DNA of 64,000 bases from Parafrankia elaeagni. Its GTDB lineage: Bacteria; Actinomycetota; Actinomycetes; Frankiales; Frankiaceae. The translations under genes were made by a program, and so were the position numbers. The notes under the pieces were generated by a model. That model was not told where the DNA came from. It made no database searches and saw only the letters and a list, made by a program, of their open reading frames with translations. The first letter of the stretch is position 1. Each line of letters opens with the position of its first letter. The stretch is from assembly GCF_000374165.1 (NCBI RefSeq), contig NZ_KB893694.1, forward strand, positions 100-64,099, in the 5' to 3' direction. Below, in pieces: positions 1 through 64,000 of this stretch.

Positions 1-2048
<2,048 letters not shown>

Positions 2049-2075
2049 GAGTAGTTGTTGCGCCACACTGTGACT

Positions 2076-3431
2076 ATGACTTCTTCGGGAAAGCTGGTGG
2101 TGGTAGGTCAGGGGTATGTCGGCCTCCCGCTTGCGATGCGGGCGGTCGAGAACGGATGGCAGGTGGTGGGCGTCGACGTCGACGCCCGGAGGGTCAAACG
2201 GCTGGCGGCCGGCGAGTCCTATGTCGAGGACATCCCGGATCGCCAGCTCCGCGCCGCGCTCGACTCCGGCCGGTACGAGGCAACGGCCGACTACGCCGCC
2301 GCGGCGGCCTTCGACGTCGCGGTGGTCACCGTGCCGACCCCGTTGCGGGAGGCCGCACCCGACCTCAGTTTCGTGATTGACGCCGCACGGAGCCTGGCGC
2401 CGCTGGTGACGCCCGGCGCGACAATTGTGCTGGAGTCGACCACCTACCCGGGCACGACGGAGGAGCTTTTCGGGCCGTTGCTGGAGGAGGGGTCCGGCCT
2501 GAGCGTCGGCAGCGACTTCCGGCTCGGATACTCGCCGGAACGCATTGATCCGGGAAATCGGACCTGGCGGCTGGACAACACGCCGAAAATCGTCTCCGGC
2601 GTGGACGCGCACTCGCTCGCGGCGGTCACGGCGTTCTACGACTCGCTGGTGGAGCGGACCGTTCCGGTCGCCTCGACCAGGACCGCGGAGCTCACCAAAC
2701 TGCTGGAGAACACCTTCCGGCACGTCAACATCGCCCTGGTTAACGAGCTCGCCATGTTCGCCCACGAGCTCGGCGTGGACGTCTGGGAAGCGATTGACGC
2801 GGCCTCGACCAAACCGTTCGGCTTCATGCCCTTCCGGCCGGGGCCCGGGGTGGGAGGGCACTGTCTGCCCATCGATCCGTCGTACCTGTCCTGGCGTGTC
2901 CGGTCCCGTCTCGGGCGCAGTTTCCGGTTTGTCGAACTGGCGAACGATATCAATGACCATATGCCGGACCATGTCGTGGGCAGGGTCACCGACATTCTCA
3001 ACCGGCAGGGCTGCGCCGTCCGCGGCAGCCGCGTTCTGCTGCTCGGCCTGGCCTACAAGAAGAACACCGGTGACTGCAGGGAGTCGCCGGCGACCAGGGT
3101 GGCTGCCCGGCTGGCTGATCTCGGCGCCGAGGTGCGCGCGGCCGATCCTCATGTCGACGCCGCGCATGTCCCGGGGCGGATCGCGCTTGTCGATGCCGAC
3201 GCCACCCAGACCGCCGCGGCCGACCTGGTGGTGGTGCTGGTCGACCATGATGCCTTCAGTCGGGAGATCGTGCTCCGCCACGCCGGAGCCGTCCTGGATA
3301 CCCGGTGCTGGCTGCGGGCGGAGTCGGCGCCGGAGCCGGCACTGGCTCCGACGTCAACACCGGCACCGGCCGGTGCCGGTGTTCCTCGGCAGCGTTCCCC
3401 TTCGGGGCCGGTGCTCGTCGAGTCCCTGTGA
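2076..3431 (+). CDS. wecC: Nucleotide-sugar dehydrogenase, probably UDP-ManNAc 6-dehydrogenase
   Basis: A 451-residue member of the UDP-glucose/UDP-ManNAc dehydrogenase family, oxidising C6 of a UDP-hexose to the uronate with two NAD+. The N-terminal Rossmann motif GQGYVGLP sits at residues 11-18; ESTTYPGTTEE, GYSPERIDPG, the helical core KLLENTFRHVNIALVNE and the catalytic cysteine in GGHCLPIDP (Cys263) follow, then a C-terminal NAD/UDP domain (LGLAYKKNTGDCRESP). Its place directly behind wecB argues for UDP-ManNAc as substrate, though UDP-glucose or UDP-GalNAc cannot be excluded from sequence alone. ATG 2076 is preferred; TTG 2055 in the same frame lies nearer a GAGAG purine run and is possible. 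A proline/alanine-rich tail of about 40 residues ends the protein. Confidence 0.88.
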   Translation: MTSSGKLVVVGQGYVGLPLAMRAVENGWQVVGVDVDARRVKRLAAGESYVEDIPDRQLRAALDSGRYEATADYAAAAAFDVAVVTVPTPLREAAPDLSFVIDAARSLAPLVTPGATIVLESTTYPGTTEELFGPLLEEGSGLSVGSDFRLGYSPERIDPGNRTWRLDNTPKIVSGVDAHSLAAVTAFYDSLVERTVPVASTRTAELTKLLENTFRHVNIALVNELAMFAHELGVDVWEAIDAASTKPFGFMPFRPGPGVGGHCLPIDPSYLSWRVRSRLGRSFRFVELANDINDHMPDHVVGRVTDILNRQGCAVRGSRVLLLGLAYKKNTGDCRESPATRVAARLADLGAEVRAADPHVDAAHVPGRIALVDADATQTAAADLVVVLVDHDAFSREIVLRHAGAVLDTRCWLRAESAPEPALAPTSTPAPAGAGVPRQRSPSGPVLVESL

Positions 3432-3669
3432 CCGCGGTGGTCGGCGACGCCCCGCCTTTCCGTTCAACCTCCCCAGTGTCCTGACTCTATGTAGTAGAAC
3501 TCTCTCTGTGTGTTGGAGAAGGTTGCCGGATGTCTGACTGGGAAGCTCAAGGTCTGGTGGCGCGCACGTGTGGTAAACGACTCGGCGGCAGACCGGCAGG
3601 TGGCATGCGAATGGGTGGCAGGGGCACGGCAGCGGGCCGGCGCAGGAACTCGACCGGCCTGGTCGACCG

Positions 3670-4989
3670 GTGACGGCCGGACACACGGTGGGCGGCGAGC
3701 AGGCCGCCGGACCGGCCGTCACCGACAGCCCCGGGCTCGGCCCGGCCGCCGGGGACCCCGGCAGGGTCGACCGTTCCCGAGGGACGGAGAGCCGCCGGGA
3801 GTCGGCGGCGACAGCCCCGGCCCGGCCCGGCCGCACCAGCCCGGTGACGGTACTCGAAGTGCTCCCGCGGATGGACCGGGCGGGGGAGACGATCCGCGCG
3901 GTCAACCTTCTCCGCAGGCTGGACCCGGCGGAGTACCGGCTGCTGTTCTGCGTCACCTCCGCCCACCACGGCTCGATGGACGAGGAGATCCGGGCGCTCG
4001 GCGGCGAGGTCTACCACTGCCCCGCCGGCCCGCGGTTCCCACTCGCCTTTCACCGGCTGCTGCGTGAGGTCCGGCCGGACCTCGTCCATGCGGGCGTGGG
4101 GGTGTTCTCCGGAGTTGTGCTGGCGGTGGCCCGGGCGGCCGGGGTGCGGCGCCGGGTCGCGCACTTCTTCACCACCACCGACCAGCGCGGTGACACCGTG
4201 GGCGGGCGCCTGCGGCGTACCGCCGGGCGGGTGTTGCTCGACGCCTTCGCCACCGACCTGCTCGCGGTCAGCGAGGCGGCCATGCGCGGCCAGTGGCGCG
4301 AGAGCTGGCGCCTGGACCCGCGGTGCCGCGTCATCTACAACGGCGTCGAGCTCGAGCCGTTCGGCGTGGCCATCGCGGGCCAGCGCCCCCTGCCCTCCCT
4401 CCCCGACCTGGACGACTTCGGGGACGTCGTGACGCAGCCGCTGACCGTCCTGCACATCGCCCGTCCCGACCCGGTCAAGAACCGGTCCCGCGCGGTCGAG
4501 ATCGTCGCGGCGATGTGCACCCGCGGTTTCGACGCCCGGCTGCGGGTCGTCGGGCGGCAGTCCGAGGAGGAGACCGAGGGGCTGCTGACGCTCGCCCGCG
4601 GGCTGGGAGTATCCGACCGTGTCGAGTTCCTCGGGGAGCGCGGCGACGTACCGAAGCTCCTGGTCAACTCGTCGCTGCTGCTGGTGACCTCGCTGCGCGA
4701 GGGGCTGCCGAGCGTGGTGCTCGAGGCCTGCGCCGTCGGCACCCCGGTGCTGTCGTCCGACCTCCCGGGCGTGGCGGAGATCGCCCGGGTGCTGCCCGGG
4801 ATCACCATGCTGCCCCTGAGCACCCCGAACGAGATCTGGGCCAGCACCGCGGCCGATCTCGCCATCGTGCCGCCCACCCTGGACGAGCGTCGGGAGGCGA
4901 TGCGCCGGCTGCGGCGCTCGCCGTTCACCATGGAGAACTGGCAGCGCGACATCACCGCCGTCTGGTCGGAGCCGCAGTCGCGGCCGTAG
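3670..4989 (+). CDS. GT4-family glycosyltransferase
   Basis: A cytoplasmic, retaining GT-B glycosyltransferase of 439 residues that probably adds a sugar to a lipid-linked polysaccharide intermediate. After a low-complexity lead of about 55 residues the GT4 N-domain starts at VTVLEVLPRMDRAGE; RPDLVHAGVGVFSG and VIYNGVEL mark the domain border, and the C-domain shows LHIARPDPVKN, LRVVGRQSEE and the donor-site region SLREGLPSVVLEACAVGTPVLSSD with the conserved E-x7-E spacing (Glu of REGLPS and Glu of LEACA). Donor and acceptor cannot be read from the sequence. It lies 238 bp behind the dehydrogenase gene; that gap contains a less GC-rich patch around 3480-3520 that could hold its promoter. GTG 3670 is the first start in frame, but the true start may be further in. 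Confidence 0.85.
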   Translation: MTAGHTVGGEQAAGPAVTDSPGLGPAAGDPGRVDRSRGTESRRESAATAPARPGRTSPVTVLEVLPRMDRAGETIRAVNLLRRLDPAEYRLLFCVTSAHHGSMDEEIRALGGEVYHCPAGPRFPLAFHRLLREVRPDLVHAGVGVFSGVVLAVARAAGVRRRVAHFFTTTDQRGDTVGGRLRRTAGRVLLDAFATDLLAVSEAAMRGQWRESWRLDPRCRVIYNGVELEPFGVAIAGQRPLPSLPDLDDFGDVVTQPLTVLHIARPDPVKNRSRAVEIVAAMCTRGFDARLRVVGRQSEEETEGLLTLARGLGVSDRVEFLGERGDVPKLLVNSSLLLVTSLREGLPSVVLEACAVGTPVLSSDLPGVAEIARVLPGITMLPLSTPNEIWASTAADLAIVPPTLDERREAMRRLRRSPFTMENWQRDITAVWSEPQSRP

Positions 4990-5461
4990 CCGAGCGGTAG
5001 CGGCGGCCGTCCGACGGTCGTAGCGTGGCCGACGGGGACCGACGGTCAGGTCTGTCCCACCCGTCCAAGGTGGACCCGGCCGGGGTGGGACATCCCACCT
5101 TGTGCCGGGGTGCGTTCGGGGCGTGCCGGCAGGATGCCGAACGTCCCGTGCTGCCCGGCCGGTGGGCATGAGGTGCACGTCCGGACGGACCACCTGATAT
5201 TTTTAGCGTTGCTAACTAAATGGTGACGCGGATGGCCGGGACCGTTTGCCGGTGTCCGGGAGGCGATGGTCACACTCCTGGCGGCCCTTGCTCGAGAGCT
5301 ACCAGCCGCTCTGGCCGTCGCCGTCACCCCTGGGAGTGCCAGGATGGGGCGAGAGGTGGTCGACCGTGACGAACTCAGGGTCGGGCATCTGTGATCGCTG
5401 CTGGTGTCGAACCTCCCCGCCGACGAGAGGTGGGTGAGGTGACGAGGAGGAGACGAAGGCC
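4990..5461. other. Gene-free upstream region of the aconitase gene
   Basis: About 470 bp with no coding sequence I can support on either strand. It holds an AT-rich palindrome at 5202-5220 and a strong purine-rich ribosome site (GAGGAGGAGACGAAGG) immediately before the aconitase start, so it is read here as a regulatory leader and promoter region. Confidence 0.55.
5202..5220. promoter_or_regulatory. AT-rich palindrome upstream of acn, candidate operator
   Basis: TTAGC, three bases, GCTAA form perfect arms at 5203-5215, and TTTAG/CTAAA form a wider pair at 5202-5206 and 5216-5220. The patch from about 5196 to 5222 is strikingly AT-rich inside GC-rich DNA and lies about 240 bp before the aconitase start. 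A dimeric repressor site is the simplest reading; the protein is not identified and no regulator gene is adjacent. Confidence 0.4.
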
Positions 5462-8245
<2,784 letters not shown>

Positions 8246-8261
8246 GTCGCGTGCCGGGTGT

Positions 8262-8295
8262 GGCCCGGGGAGGCCCGATCAGGCCTCCCCGGGCC
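8262..8295. terminator. Perfect 14-bp hairpin between convergent genes
   Basis: Arms at 8262-8275 and 8282-8295 (GGCCCGGGGAGGCC and its exact complement) enclose a six-base loop CGATCA. It lies just past the acnA stop and 64 bp from the end of the opposing gene. No T-tract follows on either strand, so it is a GC-rich actinomycete-type terminator or RNA 3'-end stabiliser, likely serving both directions. Confidence 0.75.
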
Positions 8296-8359
8296 CACTC
8301 CGGCGCACCCGGGCAGCGGCGTCGTCCGGCGTCCGTGCCCGGGCCGGCCGGGAGTGACG

Positions 8360-8701
8360 TCAGCGCCGGCCGATGCCGCGGCCGCGTGGGCGGGCGTCCA
8401 GCATCCTCGGCTCGCCACCTCTGGGCACGGCCCGGCGGGAATCGACCAGCCTGCGCAGGTAGAACAGCGCCCCGAGGATCACCGCCACGTCGTCGACCAG
8501 CCCGACCGGCCCCAGCGGGAACTCGGGGACGGCGTCGACCGGCGAGACCACGTAGACCAGGCTGGTGATCGCCGCGGCCACCCCCTGGATCGGCATCCGG
8601 TAGCGCCGCAGCAGGTAGACGGTGCCGACGACCAGCACCACTCCCACCACCGCGATCACCCCGAGGATGACCACGAGCGTCGTGCCGAGACCGTCGCTCA
8701 T
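8360..8701 (-). CDS. DUF1232 (YkvA-type) small membrane protein
   Basis: A 113-residue protein with an N-terminal transmembrane helix (about residues 7-30, LVVILGVIAVVGVVLVVG) and a DUF1232 signature, YVVSPVDAVPE...VGLVDDVAVILGAL, in which the paired P-D and D-D acidic residues are kept. The biochemical role of the family is not established. Start ATG 8701 gives a normal family length; the frame continues upstream but only as Arg/Pro-rich sequence. The start codon lies on the edge of a 14-bp direct repeat, and no clear ribosome site is seen, so the start is moderately certain. It converges on acnA and diverges from the toxin-antitoxin pair. Confidence 0.8.
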   Translation of the reverse strand: MSDGLGTTLVVILGVIAVVGVVLVVGTVYLLRRYRMPIQGVAAAITSLVYVVSPVDAVPEFPLGPVGLVDDVAVILGALFYLRRLVDSRRAVPRGGEPRMLDARPRGRGIGRR

Positions 8702-8729
8702 CGACGTGCCGCGGCTCGACGTGCCGCGG
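8701..8729. repeat. Two 14-bp direct repeats at the DUF1232 start
   Basis: TCGACGTGCCGCGG occurs at 8701-8714 and again at 8716-8729, in the divergent spacer between the DUF1232 gene and the antitoxin gene. The first copy overlaps the start codon. The roughly 300-bp spacer otherwise shows nothing recognisable. Confidence 0.7.
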
Positions 8730-8997
8730 GGCCGCGCCCGCGCTCCATGCGGCGCCCGGCGGGCCCGAACAGGCCCGGCCGCCGCCGTGTCCCTGGCTGG
8801 TAGGCCATCGTGATGCTCACCGTTCCTCCGTTGGAAGGGGAAGAGTGGGGGATGAGGGTGATCCAGGAGATGCCCGCCAGCACGCAGGTTCGAACATCCG
8901 CGGCGCCCCGATCGGATCTCCCGCCCACCTTCCGGCCGTGCCGGCGCGGAGGAGACCCGACGTCGCATCTCGTGGACGGAAACGGCAGACTGCCAGT

Positions 8998-9291
8998 ATG
9001 AGCTCCGCCGCGGACGAGAACATCACGGTCAGCCTGCCCGAGGAGGACGCGGAGATCATCCGTTCCGCCGCGGAGGCCGAGGGCCTGAGCCTGAGCATGT
9101 TCGCGGCCGAGAGTATGCGACGCCACGCCCGCGACGTGCTGGCCGACCGCCGCCTGTTCCGCGTCTCCGACTCCGCCTGGGCGGAGCTGGAGGCCATGCT
9201 GCAGACACCCCCGGCTGACAACCCGCGGCTGCGCCGGCTCCTCGACGAGGAACCCGGCAAGGAGCAGCCTCCCGGCCCGCAGGACGCCTAG
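8998..9291 (+). CDS. TacA-type (DUF1778) antitoxin
   Basis: A 97-residue protein whose N-terminus (NITVSLPEEDAEIIRSAAEA, then EGLSLSMFAAESMRRHAR) has the ribbon-helix-helix pattern of DUF1778 antitoxins. The C-terminal part, FRVSDSAWAELEAML with PPADNPRLRRLLDEE, matches the toxin-neutralising segment of the TacA family. It should bind its own promoter and wrap the acetyltransferase encoded next. ATG 8998 begins the family-like region; the frame is open further upstream but without homology. It is separated from the toxin gene by 121 bp, wider than the overlap or short gap usual for such pairs. Confidence 0.85.
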   Translation: MSSAADENITVSLPEEDAEIIRSAAEAEGLSLSMFAAESMRRHARDVLADRRLFRVSDSAWAELEAMLQTPPADNPRLRRLLDEEPGKEQPPGPQDA

Positions 9292-9381
9292 GACCGTCAG
9301 CGGTACCCGCTCACGCCTGGCGCCTGCTCCCGCGCCGCGCGCCGATACCGGTGCCGTGAGCGGCCAGCTCCACCACCATCT

Positions 9382-9411
9382 GATCGGCCATGGCTGAAGG
9401 GGGAACCGATC
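9382..9411 (+). promoter_or_regulatory. Hairpin presenting the toxin ribosome site in its loop
   Basis: GATCGG at 9382-9387 pairs with CCGATC at 9406-9411, one base before the GTG start at 9413. The Shine-Dalgarno run AAGGGGG (9397-9403) lies in the loop. The short stem could tune toxin translation; this is inference from sequence only. Confidence 0.35.
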
Positions 9412-9412
9412 C

Positions 9413-9910
9413 GTGTCGCTCACGAAACCGTCGGCTCTGACGGAGAGTCACGACACGGTCGCGTTTGGCTGCGGCGATCCTGCTGTGGACAGCTGGCTGC
9501 GCCACCATGCGAAGGATCACCAGCAGGAACGGATCACCAACACCTTCGTGATCCTCGACGGGTCCACCATCGCCGGCTTCTACTGCCTGGCCACCGGGGC
9601 CATCGAACGAGTCTCGACGCCCTCCCGGTGGCGCTCACGCCGCCCTGCCGACCCCGTGCCGCTCATGCTGCTCGGCCGGCTCGCAGTGGACGTCCGTCAC
9701 CAGGGCCGGGGCGTCGGCGCCCGGCTCGTCCGCGACGCCACGATGCGGGCGCTCACAGTGCGGCGCATGGTGGGCACGCCGCTGCTCGGCGCGCACGCCG
9801 TTGCACCCGCGGGCCAGGCCTTCTACCGGCACTTCGGTTTCAGACCCAGCGCCGTGGATCCCTGGCTCACCCTGCTGCCGCTGCAGAACGCCGCCGGCCC
9901 GCCGGCCTGA
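9413..9910 (+). CDS. TacT-type GNAT acetyltransferase toxin
   Basis: A 165-residue GNAT-fold protein of the class paired with DUF1778 antitoxins; characterised members acetylate the amino group of charged tRNAs and stop translation. Family marks are the FGCGDPAVDSWLRHHA opening, ITNTFVILDG, the acetyl-CoA loop LAVDVRHQGRGVGARLV with the R/Q-x-x-G-x-G/A motif, and YRHFGFRP near the end, which supplies the conserved tyrosine. GTG 9413 follows AAGGGGG at a distance of nine bases. Gene order antitoxin-toxin and the matching families make the pair convincing, though the 121-bp gap is unusual. The specific tRNA target cannot be read from sequence. Confidence 0.87.
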   Translation: MSLTKPSALTESHDTVAFGCGDPAVDSWLRHHAKDHQQERITNTFVILDGSTIAGFYCLATGAIERVSTPSRWRSRRPADPVPLMLLGRLAVDVRHQGRGVGARLVRDATMRALTVRRMVGTPLLGAHAVAPAGQAFYRHFGFRPSAVDPWLTLLPLQNAAGPPA

Positions 9911-10479
9911 CCGCGTCGGTCACCGGCTCCGGGGAGGGCTCGGGCCCACCGGTGACGACAGGACCGTCCACCGGTGACAGGTCAGGCCCGCTCGTTCGCC
10001 TGTAGACACATTCTCCGATGCTCCTGCTCGGGCCCCGGCGCGGCTATTGGCACGCCCGGCCCGGACGAAAAGGTGTGCGCGCTTCGTGGGCGCCCGATAG
10101 TGGATTTCCGTCGGAGCTTTTCCGTCCGGTTTCCGTGAGCGATATGCGCTTACCCGGGTCCGGGGTTAGACGGTTCTTTGGTGCCACTTCTGCCAAGTTT
10201 CCGTGGGTGGCTTTCCCGGCGGGTGGCTGGATTTTCCGCCGAGATGTCGGGTCCGGGTCGTGCGTCTTGACCTTAAAGCTGGTTTCCCACAGAAAACTAG
10301 GCGTCGCGTGTGGCTGGGGCGTATCGGGTCGGGGTGTTCTCGTGTCCGTCGGAATACTGCTGAAAGGGCGCTGGAGGAGCCCTGGGACACGCCTGTTTCG
10401 TCCTGCGATCGAGACGGCTCAGGACGGCTATGTTGTCCCCGAGTAGCTGAGGAAAATGATCGCCCTGAAAGGTTGAAGA
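9911..10479 (+). other. Long gene-free leader of the repeat protein gene
   Basis: About 570 bp without a convincing gene; a frame at 10018-10446 is open but has no recognisable protein character. Base composition falls from roughly 10080 onward, with runs of T and A rare elsewhere here. TTGACC at about 10267 resembles a -35 box but no good -10 box follows at the right distance. AAAGG precedes the ATG at 10480 by seven to eight bases. I looked for known riboswitch cores and did not recognise one. Confidence 0.5.
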
Positions 10480-11394
10480 ATGACAAACAAGATGGGACGG
10501 CGTACTGCTGTTCTGGCCACCTCGGGGATGGTTTCTGTCGCGGTGGTGCTGGGGGCGGGTGCGGGCGTTGCGCAGGCTGCGCCCCAGGGCGCTGTGGCGG
10601 GAGTGCACAAACCGGAAGTGAAGAAGGACAGCATATCGATAAGCTACGAGCGCGTCCTGTGGTTCGACAACAAGGACAAGAAGGAGCACCCGAAGGAGAA
10701 GGAGTGGCCGTGGTACGACGAGGCGGCCGCCGGTCAGGGCGGTTATGACGACCCGGCCCTCGGCCAAGGGCCGGCCGATCTGGAGGAGCCGGATGCCTTC
10801 GTGGACTCGGTGCTCGACTCCGGCCTCGCTCCCGGCATCGGTGAGCCCTCCGCGGACCCGGACCCGAGCGCCACCTACGGCCCGCGGGACGATTACAAGA
10901 AGAAGTACAGCGAGATCTCGAAGCGCAAGGACGCCATCAGCTACGAGCGCGTCCTCTGGTTCGCGGATAAGGACAAGAAGGAGCACCCGAAGAAGGAATG
11001 GCCCAAGCACGAGAAGGACTACGACGAGGAGGACTACGACGAGAGGGACGGCTGGTCAGAGTTTGACGACGATTCCCTCGGCTACCCGGTCGACGCGGAG
11101 GACTCCGGTGCTGGCCTCGGTCCGGCTGCGGTCGAACCTGTCGCGGTCGAGCCGGCTGCCAGCGAGCTCGCTGCCTACGGCCCCGCCGCGTACAGCCCCG
11201 CCGCCTACGAGCCGGTCGCGTACAAGCCGGGCTACGACAAGCACGTGAACCTGCTGAAGAAGAAGATCAGGATCACCATCGAGCGGATTCTCTGGTTCGA
11301 CTCCAAGAAGAAGCACGACAGGCACGACTCCAACCCGTGGAGCGGCCAGCAGTACCCGTACCTGCCTGAGCAGACGTCGACGCCGCTGATCTAG
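10480..11394 (+). CDS. Secreted protein with three (Y/I)ER(V/I)LWF repeats, function unknown
   Basis: I do not recognise this 304-residue protein. It has a clear Sec signal peptide: MTNKMGRR, a hydrophobic stretch to about residue 30, and a likely signal peptidase I cut at AQA/AP after residue 33; no lipobox or sorting motif is present. The mature part carries a motif three times: ISYERVLWFDNKDKKEHPK near residues 54-72, ISYERVLWFADKDKKEHPK near 153-171, and a diverged TIERILWFDSKKKHD near 266-280. Each is followed by a Lys/Glu/His-rich charged segment and a W-P. Between copies lie acidic linkers and, at about 205-245, a run of AAY-x-P units. Copies one and two are nearly identical in DNA, so the duplication is recent. 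It stands alone behind a long leader and before a terminator. A structural or adhesive cell-surface role is only a guess. Confidence 0.8.
   Translation: MTNKMGRRTAVLATSGMVSVAVVLGAGAGVAQAAPQGAVAGVHKPEVKKDSISISYERVLWFDNKDKKEHPKEKEWPWYDEAAAGQGGYDDPALGQGPADLEEPDAFVDSVLDSGLAPGIGEPSADPDPSATYGPRDDYKKKYSEISKRKDAISYERVLWFADKDKKEHPKKEWPKHEKDYDEEDYDERDGWSEFDDDSLGYPVDAEDSGAGLGPAAVEPVAVEPAASELAAYGPAAYSPAAYEPVAYKPGYDKHVNLLKKKIRITIERILWFDSKKKHDRHDSNPWSGQQYPYLPEQTSTPLI
10642..11340 (+). repeat. Internal DNA repeats of the WF-repeat gene
   Basis: Copy 1 at 10642-10709 and copy 2 at 10939-11003 are nearly identical over about 65 bp, differing by a few substitutions and one codon. A third, strongly diverged copy lies at about 11275-11340. 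Spacing is about 300 and 335 bp. Confidence 0.8.
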
Positions 11395-11415
11395 CAGCTG
11401 ATCTAGCAGCTGAAC

Positions 11416-11438
11416 AGCCGGTTGGGAACACCGGCTTT
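11416..11438 (+). terminator. Intrinsic-type terminator of the WF-repeat gene
   Basis: AGCCGGT at 11416-11422 pairs perfectly with ACCGGCT at 11430-11436 across a seven-base loop, and the stem runs into a short TTT. This is the only hairpin in the window with even a brief T-run. Confidence 0.75.
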
Positions 11439-11457
11439 CGCGGCGCGAGCGCAAACG

Positions 11458-11483
11458 GGCGCCGCCCTGACCCAGGCGGCGCC
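11458..11483. terminator. Second GC hairpin in the convergent gap
   Basis: GGCGCCGCC at 11458-11466 pairs perfectly with GGCGGCGCC at 11475-11483 around an eight-base loop. No T-tract follows. It may back up termination from either side. Confidence 0.55.
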
Positions 11484-11744
11484 TGACTGTGCCACGCCCG
11501 TTCCAGGAATACCCCCTCGGGGGCGCCGGACGCAGCTGGGATCGGAACCTGTCCTGCCGGGTTACCGGCCTCGTGCGGCGGGGGCCATCTCGAACTCCGA
11601 GGCGCCGCTCCGAGTAGAACCGAGCCTGGCCGCGGCTGTGTGTCGATGGGGTCCGTGTACGGCACGCCGGCACGGGCGGTCGGGCTACCGGGCCCGCCGC
11701 CCACGCCGGGTACCGTCTCCGCTGCCAGGGGAAGCGCGAGGGCG

Positions 11745-12908
11745 CTAGCCCCTGAGCAGGGCGCGGGACATGACGATGCGCTGGATCTGGTTGGTGCCCT
11801 CGTAGATCTGGGTGATCTTCGCGTCCCGCATCATCCGCTCGACCGGGAAGTCGCGGGTGTAGCCGGCGCCGCCGAAGAGCTGGACGGCGTCGGTGGTGAC
11901 CTCCATCGCGACGTCCGAGGCGAAGCACTTCGCGGCGGCGGTGATGAAGCCCAGGTTCGGCTCGCCGCGCTCGGCGCGGGCCGCGGCGACGTAGACCATG
12001 TGCCGGGCGGCCTCGATCTTCATCGCCATGTCGGCGAGCATGAACTGGACGGCCTGGTTGTCCGCGATCGCGCGGCCGAACTGGCGGCGCTCCCGCACGT
12101 AGTCGAGGGAGGCGTCGAGCGCGCCCTGGGCGATCCCGACGGCCTGAGCGCCGATGGTCGGGCGGGTGTGGTCGAGGGTGGCGAGCGCGGTGCGCAGGCC
12201 GCTGCCGGGCTCGCCGATGATCCGGTCCGCCGGGATCGTGCAGTTCACGAGGTGGATCTCGCGGGTGGGGGAGCCCTTGATCCCGAGCTTGCGCTCCTTG
12301 GAGCCGACCTCGAAGCCGGGGTCGTCCGCGCGGACGACGAAGGCGGAGATGCCGTTGGCGGGCTTCGCCGCGTCCGGGTCGGTGACGGCCATGACGGTGT
12401 ACCAGGTGGACTCGCCGGCGTTGGTGATCCAGGTCTTGGTGCCGTTGAGGACCCAGTGGTCCCCGTCGAGACGAGCCCGGGTGCGCATGGACGCGGTGTC
12501 GGAGCCGGCCTCGCGCTCGGAGAGGGCGTAGGAGGCGGTCGCCTCGCCGCTGGCGAGGGAGGGCAGGACCAGCTTCTTCAGGTCCTCCGAGCCGGACAGC
12601 AGGATCGGCATCGTCCCCAGCTTGTTGACCGCCGGGATGAGGGAGGAGGAGGCACAGACCCGGGCGACCTCCTCGATGACGATGCAGGTCGTCACCGAGT
12701 CGGCCCCCTGGCCGCCGTAGATCTCCGGGACGTGGACCGCGTTGAACCCGGAGCGGGTCAGCGCGTCCCGGGCCTCGCTCGGATACCTCTCGCGCTCGTC
12801 GACGTCCGCGGCGAACGGGGCGATCTCCTTCTCGGCGAGATCGCGGACCGCCTCACGGACAGCGTCGTGTGTGTCGTTGAGCCGGTAGGCGTCGAAGTTC
12901 GGATCCAC
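11745..12908 (-). CDS. Acyl-CoA dehydrogenase
   Basis: A 387-residue flavoprotein oxidising acyl-CoA to trans-2-enoyl-CoA, passing electrons to ETF. The three acyl-CoA dehydrogenase domains are complete: N-terminal helices, the beta domain with YALSEREAGSD and WITNAGESTWYTV, and the C-terminal helical domain with RRQFGRAIADNQAVQFMLADM. The C-terminal QIYEGTNQIQR segment carries the glutamate that acts as catalytic base in the short/medium-chain subfamily. Overall it resembles the FadE25-type enzymes of actinobacteria. It is downstream of a 3-hydroxyacyl-CoA dehydrogenase gene on the same strand with a 54-bp gap, so the two are probably co-transcribed for beta-oxidation or branched-chain acid catabolism. 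Chain-length preference is not readable. Confidence 0.95.
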   Translation of the reverse strand: MDPNFDAYRLNDTHDAVREAVRDLAEKEIAPFAADVDERERYPSEARDALTRSGFNAVHVPEIYGGQGADSVTTCIVIEEVARVCASSSLIPAVNKLGTMPILLSGSEDLKKLVLPSLASGEATASYALSEREAGSDTASMRTRARLDGDHWVLNGTKTWITNAGESTWYTVMAVTDPDAAKPANGISAFVVRADDPGFEVGSKERKLGIKGSPTREIHLVNCTIPADRIIGEPGSGLRTALATLDHTRPTIGAQAVGIAQGALDASLDYVRERRQFGRAIADNQAVQFMLADMAMKIEAARHMVYVAAARAERGEPNLGFITAAAKCFASDVAMEVTTDAVQLFGGAGYTRDFPVERMMRDAKITQIYEGTNQIQRIVMSRALLRG

Positions 12909-12962
12909 GGCGGTGTCGTCCTCGTCCTAGGTCGGTCGTGACCGGTCCGGAAGCGTGACCGG

Positions 12963-13865
12963 TCAGGCGTAGCGGTGGAAGCCGCGGCCGCTCTTCTTCC
13001 CGAGCAGCCCGGCGTCGACCATGCGCAGGAGCAGCGGCGGCGGCGAGTACAGGGGCTCCTTGAACTCGTCGTAGAGCGACTCGGCGACGGCCTTGACGGT
13101 GTCGAGCCCGATCAGGTCGATGAGCCGCAGCGGGCCCATCGGGTGGGCGCAGCCGAGCACCATGCCCAGGTCGATGTCCTCGGGGGAGGCGAAGCCGGAC
13201 TCCTGCATCCGGATCGCCGACAGCAGGTAGGGAACGAGAAGGGCGTTCACCACGAAGCCCGCGCGGTCCTGGGAGCGGATCACCTGCTTGCCCAGCGCGG
13301 AGGTGACGAACTCCTGCGCCCGGCTGAGGGCGGCCTCCGAGGTGAGGAGGGACGGGACGAGCTCGACCAGCTTCATCACCGGCACCGGGTTGAAGAAGTG
13401 CACACCCAGTACCTGCTCCGGGCGGCCGGTCGCCATCCCGAGCTTCATGATCGGGATGGACGAGGTGTTGGACGCGAGGATGGCCGCGGGGTCGACGACG
13501 ACCTTGTCGAGCGCGGCGAAGATCTCGGTCTTGACCTGCTCGTTCTCCGCGACGGCCTCAACGGTGAACTGGCGGTCGGTGAAGTCGCCGAGGTCGGTGG
13601 TGAAGCTCAGCCGGCCCAGCGCAGCGTCCCGGTCGGCCTCGGTGAGCTTGCCGCTGCGGGCGCCGCGGTCGAGCGAGGCGGTGACCCGCTTGCGGCCGGC
13701 CTCGACCGCTCCCGCGTCCACCTCCCGGACCAGCACGTCGAGCCCTGCCCGCGCGCAGGCTTCGGCGATGCCGGAGCCCATGAGGCCGCATCCGACCACG
13801 CCGACCCGGCGGATCTCGGACGTCGCCTGCTCGGGCGAGGCCTGTACCTGCTGTGTCTCGGCCAC
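12963..13865 (-). CDS. 3-hydroxybutyryl-CoA/3-hydroxyacyl-CoA dehydrogenase
   Basis: A 300-residue NAD(P)-dependent enzyme interconverting 3-hydroxyacyl- and 3-ketoacyl-CoA. The Rossmann motif VGVVGCGLMGSGIAE lies near residue 20; the catalytic His is in LGVHFFNPVPVMKLVELV, with the Glu and Asn of the family (SNTSSIPI, AGFVVNALLVPYL) in place. The C-terminal domain has the usual DLGMVLGCAHPMGPLRLIDLIGLD. GTG 13865 is chosen over a start 20 codons upstream because GGAGG stands seven bases before it. Together with the downstream acyl-CoA dehydrogenase it forms a small acyl-CoA operon, headed by a 20-bp palindrome. It could serve beta-oxidation or hydroxybutyrate metabolism; the sequence does not decide. 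Confidence 0.94.
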   Translation of the reverse strand: MAETQQVQASPEQATSEIRRVGVVGCGLMGSGIAEACARAGLDVLVREVDAGAVEAGRKRVTASLDRGARSGKLTEADRDAALGRLSFTTDLGDFTDRQFTVEAVAENEQVKTEIFAALDKVVVDPAAILASNTSSIPIMKLGMATGRPEQVLGVHFFNPVPVMKLVELVPSLLTSEAALSRAQEFVTSALGKQVIRSQDRAGFVVNALLVPYLLSAIRMQESGFASPEDIDLGMVLGCAHPMGPLRLIDLIGLDTVKAVAESLYDEFKEPLYSPPPLLLRMVDAGLLGKKSGRGFHRYA

Positions 13866-13958
13866 CTGGCCGCCTCCGTTCTCGCGCTGCTCGTCACTGC
13901 GCCGAACCCCGTGCCGAGTGTCCACGGTCGGCCCGGCGTTTGCGACCCAGCGATACTC

Positions 13959-13978
13959 GTCCTATCCAACTATAGGAC
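13959..13978. promoter_or_regulatory. 20-bp palindrome ahead of the acyl-CoA operon
   Basis: GTCCTAT at 13959-13965 and ATAGGAC at 13972-13978 are perfect inverted arms around CCAACT. The site lies 94 bp upstream of the dehydrogenase start and is AT-rich for this genome. It looks like an operator for a dimeric regulator, plausibly TetR-type as is common for acyl-CoA operons, but no regulator gene is adjacent. Confidence 0.5.
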
Positions 13979-14031
13979 GCCCTTGTAGTTGGTTGCCGGT
14001 TCCACGATCCTGCGGGGGCCCACCCGGACGG

Positions 14032-14934
14032 TCAGGGATGCAGGGGGAGCGACCACAGCGCGAGCGTGCCGACGGACAACGGCACCCCGACGCCGACCAG
14101 GAGACTCGGCAGCGGGCGGGCCAGCCCGTACCGGTCGGCGAGGATCGCACCGGCCACCATGGGCGGCATCGCGGTCTCGAACAGCGCGACCCTGACGTCC
14201 GGGTCGCCGAACAGTCCGGTGGCCAGGTACACCGCAACCACCAGCGCCGGGGCCACGGCGAGTTTCACGCCCAGCCCCAGGGCCAGCTCCCGCCACCACT
14301 CGCGCACCGCGGGCAGTCGCAGCTGCAGACCGACGGAGAACAGCGCCAGCGGCGTCAGGGTGCCGCCGATCGAGGCGAGCGCCTCGTCCAGCCAGACCGG
14401 GTACTCGACCGGGCGCAGCGCCAGCGCCAGCACCAGGGCGACGAGGGAGGGGCGGGCGAGCGCCCTGCGGGCCACGGCCAGCGGTGACGTGGCAGTGCCG
14501 GCCGCGGCGGTCACCACGACCAGGACCACGGTGTTGAGGACCAGGTACGACCCGAGCTGGTCGGTCAGCAGCGCGATCGGCACCCAGGACTCGCCGAAGA
14601 AGGCGGTGACCATCGGGATGCCCACGAACGAGGTGTTCGCCACCGCGGTGGTGGCGATCAGCGCGGCCACGACCTCCCTCGACAGCCGCATCACCCGCGC
14701 CGCCACCAGGTAGATCAGCACCGTCACCGCACAGAGCAGGTACGGGGCCGCGACCACGAGCACGATCCTGGACGGGATCTCGACGTCGTGGAGGACGTGC
14801 AGGGTCAGGGCGGGCAGCGCGATGTCGAGCAGCCAGATACCCAGCGCCCGCGGGGCGTCCTCGGCGAACCGGTGCGCGCGCTGGGCGGCGATGCCCGCGA
14901 CAAGACCGACAAGCACCACGACCAGGGCGGACAC
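14032..14934 (-). CDS. AEC-family permease
   Basis: A 300-residue integral membrane protein with about ten hydrophobic segments and no signal peptide. It matches the auxin efflux carrier (AEC) family: paired five-helix halves, with TAVANTSFVGIPMVTAFFG in the first half and FETAMPPMVAGAILADRYG in the second, the two broken-helix regions typical of the fold. Bacterial members move malate, malonate or related anions, but the substrate here is unknown. It is transcribed in the same direction as the acyl-CoA genes downstream, yet the palindrome in the 166-bp gap suggests a separate promoter for those. ATG 14934 is the natural start. Confidence 0.86.
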   Translation of the reverse strand: MSALVVVLVGLVAGIAAQRAHRFAEDAPRALGIWLLDIALPALTLHVLHDVEIPSRIVLVVAAPYLLCAVTVLIYLVAARVMRLSREVVAALIATTAVANTSFVGIPMVTAFFGESWVPIALLTDQLGSYLVLNTVVLVVVTAAAGTATSPLAVARRALARPSLVALVLALALRPVEYPVWLDEALASIGGTLTPLALFSVGLQLRLPAVREWWRELALGLGVKLAVAPALVVAVYLATGLFGDPDVRVALFETAMPPMVAGAILADRYGLARPLPSLLVGVGVPLSVGTLALWSLPLHP

Positions 14935-14991
14935 CGGCGCATCGTTTCAGCCCGGCAGCGCCGCGCCACCCGCCCCGCGACGTCGCCTGCG

Positions 14992-15246
14992 TCACTCGGC
15001 GGGGGCGTCGGGGCCTTCCGGTCGGCTTTGCTGACCTCTGGTGGTGGCTCGTCGCGCGATCCGGGTGCGGTAGAGCCGGTTGAAGGTGATGTGCACCACG
15101 AAGAGCAGCCCGGCGACGAGGTAGTTCACGTCGCCGAGCGACCGCTGACCCGGCAGGGGCAGGAGCGTGTAGGTGATCAGGACGGCGGCGGCGAGGAAGA
15201 GCGTGCCGATCGTGACGCCGCCGATCCACGGCGGCGCGTCCGTCAT
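14992..15246 (-). CDS. Small two-helix membrane protein, unknown function
   Basis: An 84-residue protein that I do not recognise. Two hydrophobic segments are visible, roughly residues 8-28 (GVTIGTLFLAAAVLITYTLL) and 38-55 (VNYLVAGLLFVVHITF), followed by a basic, hydrophilic tail. ATG 15246 is assumed; GTG 15309 would add 21 residues and neither has a clear ribosome site. It is 57 bp upstream of the AEC permease gene on the same strand and diverges from alkB, so co-expression with the permease is possible. Confidence 0.55.
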   Translation of the reverse strand: MTDAPPWIGGVTIGTLFLAAAVLITYTLLPLPGQRSLGDVNYLVAGLLFVVHITFNRLYRTRIARRATTRGQQSRPEGPDAPAE

Positions 15247-15499
15247 CGACCCGTGCGCTCGTGTCGCGGCTCGGGTGGCGCCGGGCGGCGGCTCGGTCTG
15301 CGCGGTCACAGGAACCAGTGTGCACCGCGCGGCCGCCACGGGTGAGTGGTGATTCACCGCGTGATGGGCGATTGTTCCTGTCGGTGGTGGGTGTGACACT
15401 GCGGTGACAGATCGGAACAGGCCCGGCGCGCCGGTGCCCGGGAGGGGCGTGACCCGCCCGGCATGCGGCCCGCGGCGGGCGGGCGGAAGGGCAACGGGA

Positions 15500-16708
15500 A
15501 TGGCTGCACCAGTGCTGGTCGACCAGACCGGAGCGAAATGGCGCGACGGCAAGCGGTACATGTGGCTGACCGCGCTGATCCCCCCGCTCCTGCCGATCGT
15601 CTCCTTCGGGCTCTGGCACCGCACCGGCTCCGGCCTGCCGTGGTGGCTGACCCCGCTCTTCGTCTTCGGGCTGCTGCCGCTGCTCGACGCGACGTCCCCG
15701 AAGGACCCGGTCAGTGCGCCGGACTGGACGCGCCCGGCGCTGGACACCGACCGCTACTACCGCTGGTGCACCTACCTCTACCTGCCGCTGGCGGGTATAG
15801 CCCTGGCTCTCGGCTGTTGGGCGTGGGTGGAGGGCGACCTCTCGCCGGTCGAGCGGGTGGCCGTGGTCCTCGCTCTCGGCATCGTCACCGGGATCGGCAT
15901 CAACACCGCCCACGAGCTGGGCCACAAGCGGGACCGGCTGGAACGTGTCCTGGCCAAGGCCATGCTCGCGGCCTCCGTCTACGGCCATTTCCATGTGGAG
16001 CACAACCGGGGCCATCACGTCCGCGTCGCCACCGCCGCCGACCCGGCGAGCGCCAGGCTGGGGGAGAGCTTCTGGCGGTTCTGGCCGCGCACCGTCGGCG
16101 GCAGCCTGCGCTCCGCCTGGGAGCTGGAGGCACGCCGGCTGCGCCTGCGCGGGCGCTCGCCGTGGTCGCGGCACAACGAGGTGCTGAGCTCGTGGGGCTA
16201 CACCGTGGTGCTCTTCGCCGCACTCGCGGTGGCGTTCGGCGCACCGGCCCTGGTCTTCCTCGCCCTGCAGGCCGTCGTCGGCTTCTCCCTGCTCGAAGCC
16301 GTCAACTACATCGAGCACTACGGGCTTGGCCGGGCCCGGCTGGAATCCGGCCGGTACGAAAAGGTCGAGCCCCGGCACAGCTGGAACAGCGACGACGTCA
16401 TCAGCAACCTGGCGCTCTACCATCTGCCTCGGCACAGTGACCATCATGCGTTTCCGACGGTGCGGTACCAGTCGCTGCGCTCGTTCGATTCCGCGCCGCA
16501 GCTGCCGGCTGGCTACGGATCGATGATCCTGGCTGCGCTCGTTCCCCGGTTCTGGTTCCGGGTGATGGACCCGCGGGTCGTCGCGCACTACGGCGGCGAT
16601 GTCACCAGGGCCAACATCGAGCCCCGCCGGCGGTCACAGCTCCTTGCCCGTCACGGCGGCGCGGGGGCCGAGAACGTCCGTAAGGCCGAGGCCCGCCCGG
16701 TCGGCTGA
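15500..16708 (+). CDS. alkB: Alkane 1-monooxygenase
   Basis: A 402-residue membrane-bound non-haem di-iron hydroxylase that converts alkanes (or fatty acyl chains) to terminal alcohols using O2 and electrons from rubredoxin. All AlkB histidine boxes are present: HELGHK (His138, His142), EHNRGHH (His168, His172, His173), NYIEHYG (His273) and LPRHSDHH (His312, His315, His316). Four to six transmembrane segments surround them, starting at LTALIPPLLPIVSFGLW. ATG 15500 is preferred, with GGAAGGG upstream; the earlier in-frame start gives only low-complexity sequence. No rubredoxin or rubredoxin reductase gene is next to it and none is fused to its C-terminus, so electron delivery must come from elsewhere. 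Confidence 0.95.
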   Translation: MAAPVLVDQTGAKWRDGKRYMWLTALIPPLLPIVSFGLWHRTGSGLPWWLTPLFVFGLLPLLDATSPKDPVSAPDWTRPALDTDRYYRWCTYLYLPLAGIALALGCWAWVEGDLSPVERVAVVLALGIVTGIGINTAHELGHKRDRLERVLAKAMLAASVYGHFHVEHNRGHHVRVATAADPASARLGESFWRFWPRTVGGSLRSAWELEARRLRLRGRSPWSRHNEVLSSWGYTVVLFAALAVAFGAPALVFLALQAVVGFSLLEAVNYIEHYGLGRARLESGRYEKVEPRHSWNSDDVISNLALYHLPRHSDHHAFPTVRYQSLRSFDSAPQLPAGYGSMILAALVPRFWFRVMDPRVVAHYGGDVTRANIEPRRRSQLLARHGGAGAENVRKAEARPVG

Positions 16709-17179
16709 CCGCTGTCAACACCCTGCGAGAAAAGCCGGTAACCAGTAGGCACGGTCGCGGTGGATCATTCGACGCGAACGCGCGTAACGCGGTTTCTCGC
16801 TGGCCACGCCACCACGTCTGACCGCCGGCGAACGCGTGCCGCTTCTTTCCGCGGACCACCTCAGGATCTTCGTCTGCTGGCTATTCTCGTGTTGGTGGCC
16901 TTCACACGCCGCGGAACCTCGCGGTGGGGCGTGCCCACAAACCCGGACCGACGGTCGGTCGGAGTTTCGGGGGCCCGGGCATCCCGGTATCAGGGAGAGG
17001 GTCCGGGCCGGGTCCGCGTCACCTTCGCCGATCACAGTGTGCCCGGACGGCACCTGCGCGTCGGCATTCCAGGGCCCGGCTCGGGGGCCGGGCCGAAGGT
17101 ACTTCGCGGTGGTGGGAGCGGCCGGCCTTGTACACGACAGAAGCGGCGACGATAGTGGCAGCCCCGGTGGCGCCGTTGT
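16709..17179. other. Gene-free region between alkB and the antiporter remnant
   Basis: About 470 bp in which I find no supportable gene, hairpin or repeat. Frames that stay open here are Arg/Gly-rich and lack any family resemblance. The missing N-terminal third of the downstream antiporter is not hidden here in any frame. Confidence 0.5.
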
Positions 17180-18201
17180 CGCATCATTGGTGAACTGCTG
17201 GCGGGTGTGCTGGTGGGCCCGTCACTGCGGTGGGCTGGTCACTGCTGTCGGTGGTGTCCACGATGGCCACAACCGGCGTGCGGGGTGGGGACATCGCCTG
17301 GCCGGTGCTGAGCGTGCTCGGCGTCATCGCCTTCGCACTGGTCCTGGGCCGGCCGCTGGCCCGGCTGGTGGTCGCGCTGGGAGATCTGGCCCATCAGCCG
17401 ACCGGCGAGACGGATGAGGCGGGAGGGCGGGCCGCGGCGAATCCGGTGGACCTGGCGGCCGGCGCCGGTTCTCCCCGTGCCAGTGAGGCCGGACCCGCCC
17501 CGTCCGCCGGAGTGGCCTCTCCCGTCGGGCCCGCCTCTCCCGTCGAGCCCACACCGACCGCCGGGGCGGCCGGGCTGGTCAAGACCGGCAGCGGGACTGC
17601 GTCGGCCAGTGGTTCCCCGTACGGCGTCGCGGTCGCCGTCCTGTTCATCTTCGCCGCGGCGGCGGGAACACATGCGCTCAGGCTGGAGGCGATCCTGGGA
17701 GCCTTCGTCGCCGGCATCCTGCTCGGTTCGACGCCGACGATCGACCTCCGCCGGCTCGAACCGTTGCGGCTGGTGGTCGTCGGCGTCCTGGCGCCGATCT
17801 TCTTCGCCTCGGCCGGGCTGCGCATCGACCTGACAGCCCTGGCCGAGGCCGAGGTGGCGATCGCCGGAGTCGTCATTCTGGCCCTGGCGATCTTCGGCAA
17901 GTTCGCCGGCGCCTACATCGGCGCGCGGATCAGCCGGCTGGGGCACTGGGAGGCGCTGTCCCTCGGCGCCGGCCTCAACGCCCGCGGTGTGATCGAGATC
18001 GTCGTGGCCGGCACCGGGCTGCGTCTCGGTGTGCTCTCGCCGGCGATGTACACCGTGATCGTGCTGGTGGCGATCGCCACGTCGATCATGACGCCGCCCA
18101 TCCTGCGGGCGACCATGCGCCGGGTCGAGCAGACCGCGGAGGAACAGCTGCGGGAGCTGGACCTCGCTGACCGGCGCAGCTTCGCGCCCGGCGGCGTGTA
18201 G
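17180..18201 (+). pseudogene. CPA2-type cation/proton antiporter, internally deleted and frameshifted
   Basis: Remnant of a Kef/NhaS3-type monovalent cation:proton antiporter. At 17180-17238 one frame encodes RIIGELLAGVLVGPSLRWAG, the hallmark of the second helix of the family. The reading then shifts frame and continues at about 17230 with WSLLSVVSTMATTG, which belongs after helix six, so roughly 150-200 residues are missing as well as the very start. The remaining C-terminal part looks intact: VLFIFAAAAGTHALRLEAILGAF, LAPIFFASAGLRIDL, SLGAGLNARGVIEIV and TSIMTPPILR. A Pro/Ala-rich insert of about 80 residues sits between helices. Without the N-terminal half of the transport core it should not work. 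A complete antiporter of the same superfamily lies at 48210-49424. Confidence 0.78.
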
Positions 18202-18269
18202 CCGGCCCGCGTCCGCCCGGGCCCCCGTCCCGGCCTGCCTCGACCTGTCCCGCGGCCTCCGGCGGCCGG

Positions 18270-19343
18270 TCAGGCGGCCGGCGCCGCCTCGACGCCGAGA
18301 ACCACCGCCGCGGCGGCGAACTCGTCCCGTAGCCGCCGCTTGCCGGCCTCGTCCAGGAAGGAGTGCTCTACCGCGGCGGCGGCCATCTCGAAGACCTGCT
18401 GGCGGGAGAGCCCCAGTGAGCGCAGGGCGTGCAGGTACTCCGTCCGCAGGGTCGTGTTGAACATCGGCGGGTCGTCGCTGTTCAGGTTCACGGCCAGCCC
18501 CTGGGCGATCATCTCGGGCAGCGGGTGCACCGCGTAACCGGCGACCGCGCCGGTGCGCAGGTTGGACGTCGGGGAGACCTCCAGCGGGATCCGGTGCCGG
18601 CGCAGATGGTCGACCAGGGCCGGGTCCTCCAGCGCACTGGTGCCGTGCCCGATCCGCTCGGCGTGCAGGAACTCCAGAGCGTCCCAGATCGTCCGCGGGC
18701 CGGTCGTCTCGCCCGCGTGCGGGATGCAGTGCAGTCCGGCGTCGCGGGCGGCGGTGAACACCGGGCCGAACTGGGGCCGCGGCACGCCCACCTCCGGCCC
18801 GCCGAGCCCGAGGGCGATCACACCCTCGCCACCGTGGGCCAACGCGAGCTCCAGGGTGCGCTCGCCGGACGTCACGTTGTCGGTACCCGGCAGCCCGGGG
18901 ATGTCGGTGATCCAGCGCACCTGGATGCCGGCCTCCCGTTCGGCGTCGAGCCGGCCGGCCTCCACCCCGGCGAACACGGCCGCCGGGTCGACCCCGCGCT
19001 GGACGTGCAGCCAGGGCGTGAACGTGATCTCGGCGTAGCGCACCCGCTGCCCGGCCAGGCCGAGCGCGGTCTCGCGGGCCAGCAGGCGGAAGTCCTCCTC
19101 GTCCCGCAGCACCTGGACAGCGGCCAGGTAGACCTCGATGAAGTGGTCGAAGTCGCGGAACTCGTAGTAGGCCCGCAGGGCCTCCAGATCGGTCGGCAGA
19201 TGGTCGAGGTCGTGGCGCCGGGCCAGCTGGAGCAGGGTGCCCGGCCGCATCGACCCTTCCAGGTGGACGTGCAGTTCCACCTTGGGCAGCGCATCGACGA
19301 ACTCCTCGTCCGTGACCACCGCGCCGGTGTCGCCATCCCTCAC
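18270..19343 (-). CDS. Adenosine deaminase family protein
   Basis: A 357-residue TIM-barrel amidohydrolase of the adenosine/aminodeoxyfutalosine deaminase family, hydrolysing the 6-amino group of a purine nucleoside. Zinc and catalytic motifs are all present: ELHVHLEGS near residue 20, HAGE (His and Glu of the active site), ERIGHG, SPTSN and the NSDDPPMFNT segment with the metal-binding aspartate. The sequence does not decide between adenosine salvage and the futalosine menaquinone route; no menaquinone gene is nearby. GTG 19343 is chosen because GGAG stands six bases upstream; the frame continues upstream through a 15-bp tandem repeat that reads as Gly-Pro-rich filler. Confidence 0.92.
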   Translation of the reverse strand: MRDGDTGAVVTDEEFVDALPKVELHVHLEGSMRPGTLLQLARRHDLDHLPTDLEALRAYYEFRDFDHFIEVYLAAVQVLRDEEDFRLLARETALGLAGQRVRYAEITFTPWLHVQRGVDPAAVFAGVEAGRLDAEREAGIQVRWITDIPGLPGTDNVTSGERTLELALAHGGEGVIALGLGGPEVGVPRPQFGPVFTAARDAGLHCIPHAGETTGPRTIWDALEFLHAERIGHGTSALEDPALVDHLRRHRIPLEVSPTSNLRTGAVAGYAVHPLPEMIAQGLAVNLNSDDPPMFNTTLRTEYLHALRSLGLSRQQVFEMAAAAVEHSFLDEAGKRRLRDEFAAAAVVLGVEAAPAA

Positions 19344-19380
19344 GCCGCTCTCCGTTCCGTCGACTCCGCCGGCTCCAGCT

Positions 19381-19455
19381 CGCAGCCCCGGGCCTCGCAG
19401 CCCCGGGCCTCGTCGCCCCGGGCCTTGGCACCCCGGGCCTTGGCGACCCGGCACC
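19381..19455. repeat. Five tandem 15-bp units upstream of the deaminase gene
   Basis: Units begin at 19381, 19396, 19411, 19426 and 19441. The first two (CGCAGCCCCGGGCCT) are identical and the others diverge progressively. The period is a multiple of three, so the deaminase frame stays open through it. The array lies in the spacer between the acyltransferase and deaminase genes. Confidence 0.85.
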
Positions 19456-19489
19456 AGCCGGTCCGCCAGATCCATCCTGGCGGACCGGG

Positions 19490-20212
19490 TCAGGGCGTGG
19501 GCCGCGCCGGTGGCTCCGGGGCCGACCCGCCGAGGTGGGCGGGCAGCCACCAGGGCGACTCACCGGGCGGCGGGTCCGGGTAGCGGCGCTGGGCGTCGTC
19601 CAGGATCTCCCTCACCGTCAGTTCCAGCAGCGCCGTTCCGGCTTGGGCGTCCTGCAGCGCCGAGGCGGGCACCGGCTTCCCGACTGTGATCGACACCGGA
19701 GTGCCGACCGCCGCCCGCAGGTTGCGCGGCCGGTCCTTGGTCAGGATCCGCTGGCTGCCCCACACGACCAGCGGGATGACCGGCACGTCGGCCTCGGCGG
19801 CCATCCGGGCCGCGCCCGACTTGAACGGCGCCAGGCAGTAGCTCGGGTTGATCGTGGCCTCGGGGAACACCCCGACCAGCTCCCCGTCGCCCAGCGCGCG
19901 GACCGCGGCGCGCAGTGACCCGGCGCCGGCCGCCCGGTCCACCGGGATGTGGTGCATGCCGCGCATCAGCGGCCCGCTCACCCGGTGATCGAAGACCTGC
20001 TTCTTGGCCATGAACCGGACCATCCGGCGCTGGGACCACCAGAAGGGCACCCCGGCCAGGGCGAAGTCCAGGTACGAGACGTGGTTGATCAGGACGACGC
20101 CGCCGCCGGACGCCGGCACGTTCTCCTCGCCGCGCACGTCCAGCTGCAGCCGCAGCGCGCGGAAGAGACCGAGCGCCGTGTGCAGCACCGGCCGATACAC
20201 GTATTCCGCCAT
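19490..20212 (-). CDS. 1-acyl-sn-glycerol-3-phosphate acyltransferase (PlsC-like)
   Basis: A 240-residue membrane-associated acyltransferase of the LPLAT family that acylates lysophosphatidic acid or a related acceptor. The catalytic NHVSYLD (NHx4D) box lies near residue 45, FMAKKQVFD and HHIPVDR follow, and FPEATINPS is the substrate-binding EGT-like box; VPVIPLVVWG closes the fold. ATG 20212 follows GGGAGG at eight bases; upstream sequence in frame is non-homologous. It is separated from the downstream deaminase gene by the 15-bp repeat array. PlsC proper and mycobacterial-type acyltransferases for glycolipids cannot be told apart here. Confidence 0.9.
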   Translation of the reverse strand: MAEYVYRPVLHTALGLFRALRLQLDVRGEENVPASGGGVVLINHVSYLDFALAGVPFWWSQRRMVRFMAKKQVFDHRVSGPLMRGMHHIPVDRAAGAGSLRAAVRALGDGELVGVFPEATINPSYCLAPFKSGAARMAAEADVPVIPLVVWGSQRILTKDRPRNLRAAVGTPVSITVGKPVPASALQDAQAGTALLELTVREILDDAQRRYPDPPPGESPWWLPAHLGGSAPEPPARPTP

Positions 20213-20608
20213 ACCGCGGATTCCTCCCCATCGGGTGCCTCGCCGTCGCGCCGTCCCGGTCAGGATGTCACCGGCGGGCGCGGGAGCACCGTCCGCGCCG
20301 GCCGGCGGTGGACGCCGGACCATCGTGCGCCAGTCAGCGGCCCGAGTCGTGCATTCGTCCCCGAGACCGTGCTCATCGAACTGCCCCGCCTCCGCCACGG
20401 TGTCGCCCGCCGGGAGGGAAATGCGGGATTATCGGGACGCCCACCAACGAGCCCACCCGGCCGTGGGTGCGGCGACACCCGACGGCCGAGCCCACCCGGC
20501 CGTGGGTGCGGCGACACCCGATGACGCAAGACGAGGGAAGGGGCAGCCACGTCCGATCTGCTGAGCCGGAGTTTCGACGCGCAGCCGGCCCCTGCCCACT
20601 GGATCCTC
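20213..20608. other. Divergent spacer between acyltransferase and M50 genes
   Basis: Nearly 400 bp in which the only structures I see are a duplicated 34-bp segment (20449-20521) and, just after it, a strong ribosome-binding sequence AAGGGG at 20538-20543. The latter sits five bases before an ACG codon at 20549 that is in frame with the M50 gene. Confidence 0.5.
20449..20521. repeat. Duplicated 34-bp segment containing a hairpin
   Basis: Copies at 20449-20482 and 20488-20521 are identical. Each contains CCCAC-CCGGCC-GTGGG, able to form a short stem, so the pair would make two consecutive identical hairpins ahead of the M50 gene. Confidence 0.85.
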
Positions 20609-21244
20609 GTGGTGACCGGCGTCGTCGCGCTGCTCACCGTCGCCAGCGACCGCGTCTGGCCGACCGCGCGGCATGTGGTGACGATCGCGCACGAGGGCGG
20701 GCACGCCCTCGTCGCCGTCGCCACCGGACGCCGCCTCACCGGAGTCCGGCTGCACTCCGACACCTCGGGGGTGACGGTCTCGTCGGGCCGCCCGACCGGG
20801 CCGGGCGTGATCCTGACCGTCGCCGCCGGTTACACCACCCCGTCACTGCTCGGGCTGGGGGCGGCGGGCCTGCTCGCCACCGGGCGGGTCACCCTGCTGC
20901 TCCAGCTTCTGGTCGCGTTGCTGCTGACCATGCTGGTCGTGGTCCGCAACGGGTTCGGCGTGCTGTCGGTGCTGGTCAGCACAGCTGTGGTGCTCGGTGT
21001 CTCGTGGTTCGCCGCGGACGACGTCCAGGCCGGCTTCGCCGCCTACGCCACCTGGTTCCTGCTGGTGGGTGCCGTGCGGCCGATCGTCGAGGTGCAGCGC
21101 CAACGCCGTCGCCGGCGGGCGTGGGACTCCGACCCCGACCAGCTGGCGCGCCTCACCGGTCTGCCGGGCACGTTCTGGGTCGGCGCGTTCGGCGCGGTGT
21201 CCCTGGGCTGCCTCGCGGCGGCCGCCGCCGCCCTCGTCGTCTGA
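20609..21244 (+). CDS. M50-type membrane metallopeptidase-like protein
   Basis: An integral membrane protein whose HEGGHA motif (His28, Glu29, His32 from this start) matches the zinc site of M50-type intramembrane or M50B-like peptidases. VRLHSDTSGVTVSSGRPTGPG and AAGYTTPSLLGLG follow, then several hydrophobic helices and a basic cytoplasmic stretch (QRQRRRRRAWDSD). The substrate is unknown. GTG 20609 is the first conventional start, giving 211 residues, but the frame upstream reads TSDLLSRSFDAQPAPAHWILVV, which looks like genuine N-terminus; the only well-placed ribosome site (AAGGGG) precedes ACG 20549. The real protein may therefore begin 20 residues earlier. It is followed by the SRAP gene at 74 bp. 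Confidence 0.82.
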   Translation: MVTGVVALLTVASDRVWPTARHVVTIAHEGGHALVAVATGRRLTGVRLHSDTSGVTVSSGRPTGPGVILTVAAGYTTPSLLGLGAAGLLATGRVTLLLQLLVALLLTMLVVVRNGFGVLSVLVSTAVVLGVSWFAADDVQAGFAAYATWFLLVGAVRPIVEVQRQRRRRRAWDSDPDQLARLTGLPGTFWVGAFGAVSLGCLAAAAAALVV

Positions 21245-21318
21245 CAGGTCGTCCCACCGCGCGGGTCGTCCCACCGCGGTCGGCGGGAACTGTCGCACCC
21301 GGCTGCGAGACTGGGGCC

Positions 21319-22203
21319 ATGTGCGGGAGGTACACCCAGACGCTGAACGCCGACGACCTCGCCACGGCGATGTCCGCGGTGGACGAGACGGGCGGCCGGC
21401 TGCGGGAGAGCTACAACGTGGCCCCGACCACCGAGATGCCGATCGTGGTGGTCCCGCGGCATCCACGCCCCGAGGGTGAGGACGAAGGCGCGAACAGGGG
21501 AGGGGGCGGCGCGAGCGGGCGCGGCGCCGGGAACGAGCCCGGGCGGGTGGTGCGGCTGGCCACGTGGGGCCTGGTGCCGTCCTGGGCGAAGGATCGGGCG
21601 ATCGGCAGTCGCCTGATCAACGCACGGGCCGAGTCGGTCGCCTCCAAACCGGCGTTCCGGGCGGCTTTCGCCGCCCGGCGCTGCCTGGTCCCGGCCACCG
21701 GCTTCTACGAGTGGCTGCGGATCGGCGGATCCCGCAGGGGCCAGCCCTACTACATCCACCCCGCCGGCCACCCCGCCGCCGACGGCCTGTTCGCCTTCGC
21801 CGGCCTCTACGAGGTCTGGCGACACGGCGAGCGGCCGCTGACAACGTTCACCATCATCACCACCGACGCCGCCCCGGGCCTGGAGTTCATCCACGACCGG
21901 TCACCGGTCGTGGTGCCACGGTCGGCCTGGTCCCGGTGGATCGATCCGGCGGTGCGCGACCCGGCCGCGCTGGCCGGTGTCCTGCGCCCGGCGCCGGCCG
22001 GTGTCTTCACCGCCCACCCCGTGGCCACCGCCGTCGGCAGCGTCCGCAACGACGCCCCGGCGCTGATCGAACCGGTGGAGGTGTCCGACGACCTGGCCGC
22101 GCTGGCCGCGGCTTCCGGTTCCGGCAGCGGTGGGAACTCCGTCCCACCGCATGAGGCCCCCCTCGTCAGCGAGGATGATGCCAGGTCACACGCGCGGCGG
22201 TGA
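21319..22203 (+). CDS. SOS response-associated peptidase (SRAP/HMCES family)
   Basis: A 294-residue SRAP protein, which covalently traps abasic sites in single-stranded DNA through the amino group and thiol of Cys2. The protein begins MCGRYTQ, placing Cys2 where it must be after methionine removal, which fixes the start. SYNVAPTTEMP carries the conserved asparagine, WGLVPSWAKD, INARAESV, FYEW the glutamate and FIHDRSPVVV the histidine of the active site. An acidic, Gly-rich insert of about 30 residues lies after the first strand and a Ser/Gly tail ends the protein. No SOS box was recognised upstream. Confidence 0.95.
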   Translation: MCGRYTQTLNADDLATAMSAVDETGGRLRESYNVAPTTEMPIVVVPRHPRPEGEDEGANRGGGGASGRGAGNEPGRVVRLATWGLVPSWAKDRAIGSRLINARAESVASKPAFRAAFAARRCLVPATGFYEWLRIGGSRRGQPYYIHPAGHPAADGLFAFAGLYEVWRHGERPLTTFTIITTDAAPGLEFIHDRSPVVVPRSAWSRWIDPAVRDPAALAGVLRPAPAGVFTAHPVATAVGSVRNDAPALIEPVEVSDDLAALAAASGSGSGGNSVPPHEAPLVSEDDARSHARR

Positions 22204-22263
22204 ACGACACCGCGGGACCCGCCCCCGCGTGACGGTGCGTCAAGACGGTCGGAGGGGCAGCGG

Positions 22264-22995
22264 ATGGAAACAGGCGAGATTCCCACGGAGCGGTTGGCCA
22301 ACCTGCGTGACATCGGCGGGATGGCCACCACCTCGGGCCAGCTGATCAGAGCCGGCGTGCTCTACCGCAGCGACATGCCCCGCGTGGACGACGAGCGCCC
22401 CGACGTCTCCTTCACCTGGCCTCCGCCGACGGTGGTGGATCTGCGGGCGTCGATGGAACGGGGTGACGCACCCCATCCGCTCTCCCTGCTCGGCTCGGAG
22501 ATCCACGTCAAGCCGCTGATCGGTGAGGGCGGGAACACCGTGAGCGAGTCCGTGACCGCGGAGGTCCGCGCGGGTGGCCTGCGCATGCTCTACCCGGTGA
22601 TCCTCGACGTCGCCGCACCGAGCCTGGTCGAGATCCTCGACCTGGCCGCGGAGGCCCCGGGCCCACTGCTCGTGCACTGCGCCGCGGGCAAGGACCGCAC
22701 CGGAATCGTCGTCGCGCTCCTGCTGCGCCTCGCCGGTGTCGTCCCGGAGGCGGTGGTCGCCGACTACATGGCGACCGGGCCCAACATGCCCGGTATCGTG
22801 CGGCGGCTCAGGGGGCAGGCACTCCTGCCCGGCGCGCGCACCGGGGAGCGCCGCGCGAGCGAGGTCTCGGCGGACGCGGTCGGCGCGGTGTTGGAGATCA
22901 TCGACGGGCACCCGGCCGGGGTCGAGGGCTGGCTGCTCGACCGCGGGGCGAGCCCCGACTCCATCAGGCACTGGCGCAAGCGCATCGTGGACTGA
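22264..22995 (+). CDS. Tyrosine-protein phosphatase (PtpB-like)
   Basis: A 243-residue phosphatase with the P-loop HCAAGKDRTG, catalytic Cys139 and Arg145, as in the PtpB/lipid-and-protein phosphatase class that also carries Lys-Asp within the loop. NLRDIGGM near residue 16 and LIRAGVLYRSD are the other family blocks. The general acid is not assigned. The dual activity on phosphotyrosine and phosphoinositides known for mycobacterial PtpB is possible but not readable. ATG 22264 follows GGAGGGGCAGCGG. The gene ends 36 bp from the convergent HdeD-like gene, with GCGGTCCGC-type repeats in that gap. Confidence 0.9.
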   Translation: METGEIPTERLANLRDIGGMATTSGQLIRAGVLYRSDMPRVDDERPDVSFTWPPPTVVDLRASMERGDAPHPLSLLGSEIHVKPLIGEGGNTVSESVTAEVRAGGLRMLYPVILDVAAPSLVEILDLAAEAPGPLLVHCAAGKDRTGIVVALLLRLAGVVPEAVVADYMATGPNMPGIVRRLRGQALLPGARTGERRASEVSADAVGAVLEIIDGHPAGVEGWLLDRGASPDSIRHWRKRIVD

Positions 22996-23031
22996 CCGGC
23001 CGGTCCGCTGCGGTCCGCCGCGGTCCGCTCG

Positions 23032-23586
23032 TCAGGGCCGCAGCGCGAGCCCGAGGATGACTTCGGTCACCCCGGTCACGATGAGCTGGATGCCGAACAG
23101 GACGGCCAGCACCACGACCGTCGCCGACGGCCAGGCGACCGCCAGGATGCCGAGGACCACGGCAAGGCCCGCGATCAACAGCCCCCGGGCGGGCCCGGAG
23201 GCGCCGCCGGCGCGGCGGGACCGGCTCGACAGGATCAGCAGCGCCCGGATGACGCCCGCGATGATCAGGGCCGCACCCACGATGAGAGCGATGGCGTGCA
23301 GCGTCACATTCGGCCACACGAGAATCACCACGCCGGCTGCCGCGGTCAGGACCCCGTAAAGAACGGTCGTGGTGCCCTGGTCGGCACGGGCCGCCGACAC
23401 GATCTCGCCGATACCTGACACCAGCAGAGCCACCCCGGCCAGCACGGCCAGCGCGCCCGCCGTGCTGAAGGGGTTGATGATCAGTAGCAGGCCGAGCACG
23501 GTGGCGGCGATACCGAGCACGACCAGGCTTGACCACAGTGCGCTGGGGCGGTGCGTCTCGCGTTGCTGCCGGTACGTCGTTGTCAT
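23032..23586 (-). CDS. HdeD-like (DUF308) membrane protein
   Basis: A 184-residue protein with six hydrophobic helices arranged as three similar pairs, the DUF308/HdeD pattern: LGIAATVLGLLLIINPFSTAG, LTAAAGVVILVWPNVTLHA and LAVVLGILAVAWPSATVVV each show helix - short W/N-P turn. HdeD has been linked to acid resistance in enteric bacteria; the role in actinomycetes is not established. ATG 23586 is supported by GGGAGG six bases upstream. A cytoplasmic basic loop (SSRSRRAGG) separates pairs two and three. Confidence 0.88.
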   Translation of the reverse strand: MTTTYRQQRETHRPSALWSSLVVLGIAATVLGLLLIINPFSTAGALAVLAGVALLVSGIGEIVSAARADQGTTTVLYGVLTAAAGVVILVWPNVTLHAIALIVGAALIIAGVIRALLILSSRSRRAGGASGPARGLLIAGLAVVLGILAVAWPSATVVVLAVLFGIQLIVTGVTEVILGLALRP

Positions 23587-23914
23587 GGTGACCTCCCGTG
23601 TCCGGAGCATTGGCCGCCGTGCACCGGCGGCCGTGTCCGTGACCTGGGGAAAGACATACCCGCCACCGGGTGGGGACGCACGTCGCCCGGGGGAGTCACG
23701 GCGGGTGGCCCGGGACGCCCGCCGACCCCGGGGCCGCGGCCCGTACCCTGGAGAGCATGACCTCTGCCGCGTCGTGAGGCAGGCGATCCCCGGTTCCCCC
23801 GAATACCCGGTACCTGCTGCCCGGTACGCGGCCCCCGGGGGCCAGTGCCCGCGGCGGCTCCCCGCTGACACCTGATGCCCGCACGAAGCCGATGTACGAA
23901 AGAGGCCGACCCTC
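23587..23914. other. Divergent spacer before the ABC-F gene
   Basis: Some 330 bp with no gene, repeat or hairpin that I can support. It must hold the promoters of the divergent HdeD-like and ABC-F genes; no clear -35/-10 pair stands out. Confidence 0.4.
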
Positions 23915-25528
23915 ATGATCATTGTGTCCGAGCTGGAGCTCCGGGCCGGAGCCCGCACACTGATCGAGCCGGTCTCCTTCCGGGTACAGCCCGGCGATCG
24001 CATCGGGCTCGTGGGCCGCAACGGCGCCGGCAAGACCACGCTGCTGAAGACGCTCGCCGGAGAGAACCTGCCGTTCGCCGGCAAGGTCGACCTCCGTGGT
24101 GAGCTGGGCTACCTCCCTCAGGACCCACGCACCGGCGACCTCGCCGACACCGCGCGTGACCGGGTGCTCGCCGCCCGTGGCCTCGACGTGATCCTCCGCG
24201 AGATGGAGAAGCTCCAGGTCGAGATGGCCGAACTCGTCGACGAGTCGGCCCGCGACGGCGCGGTCCGCCGGTACGGCCGGCTGGAGGAGCGGTTCGGCAT
24301 GCTGGGGGGCTACGCCGCCGAGGCGGAGGCGGCGCGGATCTGTTCGTCGCTCGGCCTGCCCGACCGCGTGCTCGCGCAGCCCATCGGAACTCTCTCCGGC
24401 GGCCAGCGCCGCCGGGTCGAGCTGGCCCGGATCCTGTTCGCCGGGTCGGGCAACTCCGATGCGACGCTGCTTCTCGACGAGCCCACCAACCACCTCGACG
24501 CGGACTCGATCACCTGGCTGCGCGACTTCCTGCGCGCCCACTCCGGTGGCCTGATCGTGATCAGCCACGATGTGGACCTGCTCGACAAGAGCGTGAACAA
24601 GGTCTTCCACCTCGACGCCAACCGCGCCGCCCTCGACGTCTACAACGTCAACTGGAAGACCTATCTCACCCAGCGCGAGCAGGACGAACGTCGTCGCAAG
24701 CGCGAACGCGCCAACGCCGAGAAGAAGATCGACTCGCTGCGGGCCCAGGCCGACAAGATGCGCGCCAAGGCGACCAAGGCGCGGGCGGCCCACCAGATGG
24801 ACCGCCGCGCCGAGCGCCTGGCTGCCGGCCTCGCCGATGTCCGGGTCGCCGACCGGGTGGCCAAGCTGCGCTTTCCCGATCCGGCTCCGTGCGGGCGCAC
24901 CCCGCTCACGGCGACCGGTCTGTCGAAGTCGTACGGCTCGCTGGAGGTGTTTACCGGAGTCGACCTGGCGATCGACCGTGGCACCCGGGTCGTGGTCCTG
25001 GGTCTCAACGGAGCCGGCAAGACGACCCTGCTGCGGATGCTCGCCGGCCAGGAGCCGCCGGATGCCGGCGAGGTGCACCCGGGGCACGGCCTGCGGCTGG
25101 GCTACTACGCCCAGGAACACGAGACGCTCGACACCTCCCGCTCGGTCCTCGACAACATGCGGGCGGCCGCACCCACCGCGTCCGACGTGGATCTGCGCCG
25201 CATCCTGGGCGCCTTCCTGTTCAGTGGCGACACCGTCGAGCAGCTCGCCGAGACGCTCTCCGGCGGCGAGAAGACGCGGCTGGCGCTCGCCGGGCTGGTG
25301 TGCAGCTCCGCCAACGTGCTGCTGCTGGACGAGCCGACGAACAACCTCGACCCGGCGTCGCGGGACGAGGTCCTGAGCGCACTGCGCACCTACCGGGGCT
25401 CGGTGGTGCTGGTCACGCACGACCCGGGCGCGGTCGAGGCACTGAACCCCGACAAGGTCCTCATGCTGCCGGACGGCGTCGAGGACACGTGGTCACCCGA
25501 TCTCGCCGACCTCGTCACCCTGGCCTGA
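23915..25528 (+). CDS. ABC-F family ATPase
   Basis: A 537-residue soluble protein with two ABC ATPase domains and no membrane segments, the ABC-F architecture; members act on the ribosome in translation or antibiotic protection. Domain one has Walker A GLVGRNGAGKTT near residue 31, signature LSGGQRRRVEL and Walker B LLLDEPTNHLD. A charged alpha-helical linker rich in Lys/Arg/Glu (about residues 245-320, the P-site tRNA interaction motif region) joins it to domain two, with VLGLNGAGKTT, LSGGEKTRLAL and LLLDEPTNNLD. It resembles the housekeeping actinobacterial type rather than a clear resistance determinant. ATG 23915 follows AAAGAGG. Confidence 0.93.
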   Translation: MIIVSELELRAGARTLIEPVSFRVQPGDRIGLVGRNGAGKTTLLKTLAGENLPFAGKVDLRGELGYLPQDPRTGDLADTARDRVLAARGLDVILREMEKLQVEMAELVDESARDGAVRRYGRLEERFGMLGGYAAEAEAARICSSLGLPDRVLAQPIGTLSGGQRRRVELARILFAGSGNSDATLLLDEPTNHLDADSITWLRDFLRAHSGGLIVISHDVDLLDKSVNKVFHLDANRAALDVYNVNWKTYLTQREQDERRRKRERANAEKKIDSLRAQADKMRAKATKARAAHQMDRRAERLAAGLADVRVADRVAKLRFPDPAPCGRTPLTATGLSKSYGSLEVFTGVDLAIDRGTRVVVLGLNGAGKTTLLRMLAGQEPPDAGEVHPGHGLRLGYYAQEHETLDTSRSVLDNMRAAAPTASDVDLRRILGAFLFSGDTVEQLAETLSGGEKTRLALAGLVCSSANVLLLDEPTNNLDPASRDEVLSALRTYRGSVVLVTHDPGAVEALNPDKVLMLPDGVEDTWSPDLADLVTLA

Positions 25529-25614
25529 CCGATCCTGGCCTGACCGCCGGCTGCGGGGAGCCGGCCCGCGCCGCCATCCGGTGTGGCACCCGCCGCAGCC
25601 TCCGGGGCGGTGTG

Positions 25615-25636
25615 TTGACAGACTGGGCGGTCAGTC
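25615..25636 (+). promoter_or_regulatory. TTGACA -35-like box with adjacent palindrome
   Basis: TTGACA at 25615-25620 is the best -35 match in the neighbourhood and is followed at once by GACTG (25621-25625) and CAGTC (25632-25636), a short inverted repeat. No good -10 box follows at 17 bp. It lies 64-85 bp before the CDF gene and may be its regulated promoter. Confidence 0.35.
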
Positions 25637-25699
25637 AGTCCGGCTGCCGTTGCGGCCAGCCGGCCCCAGGCATGGCTATCGAGACGAGAGCGGGGGCGT

Positions 25700-26671
25700 G
25701 TGAGCGCGGAAGGCAGCACCAAGGCGGTCGTGGCGGCGTTGGTCGCGAACCTTGGCATCGCGGTCGCGAAGTTCGTGGCGTTCCTGTTCACCCGGTCGTC
25801 CTCGATGCTGGCCGAGTCGATCCACTCGGTCGCCGACTCCGGTAACCAGGCCCTGCTGCTCCTCGGCCAGCGGAAGGCCAGGCAGCCCGCGGACGAGGAG
25901 CACCCGTTCGGCTACGGCCGATCCCGCTACATCGCCGGGTTCCTGGTCGGGATCGTGCTGTTCAGCGTCGGCGGGTTGTTCTCCGTCTACGAGGGTGTCG
26001 AGAAGCTGCGCCACCCGCACGAGCTGGAAAGCGGTGTGGTCGCCATCGTGGTCCTCGCGTTCGCGATCGTTCTCGAGAGCTTCTCCTTCCGGACGGCGAT
26101 CCGGGAGTCGCGGCATGCCAAGGGCCCGCTGACCTGGTGGCGCTTCGTCCGCGAGGCCCGTTCGCCGGAGCTCCCGGTCGTTCTGCTCGAGGATCTCGCC
26201 GCGCTCTGCGGGCTGTTTCTCGCGCTCGGTGGCGTCGGCCTCACCCTGCTGCTCGACGAGCCGCTGTGGGACGCCGCGGGCACCCTCGCCATCGGCATCC
26301 TGCTGCTGGTCGTCGCGGTGATCGTCGCGATCGAGACCTACGGGATGCTCGTCGGGGAGGCAGCCGCCCCGCAGACCGTGGAGACGATCCGGCGGGCGCT
26401 GGCCTCCGCGCCCGCGGTCACCGCCGTGATCCACATGCGCACCCTTCACCTCGGCCCGGACGAGCTGCTGGTCGCAGCCAAGATCGGGATCGAGCCCGAC
26501 CTGACCGCGGCCCAGGTCGCCGGTGCGATCGACGAGGCCGAGGCGCTTCTCCGGCAGGCGGTGCCCGCGGCGCGCCGGGTCTACCTGGAACCCGACATCC
26601 TGCGGGTCGCCGCCGGCCAGCCAGCCGTCCCCGGCGCCGGAGTGTCCCCGGCCCCGGAGGGGAGCGCGTAG
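25700..26671 (+). CDS. Cation diffusion facilitator family transporter
   Basis: A 323-residue metal/proton antiporter of the CDF superfamily, exporting Zn2+ or another divalent ion. Six helices are visible, starting VAALVANLGIAVAKFVAFLF. The first metal half-site is intact (SIHSVADSGNQALLL, HxxxD), and EEHPFGYGRSRYI is the conserved loop. The second half-site reads VVLLEDLAALCGL, with Glu-Asp rather than the usual HxxxD, as in the ZNT9-like branch, so metal specificity is open. A cytoplasmic C-terminal domain of about 90 residues follows (HMRTLHLGPDELLVAAKIGI). GTG 25700 is preceded by a GGGGG run. Confidence 0.9.
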   Translation: MSAEGSTKAVVAALVANLGIAVAKFVAFLFTRSSSMLAESIHSVADSGNQALLLLGQRKARQPADEEHPFGYGRSRYIAGFLVGIVLFSVGGLFSVYEGVEKLRHPHELESGVVAIVVLAFAIVLESFSFRTAIRESRHAKGPLTWWRFVREARSPELPVVLLEDLAALCGLFLALGGVGLTLLLDEPLWDAAGTLAIGILLLVVAVIVAIETYGMLVGEAAAPQTVETIRRALASAPAVTAVIHMRTLHLGPDELLVAAKIGIEPDLTAAQVAGAIDEAEALLRQAVPAARRVYLEPDILRVAAGQPAVPGAGVSPAPEGSA

Positions 26672-26689
26672 CCCGCGGGCGTCGCGGGT

Positions 26690-28132
26690 TCAGGTGCTGC
26701 TCAGGCACATCCGCAGGACCACCGCGACCAGCGCACCCGCGCCGACCAGGAGCAGGGGGAGATCGCCCGCGCGGATGGTGTCCCCCGGCCCGTCCGGGCG
26801 CGGTCGGGGCGCCAGTGCCGCGACCGCCAGCCAGGGCGCCAGCGGCAGCCAGGACAGTTCCGTCCCGCCCCAGGCCAGCCCCGCGCACAGGCTGAACAAG
26901 GCCGCCGCCGCAGCCCCGACGAGGAACGGCCACCCGGGCGTCAGCCGGAGCCGGCGCAGCGCCCGGACCAGCACCGGCCCGCCGGCGAGCAGCACCACGA
27001 CGACGTCCAGGGCGAGCCAGGCCAGCATGGTGGCGATCCCGGGGTCGACCCGGGCCGCGGCCAGGCCGTCCGACCAGGAGAAGCCCCAGGCGAGGAAGAG
27101 CCAGAACGGCAGGAGTGCGCCGAGGCCGGTGAGGACGTTCATCAGCGGTCGCCGGCGGACGAAGTACGCGGCCGCGACACCGACACCCAGCCAGACCGCC
27201 GGGTAGTCGAACAGGCTGGTGACACCCAGCAACAGCCCGGAGGCCAGCGCCCACAGCAGGCGCCACCGCCGGCCCGGCTCGCACCCGACCACGCCGACGG
27301 CCAGCGCCGCCGCCGCGGGCAGGACGGTCACCGCGTGGGGGGAGGCCGCGGCCCACAGTGCCCACGGTGTCAGAACGAGGACGGGCACGGCTCGCCGCGC
27401 CGCCGTCTCGTGGCACAGCGAGCGCACCGCGATCGCCACCAGCGGGACACTGAGCGCCGTCAGCGCGGTGAGGGCCAGCCCGAGTGCGGTCGCGCCGCTG
27501 ATGCCGAGCCGGTCCAACGCCCACACCAACAGCACCGGGCCGGGTGGATGGCCGGTGAGCCGACTGCCGGCACCGCCCGTCGCTCCTGATCCGTCCAGGC
27601 CCGGCCCCAGGTCGGAGACCTGGGACGTCCAGCTGGCCAGGTAGGTGAGGGGATCGTCGCCGACGGCGTCGGCGGCGCCGAGGTAGGAGGCCGGTGGCCG
27701 CAGCCCACCGGCGAGGCCGGGGCCGGCCGCGGTGGCCAGCGCGAGGCTCCAGCCGAGCGATCCGGCGAAGCTGCCGACGAGCAGGGCCGACCAGCGGAGG
27801 TGGGCGCTCCGACCGGCGAGCAGCAGGGTGACGACGGCCACGAGGATCGGGAGGAGCACGGCCGGCGCGACGGCGGGGGCGCGCCAGGCCTGCTGGAACG
27901 GTGCGGCGGCGTGGTCGGGTCGGGCGCCGAGGTCCACCCCGCTCGTGGTGATCAGCGCTGTCAGGAGCAGGCCCGCTGCCGCCGCGGCGGCCCAGATCCC
28001 GAGGTCGACGGCCTGTGCGCGGGTGGCGGGCCCCCACGTGCCGCGGCGCGGCACCGTGAGAGCGCGCGGAGGCGTGACCGGGCCGGGGCGTGCGCGGGGG
28101 GGTGCCGTCCGCGTCGGCCGGCCGTTGACCAT
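26690..28132 (-). CDS. Polytopic membrane protein, possibly GT-C-like
   Basis: A protein of about 480 residues with roughly eleven hydrophobic helices from residue 40 onward. The long extracytoplasmic loop between the early helices contains LGAADAVGDDPLTYLASWTSQVSD and GHPPGPVLLVWAL; the order of an early acidic loop, a HPPG segment and many helices recalls lipid-dependent GT-C glycosyltransferases of actinobacteria. No DxD motif I would trust as catalytic is present, so the activity is not assigned. ATG 28132 is preferred over a GTG 13 codons upstream, which lacks a ribosome site. The gene converges on the CDF gene with an 18-bp gap. Confidence 0.75.
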   Translation of the reverse strand: MVNGRPTRTAPPRARPGPVTPPRALTVPRRGTWGPATRAQAVDLGIWAAAAAAGLLLTALITTSGVDLGARPDHAAAPFQQAWRAPAVAPAVLLPILVAVVTLLLAGRSAHLRWSALLVGSFAGSLGWSLALATAAGPGLAGGLRPPASYLGAADAVGDDPLTYLASWTSQVSDLGPGLDGSGATGGAGSRLTGHPPGPVLLVWALDRLGISGATALGLALTALTALSVPLVAIAVRSLCHETAARRAVPVLVLTPWALWAAASPHAVTVLPAAAALAVGVVGCEPGRRWRLLWALASGLLLGVTSLFDYPAVWLGVGVAAAYFVRRRPLMNVLTGLGALLPFWLFLAWGFSWSDGLAAARVDPGIATMLAWLALDVVVVLLAGGPVLVRALRRLRLTPGWPFLVGAAAAALFSLCAGLAWGGTELSWLPLAPWLAVAALAPRPRPDGPGDTIRAGDLPLLLVGAGALVAVVLRMCLSST

Positions 28133-28484
28133 GCATGCACCGTAACCAGTCTTTGCGGGCTGTGGATCCACGTGGGTAGGCCGATGTGGATGTACCGTCG
28201 GTAACGATGTTCGCCACGGTGCGCGGGAGTCCGCGTGTCGTCCCGCGCCGTTGTCCCGGAGGTGCCCTGTCCCGGCGCCAGATCCGTTTGCTGGGCGTGG
28301 ATTTGCAGGTCAGGGGCTATGAGTCCGGGTGGGGGCGTGGCCGGGGCCATGGTGACGGACGCGTGCGAGGCTGTCCCGGCGACGGCTGAACCGCGTGTGA
28401 TGGATCACATGGGCTTCGAGTGGCGCTGACACCGAAGCTGGGTGAAGATCGGTTCGCAGATCATCGAACACGGAGGGGGCCACA
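28133..28484. other. Divergent spacer before the HTH - crotonase cluster
   Basis: About 350 bp without a supportable gene. It contains the palindrome at 28396-28409 and the ribosome site GGAGGGGG just before TTG 28485. Confidence 0.5.
28396..28409. promoter_or_regulatory. TGTGAT-GG-ATCACA palindrome
   Basis: Perfect six-base arms separated by GG, 76 bp upstream of the HTH gene start. The half-sites are those of Crp/GlxR-type sites, but the spacing is two bases shorter than the TGTGA-N6-TCACA consensus, so a different regulator is as likely. Confidence 0.35.
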
Positions 28485-28703
28485 TTGGCCGAGCTTAGGA
28501 AAGGAACCCGGATCACCGGGGCGGAGCGGGACAAGCTCGCTGCCGAACTTCGGAAGAAGTACGAGTCTGGACAGAGCATTCGTCTGCTGGCCGAGTCGTC
28601 GGGTCGTTCGTACGGGTTTGTCCATCGGATCCTGTCCGAATCGGGAACGACGCTGCGCGGGCGCGGTGGTGCGACGCGAGGCACCAAGAAGAAAAGCGCC
28701 TGA
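28485..28703 (+). CDS. Small helix-turn-helix protein
   Basis: A 72-residue basic protein of a type conserved in actinomycetes. After MAELRKGTRITGAERDKLA comes a helix-turn-helix pattern, YESGQSIRLLAESSGRSYG, then FVHRILSESG; the C-terminus is a Gly/Arg/Lys tail (RGRGGATRGTKKKSA) that should contact DNA nonspecifically. The HTH resembles the resolvase/transposase-type helix pair, but no catalytic domain is attached. TTG 28485 is fixed by GGAGGGGG six bases before it. The stop is two bases from the next start, so it is co-translated with the crotonase-like protein. Confidence 0.88.
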   Translation: MAELRKGTRITGAERDKLAAELRKKYESGQSIRLLAESSGRSYGFVHRILSESGTTLRGRGGATRGTKKKSA

Positions 28704-28705
28704 CC

Positions 28706-37929: not shown

Positions 37930-38742
37930 GTGGGGGAGCAGCGGAGCCCGTGGGCCCGGCCGGTCGGCAGGGAGGACGCCGCGCCGGTTGGTCCGGCCGG
38001 GAACGCGGGTGACCTGACCGCCTGGCGGGCGGCTGCCGCCGCCACCGCGGATCCCCGCTGGTCCCGGTCGCCGATGGCGGACGGGCGCACCGGTGGCGCG
38101 TCACCGTGGGCCGCGGACGGGTCAGCTGATGACGACGGCGGCTGGGGCCGGGGACGGCACCAGCCCTGGGACCCCTGGGAGGATCCGGGCGACGGGCCCG
38201 GCCCGACCGCCAACGGGCAGACCGGCTCCGACCCGGTGGAGGTCGCGGTGGGCCCGCCCGCGCGCGCCGGGGAGCAGCCGGAGGCACAGCCGGACGGTGG
38301 CGCGCGCCGGAGTCTGGCGGTGCTCGTCCCGCCGCTGGTCGTGCTGGCCGGCGGCGCGGCCGTCATCGGCTCGACGATGACGTGGGCGACGGTCCGCGCG
38401 TACGGCCTGATGGAGTTCGCCGTCCGGGGGACGGATCCGGATCAGCACGGCCATCTGACCATGGTCCTCGGCCTGCTCGCGATGGTGGCCGGCCTGCTGC
38501 TGGCCGGCCGGCGGGTCGACTGGGGGCGGGTGCTCGCCGTGGTGGCGGGCCTGATGCTCGTTCTGACGGCGGTGGTGGATCTGGCCCGCCTGCACCGCGA
38601 CGGCCTGCTGATCGGGTCGGGCCTCGATGCCACGACGGACATCGGCCCCGGGCTGTGGGTCATCGGGGTCAGCGGCGCCGTCCTCCTCCTGGCGGGTGTC
38701 CTGGTGCGCTTCACCGCCCTTGTGGGGCCTGGGCCCCGCTGA
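37930..38742 (+). CDS. Four-helix membrane protein, shorter paralogue of its neighbour
   Basis: A 270-residue protein of unknown function. Its first 125 residues are hydrophilic and Gly/Pro/Trp-rich (GRGRHQPWDPWEDPGD); the rest has four hydrophobic helices: LAVLVPPLVVLAGGAAVIGS, HLTMVLGLLAMVAGLLLAG, VLAVVAGLMLVLTAVVDLA and GLWVIGVSGAVLLLAGVLV. The pattern (W after helix one, G-x-L-T start of helix two, D after helix three, G-rich start of helix four) matches the C-terminal module of the preceding 962-residue protein, so the two are tandem paralogues. GTG 37930 has GGAGG five bases upstream and is preferred to ATG 37909. Transcription probably continues from the larger gene, 171 bp upstream. 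Confidence 0.75.
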   Translation: MGEQRSPWARPVGREDAAPVGPAGNAGDLTAWRAAAAATADPRWSRSPMADGRTGGASPWAADGSADDDGGWGRGRHQPWDPWEDPGDGPGPTANGQTGSDPVEVAVGPPARAGEQPEAQPDGGARRSLAVLVPPLVVLAGGAAVIGSTMTWATVRAYGLMEFAVRGTDPDQHGHLTMVLGLLAMVAGLLLAGRRVDWGRVLAVVAGLMLVLTAVVDLARLHRDGLLIGSGLDATTDIGPGLWVIGVSGAVLLLAGVLVRFTALVGPGPR

Positions 38743-39193
38743 GCGGGACCGGACGGAGACCGGGTGAGGCCTCGGTATCCGCGGTGGCACCGAGGCGGAG
38801 GTGAATGTGGCGGCGCCTCGGACGGAGCGGCGGGAGCCCGGACAACGGGCCCGAGAACAGGAATGGAAAGCACCGGAGGGAATGGGTCGGGGCAACCGCC
38901 TTGAGACCACACTGGAGACCACGGCTGAAGGATGTCCGAGTAGTTACCCCTGCGGGTTCGCCCTTACCGGCATGACCCCCGAACAGGGGACTGCCGGTGG
39001 CTGTATTTGGGTCATGACGTACGGAGATGCGCCGTGCAGACTGTGCTCATGGCACGCGGGTGACGGGGGACCGGACGTTCGGACCGGGGGGATACCGGAC
39101 GGCCGACGACACCCGCGGGCCCCGGGCGCGCACTCTGTCGGGCACAGGGGGGCGCGAGGCATGCGCCGGACGCGGGGATCCGGCGTGCGCCAG

Positions 39194-39230
39194 GTGGTGG
39201 GTACCAACTGTCCGAGCTGGTACCCACCAC
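39194..39230. terminator. Perfect 13-bp hairpin in a convergent gap
   Basis: GTGGTGGGTACCA at 39194-39206 pairs exactly with TGGTACCCACCAC at 39218-39230 around an 11-base loop. No T-tract follows on either strand. It is 450 bp past one gene and 140 bp past the other, so termination of the regulator gene is the likelier role; a structured small RNA is also possible. Confidence 0.55.
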
Positions 39231-39255
39231 GAATCCTGCCCGCCACGCCCGCCAC

Positions 39256-39298
39256 GCCCGCCGAAGGCGGGCACATCGGCAGACGCGGGCACATCGGC
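39256..39298. repeat. Hairpin plus 18-bp-period direct repeats
   Basis: GCCCGCC-GAA-GGCGGGC forms a perfect 7-bp stem at 39256-39272. GCGGGCACATCGGC occurs at 39267-39280 and 39285-39298, the first copy overlapping the stem. Upstream, CCCGCCACG is repeated in tandem from about 39239. Confidence 0.7.
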
Positions 39299-39371
39299 GG
39301 ACCGGGCCTCGGCCCGGGTGCGGACCAGGGGGGGACGGCTGGCCAGATCACCCCAGCAGAGGGTGGTGGGA

Positions 39372-40007
39372 TCAGTCGAGGAGTCCGTCCTCGACCGCCC
39401 GCCGGTAAAGATCGATCTTGGTGTCGGCTTCCCGCCCGGCCCTGCGGTACTTCACCCGGACCCGCTCGATGTACTGCTTCGCGGTCTCCGGGGAGACCTC
39501 CATCTTCCGGGCGACGGTCTTGAGGGCCATGCCGGTGGCGTAGAGGCGCAGTGCCTCCATCTCCTGCGGCGAGAGCTGCGGGCGGTCCGGTGCCTTGTCG
39601 GTGAGCAGAACGAAGGCCAGGTGGGGTGAGACCCAGCCGTTGCCCGCGCTGGCCGCCCGGATCGCCGTCCCCAGCTCGTCCACGTCGTCGGTCTTGGTGA
39701 CGAAGCCGCAGGCTCCCGCGCGCATCGCGCCGCGGACGGCCTCCGGTTCGCCGAGCGCGCTGAAGACGATCACGGAGGATCCGGCCTCGGTGAGGGCCTG
39801 GATGTTGCCGGGTGCCTCCGATCCGTCGCCCAGATCGAGGTCGAGCAGGGTGACCTGGGCCTGCCGGCCCGGCCCGGCCAGCAGCGCGCGGATCGAGGTG
39901 GCGGTCGCGACGAGCTCGATGCCGTCCAGGCCCGCGAGGACGTCGGTGAGCCCGCGCAGCACGATGGGGTGATCGTCGACCGCGGCGACCGAAATGATCG
40001 TTGTCAC
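39372..40007 (-). CDS. NarL/LuxR-type response regulator, orphan
   Basis: A 211-residue two-domain regulator. The receiver domain has the acidic pair Asp11-Asp12 (VAAVDDHPIVLRG), the phosphoacceptor in VTLLDLDLGDG (Asp56), the switch Ser in VIVFSALG and the Lys in GFVTKTDD. A C-terminal LuxR-type HTH follows: LSPQEMEALRLYATGMALK, then TVARKMEVSPETAKQYIERVRVKYRRAGR. There is no histidine kinase gene on either side, so its partner is elsewhere. GTG 40007 gives the usual family length; GTG 40055 upstream is possible. The 286-bp upstream gap contains an AT-rich patch that may be its promoter. Confidence 0.93.
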   Translation of the reverse strand: MTTIISVAAVDDHPIVLRGLTDVLAGLDGIELVATATSIRALLAGPGRQAQVTLLDLDLGDGSEAPGNIQALTEAGSSVIVFSALGEPEAVRGAMRAGACGFVTKTDDVDELGTAIRAASAGNGWVSPHLAFVLLTDKAPDRPQLSPQEMEALRLYATGMALKTVARKMEVSPETAKQYIERVRVKYRRAGREADTKIDLYRRAVEDGLLD

Positions 40008-40194
40008 CGGCTCGTGGACTCCCGCTTTGCCGCTCTGTCGGTCACGGCTCTCCACCGTTTCTGCCCGCTCCCGGGCATAGGTATGACGTGTCCGCCCCCC
40101 ACTGGAACGCCACCGGGCACGATGCCCGTAAGGGAGTTATTTCAGCAGATCCACGCCGGCGGTCACCAAGAGGCATCGGACGGGCGTCGATAAT

Positions 40195-40240
40195 CACTCG
40201 CTTTTGCAGGCCTTGATAGTAATTTATGACTATTTTCTGG
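40195..40240. promoter_or_regulatory. AT-rich patch with ATAGT/ACTAT inverted repeat
   Basis: Unusually AT-rich for this DNA. ATAGT at 40216-40220 and ACTAT at 40229-40233 flank eight A/T-rich bases. It is about 210 bp upstream of the response regulator start and could be its promoter or an operator. Confidence 0.35.
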
Positions 40241-40293
40241 TGATGCTTGGTTCGGGTAAAGGCGGAGATCGGAGTCCGTCCCGCGCGTACGGA

Positions 40294-41637
40294 TCAGGTG
40301 GGCCGGGCACCCGGCCGCCCCCACCGGTCGAGCGCCTCCGCGAGCAGGTCGAACTCGCCCGGGGTGGCGTAGACGTGCGGGCTGACCCGCAGCACCGGCC
40401 CGGTCAGCTCCGGTGCCCGACCGGCCGGGATCGGGCTGGTCAGGATTCCCGCCTCCTGGTAGAGCGCCCGGGAGACGGCGAGCGGGTCGACGTCACCGGG
40501 CGGGCACAGCGTCACGATCCCGCAGGGTGAGTCCGGCTCCTCGCCCAGCCGCCAGCCGGCGACGCCGCCGACGGCCCGCCGGGCGAGACGGGCGAGCGCG
40601 GTGATCCGGGCCCGCACCATCGCGGTGTCCTCGGCCGCCAGCTCCGCCAGCGCGGTGGCGAGCCCCACCCGGCTCGCCACCGAGGCCTCCCCGACCGACA
40701 GCCGGGCCGGCCCCGCCAGCGGCCGGACGGCGGCCCCGTCCCGTCCCGCCGTCCCGCTGGCCGGTGGACGCAGCTCGACCGGGTGCGCCGAGTAGAGGCT
40801 GGGCGCCCCGACCCCCAGGCGATCGATGACGTCGGGGCGCACCGCGACGAAGCCCGCCCCGCGCGGGCCGCACAGCCATTTGCGCGCGGTGCCGACCCAG
40901 GCGGACGCCGTGATCGCGCCGACGTCGACCTGGCCGAGGGCCTGGGCGACGTCGAGAACCAGATCAACCCCGGCCGCCGCGCACCGGGCCGCCACCTCGG
41001 CCGCCGGCTGCACGACCCCCCGCTGGCTGGGCACGTGGGGGAAGACCGCCAGCGCCAGGTTCTCCAGGCCGACACCGCGAGCCGGCGCAGGCGTCCCGCG
41101 GTGGCTGCCGAGCGGCAGCATCCCCTCGCGGTCGAGGCGGACGATGTCGATGCGCCCCAGCCGGTCGACCGGGAACTCGACGAGGTCGAGTTCGCTCCGG
41201 GACGCCAGCAGCAGCAGGTTCGCGCCGTAGTCGCCGGGCACGATGCCGACCCTGGCCCCCGCCGGCAGGGGCCAGGCGGCCAACAGGGCCGCGAACCCGG
41301 CGGTGGCCGAGTACTGGAACACCACGTCGTCTCCGGTCAGCTCCGGCCCGATGAGAGCCGCGAGGCGGGAACGTGCGCCGGCGACGGCGTCGGCCGCCTC
41401 CAGCTCGGCGACGTAGGCCCCGGCACGGGCCTCCCGCTGGAGATGGTCGGCCTGCGCGGCGACCGTCGCGACCGTCGGGCGGCCCGCCGCCGCGGCGTCC
41501 AGATGGACGACGCCGTCGTCGATCCGGGCAGCGCGCCAGCGCCGGCCGATCTCCACCCCCGGAACCGCGGGGTCGCCGCCGGGCGGCGGGACGGCGTCAC
41601 CAGCCGCGACAACGCGGTCGCCCGTGCCGTGATCCAC
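40294..41637 (-). CDS. EgtE-like PLP-dependent C-S lyase
   Basis: A class V aminotransferase-fold protein resembling the ergothioneine C-S lyase EgtE of mycobacteria, which cleaves hercynyl-cysteine sulfoxide to ergothioneine. Similar blocks in order are GVEIGRRWRAARIDDGVVHLD, REARAGAYVAELEA, VPGDYGANLLLLAS, HVPSQRGVVQPAAEVA, LVLDVAQALGQVDVG and GTARKWLCGPRGAGFVAVRP with the PLP lysine, LSVGEASVASRVGLATAL and VLRVSPHVYATPGEFD. No egtA, egtB, egtC or egtD gene is nearby, so the assignment rests on sequence alone and a selenocysteine-lyase/desulfurase relative is possible. GTG 41637 is a compromise start; the first 50 residues lack homology, and starts further upstream would run into the divergent panE gene. 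Confidence 0.75.
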   Translation of the reverse strand: MDHGTGDRVVAAGDAVPPPGGDPAVPGVEIGRRWRAARIDDGVVHLDAAAAGRPTVATVAAQADHLQREARAGAYVAELEAADAVAGARSRLAALIGPELTGDDVVFQYSATAGFAALLAAWPLPAGARVGIVPGDYGANLLLLASRSELDLVEFPVDRLGRIDIVRLDREGMLPLGSHRGTPAPARGVGLENLALAVFPHVPSQRGVVQPAAEVAARCAAAGVDLVLDVAQALGQVDVGAITASAWVGTARKWLCGPRGAGFVAVRPDVIDRLGVGAPSLYSAHPVELRPPASGTAGRDGAAVRPLAGPARLSVGEASVASRVGLATALAELAAEDTAMVRARITALARLARRAVGGVAGWRLGEEPDSPCGIVTLCPPGDVDPLAVSRALYQEAGILTSPIPAGRAPELTGPVLRVSPHVYATPGEFDLLAEALDRWGRPGARPT

Positions 41638-41743
41638 CAGCTCAGTCTCGCAGCGGGGCGGGCGGGAGCAAAGCTGATTCCCCGCGCCGCCGGCGGGCCG
41701 GTCGCCGGGGTCGCTGGTCGGACCCTCCTGGCAGGCTTGGCAC

Positions 41744-42739
41744 ATGGCTGTGTCTCCCAGCGCCGTTCCCGACCATGACGCAGCGGTGTTCCGAGGGCGG
41801 GTGGCCGGGCCCACCGACCCGGCCGAGCACGTCCGGCCGGCCCGGGTCGCGGTCGTCGGCGCGGGAGCCGTCGGCGCCTACCTGGCCGCCCGGGCCGGGC
41901 AGGCGGGCGCCGAGGTGGTGCTGTGCGTGCGCCGCGGCGCCTACGACCGGATCCGGGTGGTCAGGGACGAGTCGGCGGGCGGAAGCTTCGAGACGCCGTT
42001 GCGGGTGATCACCGACCCGGCCCGGCTGGACGCCCCGCTCGACTGGGTCGTGATGGCCACCAAGGCCCACCAGACCCCCGCCGCGATGGGCTGGCTGCAC
42101 GCCGCCCTCGCCGCCTCGTCGGAGGGGCTGGGCGTCGTCGTCGCGCAGAACGGGGTGCGCCAGACCGAGCGGATCAGCCCACCGGTGCCGCGGGCCGCCG
42201 TCCTGCCGGCCGTGGTGTACATCAACGCCGAGCTGTCCGAGCCCGGTGTCGTACGCCACCTGGCGTACGGCGTGCTGCAGATCCCCGACAGCCCGCTCGG
42301 CGAGCGGTTCGCCCGGGTGCTGCCGCCCGGGGACATCCGCCTCGTGGACGACTTCGTGACGGCCGCGTGGTCGAAGCTGCTGAGCAACAGCGCGGCCAAC
42401 TCGGTGACCGCGCTCACCGGGCGAGGCCTGGAGGTGCTGGGCCGTGCGGACGTCGCCGGGCTGGCGCTGGCCGTCATGCGCGAGACCGCCGCGGTCGGTC
42501 GCGCGGACGGTGCCCGGCTGCCCGACGACGCCCCGGAGCGCACTCTGGAACGGCTGCGCCGCCAGCCGCCCGGCGCCGGCACGTCGATGCTGCGCGACCG
42601 CCTCGCGGGCCGGCCGCTGGAACACGAGGCGCTGATCGGCACGGTGGTCCGCCTCGGGCAGCGGGCCGGGGTGGCGACGCCGGCCAGCGCGGCGCTGCTG
42701 CCGCTGCTGGCCGCCCTCAACGACGACCACGCCGGGTGA
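41744..42739 (+). CDS. panE: 2-dehydropantoate 2-reductase family protein
   Basis: A 331-residue NADPH-dependent reductase of the ketopantoate reductase family, making pantoate for coenzyme A. The Rossmann motif VAVVGAGAVGAYLAARAG is near residue 34, the conserved lysines in VMATKAHQT and in AAWSKLLSNSAANSVTALTG are present, and the C-terminal helical domain runs through ERTLERLRRQPPGAGTSMLRD and GRPLEHEALIG. ATG 41744 is the first start; a low-complexity lead of about 30 residues precedes the fold. The gene diverges from the EgtE-like gene and ends 21 bp from the convergent hydroxyglutarate oxidase gene. Other 2-keto acids as substrates cannot be excluded. Confidence 0.88.
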   Translation: MAVSPSAVPDHDAAVFRGRVAGPTDPAEHVRPARVAVVGAGAVGAYLAARAGQAGAEVVLCVRRGAYDRIRVVRDESAGGSFETPLRVITDPARLDAPLDWVVMATKAHQTPAAMGWLHAALAASSEGLGVVVAQNGVRQTERISPPVPRAAVLPAVVYINAELSEPGVVRHLAYGVLQIPDSPLGERFARVLPPGDIRLVDDFVTAAWSKLLSNSAANSVTALTGRGLEVLGRADVAGLALAVMRETAAVGRADGARLPDDAPERTLERLRRQPPGAGTSMLRDRLAGRPLEHEALIGTVVRLGQRAGVATPASAALLPLLAALNDDHAG

Positions 42740-42760
42740 GACCGGAGACCGGAGGACGGA

Positions 42761-44044
42761 TCAGGAGGCGCGTTCGGGCACCACGTCGGCCACGATGTGC
42801 TCGGCGATCGCCAGGGACGCGGTGGCGCCCGGCGAGGGCGCGTTGCGCACGTGCACGACCCGTCCGCGCACGGCGAGCACGAAGTCGTCGACGAGGCTGC
42901 CGTCCCGCGCGACAGCCTGGGCGCGGACGCCGGCGGGCCCCCGAACCACGTCGGCGGCGCGCAGCTCGGGGACGTAGCGCCGGGCCTCGGCGACGAACGC
43001 CCGCTTGCTGGCGGTGCGCAGCATCTCCTTGGCGCCGGTGCGCCAGTGCGTCTTCGCCATTGAGCGGAACCCCGGCCAGGCCAGGGTCTGCCGCAGGTCA
43101 CCGCGGTCGAGGGTGCCCACGGTGTAACCCTCCCGCGCGGTGGCGAGCACGGCGTTGGGGCCGACGAGGATCTCGCCGTCCACCCGCTTGGTGAGGTGGA
43201 TGCCCAGGAACGGGTAGCGCGGGTCCGGCACGGGATAGATGAGGCCGCGGACGAGGCTGCGGCGCTCGGGCCGCAGCAGCCAGTAGTCACCGCGGAACGG
43301 GATGATCCGCGGGGAGCTGTCCTCCCCGGTGAGCGCGGCGACCTGGTCCGAGTGCAGGCCGGCGCACGAGATCAGCAGGTCGAACGGGCCGACGGACTCG
43401 GAGACGGCGTGCACCAGACCGCCGTCCACCGACGATGTCCGGTGCGAGCCGTTGGGCCGGACCGCCGCCTGGCCGCGGACCCGCACCCGCAGCCGGACGC
43501 CCTCCTTGTCGTCGTCGACGCCGATCACCTCGGCGCCGGTGCGGACGGCGCCGCCCGCGTCGAGGATGTCGGCGCGCATCGCCCGCGCGACAGCCGGGTA
43601 GTCGACGATCGCGGTGGTGGGGGAGTGCAGCGCGGCGACGCCGCGGGCATGGGGCTCGATGGCGCGCAGCTCGGCGGCGTCGAGCATGCGGGTGTCGGGC
43701 ACCCCGTTGGCGTCCGCCCGGTGGGCGATGTCGGCGAGGCGGTCGAGCTCGCTGTCGTCGACGGCGACGACGACCTTGCCGCACTCGTCGTAGCGGATGC
43801 CGCGCGCCTCGCAGTACTCGCGGAGCAGGCCGACCCCACGGCGGCACAGTGTCGCCTTCAGCGAGCCGGGCTTGTAGTACAGCCCGGCGTGTACGACGCC
43901 GCTGTTGCGCCCGGTCTGGTGCTGGGCGATGTCCGGTTCCTTCTCGAACACGGTGACCGTCGACCCGGGCATGACCTGCCCGAGCCGGCGGGCCACCGCC
44001 AGCCCCAGGATGCCGCCGCCGACGACCGCGATGTGCTCCGGCAC
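42761..44044 (-). CDS. lhgO: L-2-hydroxyglutarate oxidase
   Basis: A 427-residue FAD enzyme of the DAO family oxidising L-2-hydroxyglutarate to 2-oxoglutarate, a metabolite-repair and lysine-catabolic step at the membrane. The dinucleotide motif IAVVGGGILGLAVARRLG starts at residue 4. QHQTGRNSGVVHAGLYYKPGSLKA is the characteristic LhgO block, and FRGDYWLL, YPVPDPRYPFLGIHLTKRVDGE and VGPNAVLA complete the substrate domain. A Lys/Arg-rich insert at about residues 205-225 (VRLRVRVRGQAAVRPNGSHR) is larger than usual. GTG 44044 is set by GGAGGAGG just upstream. The GH15 gene lies upstream on the same strand at 101 bp. Confidence 0.93.
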   Translation of the reverse strand: MPEHIAVVGGGILGLAVARRLGQVMPGSTVTVFEKEPDIAQHQTGRNSGVVHAGLYYKPGSLKATLCRRGVGLLREYCEARGIRYDECGKVVVAVDDSELDRLADIAHRADANGVPDTRMLDAAELRAIEPHARGVAALHSPTTAIVDYPAVARAMRADILDAGGAVRTGAEVIGVDDDKEGVRLRVRVRGQAAVRPNGSHRTSSVDGGLVHAVSESVGPFDLLISCAGLHSDQVAALTGEDSSPRIIPFRGDYWLLRPERRSLVRGLIYPVPDPRYPFLGIHLTKRVDGEILVGPNAVLATAREGYTVGTLDRGDLRQTLAWPGFRSMAKTHWRTGAKEMLRTASKRAFVAEARRYVPELRAADVVRGPAGVRAQAVARDGSLVDDFVLAVRGRVVHVRNAPSPGATASLAIAEHIVADVVPERAS

Positions 44045-44145
44045 CCGTGCCTCCTCCGCTTGTCCCGGTTGTTCCGGACCGGGCCCACAGACCGGTTCCA
44101 CAGACCGGGCCCCTGATCCGGGGACCAGTATCCCGGCGGTGCCGG

Positions 44146-46035
44146 TCAGCCGAAGAAGTGGCCCGGGGGGTGCGCCCGGTCCGCCCGGGAGCGGGGGCGC
44201 CCGCGCAGGGCCTCGGTGAGCGTGCGGGCGGTGTTGACGAGCGGGACGTGGCTGAACGCCTGCGGGAAGTTCCCGGTCATCCGGCCCAGCTTCGGGTCGT
44301 ACTCCTCGGCGAGCAGCCCGACGTCGTTGCGCAGCGCGAGCAGGCGTTCGAACAGTTCCTGCGCCTCGTGCACCCGGCCGGACAGCGCGTAGTTGTCGGC
44401 GAGCCAGAAGGTGCAGGCCAGGAAGGCACCCTCACCGGCCGGCAGGCCGTCGACGGCGCCGTCCTCGGCGGTCGGATAGCGCAGGACGAACCCGTCCTCC
44501 ATCAGCTCCCGCTCGATCGCCGCGACGGTGCCGACCACCCGCGGGTCCGTCGCGGGAAGGAAGCCGACCAGCGACATGTAGAGCAGCGCGGCGTCGAGCT
44601 CCTTCGAGCCGTAGTACTGGGTGAACGTGTTGCGCTCACTGTCGAAGCCGCGCGCGCACACCTCGCGGTGGATCTCGTCGCGCAGCGCGGACCACCGCTC
44701 GACGGGGCCGGGCAGCCCGGACTCGACGATGCCGCGCACCGCCCGGTCGGCGGCGACCCAGGCCATCACCTTCGAGTGGACGAAGTGCCGGCGCGGGCCG
44801 CGGACCTCCCAGATGCCCTCGTCGGACTTGCGCCAGCCGGTCTCCAGGAAGTCCATCAGCTTGGTCTGCAACGGCCACGAGTCGTCCCCGCCGTTGTCCT
44901 CGGGGGCGTGGATCCCGGAGCGGAACAGGTCGCGGGCCGCGCCGTTGCGGCGGTTGGCGACGGCCACCCGGGCCACGTGCAGGGCGTCCAGGACCTCGCC
45001 GTAGACGTCCAGCTGGAACTGGTCGACGGCGGCGTTGCCCACCCGGACGGGGGAGGAGTTCTCGTAGCCCGGCAGCCACGGGACCTCGTACTCGGGCAGC
45101 CGGCGCTCGCCCGCCACGCCGTACATGATCTGCACCCGGGACGGGTCACCCGCCACCGCCCGCAGCAGCCACTCCCGCCAGGCGGTCGCCTCGCTGGTGA
45201 AACCCGCGTCGAGCAGGGCCAGCAGGGTGATGGTGGCGTCGCGCAGCCAGCAGTAGCGGTAGTCCCAGTTGCGGACGCCGCCGATGTGCTCGGGCAGTGA
45301 GGTGGTGACGGCCGCGACGATGCCGCCGGTCGGCGCGTAGGTGAGCGCCTTCAGGGTGATCAGTGAGCGGCGCACCGCCGGCTGCCACTGGCCGTCGTAG
45401 GTGCAGCCGGCCATCCAGTCCGACCACCAGGCCTCGGTCTGGCTGATCATCCGGCGGATGTCCTGCGGCGCGGGAGCCGGCTCGTGCGAGGGCCGCCAGG
45501 TCAGCGAGAACGGCACCGACTGCCCGGCGGACACGCTGAACTCGGCGTAGGTGGCCATGTCGTGCCCCTCCATCGGGGCGGTGGTCCACAGCGTCACCGA
45601 GTCGGGGCCGGCGACCGCCGCGACGGAGTGCTCGTCGAGCCGGCGCACCCACGGCACGATCGAGCCGTAGTCGAACCGGAACCGGGTCTCGGAGCGCATC
45701 CGGACCGAGCCCTGGAGGCACTCCACCAGCCGCAGCACGACATGGGCGCCGGCCCGGGGGAACATCGCGTCGACGATGCGCACGGTGCCCGAGGCCGTGG
45801 TCATGTCGGTCTCCAGCACCAGGGTGTCACCCCGGTAACGGCGGCTGACCCCGAGTACCGGCTCCACCGGCGCGATCTTCCAGTGGCCCGACTCGTCGTC
45901 CCCGAGCAGCGCGGCGAAGCAGGCCGGGGAGTCGAAGCGAGGCAGGCACAGCCAGTCGATCGAGCCGTTGCGCGAGACGAGCGCCGCAGAGTGGGTGTCG
46001 CCGATCAGCGCGTAGTCCTCGATCAGGGATGGCAC
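44146..46035 (-). CDS. Glycoside hydrolase family 15 protein (trehalase/glucoamylase-like)
   Basis: A 629-residue GH15 protein. It opens with IEDYALIGDTHSAALVSRNGSIDWLCLPRFD, the N-terminal beta-domain characteristic of actinobacterial trehalases and glucoamylase-like enzymes, and continues into an (alpha/alpha)6 barrel: NWDYRYCWLRDAT, then GIWEVRGPRRHFVHSKVM with the putative acid Glu410, and EEYDPKLGRMTGNFPQAFSHV with the base Glu577 or Glu578. Hydrolysis of trehalose is the best guess, since close actinobacterial relatives do this, but starch-like substrates are possible. No signal peptide is present, so it acts in the cytoplasm. ATG 46035 is the natural start. A short palindrome lies at 46082-46097 upstream. 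Confidence 0.92.
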   Translation of the reverse strand: MPSLIEDYALIGDTHSAALVSRNGSIDWLCLPRFDSPACFAALLGDDESGHWKIAPVEPVLGVSRRYRGDTLVLETDMTTASGTVRIVDAMFPRAGAHVVLRLVECLQGSVRMRSETRFRFDYGSIVPWVRRLDEHSVAAVAGPDSVTLWTTAPMEGHDMATYAEFSVSAGQSVPFSLTWRPSHEPAPAPQDIRRMISQTEAWWSDWMAGCTYDGQWQPAVRRSLITLKALTYAPTGGIVAAVTTSLPEHIGGVRNWDYRYCWLRDATITLLALLDAGFTSEATAWREWLLRAVAGDPSRVQIMYGVAGERRLPEYEVPWLPGYENSSPVRVGNAAVDQFQLDVYGEVLDALHVARVAVANRRNGAARDLFRSGIHAPEDNGGDDSWPLQTKLMDFLETGWRKSDEGIWEVRGPRRHFVHSKVMAWVAADRAVRGIVESGLPGPVERWSALRDEIHREVCARGFDSERNTFTQYYGSKELDAALLYMSLVGFLPATDPRVVGTVAAIERELMEDGFVLRYPTAEDGAVDGLPAGEGAFLACTFWLADNYALSGRVHEAQELFERLLALRNDVGLLAEEYDPKLGRMTGNFPQAFSHVPLVNTARTLTEALRGRPRSRADRAHPPGHFFG

Positions 46036-46081
46036 GGCGTTCTGGTCTCCTCGCTCGAATCAGTACCATGTATCTCTGACA

Positions 46082-46097
46082 GTGATGCGCAGATCAC
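46082..46097. promoter_or_regulatory. GTGAT-N6-ATCAC palindrome upstream of the GH15 gene
   Basis: Perfect five-base arms around six bases, 47 bp before the GH15 start. It may be an operator for this gene or the divergent small membrane protein gene. Confidence 0.35.
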
Positions 46098-46251
46098 ACC
46101 GGGTGGTGCCGGTGGGCTCCTCGTGCTACGCCGCGCAAGGCCGTTCACCTTACGGACCCGCTGGACGGAATACGTTGACAGTGCCGGTGTCCGCCGCGGC
46201 GAGACGCCCACCGGACCAGATTTCGTGCCCCGCTGTGACAGGAATCGCCTG

Positions 46252-46653
46252 ATGACGACGACCTCGCGTGCCCCCTGGCTGGGCCAGGCGCTGCGCTACC
46301 TGGCTGAACCGCGCCGTCGGGCGGCGGTGGTCCTGGGCGCCCTGGCGACCGTCGGCCTGGTCGTGTTCGGTGTCTACGCCGTCCTGGCGGGCCCTCCGCC
46401 GAAGATGGAGGCCGTAGTGGTCTTCGCCCCCGAGGCGACCACCGCGGAGAAGGAGGCCGTGCGCGCCGCCTGCCCGACAGTCGGGAACGCCCGGCAGGAG
46501 CCGCCCGACACCAGCGGCCTGGCCACCAGCCGCGCCTACCCGCTGCGTTACGACATCGCGCAGGCGTCGTCGGCGGACCGCGCGGCGATCTACCGCTGCG
46601 TGCAGGGCCAGCCGAAGGTGGTGGGCGTGAGCGAGTTCACGCAGGGCCAGTAG
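46252..46653 (+). CDS. Small single-pass membrane protein, unknown function
   Basis: A 133-residue protein I do not recognise. One transmembrane helix (about residues 25-48, VVLGALATVGLVVFGVYAVL) follows a basic N-terminus and looks like an uncleaved anchor, leaving an extracytoplasmic domain of about 85 residues. That domain starts MEAVVVFAPEATTAEKEAVR and holds two cysteines, in AACPTVG and YRCVQG, which could form a disulfide; ATSRAYPLRYD and VVGVSEFTQGQ read like a small alpha/beta fold resembling ferredoxin-like or inhibitor I9-like domains. ATG 46252 follows AGGAA at eight bases; the frame runs far upstream, overlapping the GH15 gene, but only as shadow. Confidence 0.72.
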   Translation: MTTTSRAPWLGQALRYLAEPRRRAAVVLGALATVGLVVFGVYAVLAGPPPKMEAVVVFAPEATTAEKEAVRAACPTVGNARQEPPDTSGLATSRAYPLRYDIAQASSADRAAIYRCVQGQPKVVGVSEFTQGQ

Positions 46654-46694
46654 CCCGCCCGACGGGAGCGGGCGCGCCGCGGTCAGTGCCGCGG

Positions 46695-47198
46695 TCAGCG
46701 CTGCCGCTCGTGCGCGCGCGCCCGCTCCTCCTCCGCCTGGTGCTCCTGCTCCTCGCGCTGCTCCAGCAGCTCGGCCGGGGTGGGCAGGCCGGCTTCGCGG
46801 GCCTGCCTGGCCTGCCAGAGGCTGACGAACATCGTCGCCAGCACCACCAGGCCGGAGAAGATCAGGCTGCCGCCCGACCAGGGGGACGAGGCGGGCAGCG
46901 TGTCGACCACGATCCAGGCGACCCCGGCCGCGATCATGCCGAGCCCGAAGACGATGGTGAACGCCGTGGAGAACGGGTTCGCGGCGGCCTGGTCCGCCAG
47001 GTCGGCAGCCTTCTGACGGGCCTGTTCGAACCGGTGCCGGGCCCACTCGTACTCGAGGCTGAGAATGAAGAAGCCCAGCGCGATGATGAGGAAGCCCGGC
47101 CCCGGCAGGGCCAGCATCGCGATGCCCAGCCCGAGAACGGCCAGCCCGAGCACGGTGAGAACGATCCGTCGGGCGAGCCGGGCGCTTCGATTGAGCAC
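46695..47198 (-). CDS. TIGR02611/PGPGW-family membrane protein
   Basis: A 167-residue membrane protein. The first helix pair contains ALPGPGFLIIALGFFILS, matching the PGPGW-type signature of this small family, followed by a charged amphipathic stretch (LEYEWARHRFEQARQK) and two more helices (TAFTIVFGLGMIAAGVAWIV and LIFSGLVVLATMFVSLW). The C-terminus is a Glu/Gln/Arg-rich helix (EQREEQEHQAEEERARAHERQR region) likely to be a coiled coil. No biochemical role is established for the family. Start 47198 gives the complete first helix. Confidence 0.87.
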   Translation of the reverse strand: MLNRSARLARRIVLTVLGLAVLGLGIAMLALPGPGFLIIALGFFILSLEYEWARHRFEQARQKAADLADQAAANPFSTAFTIVFGLGMIAAGVAWIVVDTLPASSPWSGGSLIFSGLVVLATMFVSLWQARQAREAGLPTPAELLEQREEQEHQAEEERARAHERQR

Positions 47199-47695
47199 GG
47201 TGTCGTCTTCCCGGCCCTGGACGGGCCTTGGGTCTCGCGCCCGGCGTGCGGGCCGCTGTCGGTCGGCTGCATCGGCGGGCCGGTGACTGCCGCGGGTGGC
47301 ATGCGCCGTCTTCCGAACGGCTCAACGCCCTGTGCTGCGCGGGACGTTCCCACCTGGCCGGCGGGTGAACCGGCAGGTGGTGGACGTCCCCCTGCAGTGT
47401 GCGTGATGTGTCCCCGGTCGGGAGGCGGAACGCCTGTCGCCGTCGCGTCAGCACTCGGCCCGACCCGGGCCTATCGGTCGACCGGGCTAGGGTGGCGGGA
47501 AAGGGTGGCGGGAAGCGGAACCGGGCGGGCCGCGCCGACGTCACAATGGGCGGGCCACCCGGTATGCCGGTGGTGTCGTGGATGCGTCGGACATCGCGGA
47601 TGCCCGGCGTCACGGGTGAGCCTCAGGGGTCGAATGCCGCCCTGGGCGCCGGGTTGTCCCGGAACCGGAGCGTCAGCGCTGACGGAGGATGTGAA
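47199..47695. other. Divergent spacer upstream of the antiporter pair
   Basis: About 500 bp without a gene I can support. GGGTGGCGGGAA is directly repeated at about 47490-47515. GGAGG at 47684-47688 belongs to the next gene. Confidence 0.5.
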
Positions 47696-48178
47696 GTGGA
47701 CCTCGAGGAGACCCCGCTGCCCGGAATCGGGCTGCGGCACGACTTCAGCACCCGTTCGGGGCGCCGGCTCGGTGTGGTGAGCCGGCACGACGGGCGCCGG
47801 GACCTGGTCATCTACGACGCGGAGGATCCGGACGCATCCCGCGAATCGATTACGCTGACCCCGGAGGAAGGGGACGTGCTCTCCGAACTGCTCGGAGCCC
47901 CGCACATCGTGCAGCGGCTCGCGGACATCTCGCGGGCCTTCGCCGGGCTTGTCGGGGAGCAGATCGAGATCGCCGCCGGGTCGCCGTACGCGGACCGGCT
48001 GCTGGCTGCCACCCAGGCGCGTACCCGCACGGGCGCGTCGATCGTGGCGGTCGTGCGGGACCACCAGGTGCTCGCCTCTCCCCGACCGGACTTCCGGTTC
48101 CGCGCCGGCGACATCGTCGTCGTCGTGGGCACCCCGGAGAACACCGCCGCGGTCGGCCGGCTGCTCCGCGACGGCTGA
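47696..48178 (+). CDS. Cation:proton antiporter regulatory subunit (KhtT-like)
   Basis: A 160-residue cytoplasmic protein. The N-terminal half (LEETPLPGIGLRHDFSTRSGRRLGVV, split over two strands) is the KhtT-type domain, and the C-terminal half is a TrkA-C/RCK_C domain: IAAGSPYADRLLAATQAR, TGASIVAVVRDHQVLASP and FRAGDIVVVVGTPENTAAVGRLL. In Bacillus the partner KhtT gates a K+/H+ antiporter in response to cyclic di-AMP or pH, and the same is inferred here because the transporter gene follows directly. GTG 47696 has GGAGG seven bases upstream. The 31-bp gap to the next gene supports an operon. Confidence 0.9.
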   Translation: MDLEETPLPGIGLRHDFSTRSGRRLGVVSRHDGRRDLVIYDAEDPDASRESITLTPEEGDVLSELLGAPHIVQRLADISRAFAGLVGEQIEIAAGSPYADRLLAATQARTRTGASIVAVVRDHQVLASPRPDFRFRAGDIVVVVGTPENTAAVGRLLRDG

Positions 48179-48209
48179 CCGGCCTGACAGAAGGAGCGAC
48201 CGGACACCG

Positions 48210-49424
48210 GTGCACGACACAGCGACGACCTTTCTGGAGCTTGGCGCCGTCCTGTTCGTGCTGGGGGTGCTCGGTCACCTGGCGTCACGGGTCGCCATCT
48301 CGCCGATCCCCCTGTATCTCCTGGCCGGCCTCGCCTTCGGGCATGGTGGCGTCATTCCCCTCGGCGCGAGCGAGGAGTTCATCGAGATCGGCGCCGAGAT
48401 CGGCGTCATCCTCCTGCTGCTCACGCTGGGGCTCGAGTACACCGCCGAGGAGCTCCTGCACGGCCTGCGCAGACAGGCGCCCGCCGGCGCGCTCGACCTG
48501 ACGCTGAACGCCCTGCCCGGGGTGGTCGCCGCGCTCGTGCTCGGGTGGGGGCCGCTCGCCGCGGTGGTCATGGGCGGCGTGACGGCGATCTCCTCGTCCG
48601 GGATCATCGCCAAGGTGCTGGGCGACCTCGGCCGCCTCGGTAACCGCGAGACCCCGGTGGTGCTGTCGGTGCTGGTCCTCGAGGACCTCGCGATGGCCGT
48701 CTACCTGCCGGTGCTCACCGCGATGCTGGCCCACCACACCGTCGCCCGCGGCTCGCTGACCGTCGCGATCGCGCTCGGCGCGCTCGTTCTCGTCCTCTAC
48801 ATCGCGCTGAAGCACAGCGCGAAGGTCACCCTCCTCGTCTACAACGCCCGTTCGGACCGCAACGACGAGGTGCTGCTGCTGCGCTCGCTGGGCCTCACGC
48901 TCTTCGTGGCCGGCGTGGCGCAGCGGATGCAGGTCTCCGCCGCGGTCGGAGCGTTCCTCGTCGGTATCGCGCTGTCCGGGCCGGTGGCGGAGGGCGCCCG
49001 CGAGGTGCTGACCCCGCTGCGGGACCTGTTCGCCGCGGTCTTCTTCGTCTTCTTCGGGCTGCAGACCGACCCCGTCGACATCCCACCGGCGCTGCTCACC
49101 GCCTCCCTGCTCGCGATCGCCGGCGTCATCACCAAGGTCGCCACCGGCTGGTGGGCGGCCCGCCGGGCGGGCATCGCGACGATGGGCCGCTTCCGGGCCG
49201 GCGCGGCGCTGGTCGCCCGCGGGGAGTTCTCCATCGTCATCGCCGGGCTCGCCGTCGCCGCGGGCGTCAACCCGCGGCTCGGCCCGCTGGCCGCCTGCTA
49301 CGTCCTGCTGATGGCCGTGCTCGGCCCGCTCGCGGCGCGATTCGTGGAACCGATCGTGCGGACGGTGCGCAACTGGTGGCGGTCCCGGCGGCCGCCGGAG
49401 GCCATGACTCCGCGGGACGCCTGA
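48210..49424 (+). CDS. CPA2-type cation (K+)/proton antiporter (KhtU-like)
   Basis: A 404-residue membrane transporter with about twelve helices exchanging K+ or Na+ for protons. Family blocks are PIPLYLLAGLAFGHGGVIPLG (helix two, equivalent to the GExxAGxxLGP region), EIGVILLLLTLGLEYT, GVTAISSSGIIAKVLGDLG and LSVLVLEDLAMAVYLPVL with the conserved acidic residue of helix six, AAVGAFLVGIALSGPVAE, FFVFFGLQTDPVDIP and ARGEFSIVIAGLAV. GTG 48210 is the start most consistent with the family, though AAGGAG is thirteen bases away. It forms an operon with the KhtT-like subunit gene upstream. It is the intact counterpart of the antiporter remnant at 17180-18201. Confidence 0.93.
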   Translation: MHDTATTFLELGAVLFVLGVLGHLASRVAISPIPLYLLAGLAFGHGGVIPLGASEEFIEIGAEIGVILLLLTLGLEYTAEELLHGLRRQAPAGALDLTLNALPGVVAALVLGWGPLAAVVMGGVTAISSSGIIAKVLGDLGRLGNRETPVVLSVLVLEDLAMAVYLPVLTAMLAHHTVARGSLTVAIALGALVLVLYIALKHSAKVTLLVYNARSDRNDEVLLLRSLGLTLFVAGVAQRMQVSAAVGAFLVGIALSGPVAEGAREVLTPLRDLFAAVFFVFFGLQTDPVDIPPALLTASLLAIAGVITKVATGWWAARRAGIATMGRFRAGAALVARGEFSIVIAGLAVAAGVNPRLGPLAACYVLLMAVLGPLAARFVEPIVRTVRNWWRSRRPPEAMTPRDA

Positions 49425-49491
49425 AAGCCGGGCCGCGAATCTGCGCCCCGGTGGCGGGAATCACCCGCGATGTTTGGCAGGATGACGCTCC

Positions 49492-50265
49492 ATGAGCGGA
49501 CTTCTCGAAGGCAAGCGCGTTCTCGTCACCGGCGTCCTGACCGAGGCGTCCATCGCGTTCAGCGTTGCCCGTATCGCGCAGGAACAGGGCGCCTCGGTGG
49601 TCCTCACCGGGTTCGGCCGTGGCCTGTCGCTCACCCGCCGCATCGCCCGCCGCCTGCCGACCGAGGCCCCGGTCGTCGAGCTCGACGTCACCGACGAGGA
49701 GCACCTGGCCGGCCTGGCCGCCAAGGTCCTCGAGCACGTCGACGGGCTGGACGGGGTGCTGCACGCGATCGGTTTCGCGCCGGAGTCCGTGCTGGGTGGC
49801 AAGCCGTTCGTCGAGGCCGCGTGGTCCGAGGTCGGCACCGCGCTGCAGGTCTCCACCTGGTCACTGGCGTCGCTGACCCGGGCCACCCTGCCGTTGTTCG
49901 GCGAGCGCGCCAGCGTCGTCGGGCTCGACTTCGACGCCACCGTCGCCTGGCCGTCCTACGACTGGATGGGCGTCGCCAAGGCCGGACTGGCGTCGGCGGC
50001 CCGCTACCTGGCCCGTGACCTCGGCCCGCGCGGAGTCCGGGTCAACCTCGTCTCGGCCGGCCCGCTGCGGACCATGGCGGCCAAGTCCATCCCCGGTTTC
50101 GGGCAGTTCGAGGAGGTCTGGGGCACCCGCGCGCCGCTCGGCTGGGACATGCAGGACACCGCGCCGGCCGCCCAGGCCTGCGTCGCCCTGTTGTCGGAGT
50201 GGTTTCCCGCCACGACCGGCGAGATCGTGCACGTCGACGGCGGGTTCCACGCCATCGGGGCGTGA
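49492..50265 (+). CDS. fabI: Enoyl-[acyl-carrier-protein] reductase (NADH), InhA-like
   Basis: A 257-residue enoyl-ACP reductase catalysing the last reduction of each fatty-acid elongation cycle. It starts with LLEGKRVLVTGVLTEASIAFSVA, the FabI/InhA nucleotide-binding pattern in which the third glycine is replaced; LDVTDEEHL, GVLHAIGFAPE, the catalytic YDWMGVAKAGL (Tyr-x6-Lys spacing) and VSAGPLRTMAAKSIPGF follow. The enzyme class is the isoniazid/triclosan target. ATG 49492 is the family start. In many actinobacteria fabI is directly next to fabG and hemH; here fabG and hemH lie 4.5 kb away beyond three minus-strand genes. A perfect 13-bp hairpin ends the gene. Confidence 0.96.
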   Translation: MSGLLEGKRVLVTGVLTEASIAFSVARIAQEQGASVVLTGFGRGLSLTRRIARRLPTEAPVVELDVTDEEHLAGLAAKVLEHVDGLDGVLHAIGFAPESVLGGKPFVEAAWSEVGTALQVSTWSLASLTRATLPLFGERASVVGLDFDATVAWPSYDWMGVAKAGLASAARYLARDLGPRGVRVNLVSAGPLRTMAAKSIPGFGQFEEVWGTRAPLGWDMQDTAPAAQACVALLSEWFPATTGEIVHVDGGFHAIGA

Positions 50266-50280
50266 GCGCCGCCCCGGTGC

Positions 50281-50312
50281 GGTGCGGGCCGGGGCCTTAC
50301 CCGGCCCGCACC
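50281..50312. terminator. Perfect 13-bp hairpin after fabI
   Basis: GGTGCGGGCCGGG at 50281-50293 pairs exactly with CCCGGCCCGCACC at 50300-50312 around the loop GCCTTA. It lies 15 bp past the fabI stop and 37 bp from the end of the opposing gene. There is no T-tract. Layout and size mirror the hairpin after acnA. Confidence 0.75.
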
Positions 50313-50349
50313 GGCCGCAGCCGGGCGGGCGCCCTGCGGGCGGGCTGGG

Positions 50350-51075
50350 TCAGCCGTGCCGGGCAGCGGCGGACGCGGTGCCGAGCCAGGTGTGGGGGTT
50401 GCCCTCCCAGCACCATCCCAGCTTCGGCGCCCGGCCGGAGATCCACATCGCCGGCACCCGGCGGTCACCCCGCCGTGATCCGGAGAGCATGAAGCAGTTG
50501 TTCTTCTCCAGCGCCTCCGGGAAGTGGGTGACCACGGCGATCCCCTCGTGGATCGTCAGCGGCGAGCGCCCCCGCTCGAGGACCGCGGGCAGCGCGTCCG
50601 CGGGACGGATCCCGCGGAACTCCTCCCCGCGTTCGATGTCGGTCAGCAGATACACCCCGGCGTGGGGCAGGTTGAGAATCGGCAGCGGCTGGTAGGGCCT
50701 GAGCCCGTCCTCACCGTGGTTGCGGTCGACGATCCCGGCGTCGGCGCGGCCGACGAGGGTGAGCAGCGGAACGAGGTCCTCAGCCCGGACAAGCTCCCCC
50801 GACACGACCAGGACGAACGGCATCCAGGACCGCGTCGCGGGCCGGTAGGGGCCGGGCAGGGCGGAGTGGGCCACCGCGCGCAGCGGCTCGCAGAGCGCCT
50901 CGAACTGCGCGGCGTCCATCCCCGCCAGCGCCGGGTATCCCAGTCGCACCAGGCCCGCGACCTGCCGGTCGAAGGCCAGATCGAGCGGATCGGCCCAGGC
51001 CGCGGGTTCCTGCCCGCCCGGCCCGAACTCGGTGCTTCGCGCGGCGGTGCCCAATGTCGCGGCGCGGCTCGGCAT
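50350..51075 (-). CDS. DUF5701 family protein
   Basis: A 241-residue soluble protein of the actinobacterial DUF5701 family; no activity is known. Conserved-looking blocks are FDRQVAGLVRLGYPALAG, VPLLTLVGRADAGIVDR, GVYLLTDIERGEEFRGIRP, RSPLTIHEGIAVVTHFPEALEKN and the C-terminal GSRRGDRRVPAMWISGRAPK, then LGWCWEGNPHTWLGTASAA. The concentration of Trp, Cys and His at the C-terminus suggests a binding site. ATG 51075 follows a GAGGGG ribosome site. It is on the same strand as the AceE-like gene, 374 bp downstream of it. Confidence 0.85.
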   Translation of the reverse strand: MPSRAATLGTAARSTEFGPGGQEPAAWADPLDLAFDRQVAGLVRLGYPALAGMDAAQFEALCEPLRAVAHSALPGPYRPATRSWMPFVLVVSGELVRAEDLVPLLTLVGRADAGIVDRNHGEDGLRPYQPLPILNLPHAGVYLLTDIERGEEFRGIRPADALPAVLERGRSPLTIHEGIAVVTHFPEALEKNNCFMLSGSRRGDRRVPAMWISGRAPKLGWCWEGNPHTWLGTASAAARHG

Positions 51076-51449
51076 GCGGCATCCCCTCGGTTTCCTGGAC
51101 GAAGTGTGGTTGTGCGACGTGCGACGTGCGACGTGCGACTGTGCGACGTGTGGCTGTGCGTGACCCCGGCCCTCGGCGCAGGACCGCGCCGTGGGCCGGA
51201 CGTCCCCACCTCAACGGCGCATGGTTCCGGTGGGTTCCGGTGACTGTCGGGTCGGGCAGCCACGGAAAGGGGTGGTGCCGCTTCAGCCAGTTGACGGTTC
51301 AGGGGGCCGCCGCGTCGTCAGGTAGCTTTTCCGGCTGGTCACCGCTGCGCCTGGTAGCGATGGCCCTGCGATCGCAGCCGCGGTCGGTGGCGGCTCCGGC
51401 GACTGCCGTTTCGGGCGGGGAGGGCCACCCGGCGCAGGCGGTGGCCGCC
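51076..51449. other. Spacer with a heptamer repeat
   Basis: About 370 bp between the AceE-like and DUF5701 genes. It contains the GTGCGAC tandem array at 51112-51147 close to the DUF5701 start. I see no gene. Confidence 0.5.
51112..51147. repeat. GTGCGAC tandem heptamer array
   Basis: Four perfect heptamers run from 51112 to 51139 and a fifth follows after one extra base (51141-51147). The array lies 37-72 bp upstream of the DUF5701 start, where slippage could change promoter or leader spacing. Confidence 0.9.
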
Positions 51450-54329
51450 TCAGCCGCCGGCGGACTCGTCGATCAGGTCGAGGGCCGCGCCGACGATGGT
51501 CGCCGCGTCCACCGGTACCCGCTCGCCCGCGGCCGGCGGCGGTGCCGGCGTGGATGCCGGGCCGCCCGTCGGCCCCGGAGCGGCCGAACCGAGCGTGGTG
51601 ATGTGCGCCCCGTGCACTCCCGCCAGGAAGCCCAGCGCGCGCGGGTCACCGTCCACCACCGTCAGCAGCGGTCCGCGCCGGCCGGGCGGGAACAGCTCGG
51701 CCAGGATGGCCTCGTCGGCGTCGGCCAGCCCCCGGCGGGCCTGCAGCGCGTCGAACAACAGATCGGGGGATGTCACGCAGACCACGCCGATCTCCTGGCG
51801 CAGCCCCGCGCTGAGCTCGTCCGCGGCGCGTAGCACCTCCGGCATGACCGCACCCATGCCGACCAGGGTCACGGGTGCCGTCGGCTCGCCGCCGCGCAGC
51901 CGGTAGCCGCCCGCGAGCACGGCTGCGCGCCGCCGCCACCAGGCGGCCGTGTCGGTGGGCAGGGCTGCCAGCCGCTGGTCGACCGGCCGGGCACTCAGCC
52001 TGATCAGGCTGGACGCCCCGTCGACCCGGCCGAGCCGGTCCAGCGCCGCGAACAGGCACCAGACGAGGTCCTGCGCGAAGGCCGGCTCCCAGCCGGTGAT
52101 CCCGGGCACGCTGACCTGGCCGTGCCGCCAGCCACCCGGGCGGGCCGGGTCGACCCCGGTGTCCGCGACGGCGAGCAGCGACCGCCCGTCGCCGGCGCCG
52201 CTGCTCGCCCAGCCGGGCAGCACCCGGGGAACAGCCATCTCGTCGGCGACGCCGATCGGCAGCAGCGGCAGCCCGAGCCGGCTCCAGGCGACGCCGAGCG
52301 ACGCCAGCACGCCACCGAACGCACTCGCCGACAGCCCGCTGGCGACGTGGCGCCCGCCGTCGGCCGCTGGACCGTCCAGCTCCGAGGGGACCGCCTCCGC
52401 GGCGTCGTCGATCCAGCCGCGGAGGACCCGGTCGCAGTCCCGGGTGGAGATCGTCACGACCGCCGGGGCCGCCTCCGGGACGAGCGCGGACAGCTCCCGC
52501 AACGCGGTGCCGAAGATCTCCTGGGTCGACCGGAACCCCTGATAGGCATGCCCGGTGTGGGCCGGCAGGGGAGCGGGTGCGGCGAGGGCCAGTGGTGCCC
52601 GGTCAAGGTAGGACGCCACATGCCGGGCGAGCCGCCCGCCGGGCGAGGCCACGGGCAGCGGCGCCGCCCAGCGGTCGCCGGTGCGCCGCACCAGCTCGTG
52701 CCCCGGGGGAAGCACGGATTCCGCGGATCCCGTGGGCGGTGCGGACGGTGTGGCCCGCCCGGGGCCGCTGGTGGGCAGCCCGGCAGCGGCAGCGGCTGTC
52801 CCCGGGGCCGGGGCCGGGCCGGGGGTCTGCTCGGTCAGCTGGTGATCCCCGGAGTCCGGCGCTGGTGGCCCGGGGAGCGGGCCGGTGTAGGCGAACAGCA
52901 CCGTGGGGCGGTCCGCGGCCACCTCGTCGAACGCGTCGATGACCAGCGGCAGGTCGTGGCCGCCCAGGTCGCGCAGTGCCGCGTGGATCTCGTCGTCGGT
53001 CAGACCGTCGAGCAGGCGGCTCACCCCGATCCCGGCGGCGCCCGGACCAGCGAGCCGGCGCCGCAGCTCCGGTCCGTCCAGGTGGAGCAGCGAGAGGTAC
53101 TCGGCCGGCGCCATCGCGTCGAGCCGGGCGCGCAGCGCGACGCCGCCGGGTGCACCGAACAGGGCGTTGAGCCGGCGGCCGTACCGCAGGGTCAGCACCT
53201 GCCAGCCGGCGGCCTCGAACATCCGAGCCGCCCGGGCGGGCGACCCGACCCCGCCCGGTGGGACGCCGGCCGGGCCGGCCGCCTCGCCCGGCACGGCGCC
53301 GGTGACCAGGACCACCCAGAAGAGCTCGCCCAGATGCGAGACCCGTTCGTCGGTCACGGCCTCCCAGACGGTGGAGTCACGCAGCTCGGCGAAGTCGATG
53401 AGGCAGATCTGCCGGCCGTGCGGCGCCCGGTCGAACCGCGTGCCGGCGAACCGGCCGGCCAGCGCCGACCAGATCGTCCCCGTCGGCCCGACGTTGCCCG
53501 CCCCGGTCGCCCGCGGGGGCCGCCGCCGCGCCGCGCCGGCCGCGCCAGCCAGGTCGGTGCCGGCGGTGCCGGCGGAGGCGAGCGTCGTCGCCGCGCCGCC
53601 TGCCCATGTTCCTGTTCCCGGCCCTGTTCCTGGCGGTGGTGACGCGTCCGGTACGGGTGTGTCCGGGGCGAGTGCGTCCGGCGTGCCGGGAGCCGGCCCA
53701 AGCCCCTCGGCGGCGGTGCGCAGCACCTGGTGGACGGCACCGAGCAGCGGGCCCGCGTGCGGCGTGACCAGGACCCTGTCCTCGACCCGCAGCGTGTCGA
53801 ACCACAGCGCGGCGGCGACGGTCGAGGCCGCCGCGCACATCGCCCGGTCGGCGTCGGCGTTCCGCGGGGCGCGTGCCCCGGTGGACTCCGCGTGGTCGAT
53901 ACCGGCCGCGGCGATCGCGCGCAGCCGGCCCTCGACCGCGGCGAGCGCACCCAGATCGAGCACGCCACCGGGCGGTCCCGGAACGATCTCGGCGGCAGGG
54001 GGCTCGCCGGGGAGGCGATCGACGCTGTCACCGACGGGCGGCGTGACCTCACCCGTCGTTCCGTCCCCGCCCACGCTCTCGGCGCCGCCGAGCTGGTCCG
54101 GGGCGCCTGCCCTGGCTGCCGGGCCGGCGCCGCGGCTCGGGTCCGCGATGCCCATGGGGCCGGCGCCGCCGGGCGCCACCTCGTCCACCGCGGGCCGCGG
54201 GCCCGGTCCGGTCCCGCCGGTGGGGTCTGGCGGCCCGGTCGTCAGTTCGTCACGTCGCCCATGACCGCCCGGTACGTACTCGCCCCCGGCGCGGATGTCC
54301 GTCCTGCGCACTCCCCGTCTCCGTCCCAT
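51450..54329 (-). CDS. Degenerate pyruvate dehydrogenase E1 (AceE-like) protein, probable pseudoenzyme
   Basis: A 959-residue protein collinear with homodimeric pyruvate dehydrogenase E1 (AceE) but lacking its catalytic motifs. Recognisable blocks are EDRVLVTPHAGPLLGAVHQVL, ICLIDFAELRDST (about 308-320, aligned with GDGEMDEPES), AGWQVLTLRYGRRLNALFG, LTDDEIHAALRDLGGHDLP (GGHD at 456-459), QEIFGTALREL, and a transketolase C-terminal-type domain (VTLVGMGAVMPEVLRAADELS, VVCVTSPDLL). The GDG...NCNLQ thiamine-diphosphate/Mg2+ site reads IDF...VVLVTGAV, and the INEAGS motif with the activating glutamate reads LSASAFG (666-672). Gly/Pro/Ala linkers separate the blocks. The frame is intact, so the gene is retained; a structural, regulatory or new role is inferred. 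ATG 54329 is only a maximal start; the first 120 residues are low-complexity. Confidence 0.8.
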   Translation of the reverse strand: MGRRRGVRRTDIRAGGEYVPGGHGRRDELTTGPPDPTGGTGPGPRPAVDEVAPGGAGPMGIADPSRGAGPAARAGAPDQLGGAESVGGDGTTGEVTPPVGDSVDRLPGEPPAAEIVPGPPGGVLDLGALAAVEGRLRAIAAAGIDHAESTGARAPRNADADRAMCAAASTVAAALWFDTLRVEDRVLVTPHAGPLLGAVHQVLRTAAEGLGPAPGTPDALAPDTPVPDASPPPGTGPGTGTWAGGAATTLASAGTAGTDLAGAAGAARRRPPRATGAGNVGPTGTIWSALAGRFAGTRFDRAPHGRQICLIDFAELRDSTVWEAVTDERVSHLGELFWVVLVTGAVPGEAAGPAGVPPGGVGSPARAARMFEAAGWQVLTLRYGRRLNALFGAPGGVALRARLDAMAPAEYLSLLHLDGPELRRRLAGPGAAGIGVSRLLDGLTDDEIHAALRDLGGHDLPLVIDAFDEVAADRPTVLFAYTGPLPGPPAPDSGDHQLTEQTPGPAPAPGTAAAAAGLPTSGPGRATPSAPPTGSAESVLPPGHELVRRTGDRWAAPLPVASPGGRLARHVASYLDRAPLALAAPAPLPAHTGHAYQGFRSTQEIFGTALRELSALVPEAAPAVVTISTRDCDRVLRGWIDDAAEAVPSELDGPAADGGRHVASGLSASAFGGVLASLGVAWSRLGLPLLPIGVADEMAVPRVLPGWASSGAGDGRSLLAVADTGVDPARPGGWRHGQVSVPGITGWEPAFAQDLVWCLFAALDRLGRVDGASSLIRLSARPVDQRLAALPTDTAAWWRRRAAVLAGGYRLRGGEPTAPVTLVGMGAVMPEVLRAADELSAGLRQEIGVVCVTSPDLLFDALQARRGLADADEAILAELFPPGRRGPLLTVVDGDPRALGFLAGVHGAHITTLGSAAPGPTGGPASTPAPPPAAGERVPVDAATIVGAALDLIDESAGG

Positions 54330-54341
54330 CGCGCCGCCGAA

Positions 54342-54650
54342 CTACCGGGAGTCCAGACGTGCGGACGGGGCGGAATGTTGCGCGAGCGCCGCGAGCCGGG
54401 GTGCGAGGACGTCCGGCGGTGCGTCGACCTCCACGAACTTGACCTTTCCGATCGAGCGGCTGAGCGTGACGTCCGCCCGCCGCACTCCCAGCGCCGCCGC
54501 GAGCGCACGCAGCGCAGCCTCGTTGGCGCGCCCGGCGACCGCGGGCTCCCGCACGCGCACCACCAGCAGCTGACCGTGGGTGGGATCGGCCGTTGTCGGC
54601 CCCACCGCGGTCCGGTCGGACGCGGGACGCACCCGGATCGCAACGCGCAT
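54342..54650 (-). CDS. DUF167 (YggU-type) protein
   Basis: A 102-residue protein of the small, widely conserved DUF167 family. MRVAIRVRPASDRTAVG opens the fold; LLVVRVREPAVAGRANEAALRALAAALG (two halves) and VTLSRSIGKVKFVEVDAP are the usual central blocks. The role is not established. ATG 54650 coincides with the family start; the frame is open 16 codons further. Its stop is 12 bp before the AceE-like frame, so the two are probably co-transcribed. It diverges from fabG across 95 bp. Confidence 0.88.
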   Translation of the reverse strand: MRVAIRVRPASDRTAVGPTTADPTHGQLLVVRVREPAVAGRANEAALRALAAALGVRRADVTLSRSIGKVKFVEVDAPPDVLAPRLAALAQHSAPSARLDSR

Positions 54651-54732
54651 CCCACTATCGTCCCTGACGTGTCGAGGCGCCGGGCCGGCGAGTGTCACGG
54701 GTGCCTGCGTTCCTTGTGGTGCGTCCGGCCGC

Positions 54733-54738
54733 TACGAT
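54733..54738 (+). promoter_or_regulatory. -10-like box of fabG, possible leaderless start
   Basis: TACGAT fits the TAnnnT -10 pattern and lies seven bases before ATG 54746. No Shine-Dalgarno sequence intervenes. A -35 box at proper distance was not seen. Confidence 0.35.
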
Positions 54739-54745
54739 CCCGGCC

Positions 54746-55462
54746 ATGGTCGAGAACGAGGGTCGAGTGGCGCTGGTGACGGGTGGCAACCGAGGGATCG
54801 GGGCAGCCTGCGCGGCCGCGCTCGCCGCCTCGGGGGACCGGGTCGCCGTGGCCAGCCGCGGCGGCGAGGCGCCGGCCGGGATGCTCGGGGTGCGGCTCGA
54901 CGTGACCAGCGCCGACAGCGTCGACAAGGCGTTCGCCGAGGTCGAGGCGGAGCTCGGGCCGGTCGAGATCGTCGTCTCCAACGCCGGGGTCGTTCGCGAC
55001 ACCCTGCTGCCGATGATGTCGGAGGACGCCTTCCAGGAGGTCGTCGACACGAACCTGCTCGGCGCCTACCGGGTGGCCAAGCGTGCGTCCCGCTCGATGA
55101 TCCGCCGCCGGACCGGGCGGTTGATCTTCGTCTCGTCGGTGGTGGGGCTTTCCGGCGGGCCGGGGCAGTCGAACTACGCCGCGTCCAAGGCGGGTCTGGT
55201 GGGCTTCGCCCGGTCGCTGGCGCGGGAGCTCGGCGGGCGCGGAATCACGTCCAACGTGGTCGCGCCGGGGCCCATCCGCACCGACATGACCGACGCGCTG
55301 ACCGACGCGCAGCGGGAGTACCTGATCTCGCACGCGCCCGCGGGACGGATGGGTGACCCGGCCGAGGTCGCCGCCGCCGTGGTCTTTCTCGCCTCGCCCG
55401 GCGCCGCCTACGTCAACGGCGCGGTGCTCCCGGTCGACGGCGGCGCGGGCATGGGCCACTGA
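54746..55462 (+). CDS. fabG: 3-oxoacyl-[acyl-carrier-protein] reductase
   Basis: A 238-residue short-chain dehydrogenase reducing 3-ketoacyl-ACP with NADPH. The cofactor motif VALVTGGNRGIGAACA begins at residue 7; VSNAGVVRDTLLPMMSEDAF, NLLGAYRVAK, the catalytic Ser-Tyr-Lys in FVSSVVGLSGGPGQSNYAASKAG, and NVVAPGPIRTDMTDAL follow. The opening MVENEGRVALVTG is the mycobacterial MabA/FabG1 type, and the downstream hemH fits the actinobacterial fabG-inhA-hemH arrangement, except that fabI has moved away. ATG 54746 is chosen because homology begins there; an upstream start at 54692 is unlikely. Confidence 0.95.
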   Translation: MVENEGRVALVTGGNRGIGAACAAALAASGDRVAVASRGGEAPAGMLGVRLDVTSADSVDKAFAEVEAELGPVEIVVSNAGVVRDTLLPMMSEDAFQEVVDTNLLGAYRVAKRASRSMIRRRTGRLIFVSSVVGLSGGPGQSNYAASKAGLVGFARSLARELGGRGITSNVVAPGPIRTDMTDALTDAQREYLISHAPAGRMGDPAEVAAAVVFLASPGAAYVNGAVLPVDGGAGMGH

Positions 55463-55587
55463 CGGGGCGTGCCGCCCGCGGTCGACGTGGCAGGCGCGGT
55501 GGGCCACGGTAGAACCGGCGGGCAGCCAGGCGCCCGTCACCGGTGCGCCGTGTCCGGCGGCGTGCGGGCTGCTCGGAGGTGGCTGCG

Positions 55588-55893
55588 GTGAGCATGATCA
55601 GGGTTGAGTCACACGGAGGCCGCGACTTCGCGGTGGAGGTCGCGGAGGAGACGGCACCGGGGGCGACAGCACTCACGTTCTCCTACCGGGTGCGGGTGGA
55701 CGACGCCGTGATCGCCGCCCTGGAGCTGGACCCCGACGACGACGCGGGCCTGAGCGCGCTGGTCCGGGAGTCGTTCGGCTACCTGCTCGCCCGCGAGCCG
55801 GCGAGTTCGATCCTGCCGGACTTCGACCTCTCCACGATCTCCCGGTACTTCCCGGGATACCTGGACGAGATCCGCTCCCGGGTGCCGCGCTGA
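55588..55893 (+). CDS. Small conserved-looking protein between fabG and hemH
   Basis: A 101-residue acidic protein I do not recognise. It opens VSMIRVESHGGRDFAVEVAEE, passes through TALTFSYRVRVDDAVIAALELDPDDDAG and ends LSTISRYFPGYLDEIRSRVPR; strand-rich first half and helical second half are likely. GTG 55588 has GGAGG eight bases upstream and is preferred to ATG 55594. It sits 125 bp after fabG and 172 bp before hemH, on the same strand, so it is probably part of that transcription unit. No cysteine, membrane segment or signal peptide is present. Confidence 0.75.
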   Translation: MSMIRVESHGGRDFAVEVAEETAPGATALTFSYRVRVDDAVIAALELDPDDDAGLSALVRESFGYLLAREPASSILPDFDLSTISRYFPGYLDEIRSRVPR

Positions 55894-56065
55894 CCCGGCC
55901 CGCTCCACCCGTCCGCCCGGTCCACCCGCCCGAGCCGTGCGCGGAGGTGCCACCGCGGCCGGGACGCTGGCCGGCCGGGCGGGACGGGGGGAACACGTCC
56001 GGCGATACCGCGAGGAGAATCAGGGCGAATCGGGCACGCGAGGGGAACGAGGGGAGGGGGCGCCG

Positions 56066-57250
56066 GTGACCGCCGACTCCGCACCGGCCGGCCACGGGGT
56101 CGACGTGGACGCGCTGCTCCTGGTGTCGTTCGGCGGCCCCGAGGGCCCGCAGGACGTCCTGCCGTTCCTGCGCAACGTCACCCGCGGTCGCAACGTGCCC
56201 GACGAGCGTCTCGCCGAGGTCGCCGCGCACTACGACCACTTCGGGGGCCGCAGCCCGATCAACGACCAGAACCGGGCGCTGCTGCGTGCGCTGCGTGAGC
56301 GGCTCGCGCCGCTGCCCGTCTACTGGGGCAACCGCAACTGGGCGCCGTACCTGACCGACACGGTGGCCCGGATGCGGGCGGACGGAGTGCGTCGCGCTGC
56401 CTGCTTCGTCACGGCGGCGTTCGCCTCCTACTCGGGATGCCGGCAGTACCGGGAGGACCTCGCGGCCGCCCTGGGCGAGGCCGGTCCGGGTGCACCCGAC
56501 CTCGTCAAGCTGCGGCTGTTCTTCGACCATCCCGGCTTCGTCGAGCCGATGGTCGACCACTGCGTGCGGGCGCTCGGCGAGCTGCCGGAGCCGGTCCGCG
56601 CCGGTGCGCCGCTGGTGTTCACCGCGCACGCGCTCCCGCTGGCGCAGGCAGTGGCGAGCGGGCCGGACGGCGGCGCCTACGAGCGTCAGCTGCGCGCCGC
56701 CGCCGCGGTGATCGCGGAGCGGGTCGGGCGGCGGGTGGGCGGGCGGCATCCGTGGCAGCTCGCCTACTGCAGCCGCAGCGGCCCACCGCACGTCCCCTGG
56801 CTCGAGCCCGACGTCAACGACGCCCTGGTGGCACTGGCCACCGGCGGAGCCGGGTCCGCGGTGATCGTGCCGGTCGGTTTCGTCAGTGACCACATGGAGG
56901 TCGTCTACGACCTGGACGTCGAGGCGGCGGGAACCGCCCGGCGCCACGGCCTGGCAGTGGCCCGGGCAGGCACGGTCGGCACCGATCCCCGCTTCGTCGA
57001 CATGGTGGCGGACCTGCTCGCCGAGCGCCGGTTCCCCGGCTGGGAACGACCGGCGCTGAGCACCGAGGGGCCTGCCCACGACGTCTGCCCGCTGCACTGC
57101 TGTGATCCCGCGCGCCCGGACCCGGGTACCGGTACGGCAGCCGCGGGTGGGACCGGGGCGGGCGGCACCCGCGGGCCGGGCGGGCCGGGCGGGAGGCGCC
57201 CGGCCGCAGCCGGTGTGCCCGCCGACCTGCACGTGCACGGCCCGGGGTGA
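56066..57250 (+). CDS. hemH: Ferrochelatase (coproporphyrin type expected)
   Basis: A 394-residue ferrochelatase inserting Fe2+ into the tetrapyrrole; in actinobacteria the substrate is coproporphyrin III (then called CpfC). Blocks are LLLVSFGGPEGPQDVLPFLRNV near residue 20, YGNRNWAP-like VYWGNRNWAPYLTDTV, FVTAAFASYSGCRQYRED, VFTAHALPLAQ, AYCSRSGPPHVPWLEPDV and VPVGFVSDHMEVVYDLD with the conserved glutamate. Cysteines in SGCRQ and in CPLHCCDP near the C-terminus could hold the [2Fe-2S] cluster known from mycobacterial ferrochelatase. A Gly/Pro-rich tail of about 45 residues follows. GTG 56066 is supported by GGGGAGGGGG upstream. It is downstream of fabG and upstream of the DUF3090 gene. Confidence 0.95.
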   Translation: MTADSAPAGHGVDVDALLLVSFGGPEGPQDVLPFLRNVTRGRNVPDERLAEVAAHYDHFGGRSPINDQNRALLRALRERLAPLPVYWGNRNWAPYLTDTVARMRADGVRRAACFVTAAFASYSGCRQYREDLAAALGEAGPGAPDLVKLRLFFDHPGFVEPMVDHCVRALGELPEPVRAGAPLVFTAHALPLAQAVASGPDGGAYERQLRAAAAVIAERVGRRVGGRHPWQLAYCSRSGPPHVPWLEPDVNDALVALATGGAGSAVIVPVGFVSDHMEVVYDLDVEAAGTARRHGLAVARAGTVGTDPRFVDMVADLLAERRFPGWERPALSTEGPAHDVCPLHCCDPARPDPGTGTAAAGGTGAGGTRGPGGPGGRRPAAAGVPADLHVHGPG

Positions 57251-57409
57251 CCAGGCGTGCCGGGGTGGGGAACCGGCCCCTGGCAGCGGTTCCGCCGGTC
57301 CCGGGATGGTGAACCCGGTGACGAAGCGACGATACTGGTTGAGGAGCGGGCAAGCGTGTCGCGGCCCGTATCCCCATCCGCAGGCGAATCAGACGGAGCG
57401 ATCCGAGAC

Positions 57410-57925
57410 ATGCAGCGATTTGTGTTCGACCCGCCGGAGCGGTTCGTGGTCGGAACCGTCGGGCAGCCCGGGGACCGTTCGTTCTTCCTACAGGCCGCGG
57501 CCCGCGGCCAGCTCGTGACGGTCGGTCTGGAGAAGACCGAGGTGACCGCGCTCGCCGAGGGCCTCACGGCCCTGCTCGGCCAGGTCGGCCAGACCCAGGG
57601 GATCCCGCTTCCCACCGCCGGTGAGGTCGACGTCGACCTCGCCCCGCTCGACGCTCCGTTCGAGGAGGACTTCCACCTCGGCCAGCTCACCGTCTCCTGG
57701 GACGGCCAGCGCGTGTTCGTCGAGGCCGCCGGCCTGTCGCAGGGGGAGACCCGGGTCGCCGAGGGCGACAGCGAGGTCGACTCGCTGCGGGTCGGCCTGT
57801 CGATCGAGCAGACCAAGGCCTTCATCGAACGGGCCCGCAGCATCGTCGCCGCCGGCCGGCCGCCCTGTGTGCTGTGCGGGCGCCCGGACGACCCGGGCGG
57901 CCACTTCTGCCCACGCCTGAACTGA
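57410..57925 (+). CDS. DUF3090 family protein
   Basis: A 171-residue soluble protein of an actinobacterial family with no established activity. MQRFVFDPPERFVVGTVGQPGDRSFFLQAAARG is recognisable at the start (shown in two halves: FDPPERFVVGTVG and RSFFLQAAARGQ), followed by VGLEKTEVTALAEGL, DFHLGQLTVSWDGQRVFVEA and VGLSIEQTKAFIERAR. The C-terminus has CVLCGRPDDPGGHFCPRLN, three cysteines and a histidine in a zinc-ribbon-like arrangement. ATG 57410 matches the family start; GTG 57357 upstream would add 18 residues without homology. It lies 159 bp behind hemH. Confidence 0.87.
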   Translation: MQRFVFDPPERFVVGTVGQPGDRSFFLQAAARGQLVTVGLEKTEVTALAEGLTALLGQVGQTQGIPLPTAGEVDVDLAPLDAPFEEDFHLGQLTVSWDGQRVFVEAAGLSQGETRVAEGDSEVDSLRVGLSIEQTKAFIERARSIVAAGRPPCVLCGRPDDPGGHFCPRLN

Positions 57926-58042
57926 CTGTCCGTCCATGCCTGGACTGGCTGTCCGCCCCACGCCCCGCGCCCGCCGGCTCCCGCCCACCTCCGCCGAGGC
58001 CGCCCAGGCCGCCCAGGGCCTCCCCAGGACCACCCGGGCTCT

Positions 58043-58822
58043 TCAGCGGGTGGCGTAGGCGGGATCGAAGGCGTCGTAGGCGGCCTCGTAGGCGCGCCGG
58101 ACCGCTGCCGACAGCCCGCGCAGCGCCGCGGTGCGGCGGCTGACCTCGCTCGCGGTGACGGCGGCCCCGTCGTCGAGCGCGGCGAGTTCGAGGAGCTTCG
58201 CGAGCCGCTCGGCGCGGGCGAGGAGGGCATGCGCGTTCGGCGGGTAGCCGGGGCCCAGGCCGGGACCGGGCTCCGCCTCGCCCCGGTCGCGCAGCAGCGC
58301 CAGCACCTCCGGCCGCGCGCTGGCGATGTCGAGGTCGATCAGCGCGGCCGTGGTCTGGCGGATCGCGACGGACAGCTCGTGGTCGGCGGCCCGCAGCCCC
58401 GAGGGGGGCGGCGGCACCCGTGAGGCGCGCAGGACCTGCCAGTGGACGGACTCCAGCCCGCCCTCGACCGCGGGGCCGTGGACGACGAAGGACGGCACGA
58501 GAGCCAGCGGCGGCGTCGGCCCGATCACCACGAGCGCCTCACCCGCGGTGAGGGCGTCCTGGTTGACGTCGGCGGGACCCGGGAGGCTGCTGACGTCGCC
58601 GGGCACGGGAAGCACCAGGCGCAGCCGTTCCGCGCCGGCGCGGCGCAGCGCGCCGAGGCCGAGCACGAGGGGATCGTCGCCGAGAGTGTGCGGCGCGTTG
58701 CTGCCCAGGGCCTCGTGTACCCGGGTGATGACGTCGTCCAGGCCGACGAGTCCGGCCAGCCAGGCATTGCCCCAGCCGGCGACGACGCCGGAGCGAGGGG
58801 ACGCGGGCATGTCGGCAAGCAC
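58043..58822 (-). CDS. Conserved hypothetical actinobacterial protein
   Basis: A protein of 255-259 residues that I can only call conserved hypothetical. The N-terminal half has a compact alpha/beta look: VVAGWGNAWLAGLVGLDDVI, LGLGALRRAGAERLRLVLPVPGDV, SSLPGPADVNQDALTAGEAL and VVIGPTPPLALVPSFVVHG. The C-terminal part is helical and Ala/Arg-rich (ALLARAERLAKLLELAAL, RRAYEAAYDAFDPAYATR). No membrane segment, signal or cysteine is present. GTG 58822 and ATG 58810 are both possible starts and neither has a ribosome site; a leaderless GTG is suggested by TACCGT just upstream. It is first neighbour of the SGNH and glycosyltransferase genes on the same strand. Confidence 0.75.
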   Translation of the reverse strand: MLADMPASPRSGVVAGWGNAWLAGLVGLDDVITRVHEALGSNAPHTLGDDPLVLGLGALRRAGAERLRLVLPVPGDVSSLPGPADVNQDALTAGEALVVIGPTPPLALVPSFVVHGPAVEGGLESVHWQVLRASRVPPPPSGLRAADHELSVAIRQTTAALIDLDIASARPEVLALLRDRGEAEPGPGLGPGYPPNAHALLARAERLAKLLELAALDDGAAVTASEVSRRTAALRGLSAAVRRAYEAAYDAFDPAYATR

Positions 58823-58840
58823 ATGCCTACGGTAGGGAAT

Positions 58841-59656
58841 TCACCGGCCGGACGCGGTACCGAGTCGCCGGAAACCGGTGTTTCTTCGCCGCGGAGCCCC
58901 CCGGAGGGCCTGTGGGCGGCCCGCCAACCAGGGAACTCCGATCGTGGCGACCCATCTGAGGTGGTCGAAGGTCCCCGGTGGCGGGGGCTCGTGGCGCGGC
59001 TCCGGGATGTCGGCGAGCACCATCCCGCTCTCCCGCAGCCGGTCGACGAACGCCCGCGCGATCAGGCGATGCCCGTGCGGGCCGGGGTGCACCCGGTCGA
59101 CGTCGAAGGTGGAGCGCCGGCGCACGGCGGGATGCCGGCCCAGGTCGACCACGAGCACCCCCTCGTCGCGGGCGGCCGCGGCGTCCACAGCGGCGTTGAG
59201 GTGCCCGACACGTTCGGTGAGCAGACGTCCGAGGGGGCCCGGAAGGGGGAGCAGCCCGCCCGGGTCGGGCAGCCTGGCGGTCAGGACGACGACTCCGTCG
59301 GCCCGGAGCCGGCCGATGCTCCACACCAGGTCCTGGCGCAGCCGCAGCGGGTCGAAGGCCGGCTTGAACACGTCGTTCATGCCCGCGACCACGCAGGCCA
59401 GCGCCGGGCGCAGAGCCAGCGCGACGGGCAGCTGACGGACCCGGACCTCCCGGGCGGTGGCACCCGTCCGGGCCAGGTTCTCGTAGTGGACACGCCCGGG
59501 TGGGGCCAGGGTGGCGGCCAGCAGCGCGGCGAAGCCGCGGCCGGCGAGCGCCGCCGGGGTGCGGTCGCGGCCCATGCTCACCCCGTCACCGAGCCCGGCG
59601 GTGAGGCTGTCGCCGAGCGCGACGAACCGGATCACCTCCGGCGTGCTGTGGTCCAC
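58841..59656 (-). CDS. SGNH/GDSL-type esterase
   Basis: A 271-residue SGNH hydrolase. Block I is VALGDSLTAGLGD with the nucleophile serine near residue 17, block II the glycine in NLARTGATAREVR, block III VVAGMNDVFKP with Gly and Asn, and block V DRVHPGPHGHRLIA with the catalytic Asp and His. No signal peptide is visible, so it acts in the cytoplasm or on the inner membrane face. Substrate could be a lipid, acetylated sugar or glycolipid; the neighbouring two glycosyltransferase genes favour a glycolipid or acylated sugar. GTG 59656 starts 12 bp after the stop of the upstream GT4 gene. The C-terminal 50 residues are Pro/Arg-rich. Confidence 0.88.
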   Translation of the reverse strand: MDHSTPEVIRFVALGDSLTAGLGDGVSMGRDRTPAALAGRGFAALLAATLAPPGRVHYENLARTGATAREVRVRQLPVALALRPALACVVAGMNDVFKPAFDPLRLRQDLVWSIGRLRADGVVVLTARLPDPGGLLPLPGPLGRLLTERVGHLNAAVDAAAARDEGVLVVDLGRHPAVRRRSTFDVDRVHPGPHGHRLIARAFVDRLRESGMVLADIPEPRHEPPPPGTFDHLRWVATIGVPWLAGRPQALRGAPRRRNTGFRRLGTASGR

Positions 59657-59668
59657 GTGCGACGGGAG

Positions 59669-60838
59669 TCAGGCGGCCACGGCCGGCGGTGCCGTGACCT
59701 CGGCTCCGTGACAGTGCAGGAAGCCTTCCACGGTCGAGGCCCAGGGGAACTGCTCGGCCCGGGCCCGGGCGGTGGTGCGGCGCCGGTCCGGATCGATCTC
59801 CAGCAGTTCCATGGCCGCGTCGGCGAAGGTGAACCCGGTGCCCGCGGCGCTCAGGCCACCGGCGATGTCGTCCCAGCCTTCGCCGGCGCCGGCGACCAGT
59901 TCGGCGAGCGCGCTCGCGTGGTGGACGACCGGCGAGGTGCCGCTCGCCATCGCCTCCAGCGCGGCCAGCCCGAACGTCTCCACCGGTCCGGGCGCGAACG
60001 CCAGGTCCGCGGTGGCGAGCAGGCCGGCCAGCCGGGACGGGTCCGCGACGAAACCGAGGAAGGTCACCGGCAGCCCGGCGGCCAGTCGCTCCAGCCGTCC
60101 GCGGCTCGCACCGTCACCGGCGACGACGAGGCGCACCGGTACCCGGCGGCGCACCAGCTCGGCGACGGCCGCCACCGCGATGTCGACCCGCTTCTCCGGC
60201 GAGAGCCTGGTCGCCGCGACGATCAGGATCTCCCGGTCGCGGGCGAACGCGCGGCGCAGGGTGCGGTCGTGGTTGACCGGGCGGAACCGGTCGAGCTCCA
60301 CCCCCAGCGGCACCTGGCGCAGGTTGCCGGCACCGATGCGGACGAACTCGGCGCCGGCCCAGCGGGTCGTCGCCACCACGGTGTCGAAGGACGCGGCGAG
60401 GGACCGGTTGGACCGGTCGGCCGCGGCCCCGACCGGGAGCACCCCGCGCAGCGGCGCGGGCGTCCACAGCCCCAGCAGCCGGTCGAGCCGCTCGTGGCTG
60501 ACGACGAGCGAGCGGATGCCCTGACGGCGGGCCCACCGGCCCAGCGGGCGCAGGGTCGCGCGGTCGTGGACCTCCAGCCGGTCCCCCCGCACCTGCTCGA
60601 CGACGGCGGCGACCCGCCGCGGCTCGGCAAGGACCCGGTAGCCCGTGCGGGGAAGCGTCGGCGACCGCAGGGTGATGACCCGGGCGTGTGCCGTGCGCTC
60701 CTCGCCGTCGGCCGCACCGGGGATGATCTGCACCACCTCGTGGCCGGCCCCGGCGTAGCCCGCGGCGAGGTGCCGCAGGGTCGTCCGAATGCCGCCGGAC
60801 GCCGGGGCGACGAAACTCGCCGCCTGCACAATCCTCAT
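59669..60838 (-). CDS. GT4-family glycosyltransferase
   Basis: A 389-residue GT-B glycosyltransferase. MRIVQAASFVAPASGGIRTTLRHLAAGYAGAGH is the N-domain start (PASGGIRTTL is the acceptor-side Gly-rich loop), VPLGVELDRFRP marks the hinge, and the C-domain has AATRLSPEKRVDIAV, LVVAGDGASRGRLE and the donor site APGPVETFGLAALEAMASGTSPV with the E-x7-E pair. The start ATG 60838 overlaps the stop of the upstream glycosyltransferase in an ATGA junction, so both proteins are made together. Mannose transfer to a lipid is a reasonable guess given the partner, but not proven. Confidence 0.9.
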   Translation of the reverse strand: MRIVQAASFVAPASGGIRTTLRHLAAGYAGAGHEVVQIIPGAADGEERTAHARVITLRSPTLPRTGYRVLAEPRRVAAVVEQVRGDRLEVHDRATLRPLGRWARRQGIRSLVVSHERLDRLLGLWTPAPLRGVLPVGAAADRSNRSLAASFDTVVATTRWAGAEFVRIGAGNLRQVPLGVELDRFRPVNHDRTLRRAFARDREILIVAATRLSPEKRVDIAVAAVAELVRRRVPVRLVVAGDGASRGRLERLAAGLPVTFLGFVADPSRLAGLLATADLAFAPGPVETFGLAALEAMASGTSPVVHHASALAELVAGAGEGWDDIAGGLSAAGTGFTFADAAMELLEIDPDRRRTTARARAEQFPWASTVEGFLHCHGAEVTAPPAVAA

Positions 60839-62088
60839 GCTGGCCACCTGTCGGTCGTGACGGTAGTGGTGAGTCCCCGGCCCCGCACACCGCCCGGTCG
60901 GGCGGTGGCGACGGAGCGGTGGGTCCGGTGGACGCGGTTGCGCAGAGGAGGCCGCCGCCCGGTCGTGAGCCCGGTGCCCAGGACGTCCCGGTAGTGGCCG
61001 AGGAGCTCCTCCCCGATCGTGTGCCAGTCGCAGCCCGCGACGGACGCCCGGGCGGCCGTCGCCAGCCGGTTCCGCAGCTCGGCGTCCGCGACCAGGCGCA
61101 CCACCGCGCGGCGGAACGCGACCGGGTCACCGGGGGTGTAGTGCAGGCCGGTCCGTTCGTGCTCGATCACGTCGAGCAGGCCGCCGGCCGCCGGGCCGAC
61201 CACCGCCAGGCCGCTCGCCTTCGCCTCCTGCGCCGCCTGGCAGAACGTCTCGTGGATCCCGGTGTGGACGAACACGTCCAGACTGGCGATGGCGGTGGAC
61301 AGCTCGAGGCCGGTGCGGAAGCCGAGGAAGGTGGCCCCCGGCAGCGCGCGGGTCAGCGCGGGCCGGCACGGGCCGTCCCCGACGACCACCAGCCGGGCCC
61401 CGGGCATGTCGGCGAGGGCGGAGAGCAGCTCCACCCGCTTCTCCCGGGCGAGCCGGCCGACATAGCCGACCAGGACCTCCCCGTTCGGCGCCAGCGTGGC
61501 GCGCAGGCTCTCGTCGCGGTGGTCGGGGTTGAAGCGCTCGAGGTCGACCCCGCGGCTCCACCGGGCGACCCGCTGCACCCCCTCCGACAGAAGGGTGTCG
61601 ACCGCGTCCCAGGACGGGGCGAGCGTGCGGCTGGCGACGCGGTGGACGGTCGCCAGCCAGCGCCAGATCGAACGCTCCGCCGCCGCGAGCCCGTAGCGGG
61701 TCGCGAACGCGGCGATGTCGGTCTGGTAGACGGCGATGCTCGGCACGCCGAGGCGCCGGGCGGCGTAGGCGGCCTGGGCGCCCAGGCCCGCCGGGGCGGC
61801 GAGATGGACGACGTCCGGGCCGAACTCGCGCAGCGCCGACGCGAGGCCCGGCCAGGGGGTGGCGAAGCGGAACTCGGGGTAGCCCGGCATCGGGGCGGAC
61901 GGGCTCCACAGCACCGGGGCGCCGGCATAGCTCCGCGGTGCGGTGCGGCGGGCCGCCGGAGCCGGCGCGGGCGCGACGACCAGCGCCTCGTGCCCGGTGT
62001 CGCGCAGGTGCTCCAGCACACGGCACACGGAGTTCGTCACGCCATCGACCTGAGGTAGAAAGGACTCACTTACCACCGCGACTCGCAC
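60835..62088 (-). CDS. GT4-family glycosyltransferase, MgtA/PimB-like
   Basis: A 417-residue GT-B enzyme resembling GDP-mannose-dependent alpha-mannosyltransferases acting on glycolipids. It opens VRVAVVSESFLPQVDGVTNSVCRVLEHLRDTGHE (FLPQVDGVTNSV is the acceptor loop), then FGPDVVHLAAPAGLGAQA and PSIAVYQTDIAAFATRYG, RWSRGVDLERFNPDHRD at the hinge, VGYVGRLAREKRVELL and VVGDGPCRPAL, and the donor site HTGIHETFCQAAQEAKASGLAVV. A basic tail of about 45 residues follows. GTG 62088 is the family start; the frame is open much further upstream without homology. It is translationally coupled to the second GT4 gene and lies in the same strand run as the SGNH hydrolase. Confidence 0.92.
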   Translation of the reverse strand: MRVAVVSESFLPQVDGVTNSVCRVLEHLRDTGHEALVVAPAPAPAARRTAPRSYAGAPVLWSPSAPMPGYPEFRFATPWPGLASALREFGPDVVHLAAPAGLGAQAAYAARRLGVPSIAVYQTDIAAFATRYGLAAAERSIWRWLATVHRVASRTLAPSWDAVDTLLSEGVQRVARWSRGVDLERFNPDHRDESLRATLAPNGEVLVGYVGRLAREKRVELLSALADMPGARLVVVGDGPCRPALTRALPGATFLGFRTGLELSTAIASLDVFVHTGIHETFCQAAQEAKASGLAVVGPAAGGLLDVIEHERTGLHYTPGDPVAFRRAVVRLVADAELRNRLATAARASVAGCDWHTIGEELLGHYRDVLGTGLTTGRRPPLRNRVHRTHRSVATARPGGVRGRGLTTTVTTDRWPA

Positions 62089-62334
62089 ACGAGCACGGTG
62101 GCAGCGACCGACGCCCACGTGAGGACTACAGTCCGTCCGTCGCGTAAACGTTCGGATACAGCTTGGTGCGACGGGAACTCGGGGCCGGGTGGCGGATCTC
62201 GCGACGGGGATCGTTGTCTCACTCCCGCCCCGCTGGGCAGGATGGCAGGGGGCCGGCTGTCGTGCCGGGCCGGCACCGGACCGGCTGGTGCGGCCGGCCG
62301 GGGAGACGAGCGCCCACGTGAGCAGGCGGTAGAT

Positions 62335-62934
62335 GTGAAGTGGCGACGGAGCGAGCCAGTACTGATCACGTCGGCGGCTGAGTCCAGACCGGAGGAGATC
62401 CATCGCCGGGAGCAGCGTTACATCGCGACGATGTTGTTCCGGGTGGTCTGTTTCGTGCTCGCCGTCGTCGCCCTCGACGGGTGGCTGCGCATCGTCGCGG
62501 TCGGTCTCGCGATCATTCTCCCCTGGGTCGCTGTCGTCGTCGCCAACGGCGGCCCGCCGCGCTCGGACCGCCGCCAGGCCGGCTTCGCGGAGCAGGAGCC
62601 GGCGCAGGCCGACCCGCACGCCCTCGCCGCCGGACACGAGGTGGTCGACGCGGCCGCCGCCGACGGCGACGGCCGCGCGAAGCCCGGCAGCACCGCCCGC
62701 GTCCCTGCCGGGCTGCCGCCCGGCAGGGCGGAACCGGTCGGATCGGCTGACCCGGCTGACCCGGCCGGGCCGACGGGGCCGGCTGGACCGCAGGTGATCG
62801 ACTCGGTGGTTCTGGCGTCCGTCACGGTGGAGCCGGGCTCCGGCGGGCCGGCGCCGGAAAGCGGCGCGGCACCGGTGCCTGCGGCGGCCGACGGCAACCC
62901 CGCGTACCGCGGCGGCGGGGCCACCCCGGCCTGA
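62335..62934 (+). CDS. DUF3099 family membrane protein
   Basis: A 199-residue protein. The first 65 residues are the DUF3099 domain: WRRSEPVLITSAAESRPEEI, RREQRYIATMLFRVVCF, and two helices (VVCFVLAVVALDGWLRI and VAVGLAIILPWVAVVVANG). The rest is a hydrophilic Ala/Pro/Gly-rich tail with ADPADPAGPTGPAGP. The family has no known activity. GTG 62335 starts right before the domain; a frame is open from 62098 but reads as shadow. It diverges from the glycosyltransferase pair and converges on the FMN reductase gene with a 33-bp gap. Confidence 0.86.
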   Translation: MKWRRSEPVLITSAAESRPEEIHRREQRYIATMLFRVVCFVLAVVALDGWLRIVAVGLAIILPWVAVVVANGGPPRSDRRQAGFAEQEPAQADPHALAAGHEVVDAAAADGDGRAKPGSTARVPAGLPPGRAEPVGSADPADPAGPTGPAGPQVIDSVVLASVTVEPGSGGPAPESGAAPVPAAADGNPAYRGGGATPA

Positions 62935-62967
62935 CCTCGCAGCCCGGCACCGACGCGTGCGGCGGGG

Positions 62968-63624
62968 TCAGCCCGCCTCGGCGGTCTCGGTCGCCGCGGC
63001 GGCCGCCGCCTGGGCGCGGAACACTCCGGGGGCCAGCTCGCCACCGGCGCGGGCCTTCTCCAGGGCCGACGACCACCAGGCGACGTCGTCGAGCAGGATC
63101 TGCAGGCTGGCATCCGTGAACGGGTTGACCGGCTCGCCCTTCTCGTCGAACGTCTGGCCGACGAACGGCAGCACCACCGTGTTGCGCAGCGGCACCGCCT
63201 CCGCCTCGACGGCGATGTGGGCGAGGTGCTCGATCGCGCGGATCGCGCCGCTGATGCCGCCGCTGTAGCCGACGCTGGCGATCGGCTTGTTCCGGAAGCC
63301 GAACGACAGCCACACGGTGTCGATGGCGTTCTTCAGCACGCCCGGCACGCTGTGGTTGTACTCCGGCGTGATGACGACGAACGCGTCGGCGCTCTTCACC
63401 TTCGCGTTCCAGGCACGGACCAACGGATCCGAGTAGGTCGGATCGTTGATGTCGCCGATCGTGCCGAAGTGCTCGGCGAAGATCGGCAGCGGCCAGTCCC
63501 GCAGGTCGGCGACCTCGACGTCGAAGGCGCCGTGCGCCGCGGCGCGCGCCACGACCCAGGGGACGACGCTGTCGGCCGCCCGGCCGGGGCGGGTGCTCCC
63601 GACGATCACCAGAAGCTTGGACAC
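62968..63624 (-). CDS. NADPH-dependent FMN reductase
   Basis: A 218-residue flavodoxin-fold reductase of the NADPH-dependent FMN reductase family (azoreductase/chromate-quinone reductase relatives). KLLVIVGSTRPGRAADSVVPW contains the phosphate-binding loop, FVVITPEYNHSVPGVLKNAID the FMN isoalloxazine contact, and VGYSGGISGAIRAIEHLA the second FMN loop. The C-terminal 25 residues are Ala/Gly-rich. GTG 63624 is chosen because GGAGA lies seven bases upstream; GTG 63630 is nearly on top of it. It diverges from a MarR gene across a perfect palindrome, which suggests induction by a quinone, dye or similar stress compound. Confidence 0.92.
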   Translation of the reverse strand: MSKLLVIVGSTRPGRAADSVVPWVVARAAAHGAFDVEVADLRDWPLPIFAEHFGTIGDINDPTYSDPLVRAWNAKVKSADAFVVITPEYNHSVPGVLKNAIDTVWLSFGFRNKPIASVGYSGGISGAIRAIEHLAHIAVEAEAVPLRNTVVLPFVGQTFDEKGEPVNPFTDASLQILLDDVAWWSSALEKARAGGELAPGVFRAQAAAAAATETAEAG

Positions 63625-63675
63625 CAGCACTCTCCACTCGGTGCGCAGGAAACCACGATACGTTCGTCAGTATCG

Positions 63676-63704
63676 CCGATAGTTTGCGAAACGCAAACTA
63701 TCGG
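63676..63704. promoter_or_regulatory. Perfect 13+3+13 bp palindrome, probable MarR operator
   Basis: CCGATAGTTTGCG at 63676-63688 and its exact complement at 63692-63704 flank AAA. It is AT-rich for the window and lies midway between the divergent FMN reductase (start 63624) and MarR (start 63741) genes, 52 and 37 bp from the starts, where it could control both. Confidence 0.8.
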
Positions 63705-63740
63705 TATCTGACCTGTCGATGGTCGGGGTAGCCTCCAGAG

Positions 63741-64000
63741 ATGGCAGAGCCTCCGCCGATCCTCGATCAGCAGGTGCTGCCCCTGATCGTCCAGCTCGCC
63801 CGGGTCGGCCAGCGTGCGGCCGGTATCCACATGGCCGGCTGTGTCCGCCCCCGCCAGCACTTCGCGCTCGCGCTGCTCGAGGAGCGCGGCCCGCTCAGCC
63901 AGCACCTGCTGGGCCAGGCCCTGCGGCTCGACCCCAGCAATGTCGTCGGCCTGCTCAACGAGCTGGAGACACTCGGGCTGATCGCCCGCCGCCGGGATCC
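63741..64000 (+). CDS. MarR-family regulator, 5' part (cut by window edge)
   Basis: The first 86 residues of a MarR-type winged-helix regulator; the stop lies beyond the window. MAEPPPILDQQVLPLIVQLARVG is the dimerisation helix; FALALLEERGPLSQHLLGQALRLDPSNVVGLLNELETLGLIARRRDP is the helix-turn-helix and the start of the wing (shown here as the pieces GPLSQHLLGQALRLD and NVVGLLNELETLGLI). The serine of LDPSNVV is at the usual DNA-contact position. Together with the divergent FMN reductase and the palindrome between them it forms a compact sensing unit. ATG 63741 is the only plausible start. Confidence 0.88.
   Translation, partial: MAEPPPILDQQVLPLIVQLARVGQRAAGIHMAGCVRPRQHFALALLEERGPLSQHLLGQALRLDPSNVVGLLNELETLGLIARRRD

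Follow-up and report, generated by a model that had tools for sequence, protein, structure and literature searches.

The question raised by this locus is whether a protein resembling the E1 component of pyruvate dehydrogenase, predicted from its sequence to have lost the thiamine diphosphate (ThDP) site, is a maintained pseudoenzyme, and from which family it came. The window, by which is meant the whole 64 000-nucleotide stretch of Parafrankia elaeagni DNA analysed, carries the gene, here termed pseudo-E1, on its minus strand, with the ATG at 54329 and the TGA at 51450; the uninterrupted 2.9-kb frame originally described was located at exactly these positions. The GC content by codon position in this frame was 0.81/0.63/0.90, which fits coding on the minus strand, while two long plus-strand open reading frames overlying the gene lacked the position order 2 < 1 < 3 found in adjacent genes. 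A chance or wrong-frame reading was ruled out by codon-position GC, homology and selection. The gene and the segments of its product are as follows.

51450..54329, minus strand: pseudo-E1 gene (P0001), 959 aa, identified by its frame, family-model matches and profile alignment
54006..54329, minus strand: residues 1-108, an Arg-rich N-terminal peptide MGRRRGVRRTDIR and then a Pro/Gly-rich, poorly conserved tail; dN/dS 0.93 against L009
53844..53861, minus strand: residues 157-162, site of the lost KVGGHQ motif (now NADADR), by motif comparison
53505..53714, minus strand: residues 206-275, linker over the position of the SYPSR stretch; dN/dS 1.18 against L009
53286..53396, minus strand: residues 312-348, site of the lost Mg-ThDP motif GDAELDEG...DxNRQSLD (now DFAELRDS...LVTGAVPG), by motif comparison
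52884..53225, minus strand: residues 369-482, the best-preserved E1 block, including TDDEIHAALRDLGGHD, by alignment to AceE proteins of solved structure
52665..52874, minus strand: residues 486-555, linker replacing the NHS loop of intact relatives; dN/dS 1.07 against L009, with motif loss
52326..52343, minus strand: residues 663-668, site of the lost activating glutamate (ELGIAE now ASGLSA), by motif comparison

On visual inspection, many orthologues from Parafrankia and Frankia begin with ~13 similar residues.

The window protein matched the NCBIfam aceE model with E=5.2e-8 and TIGR03186 with E=4.4e-9, both far below the model cut-offs, and its 31.3 bits against TIGR00759 (curated cut-off 859.9) place it outside AceE proper. 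A phmmer comparison with AceE structures yielded E=0.005, and a profile of nine orthologues E=5.6e-7. Profile-profile alignment (hhalign) of pseudo-E1 against nine intact relatives and the AceE of the same genome gave a probability of 100 and E=2e-104 over 759 columns; this near whole-length similarity assigns pseudo-E1 to the E1/transketolase superfamily and bears out the original prediction that the order and local sequence of E1 persist over most of the protein. The description of the protein as AceE-derived did not hold. The closest relatives, at 35-41% identity, form a separate actinobacterial AceE-like family of ~780 aa, and in all three tested members the match to the aceE model begins only at position 77-84; the true AceE of the genome lies elsewhere (C42). 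These matches, the location of AceE and the tree rule out descent from the genome's own AceE, and sequence comparison indicates that pseudo-E1 descends from the ~780-aa family. The intact family may resemble MdeB of methionine catabolism; no paper on such an MdeB-like nature was found in the open-licence literature.

Comparison of motifs confirmed the predicted loss of the ThDP motif and the activating glutamate, in the window protein and in its orthologues. The Mg-ThDP signature of AceE, GDG...N-x-Q, is absent and reads DFA...T-G-A; at the motif positions of the intact family GDAELDEG has become DFAELRDS, DxNRQSLD has become LVTGAVPG, and ASGLSA occupies the place of ELGIAE, the site of the activating glutamate of AceE/E1. 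KVGGHQ, STGSVG and GGAHQS are likewise replaced, by NADADR, ATGAGN and GGWRHG respectively. KPHAS reads TPHAG, leaving the histidine in place; among 27 pseudo proteins, roughly two thirds have it. As to the regions originally said to be kept, TDDEI...GGHD is indeed preserved, and the C-terminal transketolase domain is preserved only in part, its Pfam score being below the cut-off. The GDA motif was altered in 30/30 and the activating glutamate in 29/29 of the readable Frankiaceae pseudo proteins (from 32 genomes); loss of catalytic residues is thus common to the orthologues and not confined to one strain. In the intact ~780-aa family all 72 members checked retained K[VA]GGHQ, STGSVG, GDAE[LM]DEG, D-x-N-R-Q and GGAHQS, together with the final Glu of ELGIAE. 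Relocation of the catalytic residues, which would have undermined the prediction, was sought by scanning 33 pseudo proteins for G[DE][GAS]-x20-36-N, a pattern matched by 72/72 intact relatives; nine matches occurred in seven proteins, none of them at the homologous position, and shifted residues were therefore rejected.

A family search recovered motif-less orthologues, as the original prediction had anticipated, in 32 of 36 Frankiaceae genomes (the order-level sample consisted of the same 36), which rules out a recent strain-specific loss. The pseudo proteins formed one clade (28/28 rows, SH-aLRT 100), and did so again in a second tree (20/20 rows, support 100/100, stem 1.46), with long branches for G015 and G024. 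Intact Frankiaceae copies grouped in both trees with other intact actinobacterial members, apart from the pseudo clade, and descent of pseudo-E1 from these present-day copies was rejected on this ground; because of the long stem, neither tree settled the sister of the pseudo clade. Three carrier genomes hold an intact paralogue besides pseudo-E1, and in 29/32 carriers, including the genome of the window, the family search of these draft genomes found none. The gene is not universal: in G026, a genome listed as 100% complete, the interval from DUF167/fabG to fabI is occupied by other genes. Beyond Frankiaceae, a scan of genome contigs (best 80 of 201 stretches) found no pseudo form among 67 loci, all of which had the six motifs. 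A class search of 296 genomes, with two candidates scored in each, returned 22 genomes outside Frankiaceae with matches of up to 310 bits, known by score alone; a true pseudo form, G027, scored 286 bits in the same search, and for this reason distant pseudo forms may occur outside Frankiaceae.

Selection on the gene was estimated from pairwise dN/dS. The E1-homologous blocks gave 0.18-0.23 in seven of seven pairs, drawn from three genus-level groups, in agreement with the purifying selection originally predicted, and the remainder of pseudo-E1 gave 0.42-0.93. The block values are similar in size to those of the adjacent ferrochelatase (0.25 and 0.19). FabG and FabI are more constrained, with 0.05-0.09 in three of four comparisons and no amino-acid change in the fourth, and pairs from the intact family gave 0.05, 0.04 and 0.36, so that pseudo-E1 is less constrained than two of the three. 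The Gly/Pro linkers remarked on earlier proved to be fast-evolving, as the two values listed above for them (1.18 and 1.07) illustrate. The matched frame was open in 11/11 named orthologues and a single frame serves pseudo-E1 in 30 of 33 loci; the other three show a piece in another frame (the last ~80 residues in G031, with no N; ~50 middle residues in G024, with two N; and in G023 across 160 N), which may be sequencing error or local decay, the two being indistinguishable here.

The old active site is partly rebuilt and partly relaxed. Among 57 formerly invariant active-site columns, four retain the old residue in the pseudo set (81/165 elsewhere, p=1.5e-9), 15 are fixed as another (12/165 elsewhere, p=4e-4) and 38 vary. 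Much of the site is judged to be relaxed because these 38 of 57 columns are <90% conserved, compared with 72/165 of the other formerly invariant columns. The former motif columns had a mean conservation of 0.73, the remaining aligned columns 0.74 and the linkers 0.42. New charged residues, R317, D318, R630, D696, E697 and D723, are fixed at old active-site positions in groups g1, g2 and g7. Few of the 15 new residues recur in the five g6/G015 proteins, of which 4/5 have D318 and T629 and 0/5 have R317, R630, E697 or D723.

The genes around pseudo-E1 are as follows.

49492..50265, plus strand: fabI, convergent with pseudo-E1 and on the side away from fabG; NCBIfam PRK07889 above cut-off
50350..51075, minus strand: DUF5701 gene on the downstream side of pseudo-E1; of 32 loci, 5 were found to have it, all Parafrankia-type
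54342..54650, minus strand: DUF167/YggU gene, 102 aa, Pfam PF02594 E=1.5e-14; its stop lies 12 nt before the pseudo-E1 ATG
54692..55462, plus strand: fabG, divergent neighbour, by family matches; translation may begin more internally, near 54749

The DUF167 gene precedes pseudo-E1 on the same strand in 20/32 loci, and the two likely form one operon. Its presence rules out a bare divergent promoter between pseudo-E1 and fabG. Where fabG was found it was upstream and divergent (26/26, from 32 loci examined).

These data suggest that pseudo-E1 is probably a genuine and old pseudoenzyme, which has lost ThDP binding and catalysis, has since been preserved for its fold and works by non-catalytic binding: it is homologous to a family with intact members, its orthologues have lost the catalytic residues, and selection keeps it, much as the original prediction of a conserved motif-less E1 relative proposed. 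In an ancestor of most Frankiaceae, a copy of an AceE-like actinobacterial E1 would have come to lie next to DUF167, in the interval from fabI to fabG; ThDP binding and catalysis would then have been lost, most likely once, and the gene retained for its fold. The usual binding of Mg-ThDP should be impossible for such a protein, which would be produced together with DUF167 and act as a binding protein, its target being a protein partner or else a small ligand that occupies the altered pocket. A new non-catalytic job is probable because most of the sampled Frankia-type bacteria retain the motif-less gene under selection. The most likely role, proposed tentatively, is that of a non-catalytic scaffold or sensor connected with the synthesis of fatty acids (FabG/FabI) or with the supply of acyl/2-oxo acids; FabG/FabI and fatty-acid synthesis are linked to it by gene position only. 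A more specific version, in which the new charged residues line a ligand pocket and the protein, as a metabolite sensor, adjusts the elongation of fatty acids at the fabG/fabI locus, seems quite unlikely, being made less probable by the variation of most old active-site columns.

Slow decay of a functionless relic would account for the missing motifs, the absence of the gene from G026, the long branches of G015 and G024 and the three frame changes; the block dN/dS and the open frames of the orthologues speak against it, and on the former ground it is considered highly improbable. The same charged residues might instead belong to a new enzyme catalysing a ThDP-independent reaction, a reading that is very doubtful given that most of them are not common to the g6/G015 forms, that so many old columns vary, and that fabG, fabI and DUF167 offer the only clue to a substrate or pathway. 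Pseudo-E1 could also regulate or build a 2-oxo-acid dehydrogenase complex, as a heterodimer with AceE or an intact ~780-aa E1 or by occupying an E2 site. E1s of this kind form dimers, pseudo-E1 aligns with their family, and the family can work with E2, since 11/72 intact relatives have an E2 gene no more than 3 kb away. The N-terminal segment of AceE binds E2, however, and the three intact relatives tested have no match to the first ~77 aceE positions, where the tail of pseudo-E1 is unrelated; a search of 11 Frankiaceae loci with one E2 query found no E2 gene, and a dedicated intact partner is unnecessary because most carriers show no intact paralogue. Participation in such a complex is therefore unlikely, and the E2 binding originally proposed is unsupported. 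The preferred reading remains a non-catalytic protein kept for its fold.

Among top-ranked matches in the open-licence literature, neither a bacterial E1-type pseudoenzyme nor the pseudo-E1 gene itself was found. Pseudo-E1 has readily recognised intact relatives, a single inferred origin, a constant position in the genome and measurable selection, and because of these, together with the three genomes that hold intact and inactive paralogues, what the E1 fold can do without ThDP is now directly testable. Similarity alone is not a safe basis for annotating proteins of this sort as transketolase or pyruvate dehydrogenase.

The nearest known system is the ~780-aa AceE-like, or 'transketolase C-terminal domain-containing', E1 family (for example L018 of Streptomyces albidoflavus and L002 on a Rhodococcus koreensis plasmid), which has the same block order; the window protein differs from it in lacking all six core motifs of catalysis and in its added N-terminal tail and long linkers. 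Against homodimeric AceE (TIGR00759; PDB 1l8a) the block of residues 369-482 aligns and the C-terminal part aligns weakly, whereas the N-terminal part of aceE has no match and the catalytic motifs are gone. Human TKTL1 is, like pseudo-E1, a ThDP-fold paralogue whose activity was doubted, and the abstract of PMC6334435 uses homology models to argue that TKTL1/2 function as transketolases. Pseudo-E1 differs from TKTL1 in that its ThDP motifs are gone and in that it belongs to another branch of the superfamily and another domain of life.

The gene for pseudo-E1, a protein of E1/transketolase type without the thiamine diphosphate (ThDP) motifs, lies with two other genes as follows:

51450–54329, minus strand: pseudo-E1 gene, an open frame of 959 residues
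54650–54342, minus strand: DUF167 (YggU) gene, with its stop 12 nt before the pseudo-E1 start
50350–51075: DUF5701 gene, between pseudo-E1 and fabI, found only at loci of Parafrankia type (5 of 32)

Codon-position GC of the pseudo-E1 frame was 0.81/0.63/0.90, the same order as in the nearby fabI, DUF5701, fabG and ferrochelatase genes, and this order was lacking in two long plus-strand ORFs that overlap it. Pfam recognized the transketolase C-terminal domain only, below threshold, and the NCBIfam models aceE (E = 5.2e-8) and TIGR03186 (E = 4.4e-9) both scored far below their cut-offs. A profile of nine orthologues matched AceE among PDB sequences (E = 5.6e-7), and profile–profile comparison with nine intact relatives (actinobacterial AceE-like E1 proteins that keep the catalytic motifs) plus the AceE of the same genome covered 759 columns (probability 100, E = 2e-104).

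A tblastn search of plasmids with pseudo-E1 gave 135 records; the best 12 of the 20 listed were actinobacterial (Rhodococcus, Streptomyces, Mycobacterium, Arthrobacter), with 35–42% identity over approximately residues 280–954, and plasmid relatives, if annotated, were labelled 'pyruvate dehydrogenase' or 'transketolase'. Scanning of genome contigs yielded 78 loci, drawn from the best 80 of 201 stretches: 11 in Frankiaceae (47–90% identity) and 67 in other Actinomycetota (32–38%), the latter assigned by record title. These 67 and five plasmid loci formed the intact comparison set, in which all 72 members kept K[VA]GGHQ, STGSVG, GDAE[LM]DEG, D-x-N-R-Q-[ST]-L-D, the last Glu of ELGIAE and GGAHQS, which in AceE form the Mg-ThDP site, supply the activating glutamate and contribute active-site histidines. 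None of the six was kept in the 12 Frankiaceae pseudo proteins (11 for the N-terminal motifs, one locus being cut), and no intact ThDP signature was found at shifted positions in pseudo-E1 proteins, which supports the original prediction of an erased ThDP site. LGGHD was still present in all 12, and the KPHAS histidine was retained in 11/11 pseudo proteins of this comparison and in ∼68% of a wider set of 27, with Arg in its place in several Frankia forms.

Pseudo-E1 was found in 32 of 36 Frankiaceae genomes: 7/7 in the window's genus (g1, probably Parafrankia judging by 90% identity to Parafrankia colletiae) and 8/8, 12/13, 4/5, 1/1, 0/1 and 0/1 in genus-level groups g7, g2, g6, g4, g3 and g5. 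Among these 32, the GDA stretch was changed in all 30 readable proteins and the ELGIAE stretch in all 29; those left unread had a contig end or N within. The contig of one further genome, G006, stops at fabI, so the lack of a match there is no proof of absence. In G026 (g6; completeness given as 100%) fabG, DUF167 and fabI are all present, yet the space between the last two is taken by genes other than pseudo-E1: by eye, two resembling short-chain dehydrogenases and a scrap resembling a transposase (locus L139, 4050–7990). G014 and G016 (63% complete) carry an intact family member without the pseudo form, and in G014 fabI adjoins fabG with no pseudo-E1 gene between, which fits later insertion of that gene. 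Three g7 genomes (G029, G030, G034) hold both forms. Their intact paralogues (L088, L090 and L089, respectively) are located elsewhere in the genome than the pseudo form; that of G029 has GntR-type regulator, amidohydrolase-like and aldehyde-dehydrogenase-like neighbours (by eye). No pseudo form was found outside Frankiaceae, all 67 scan loci from the best 80 of 201 stretches having the six motifs. In a class-level search of 296 genomes, with two candidates scored per genome, 22 non-Frankiaceae genomes gave matches of up to 310 bits, the true pseudo form of G027 scoring 286, so that distant pseudo forms may occur elsewhere; motif reading covered the 67 scan loci.

A quick 74-row tree, built without half of L021–L084 and without 17 near-copies or fragments, placed the 28 pseudo rows in one group (SH-aLRT 100). 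A more careful tree had 60 rows after removal of AceE, the G015 and G025 rows and 11 near-copies; in it the 20 pseudo rows formed one clade (100/100) nested in the actinobacterial intact family, with no firmly placed sister, as long branches meet there. Both trees included the old active-site columns, and shared loss may therefore add to clade support; the shared fabG position supports a single origin independently. The stem of the clade measures 1.46 changes per column and most inner branches ∼0.02–0.4 (G024, 1.06), consistent with a phase of rapid change before constraint returned.

fabG lay upstream and divergent in all 26 loci where it was found among 32 examined (not found at L012, L015, L016, L125, L101 and L106), and DUF167 was upstream on the same strand in all 20 where it was found; these 32 are not all independent, since L101 and L133 come from a single genome and L020 and L115 apparently from a single strain. 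Parafrankia-, Frankia- and g6-type loci have an oppositely oriented fabI after pseudo-E1. In the Pseudofrankia locus L014 fabI is 8.5 kb off on the same strand with the fabG side unchanged, as after an inversion.

Against Parafrankia colletiae (L009), three E1 blocks had dN/dS of 0.07, 0.17 and 0.25, the N-terminal tail 0.93, the two long linkers 1.18 and 1.07 and the short C-terminal linker 0.28 (26 codons). Seven pairs from three genus-level groups gave 0.18–0.23 in blocks and 0.42–0.93 in the rest (Nei–Gojobori counts; blocks delimited by eye; dS outside them reaching 1.1), and the predicted purifying selection was thus borne out for the E1 blocks. Control values against L009 and L007, respectively, were 0.09 and 0.05 for FabI, 0 and 0.08 for FabG, 0.05 and 0.26 for DUF5701, 0.25 and 0.19 for ferrochelatase, 0.07 and 0.18 for a glycosyltransferase and 0.29 and 0.73 for SGNH (the latter a poor match of 179 codons); intact-family pairs gave 0.05, 0.04 and 0.36. 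Constraint on the pseudo-E1 fold is therefore similar to that on ferrochelatase and weaker than that on FabG and FabI.

That the gene is a relic in slow decay appears very improbable. The matched frame is open in all 11 named orthologues and 30 of 33 loci (32 genomes) gave a single-frame match; in favour of decay, the other three each show a segment in a different frame, reflecting either sequencing error or local decay. These are the last ∼80 residues in G031 (L128, near 5520–5774), with no N nearby and attributable to either a local frame change or an assembly error, ∼50 mid-protein residues in G024, after which the original frame resumes (2 N), and a change across 160 N in G023. The old active site was followed in 222 columns at least 95% conserved among 76 intact sequences, 57 in motifs as we delimited them and 165 elsewhere, using 27 pseudo sequences from g1 (the window's genus), g2 and g7. 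The old residue was kept in 4/57 active-site columns versus 81/165 others (p = 1.5e-9), a different residue was fixed (≥90%) in 15/57 versus 12/165 (p = 4e-4), and 38/57 versus 72/165 were variable, so that part of the old site has acquired new fixed residues and part has relaxed. Mean conservation was 0.73 in motif columns, 0.74 in all other aligned columns and 0.42 in linkers. A new enzyme with an altered pocket and a ThDP-independent reaction is unlikely, as much of the old site varies and new residues are seldom common to five g6/G015 proteins (D318 and T629 in 4/5; R317, R630, E697 and D723 in 0/5).

Judged from its sequence, pseudo-E1 would not catalyse reactions on 2-oxo acids and would act by binding. 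Our preferred reading is a sensor or scaffold without catalytic activity that would be co-expressed with DUF167; it may also be coupled to FabG/FabI, a coupling for which gene position is the sole support. Conversion of the former active site into a new ligand pocket, making a metabolite sensor that tunes fatty-acid elongation at the fabG/fabI locus, is a rather doubtful extension. We rate binding to E2 or AceE below the sensor or scaffold reading, as the N-terminal part of aceE has no match in pseudo-E1 and no E2 gene was found with one E2 query at 11 Frankiaceae loci.

A TIGR03186 search of the window's genome (98% complete) returned true AceE (frame C42), a 707-residue frame (C114), probably a transketolase, and pseudo-E1, and no intact ∼780-residue family member. 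Among the 72 intact members, 29 have an Lrp/AsnC-type regulator and 11 an E2 gene within 3 kb, neighbours that suggest an amino-acid or 2-oxo-acid catabolic E1. In the three intact relatives tested, the match to the aceE model begins only at model position 77–84, and intact relatives are ∼720–800 residues long, which indicates an AceE-like family separate from AceE. The description of pseudo-E1 as AceE-derived must accordingly be replaced: its relatives are this separate family, and true AceE is encoded elsewhere in the genome.
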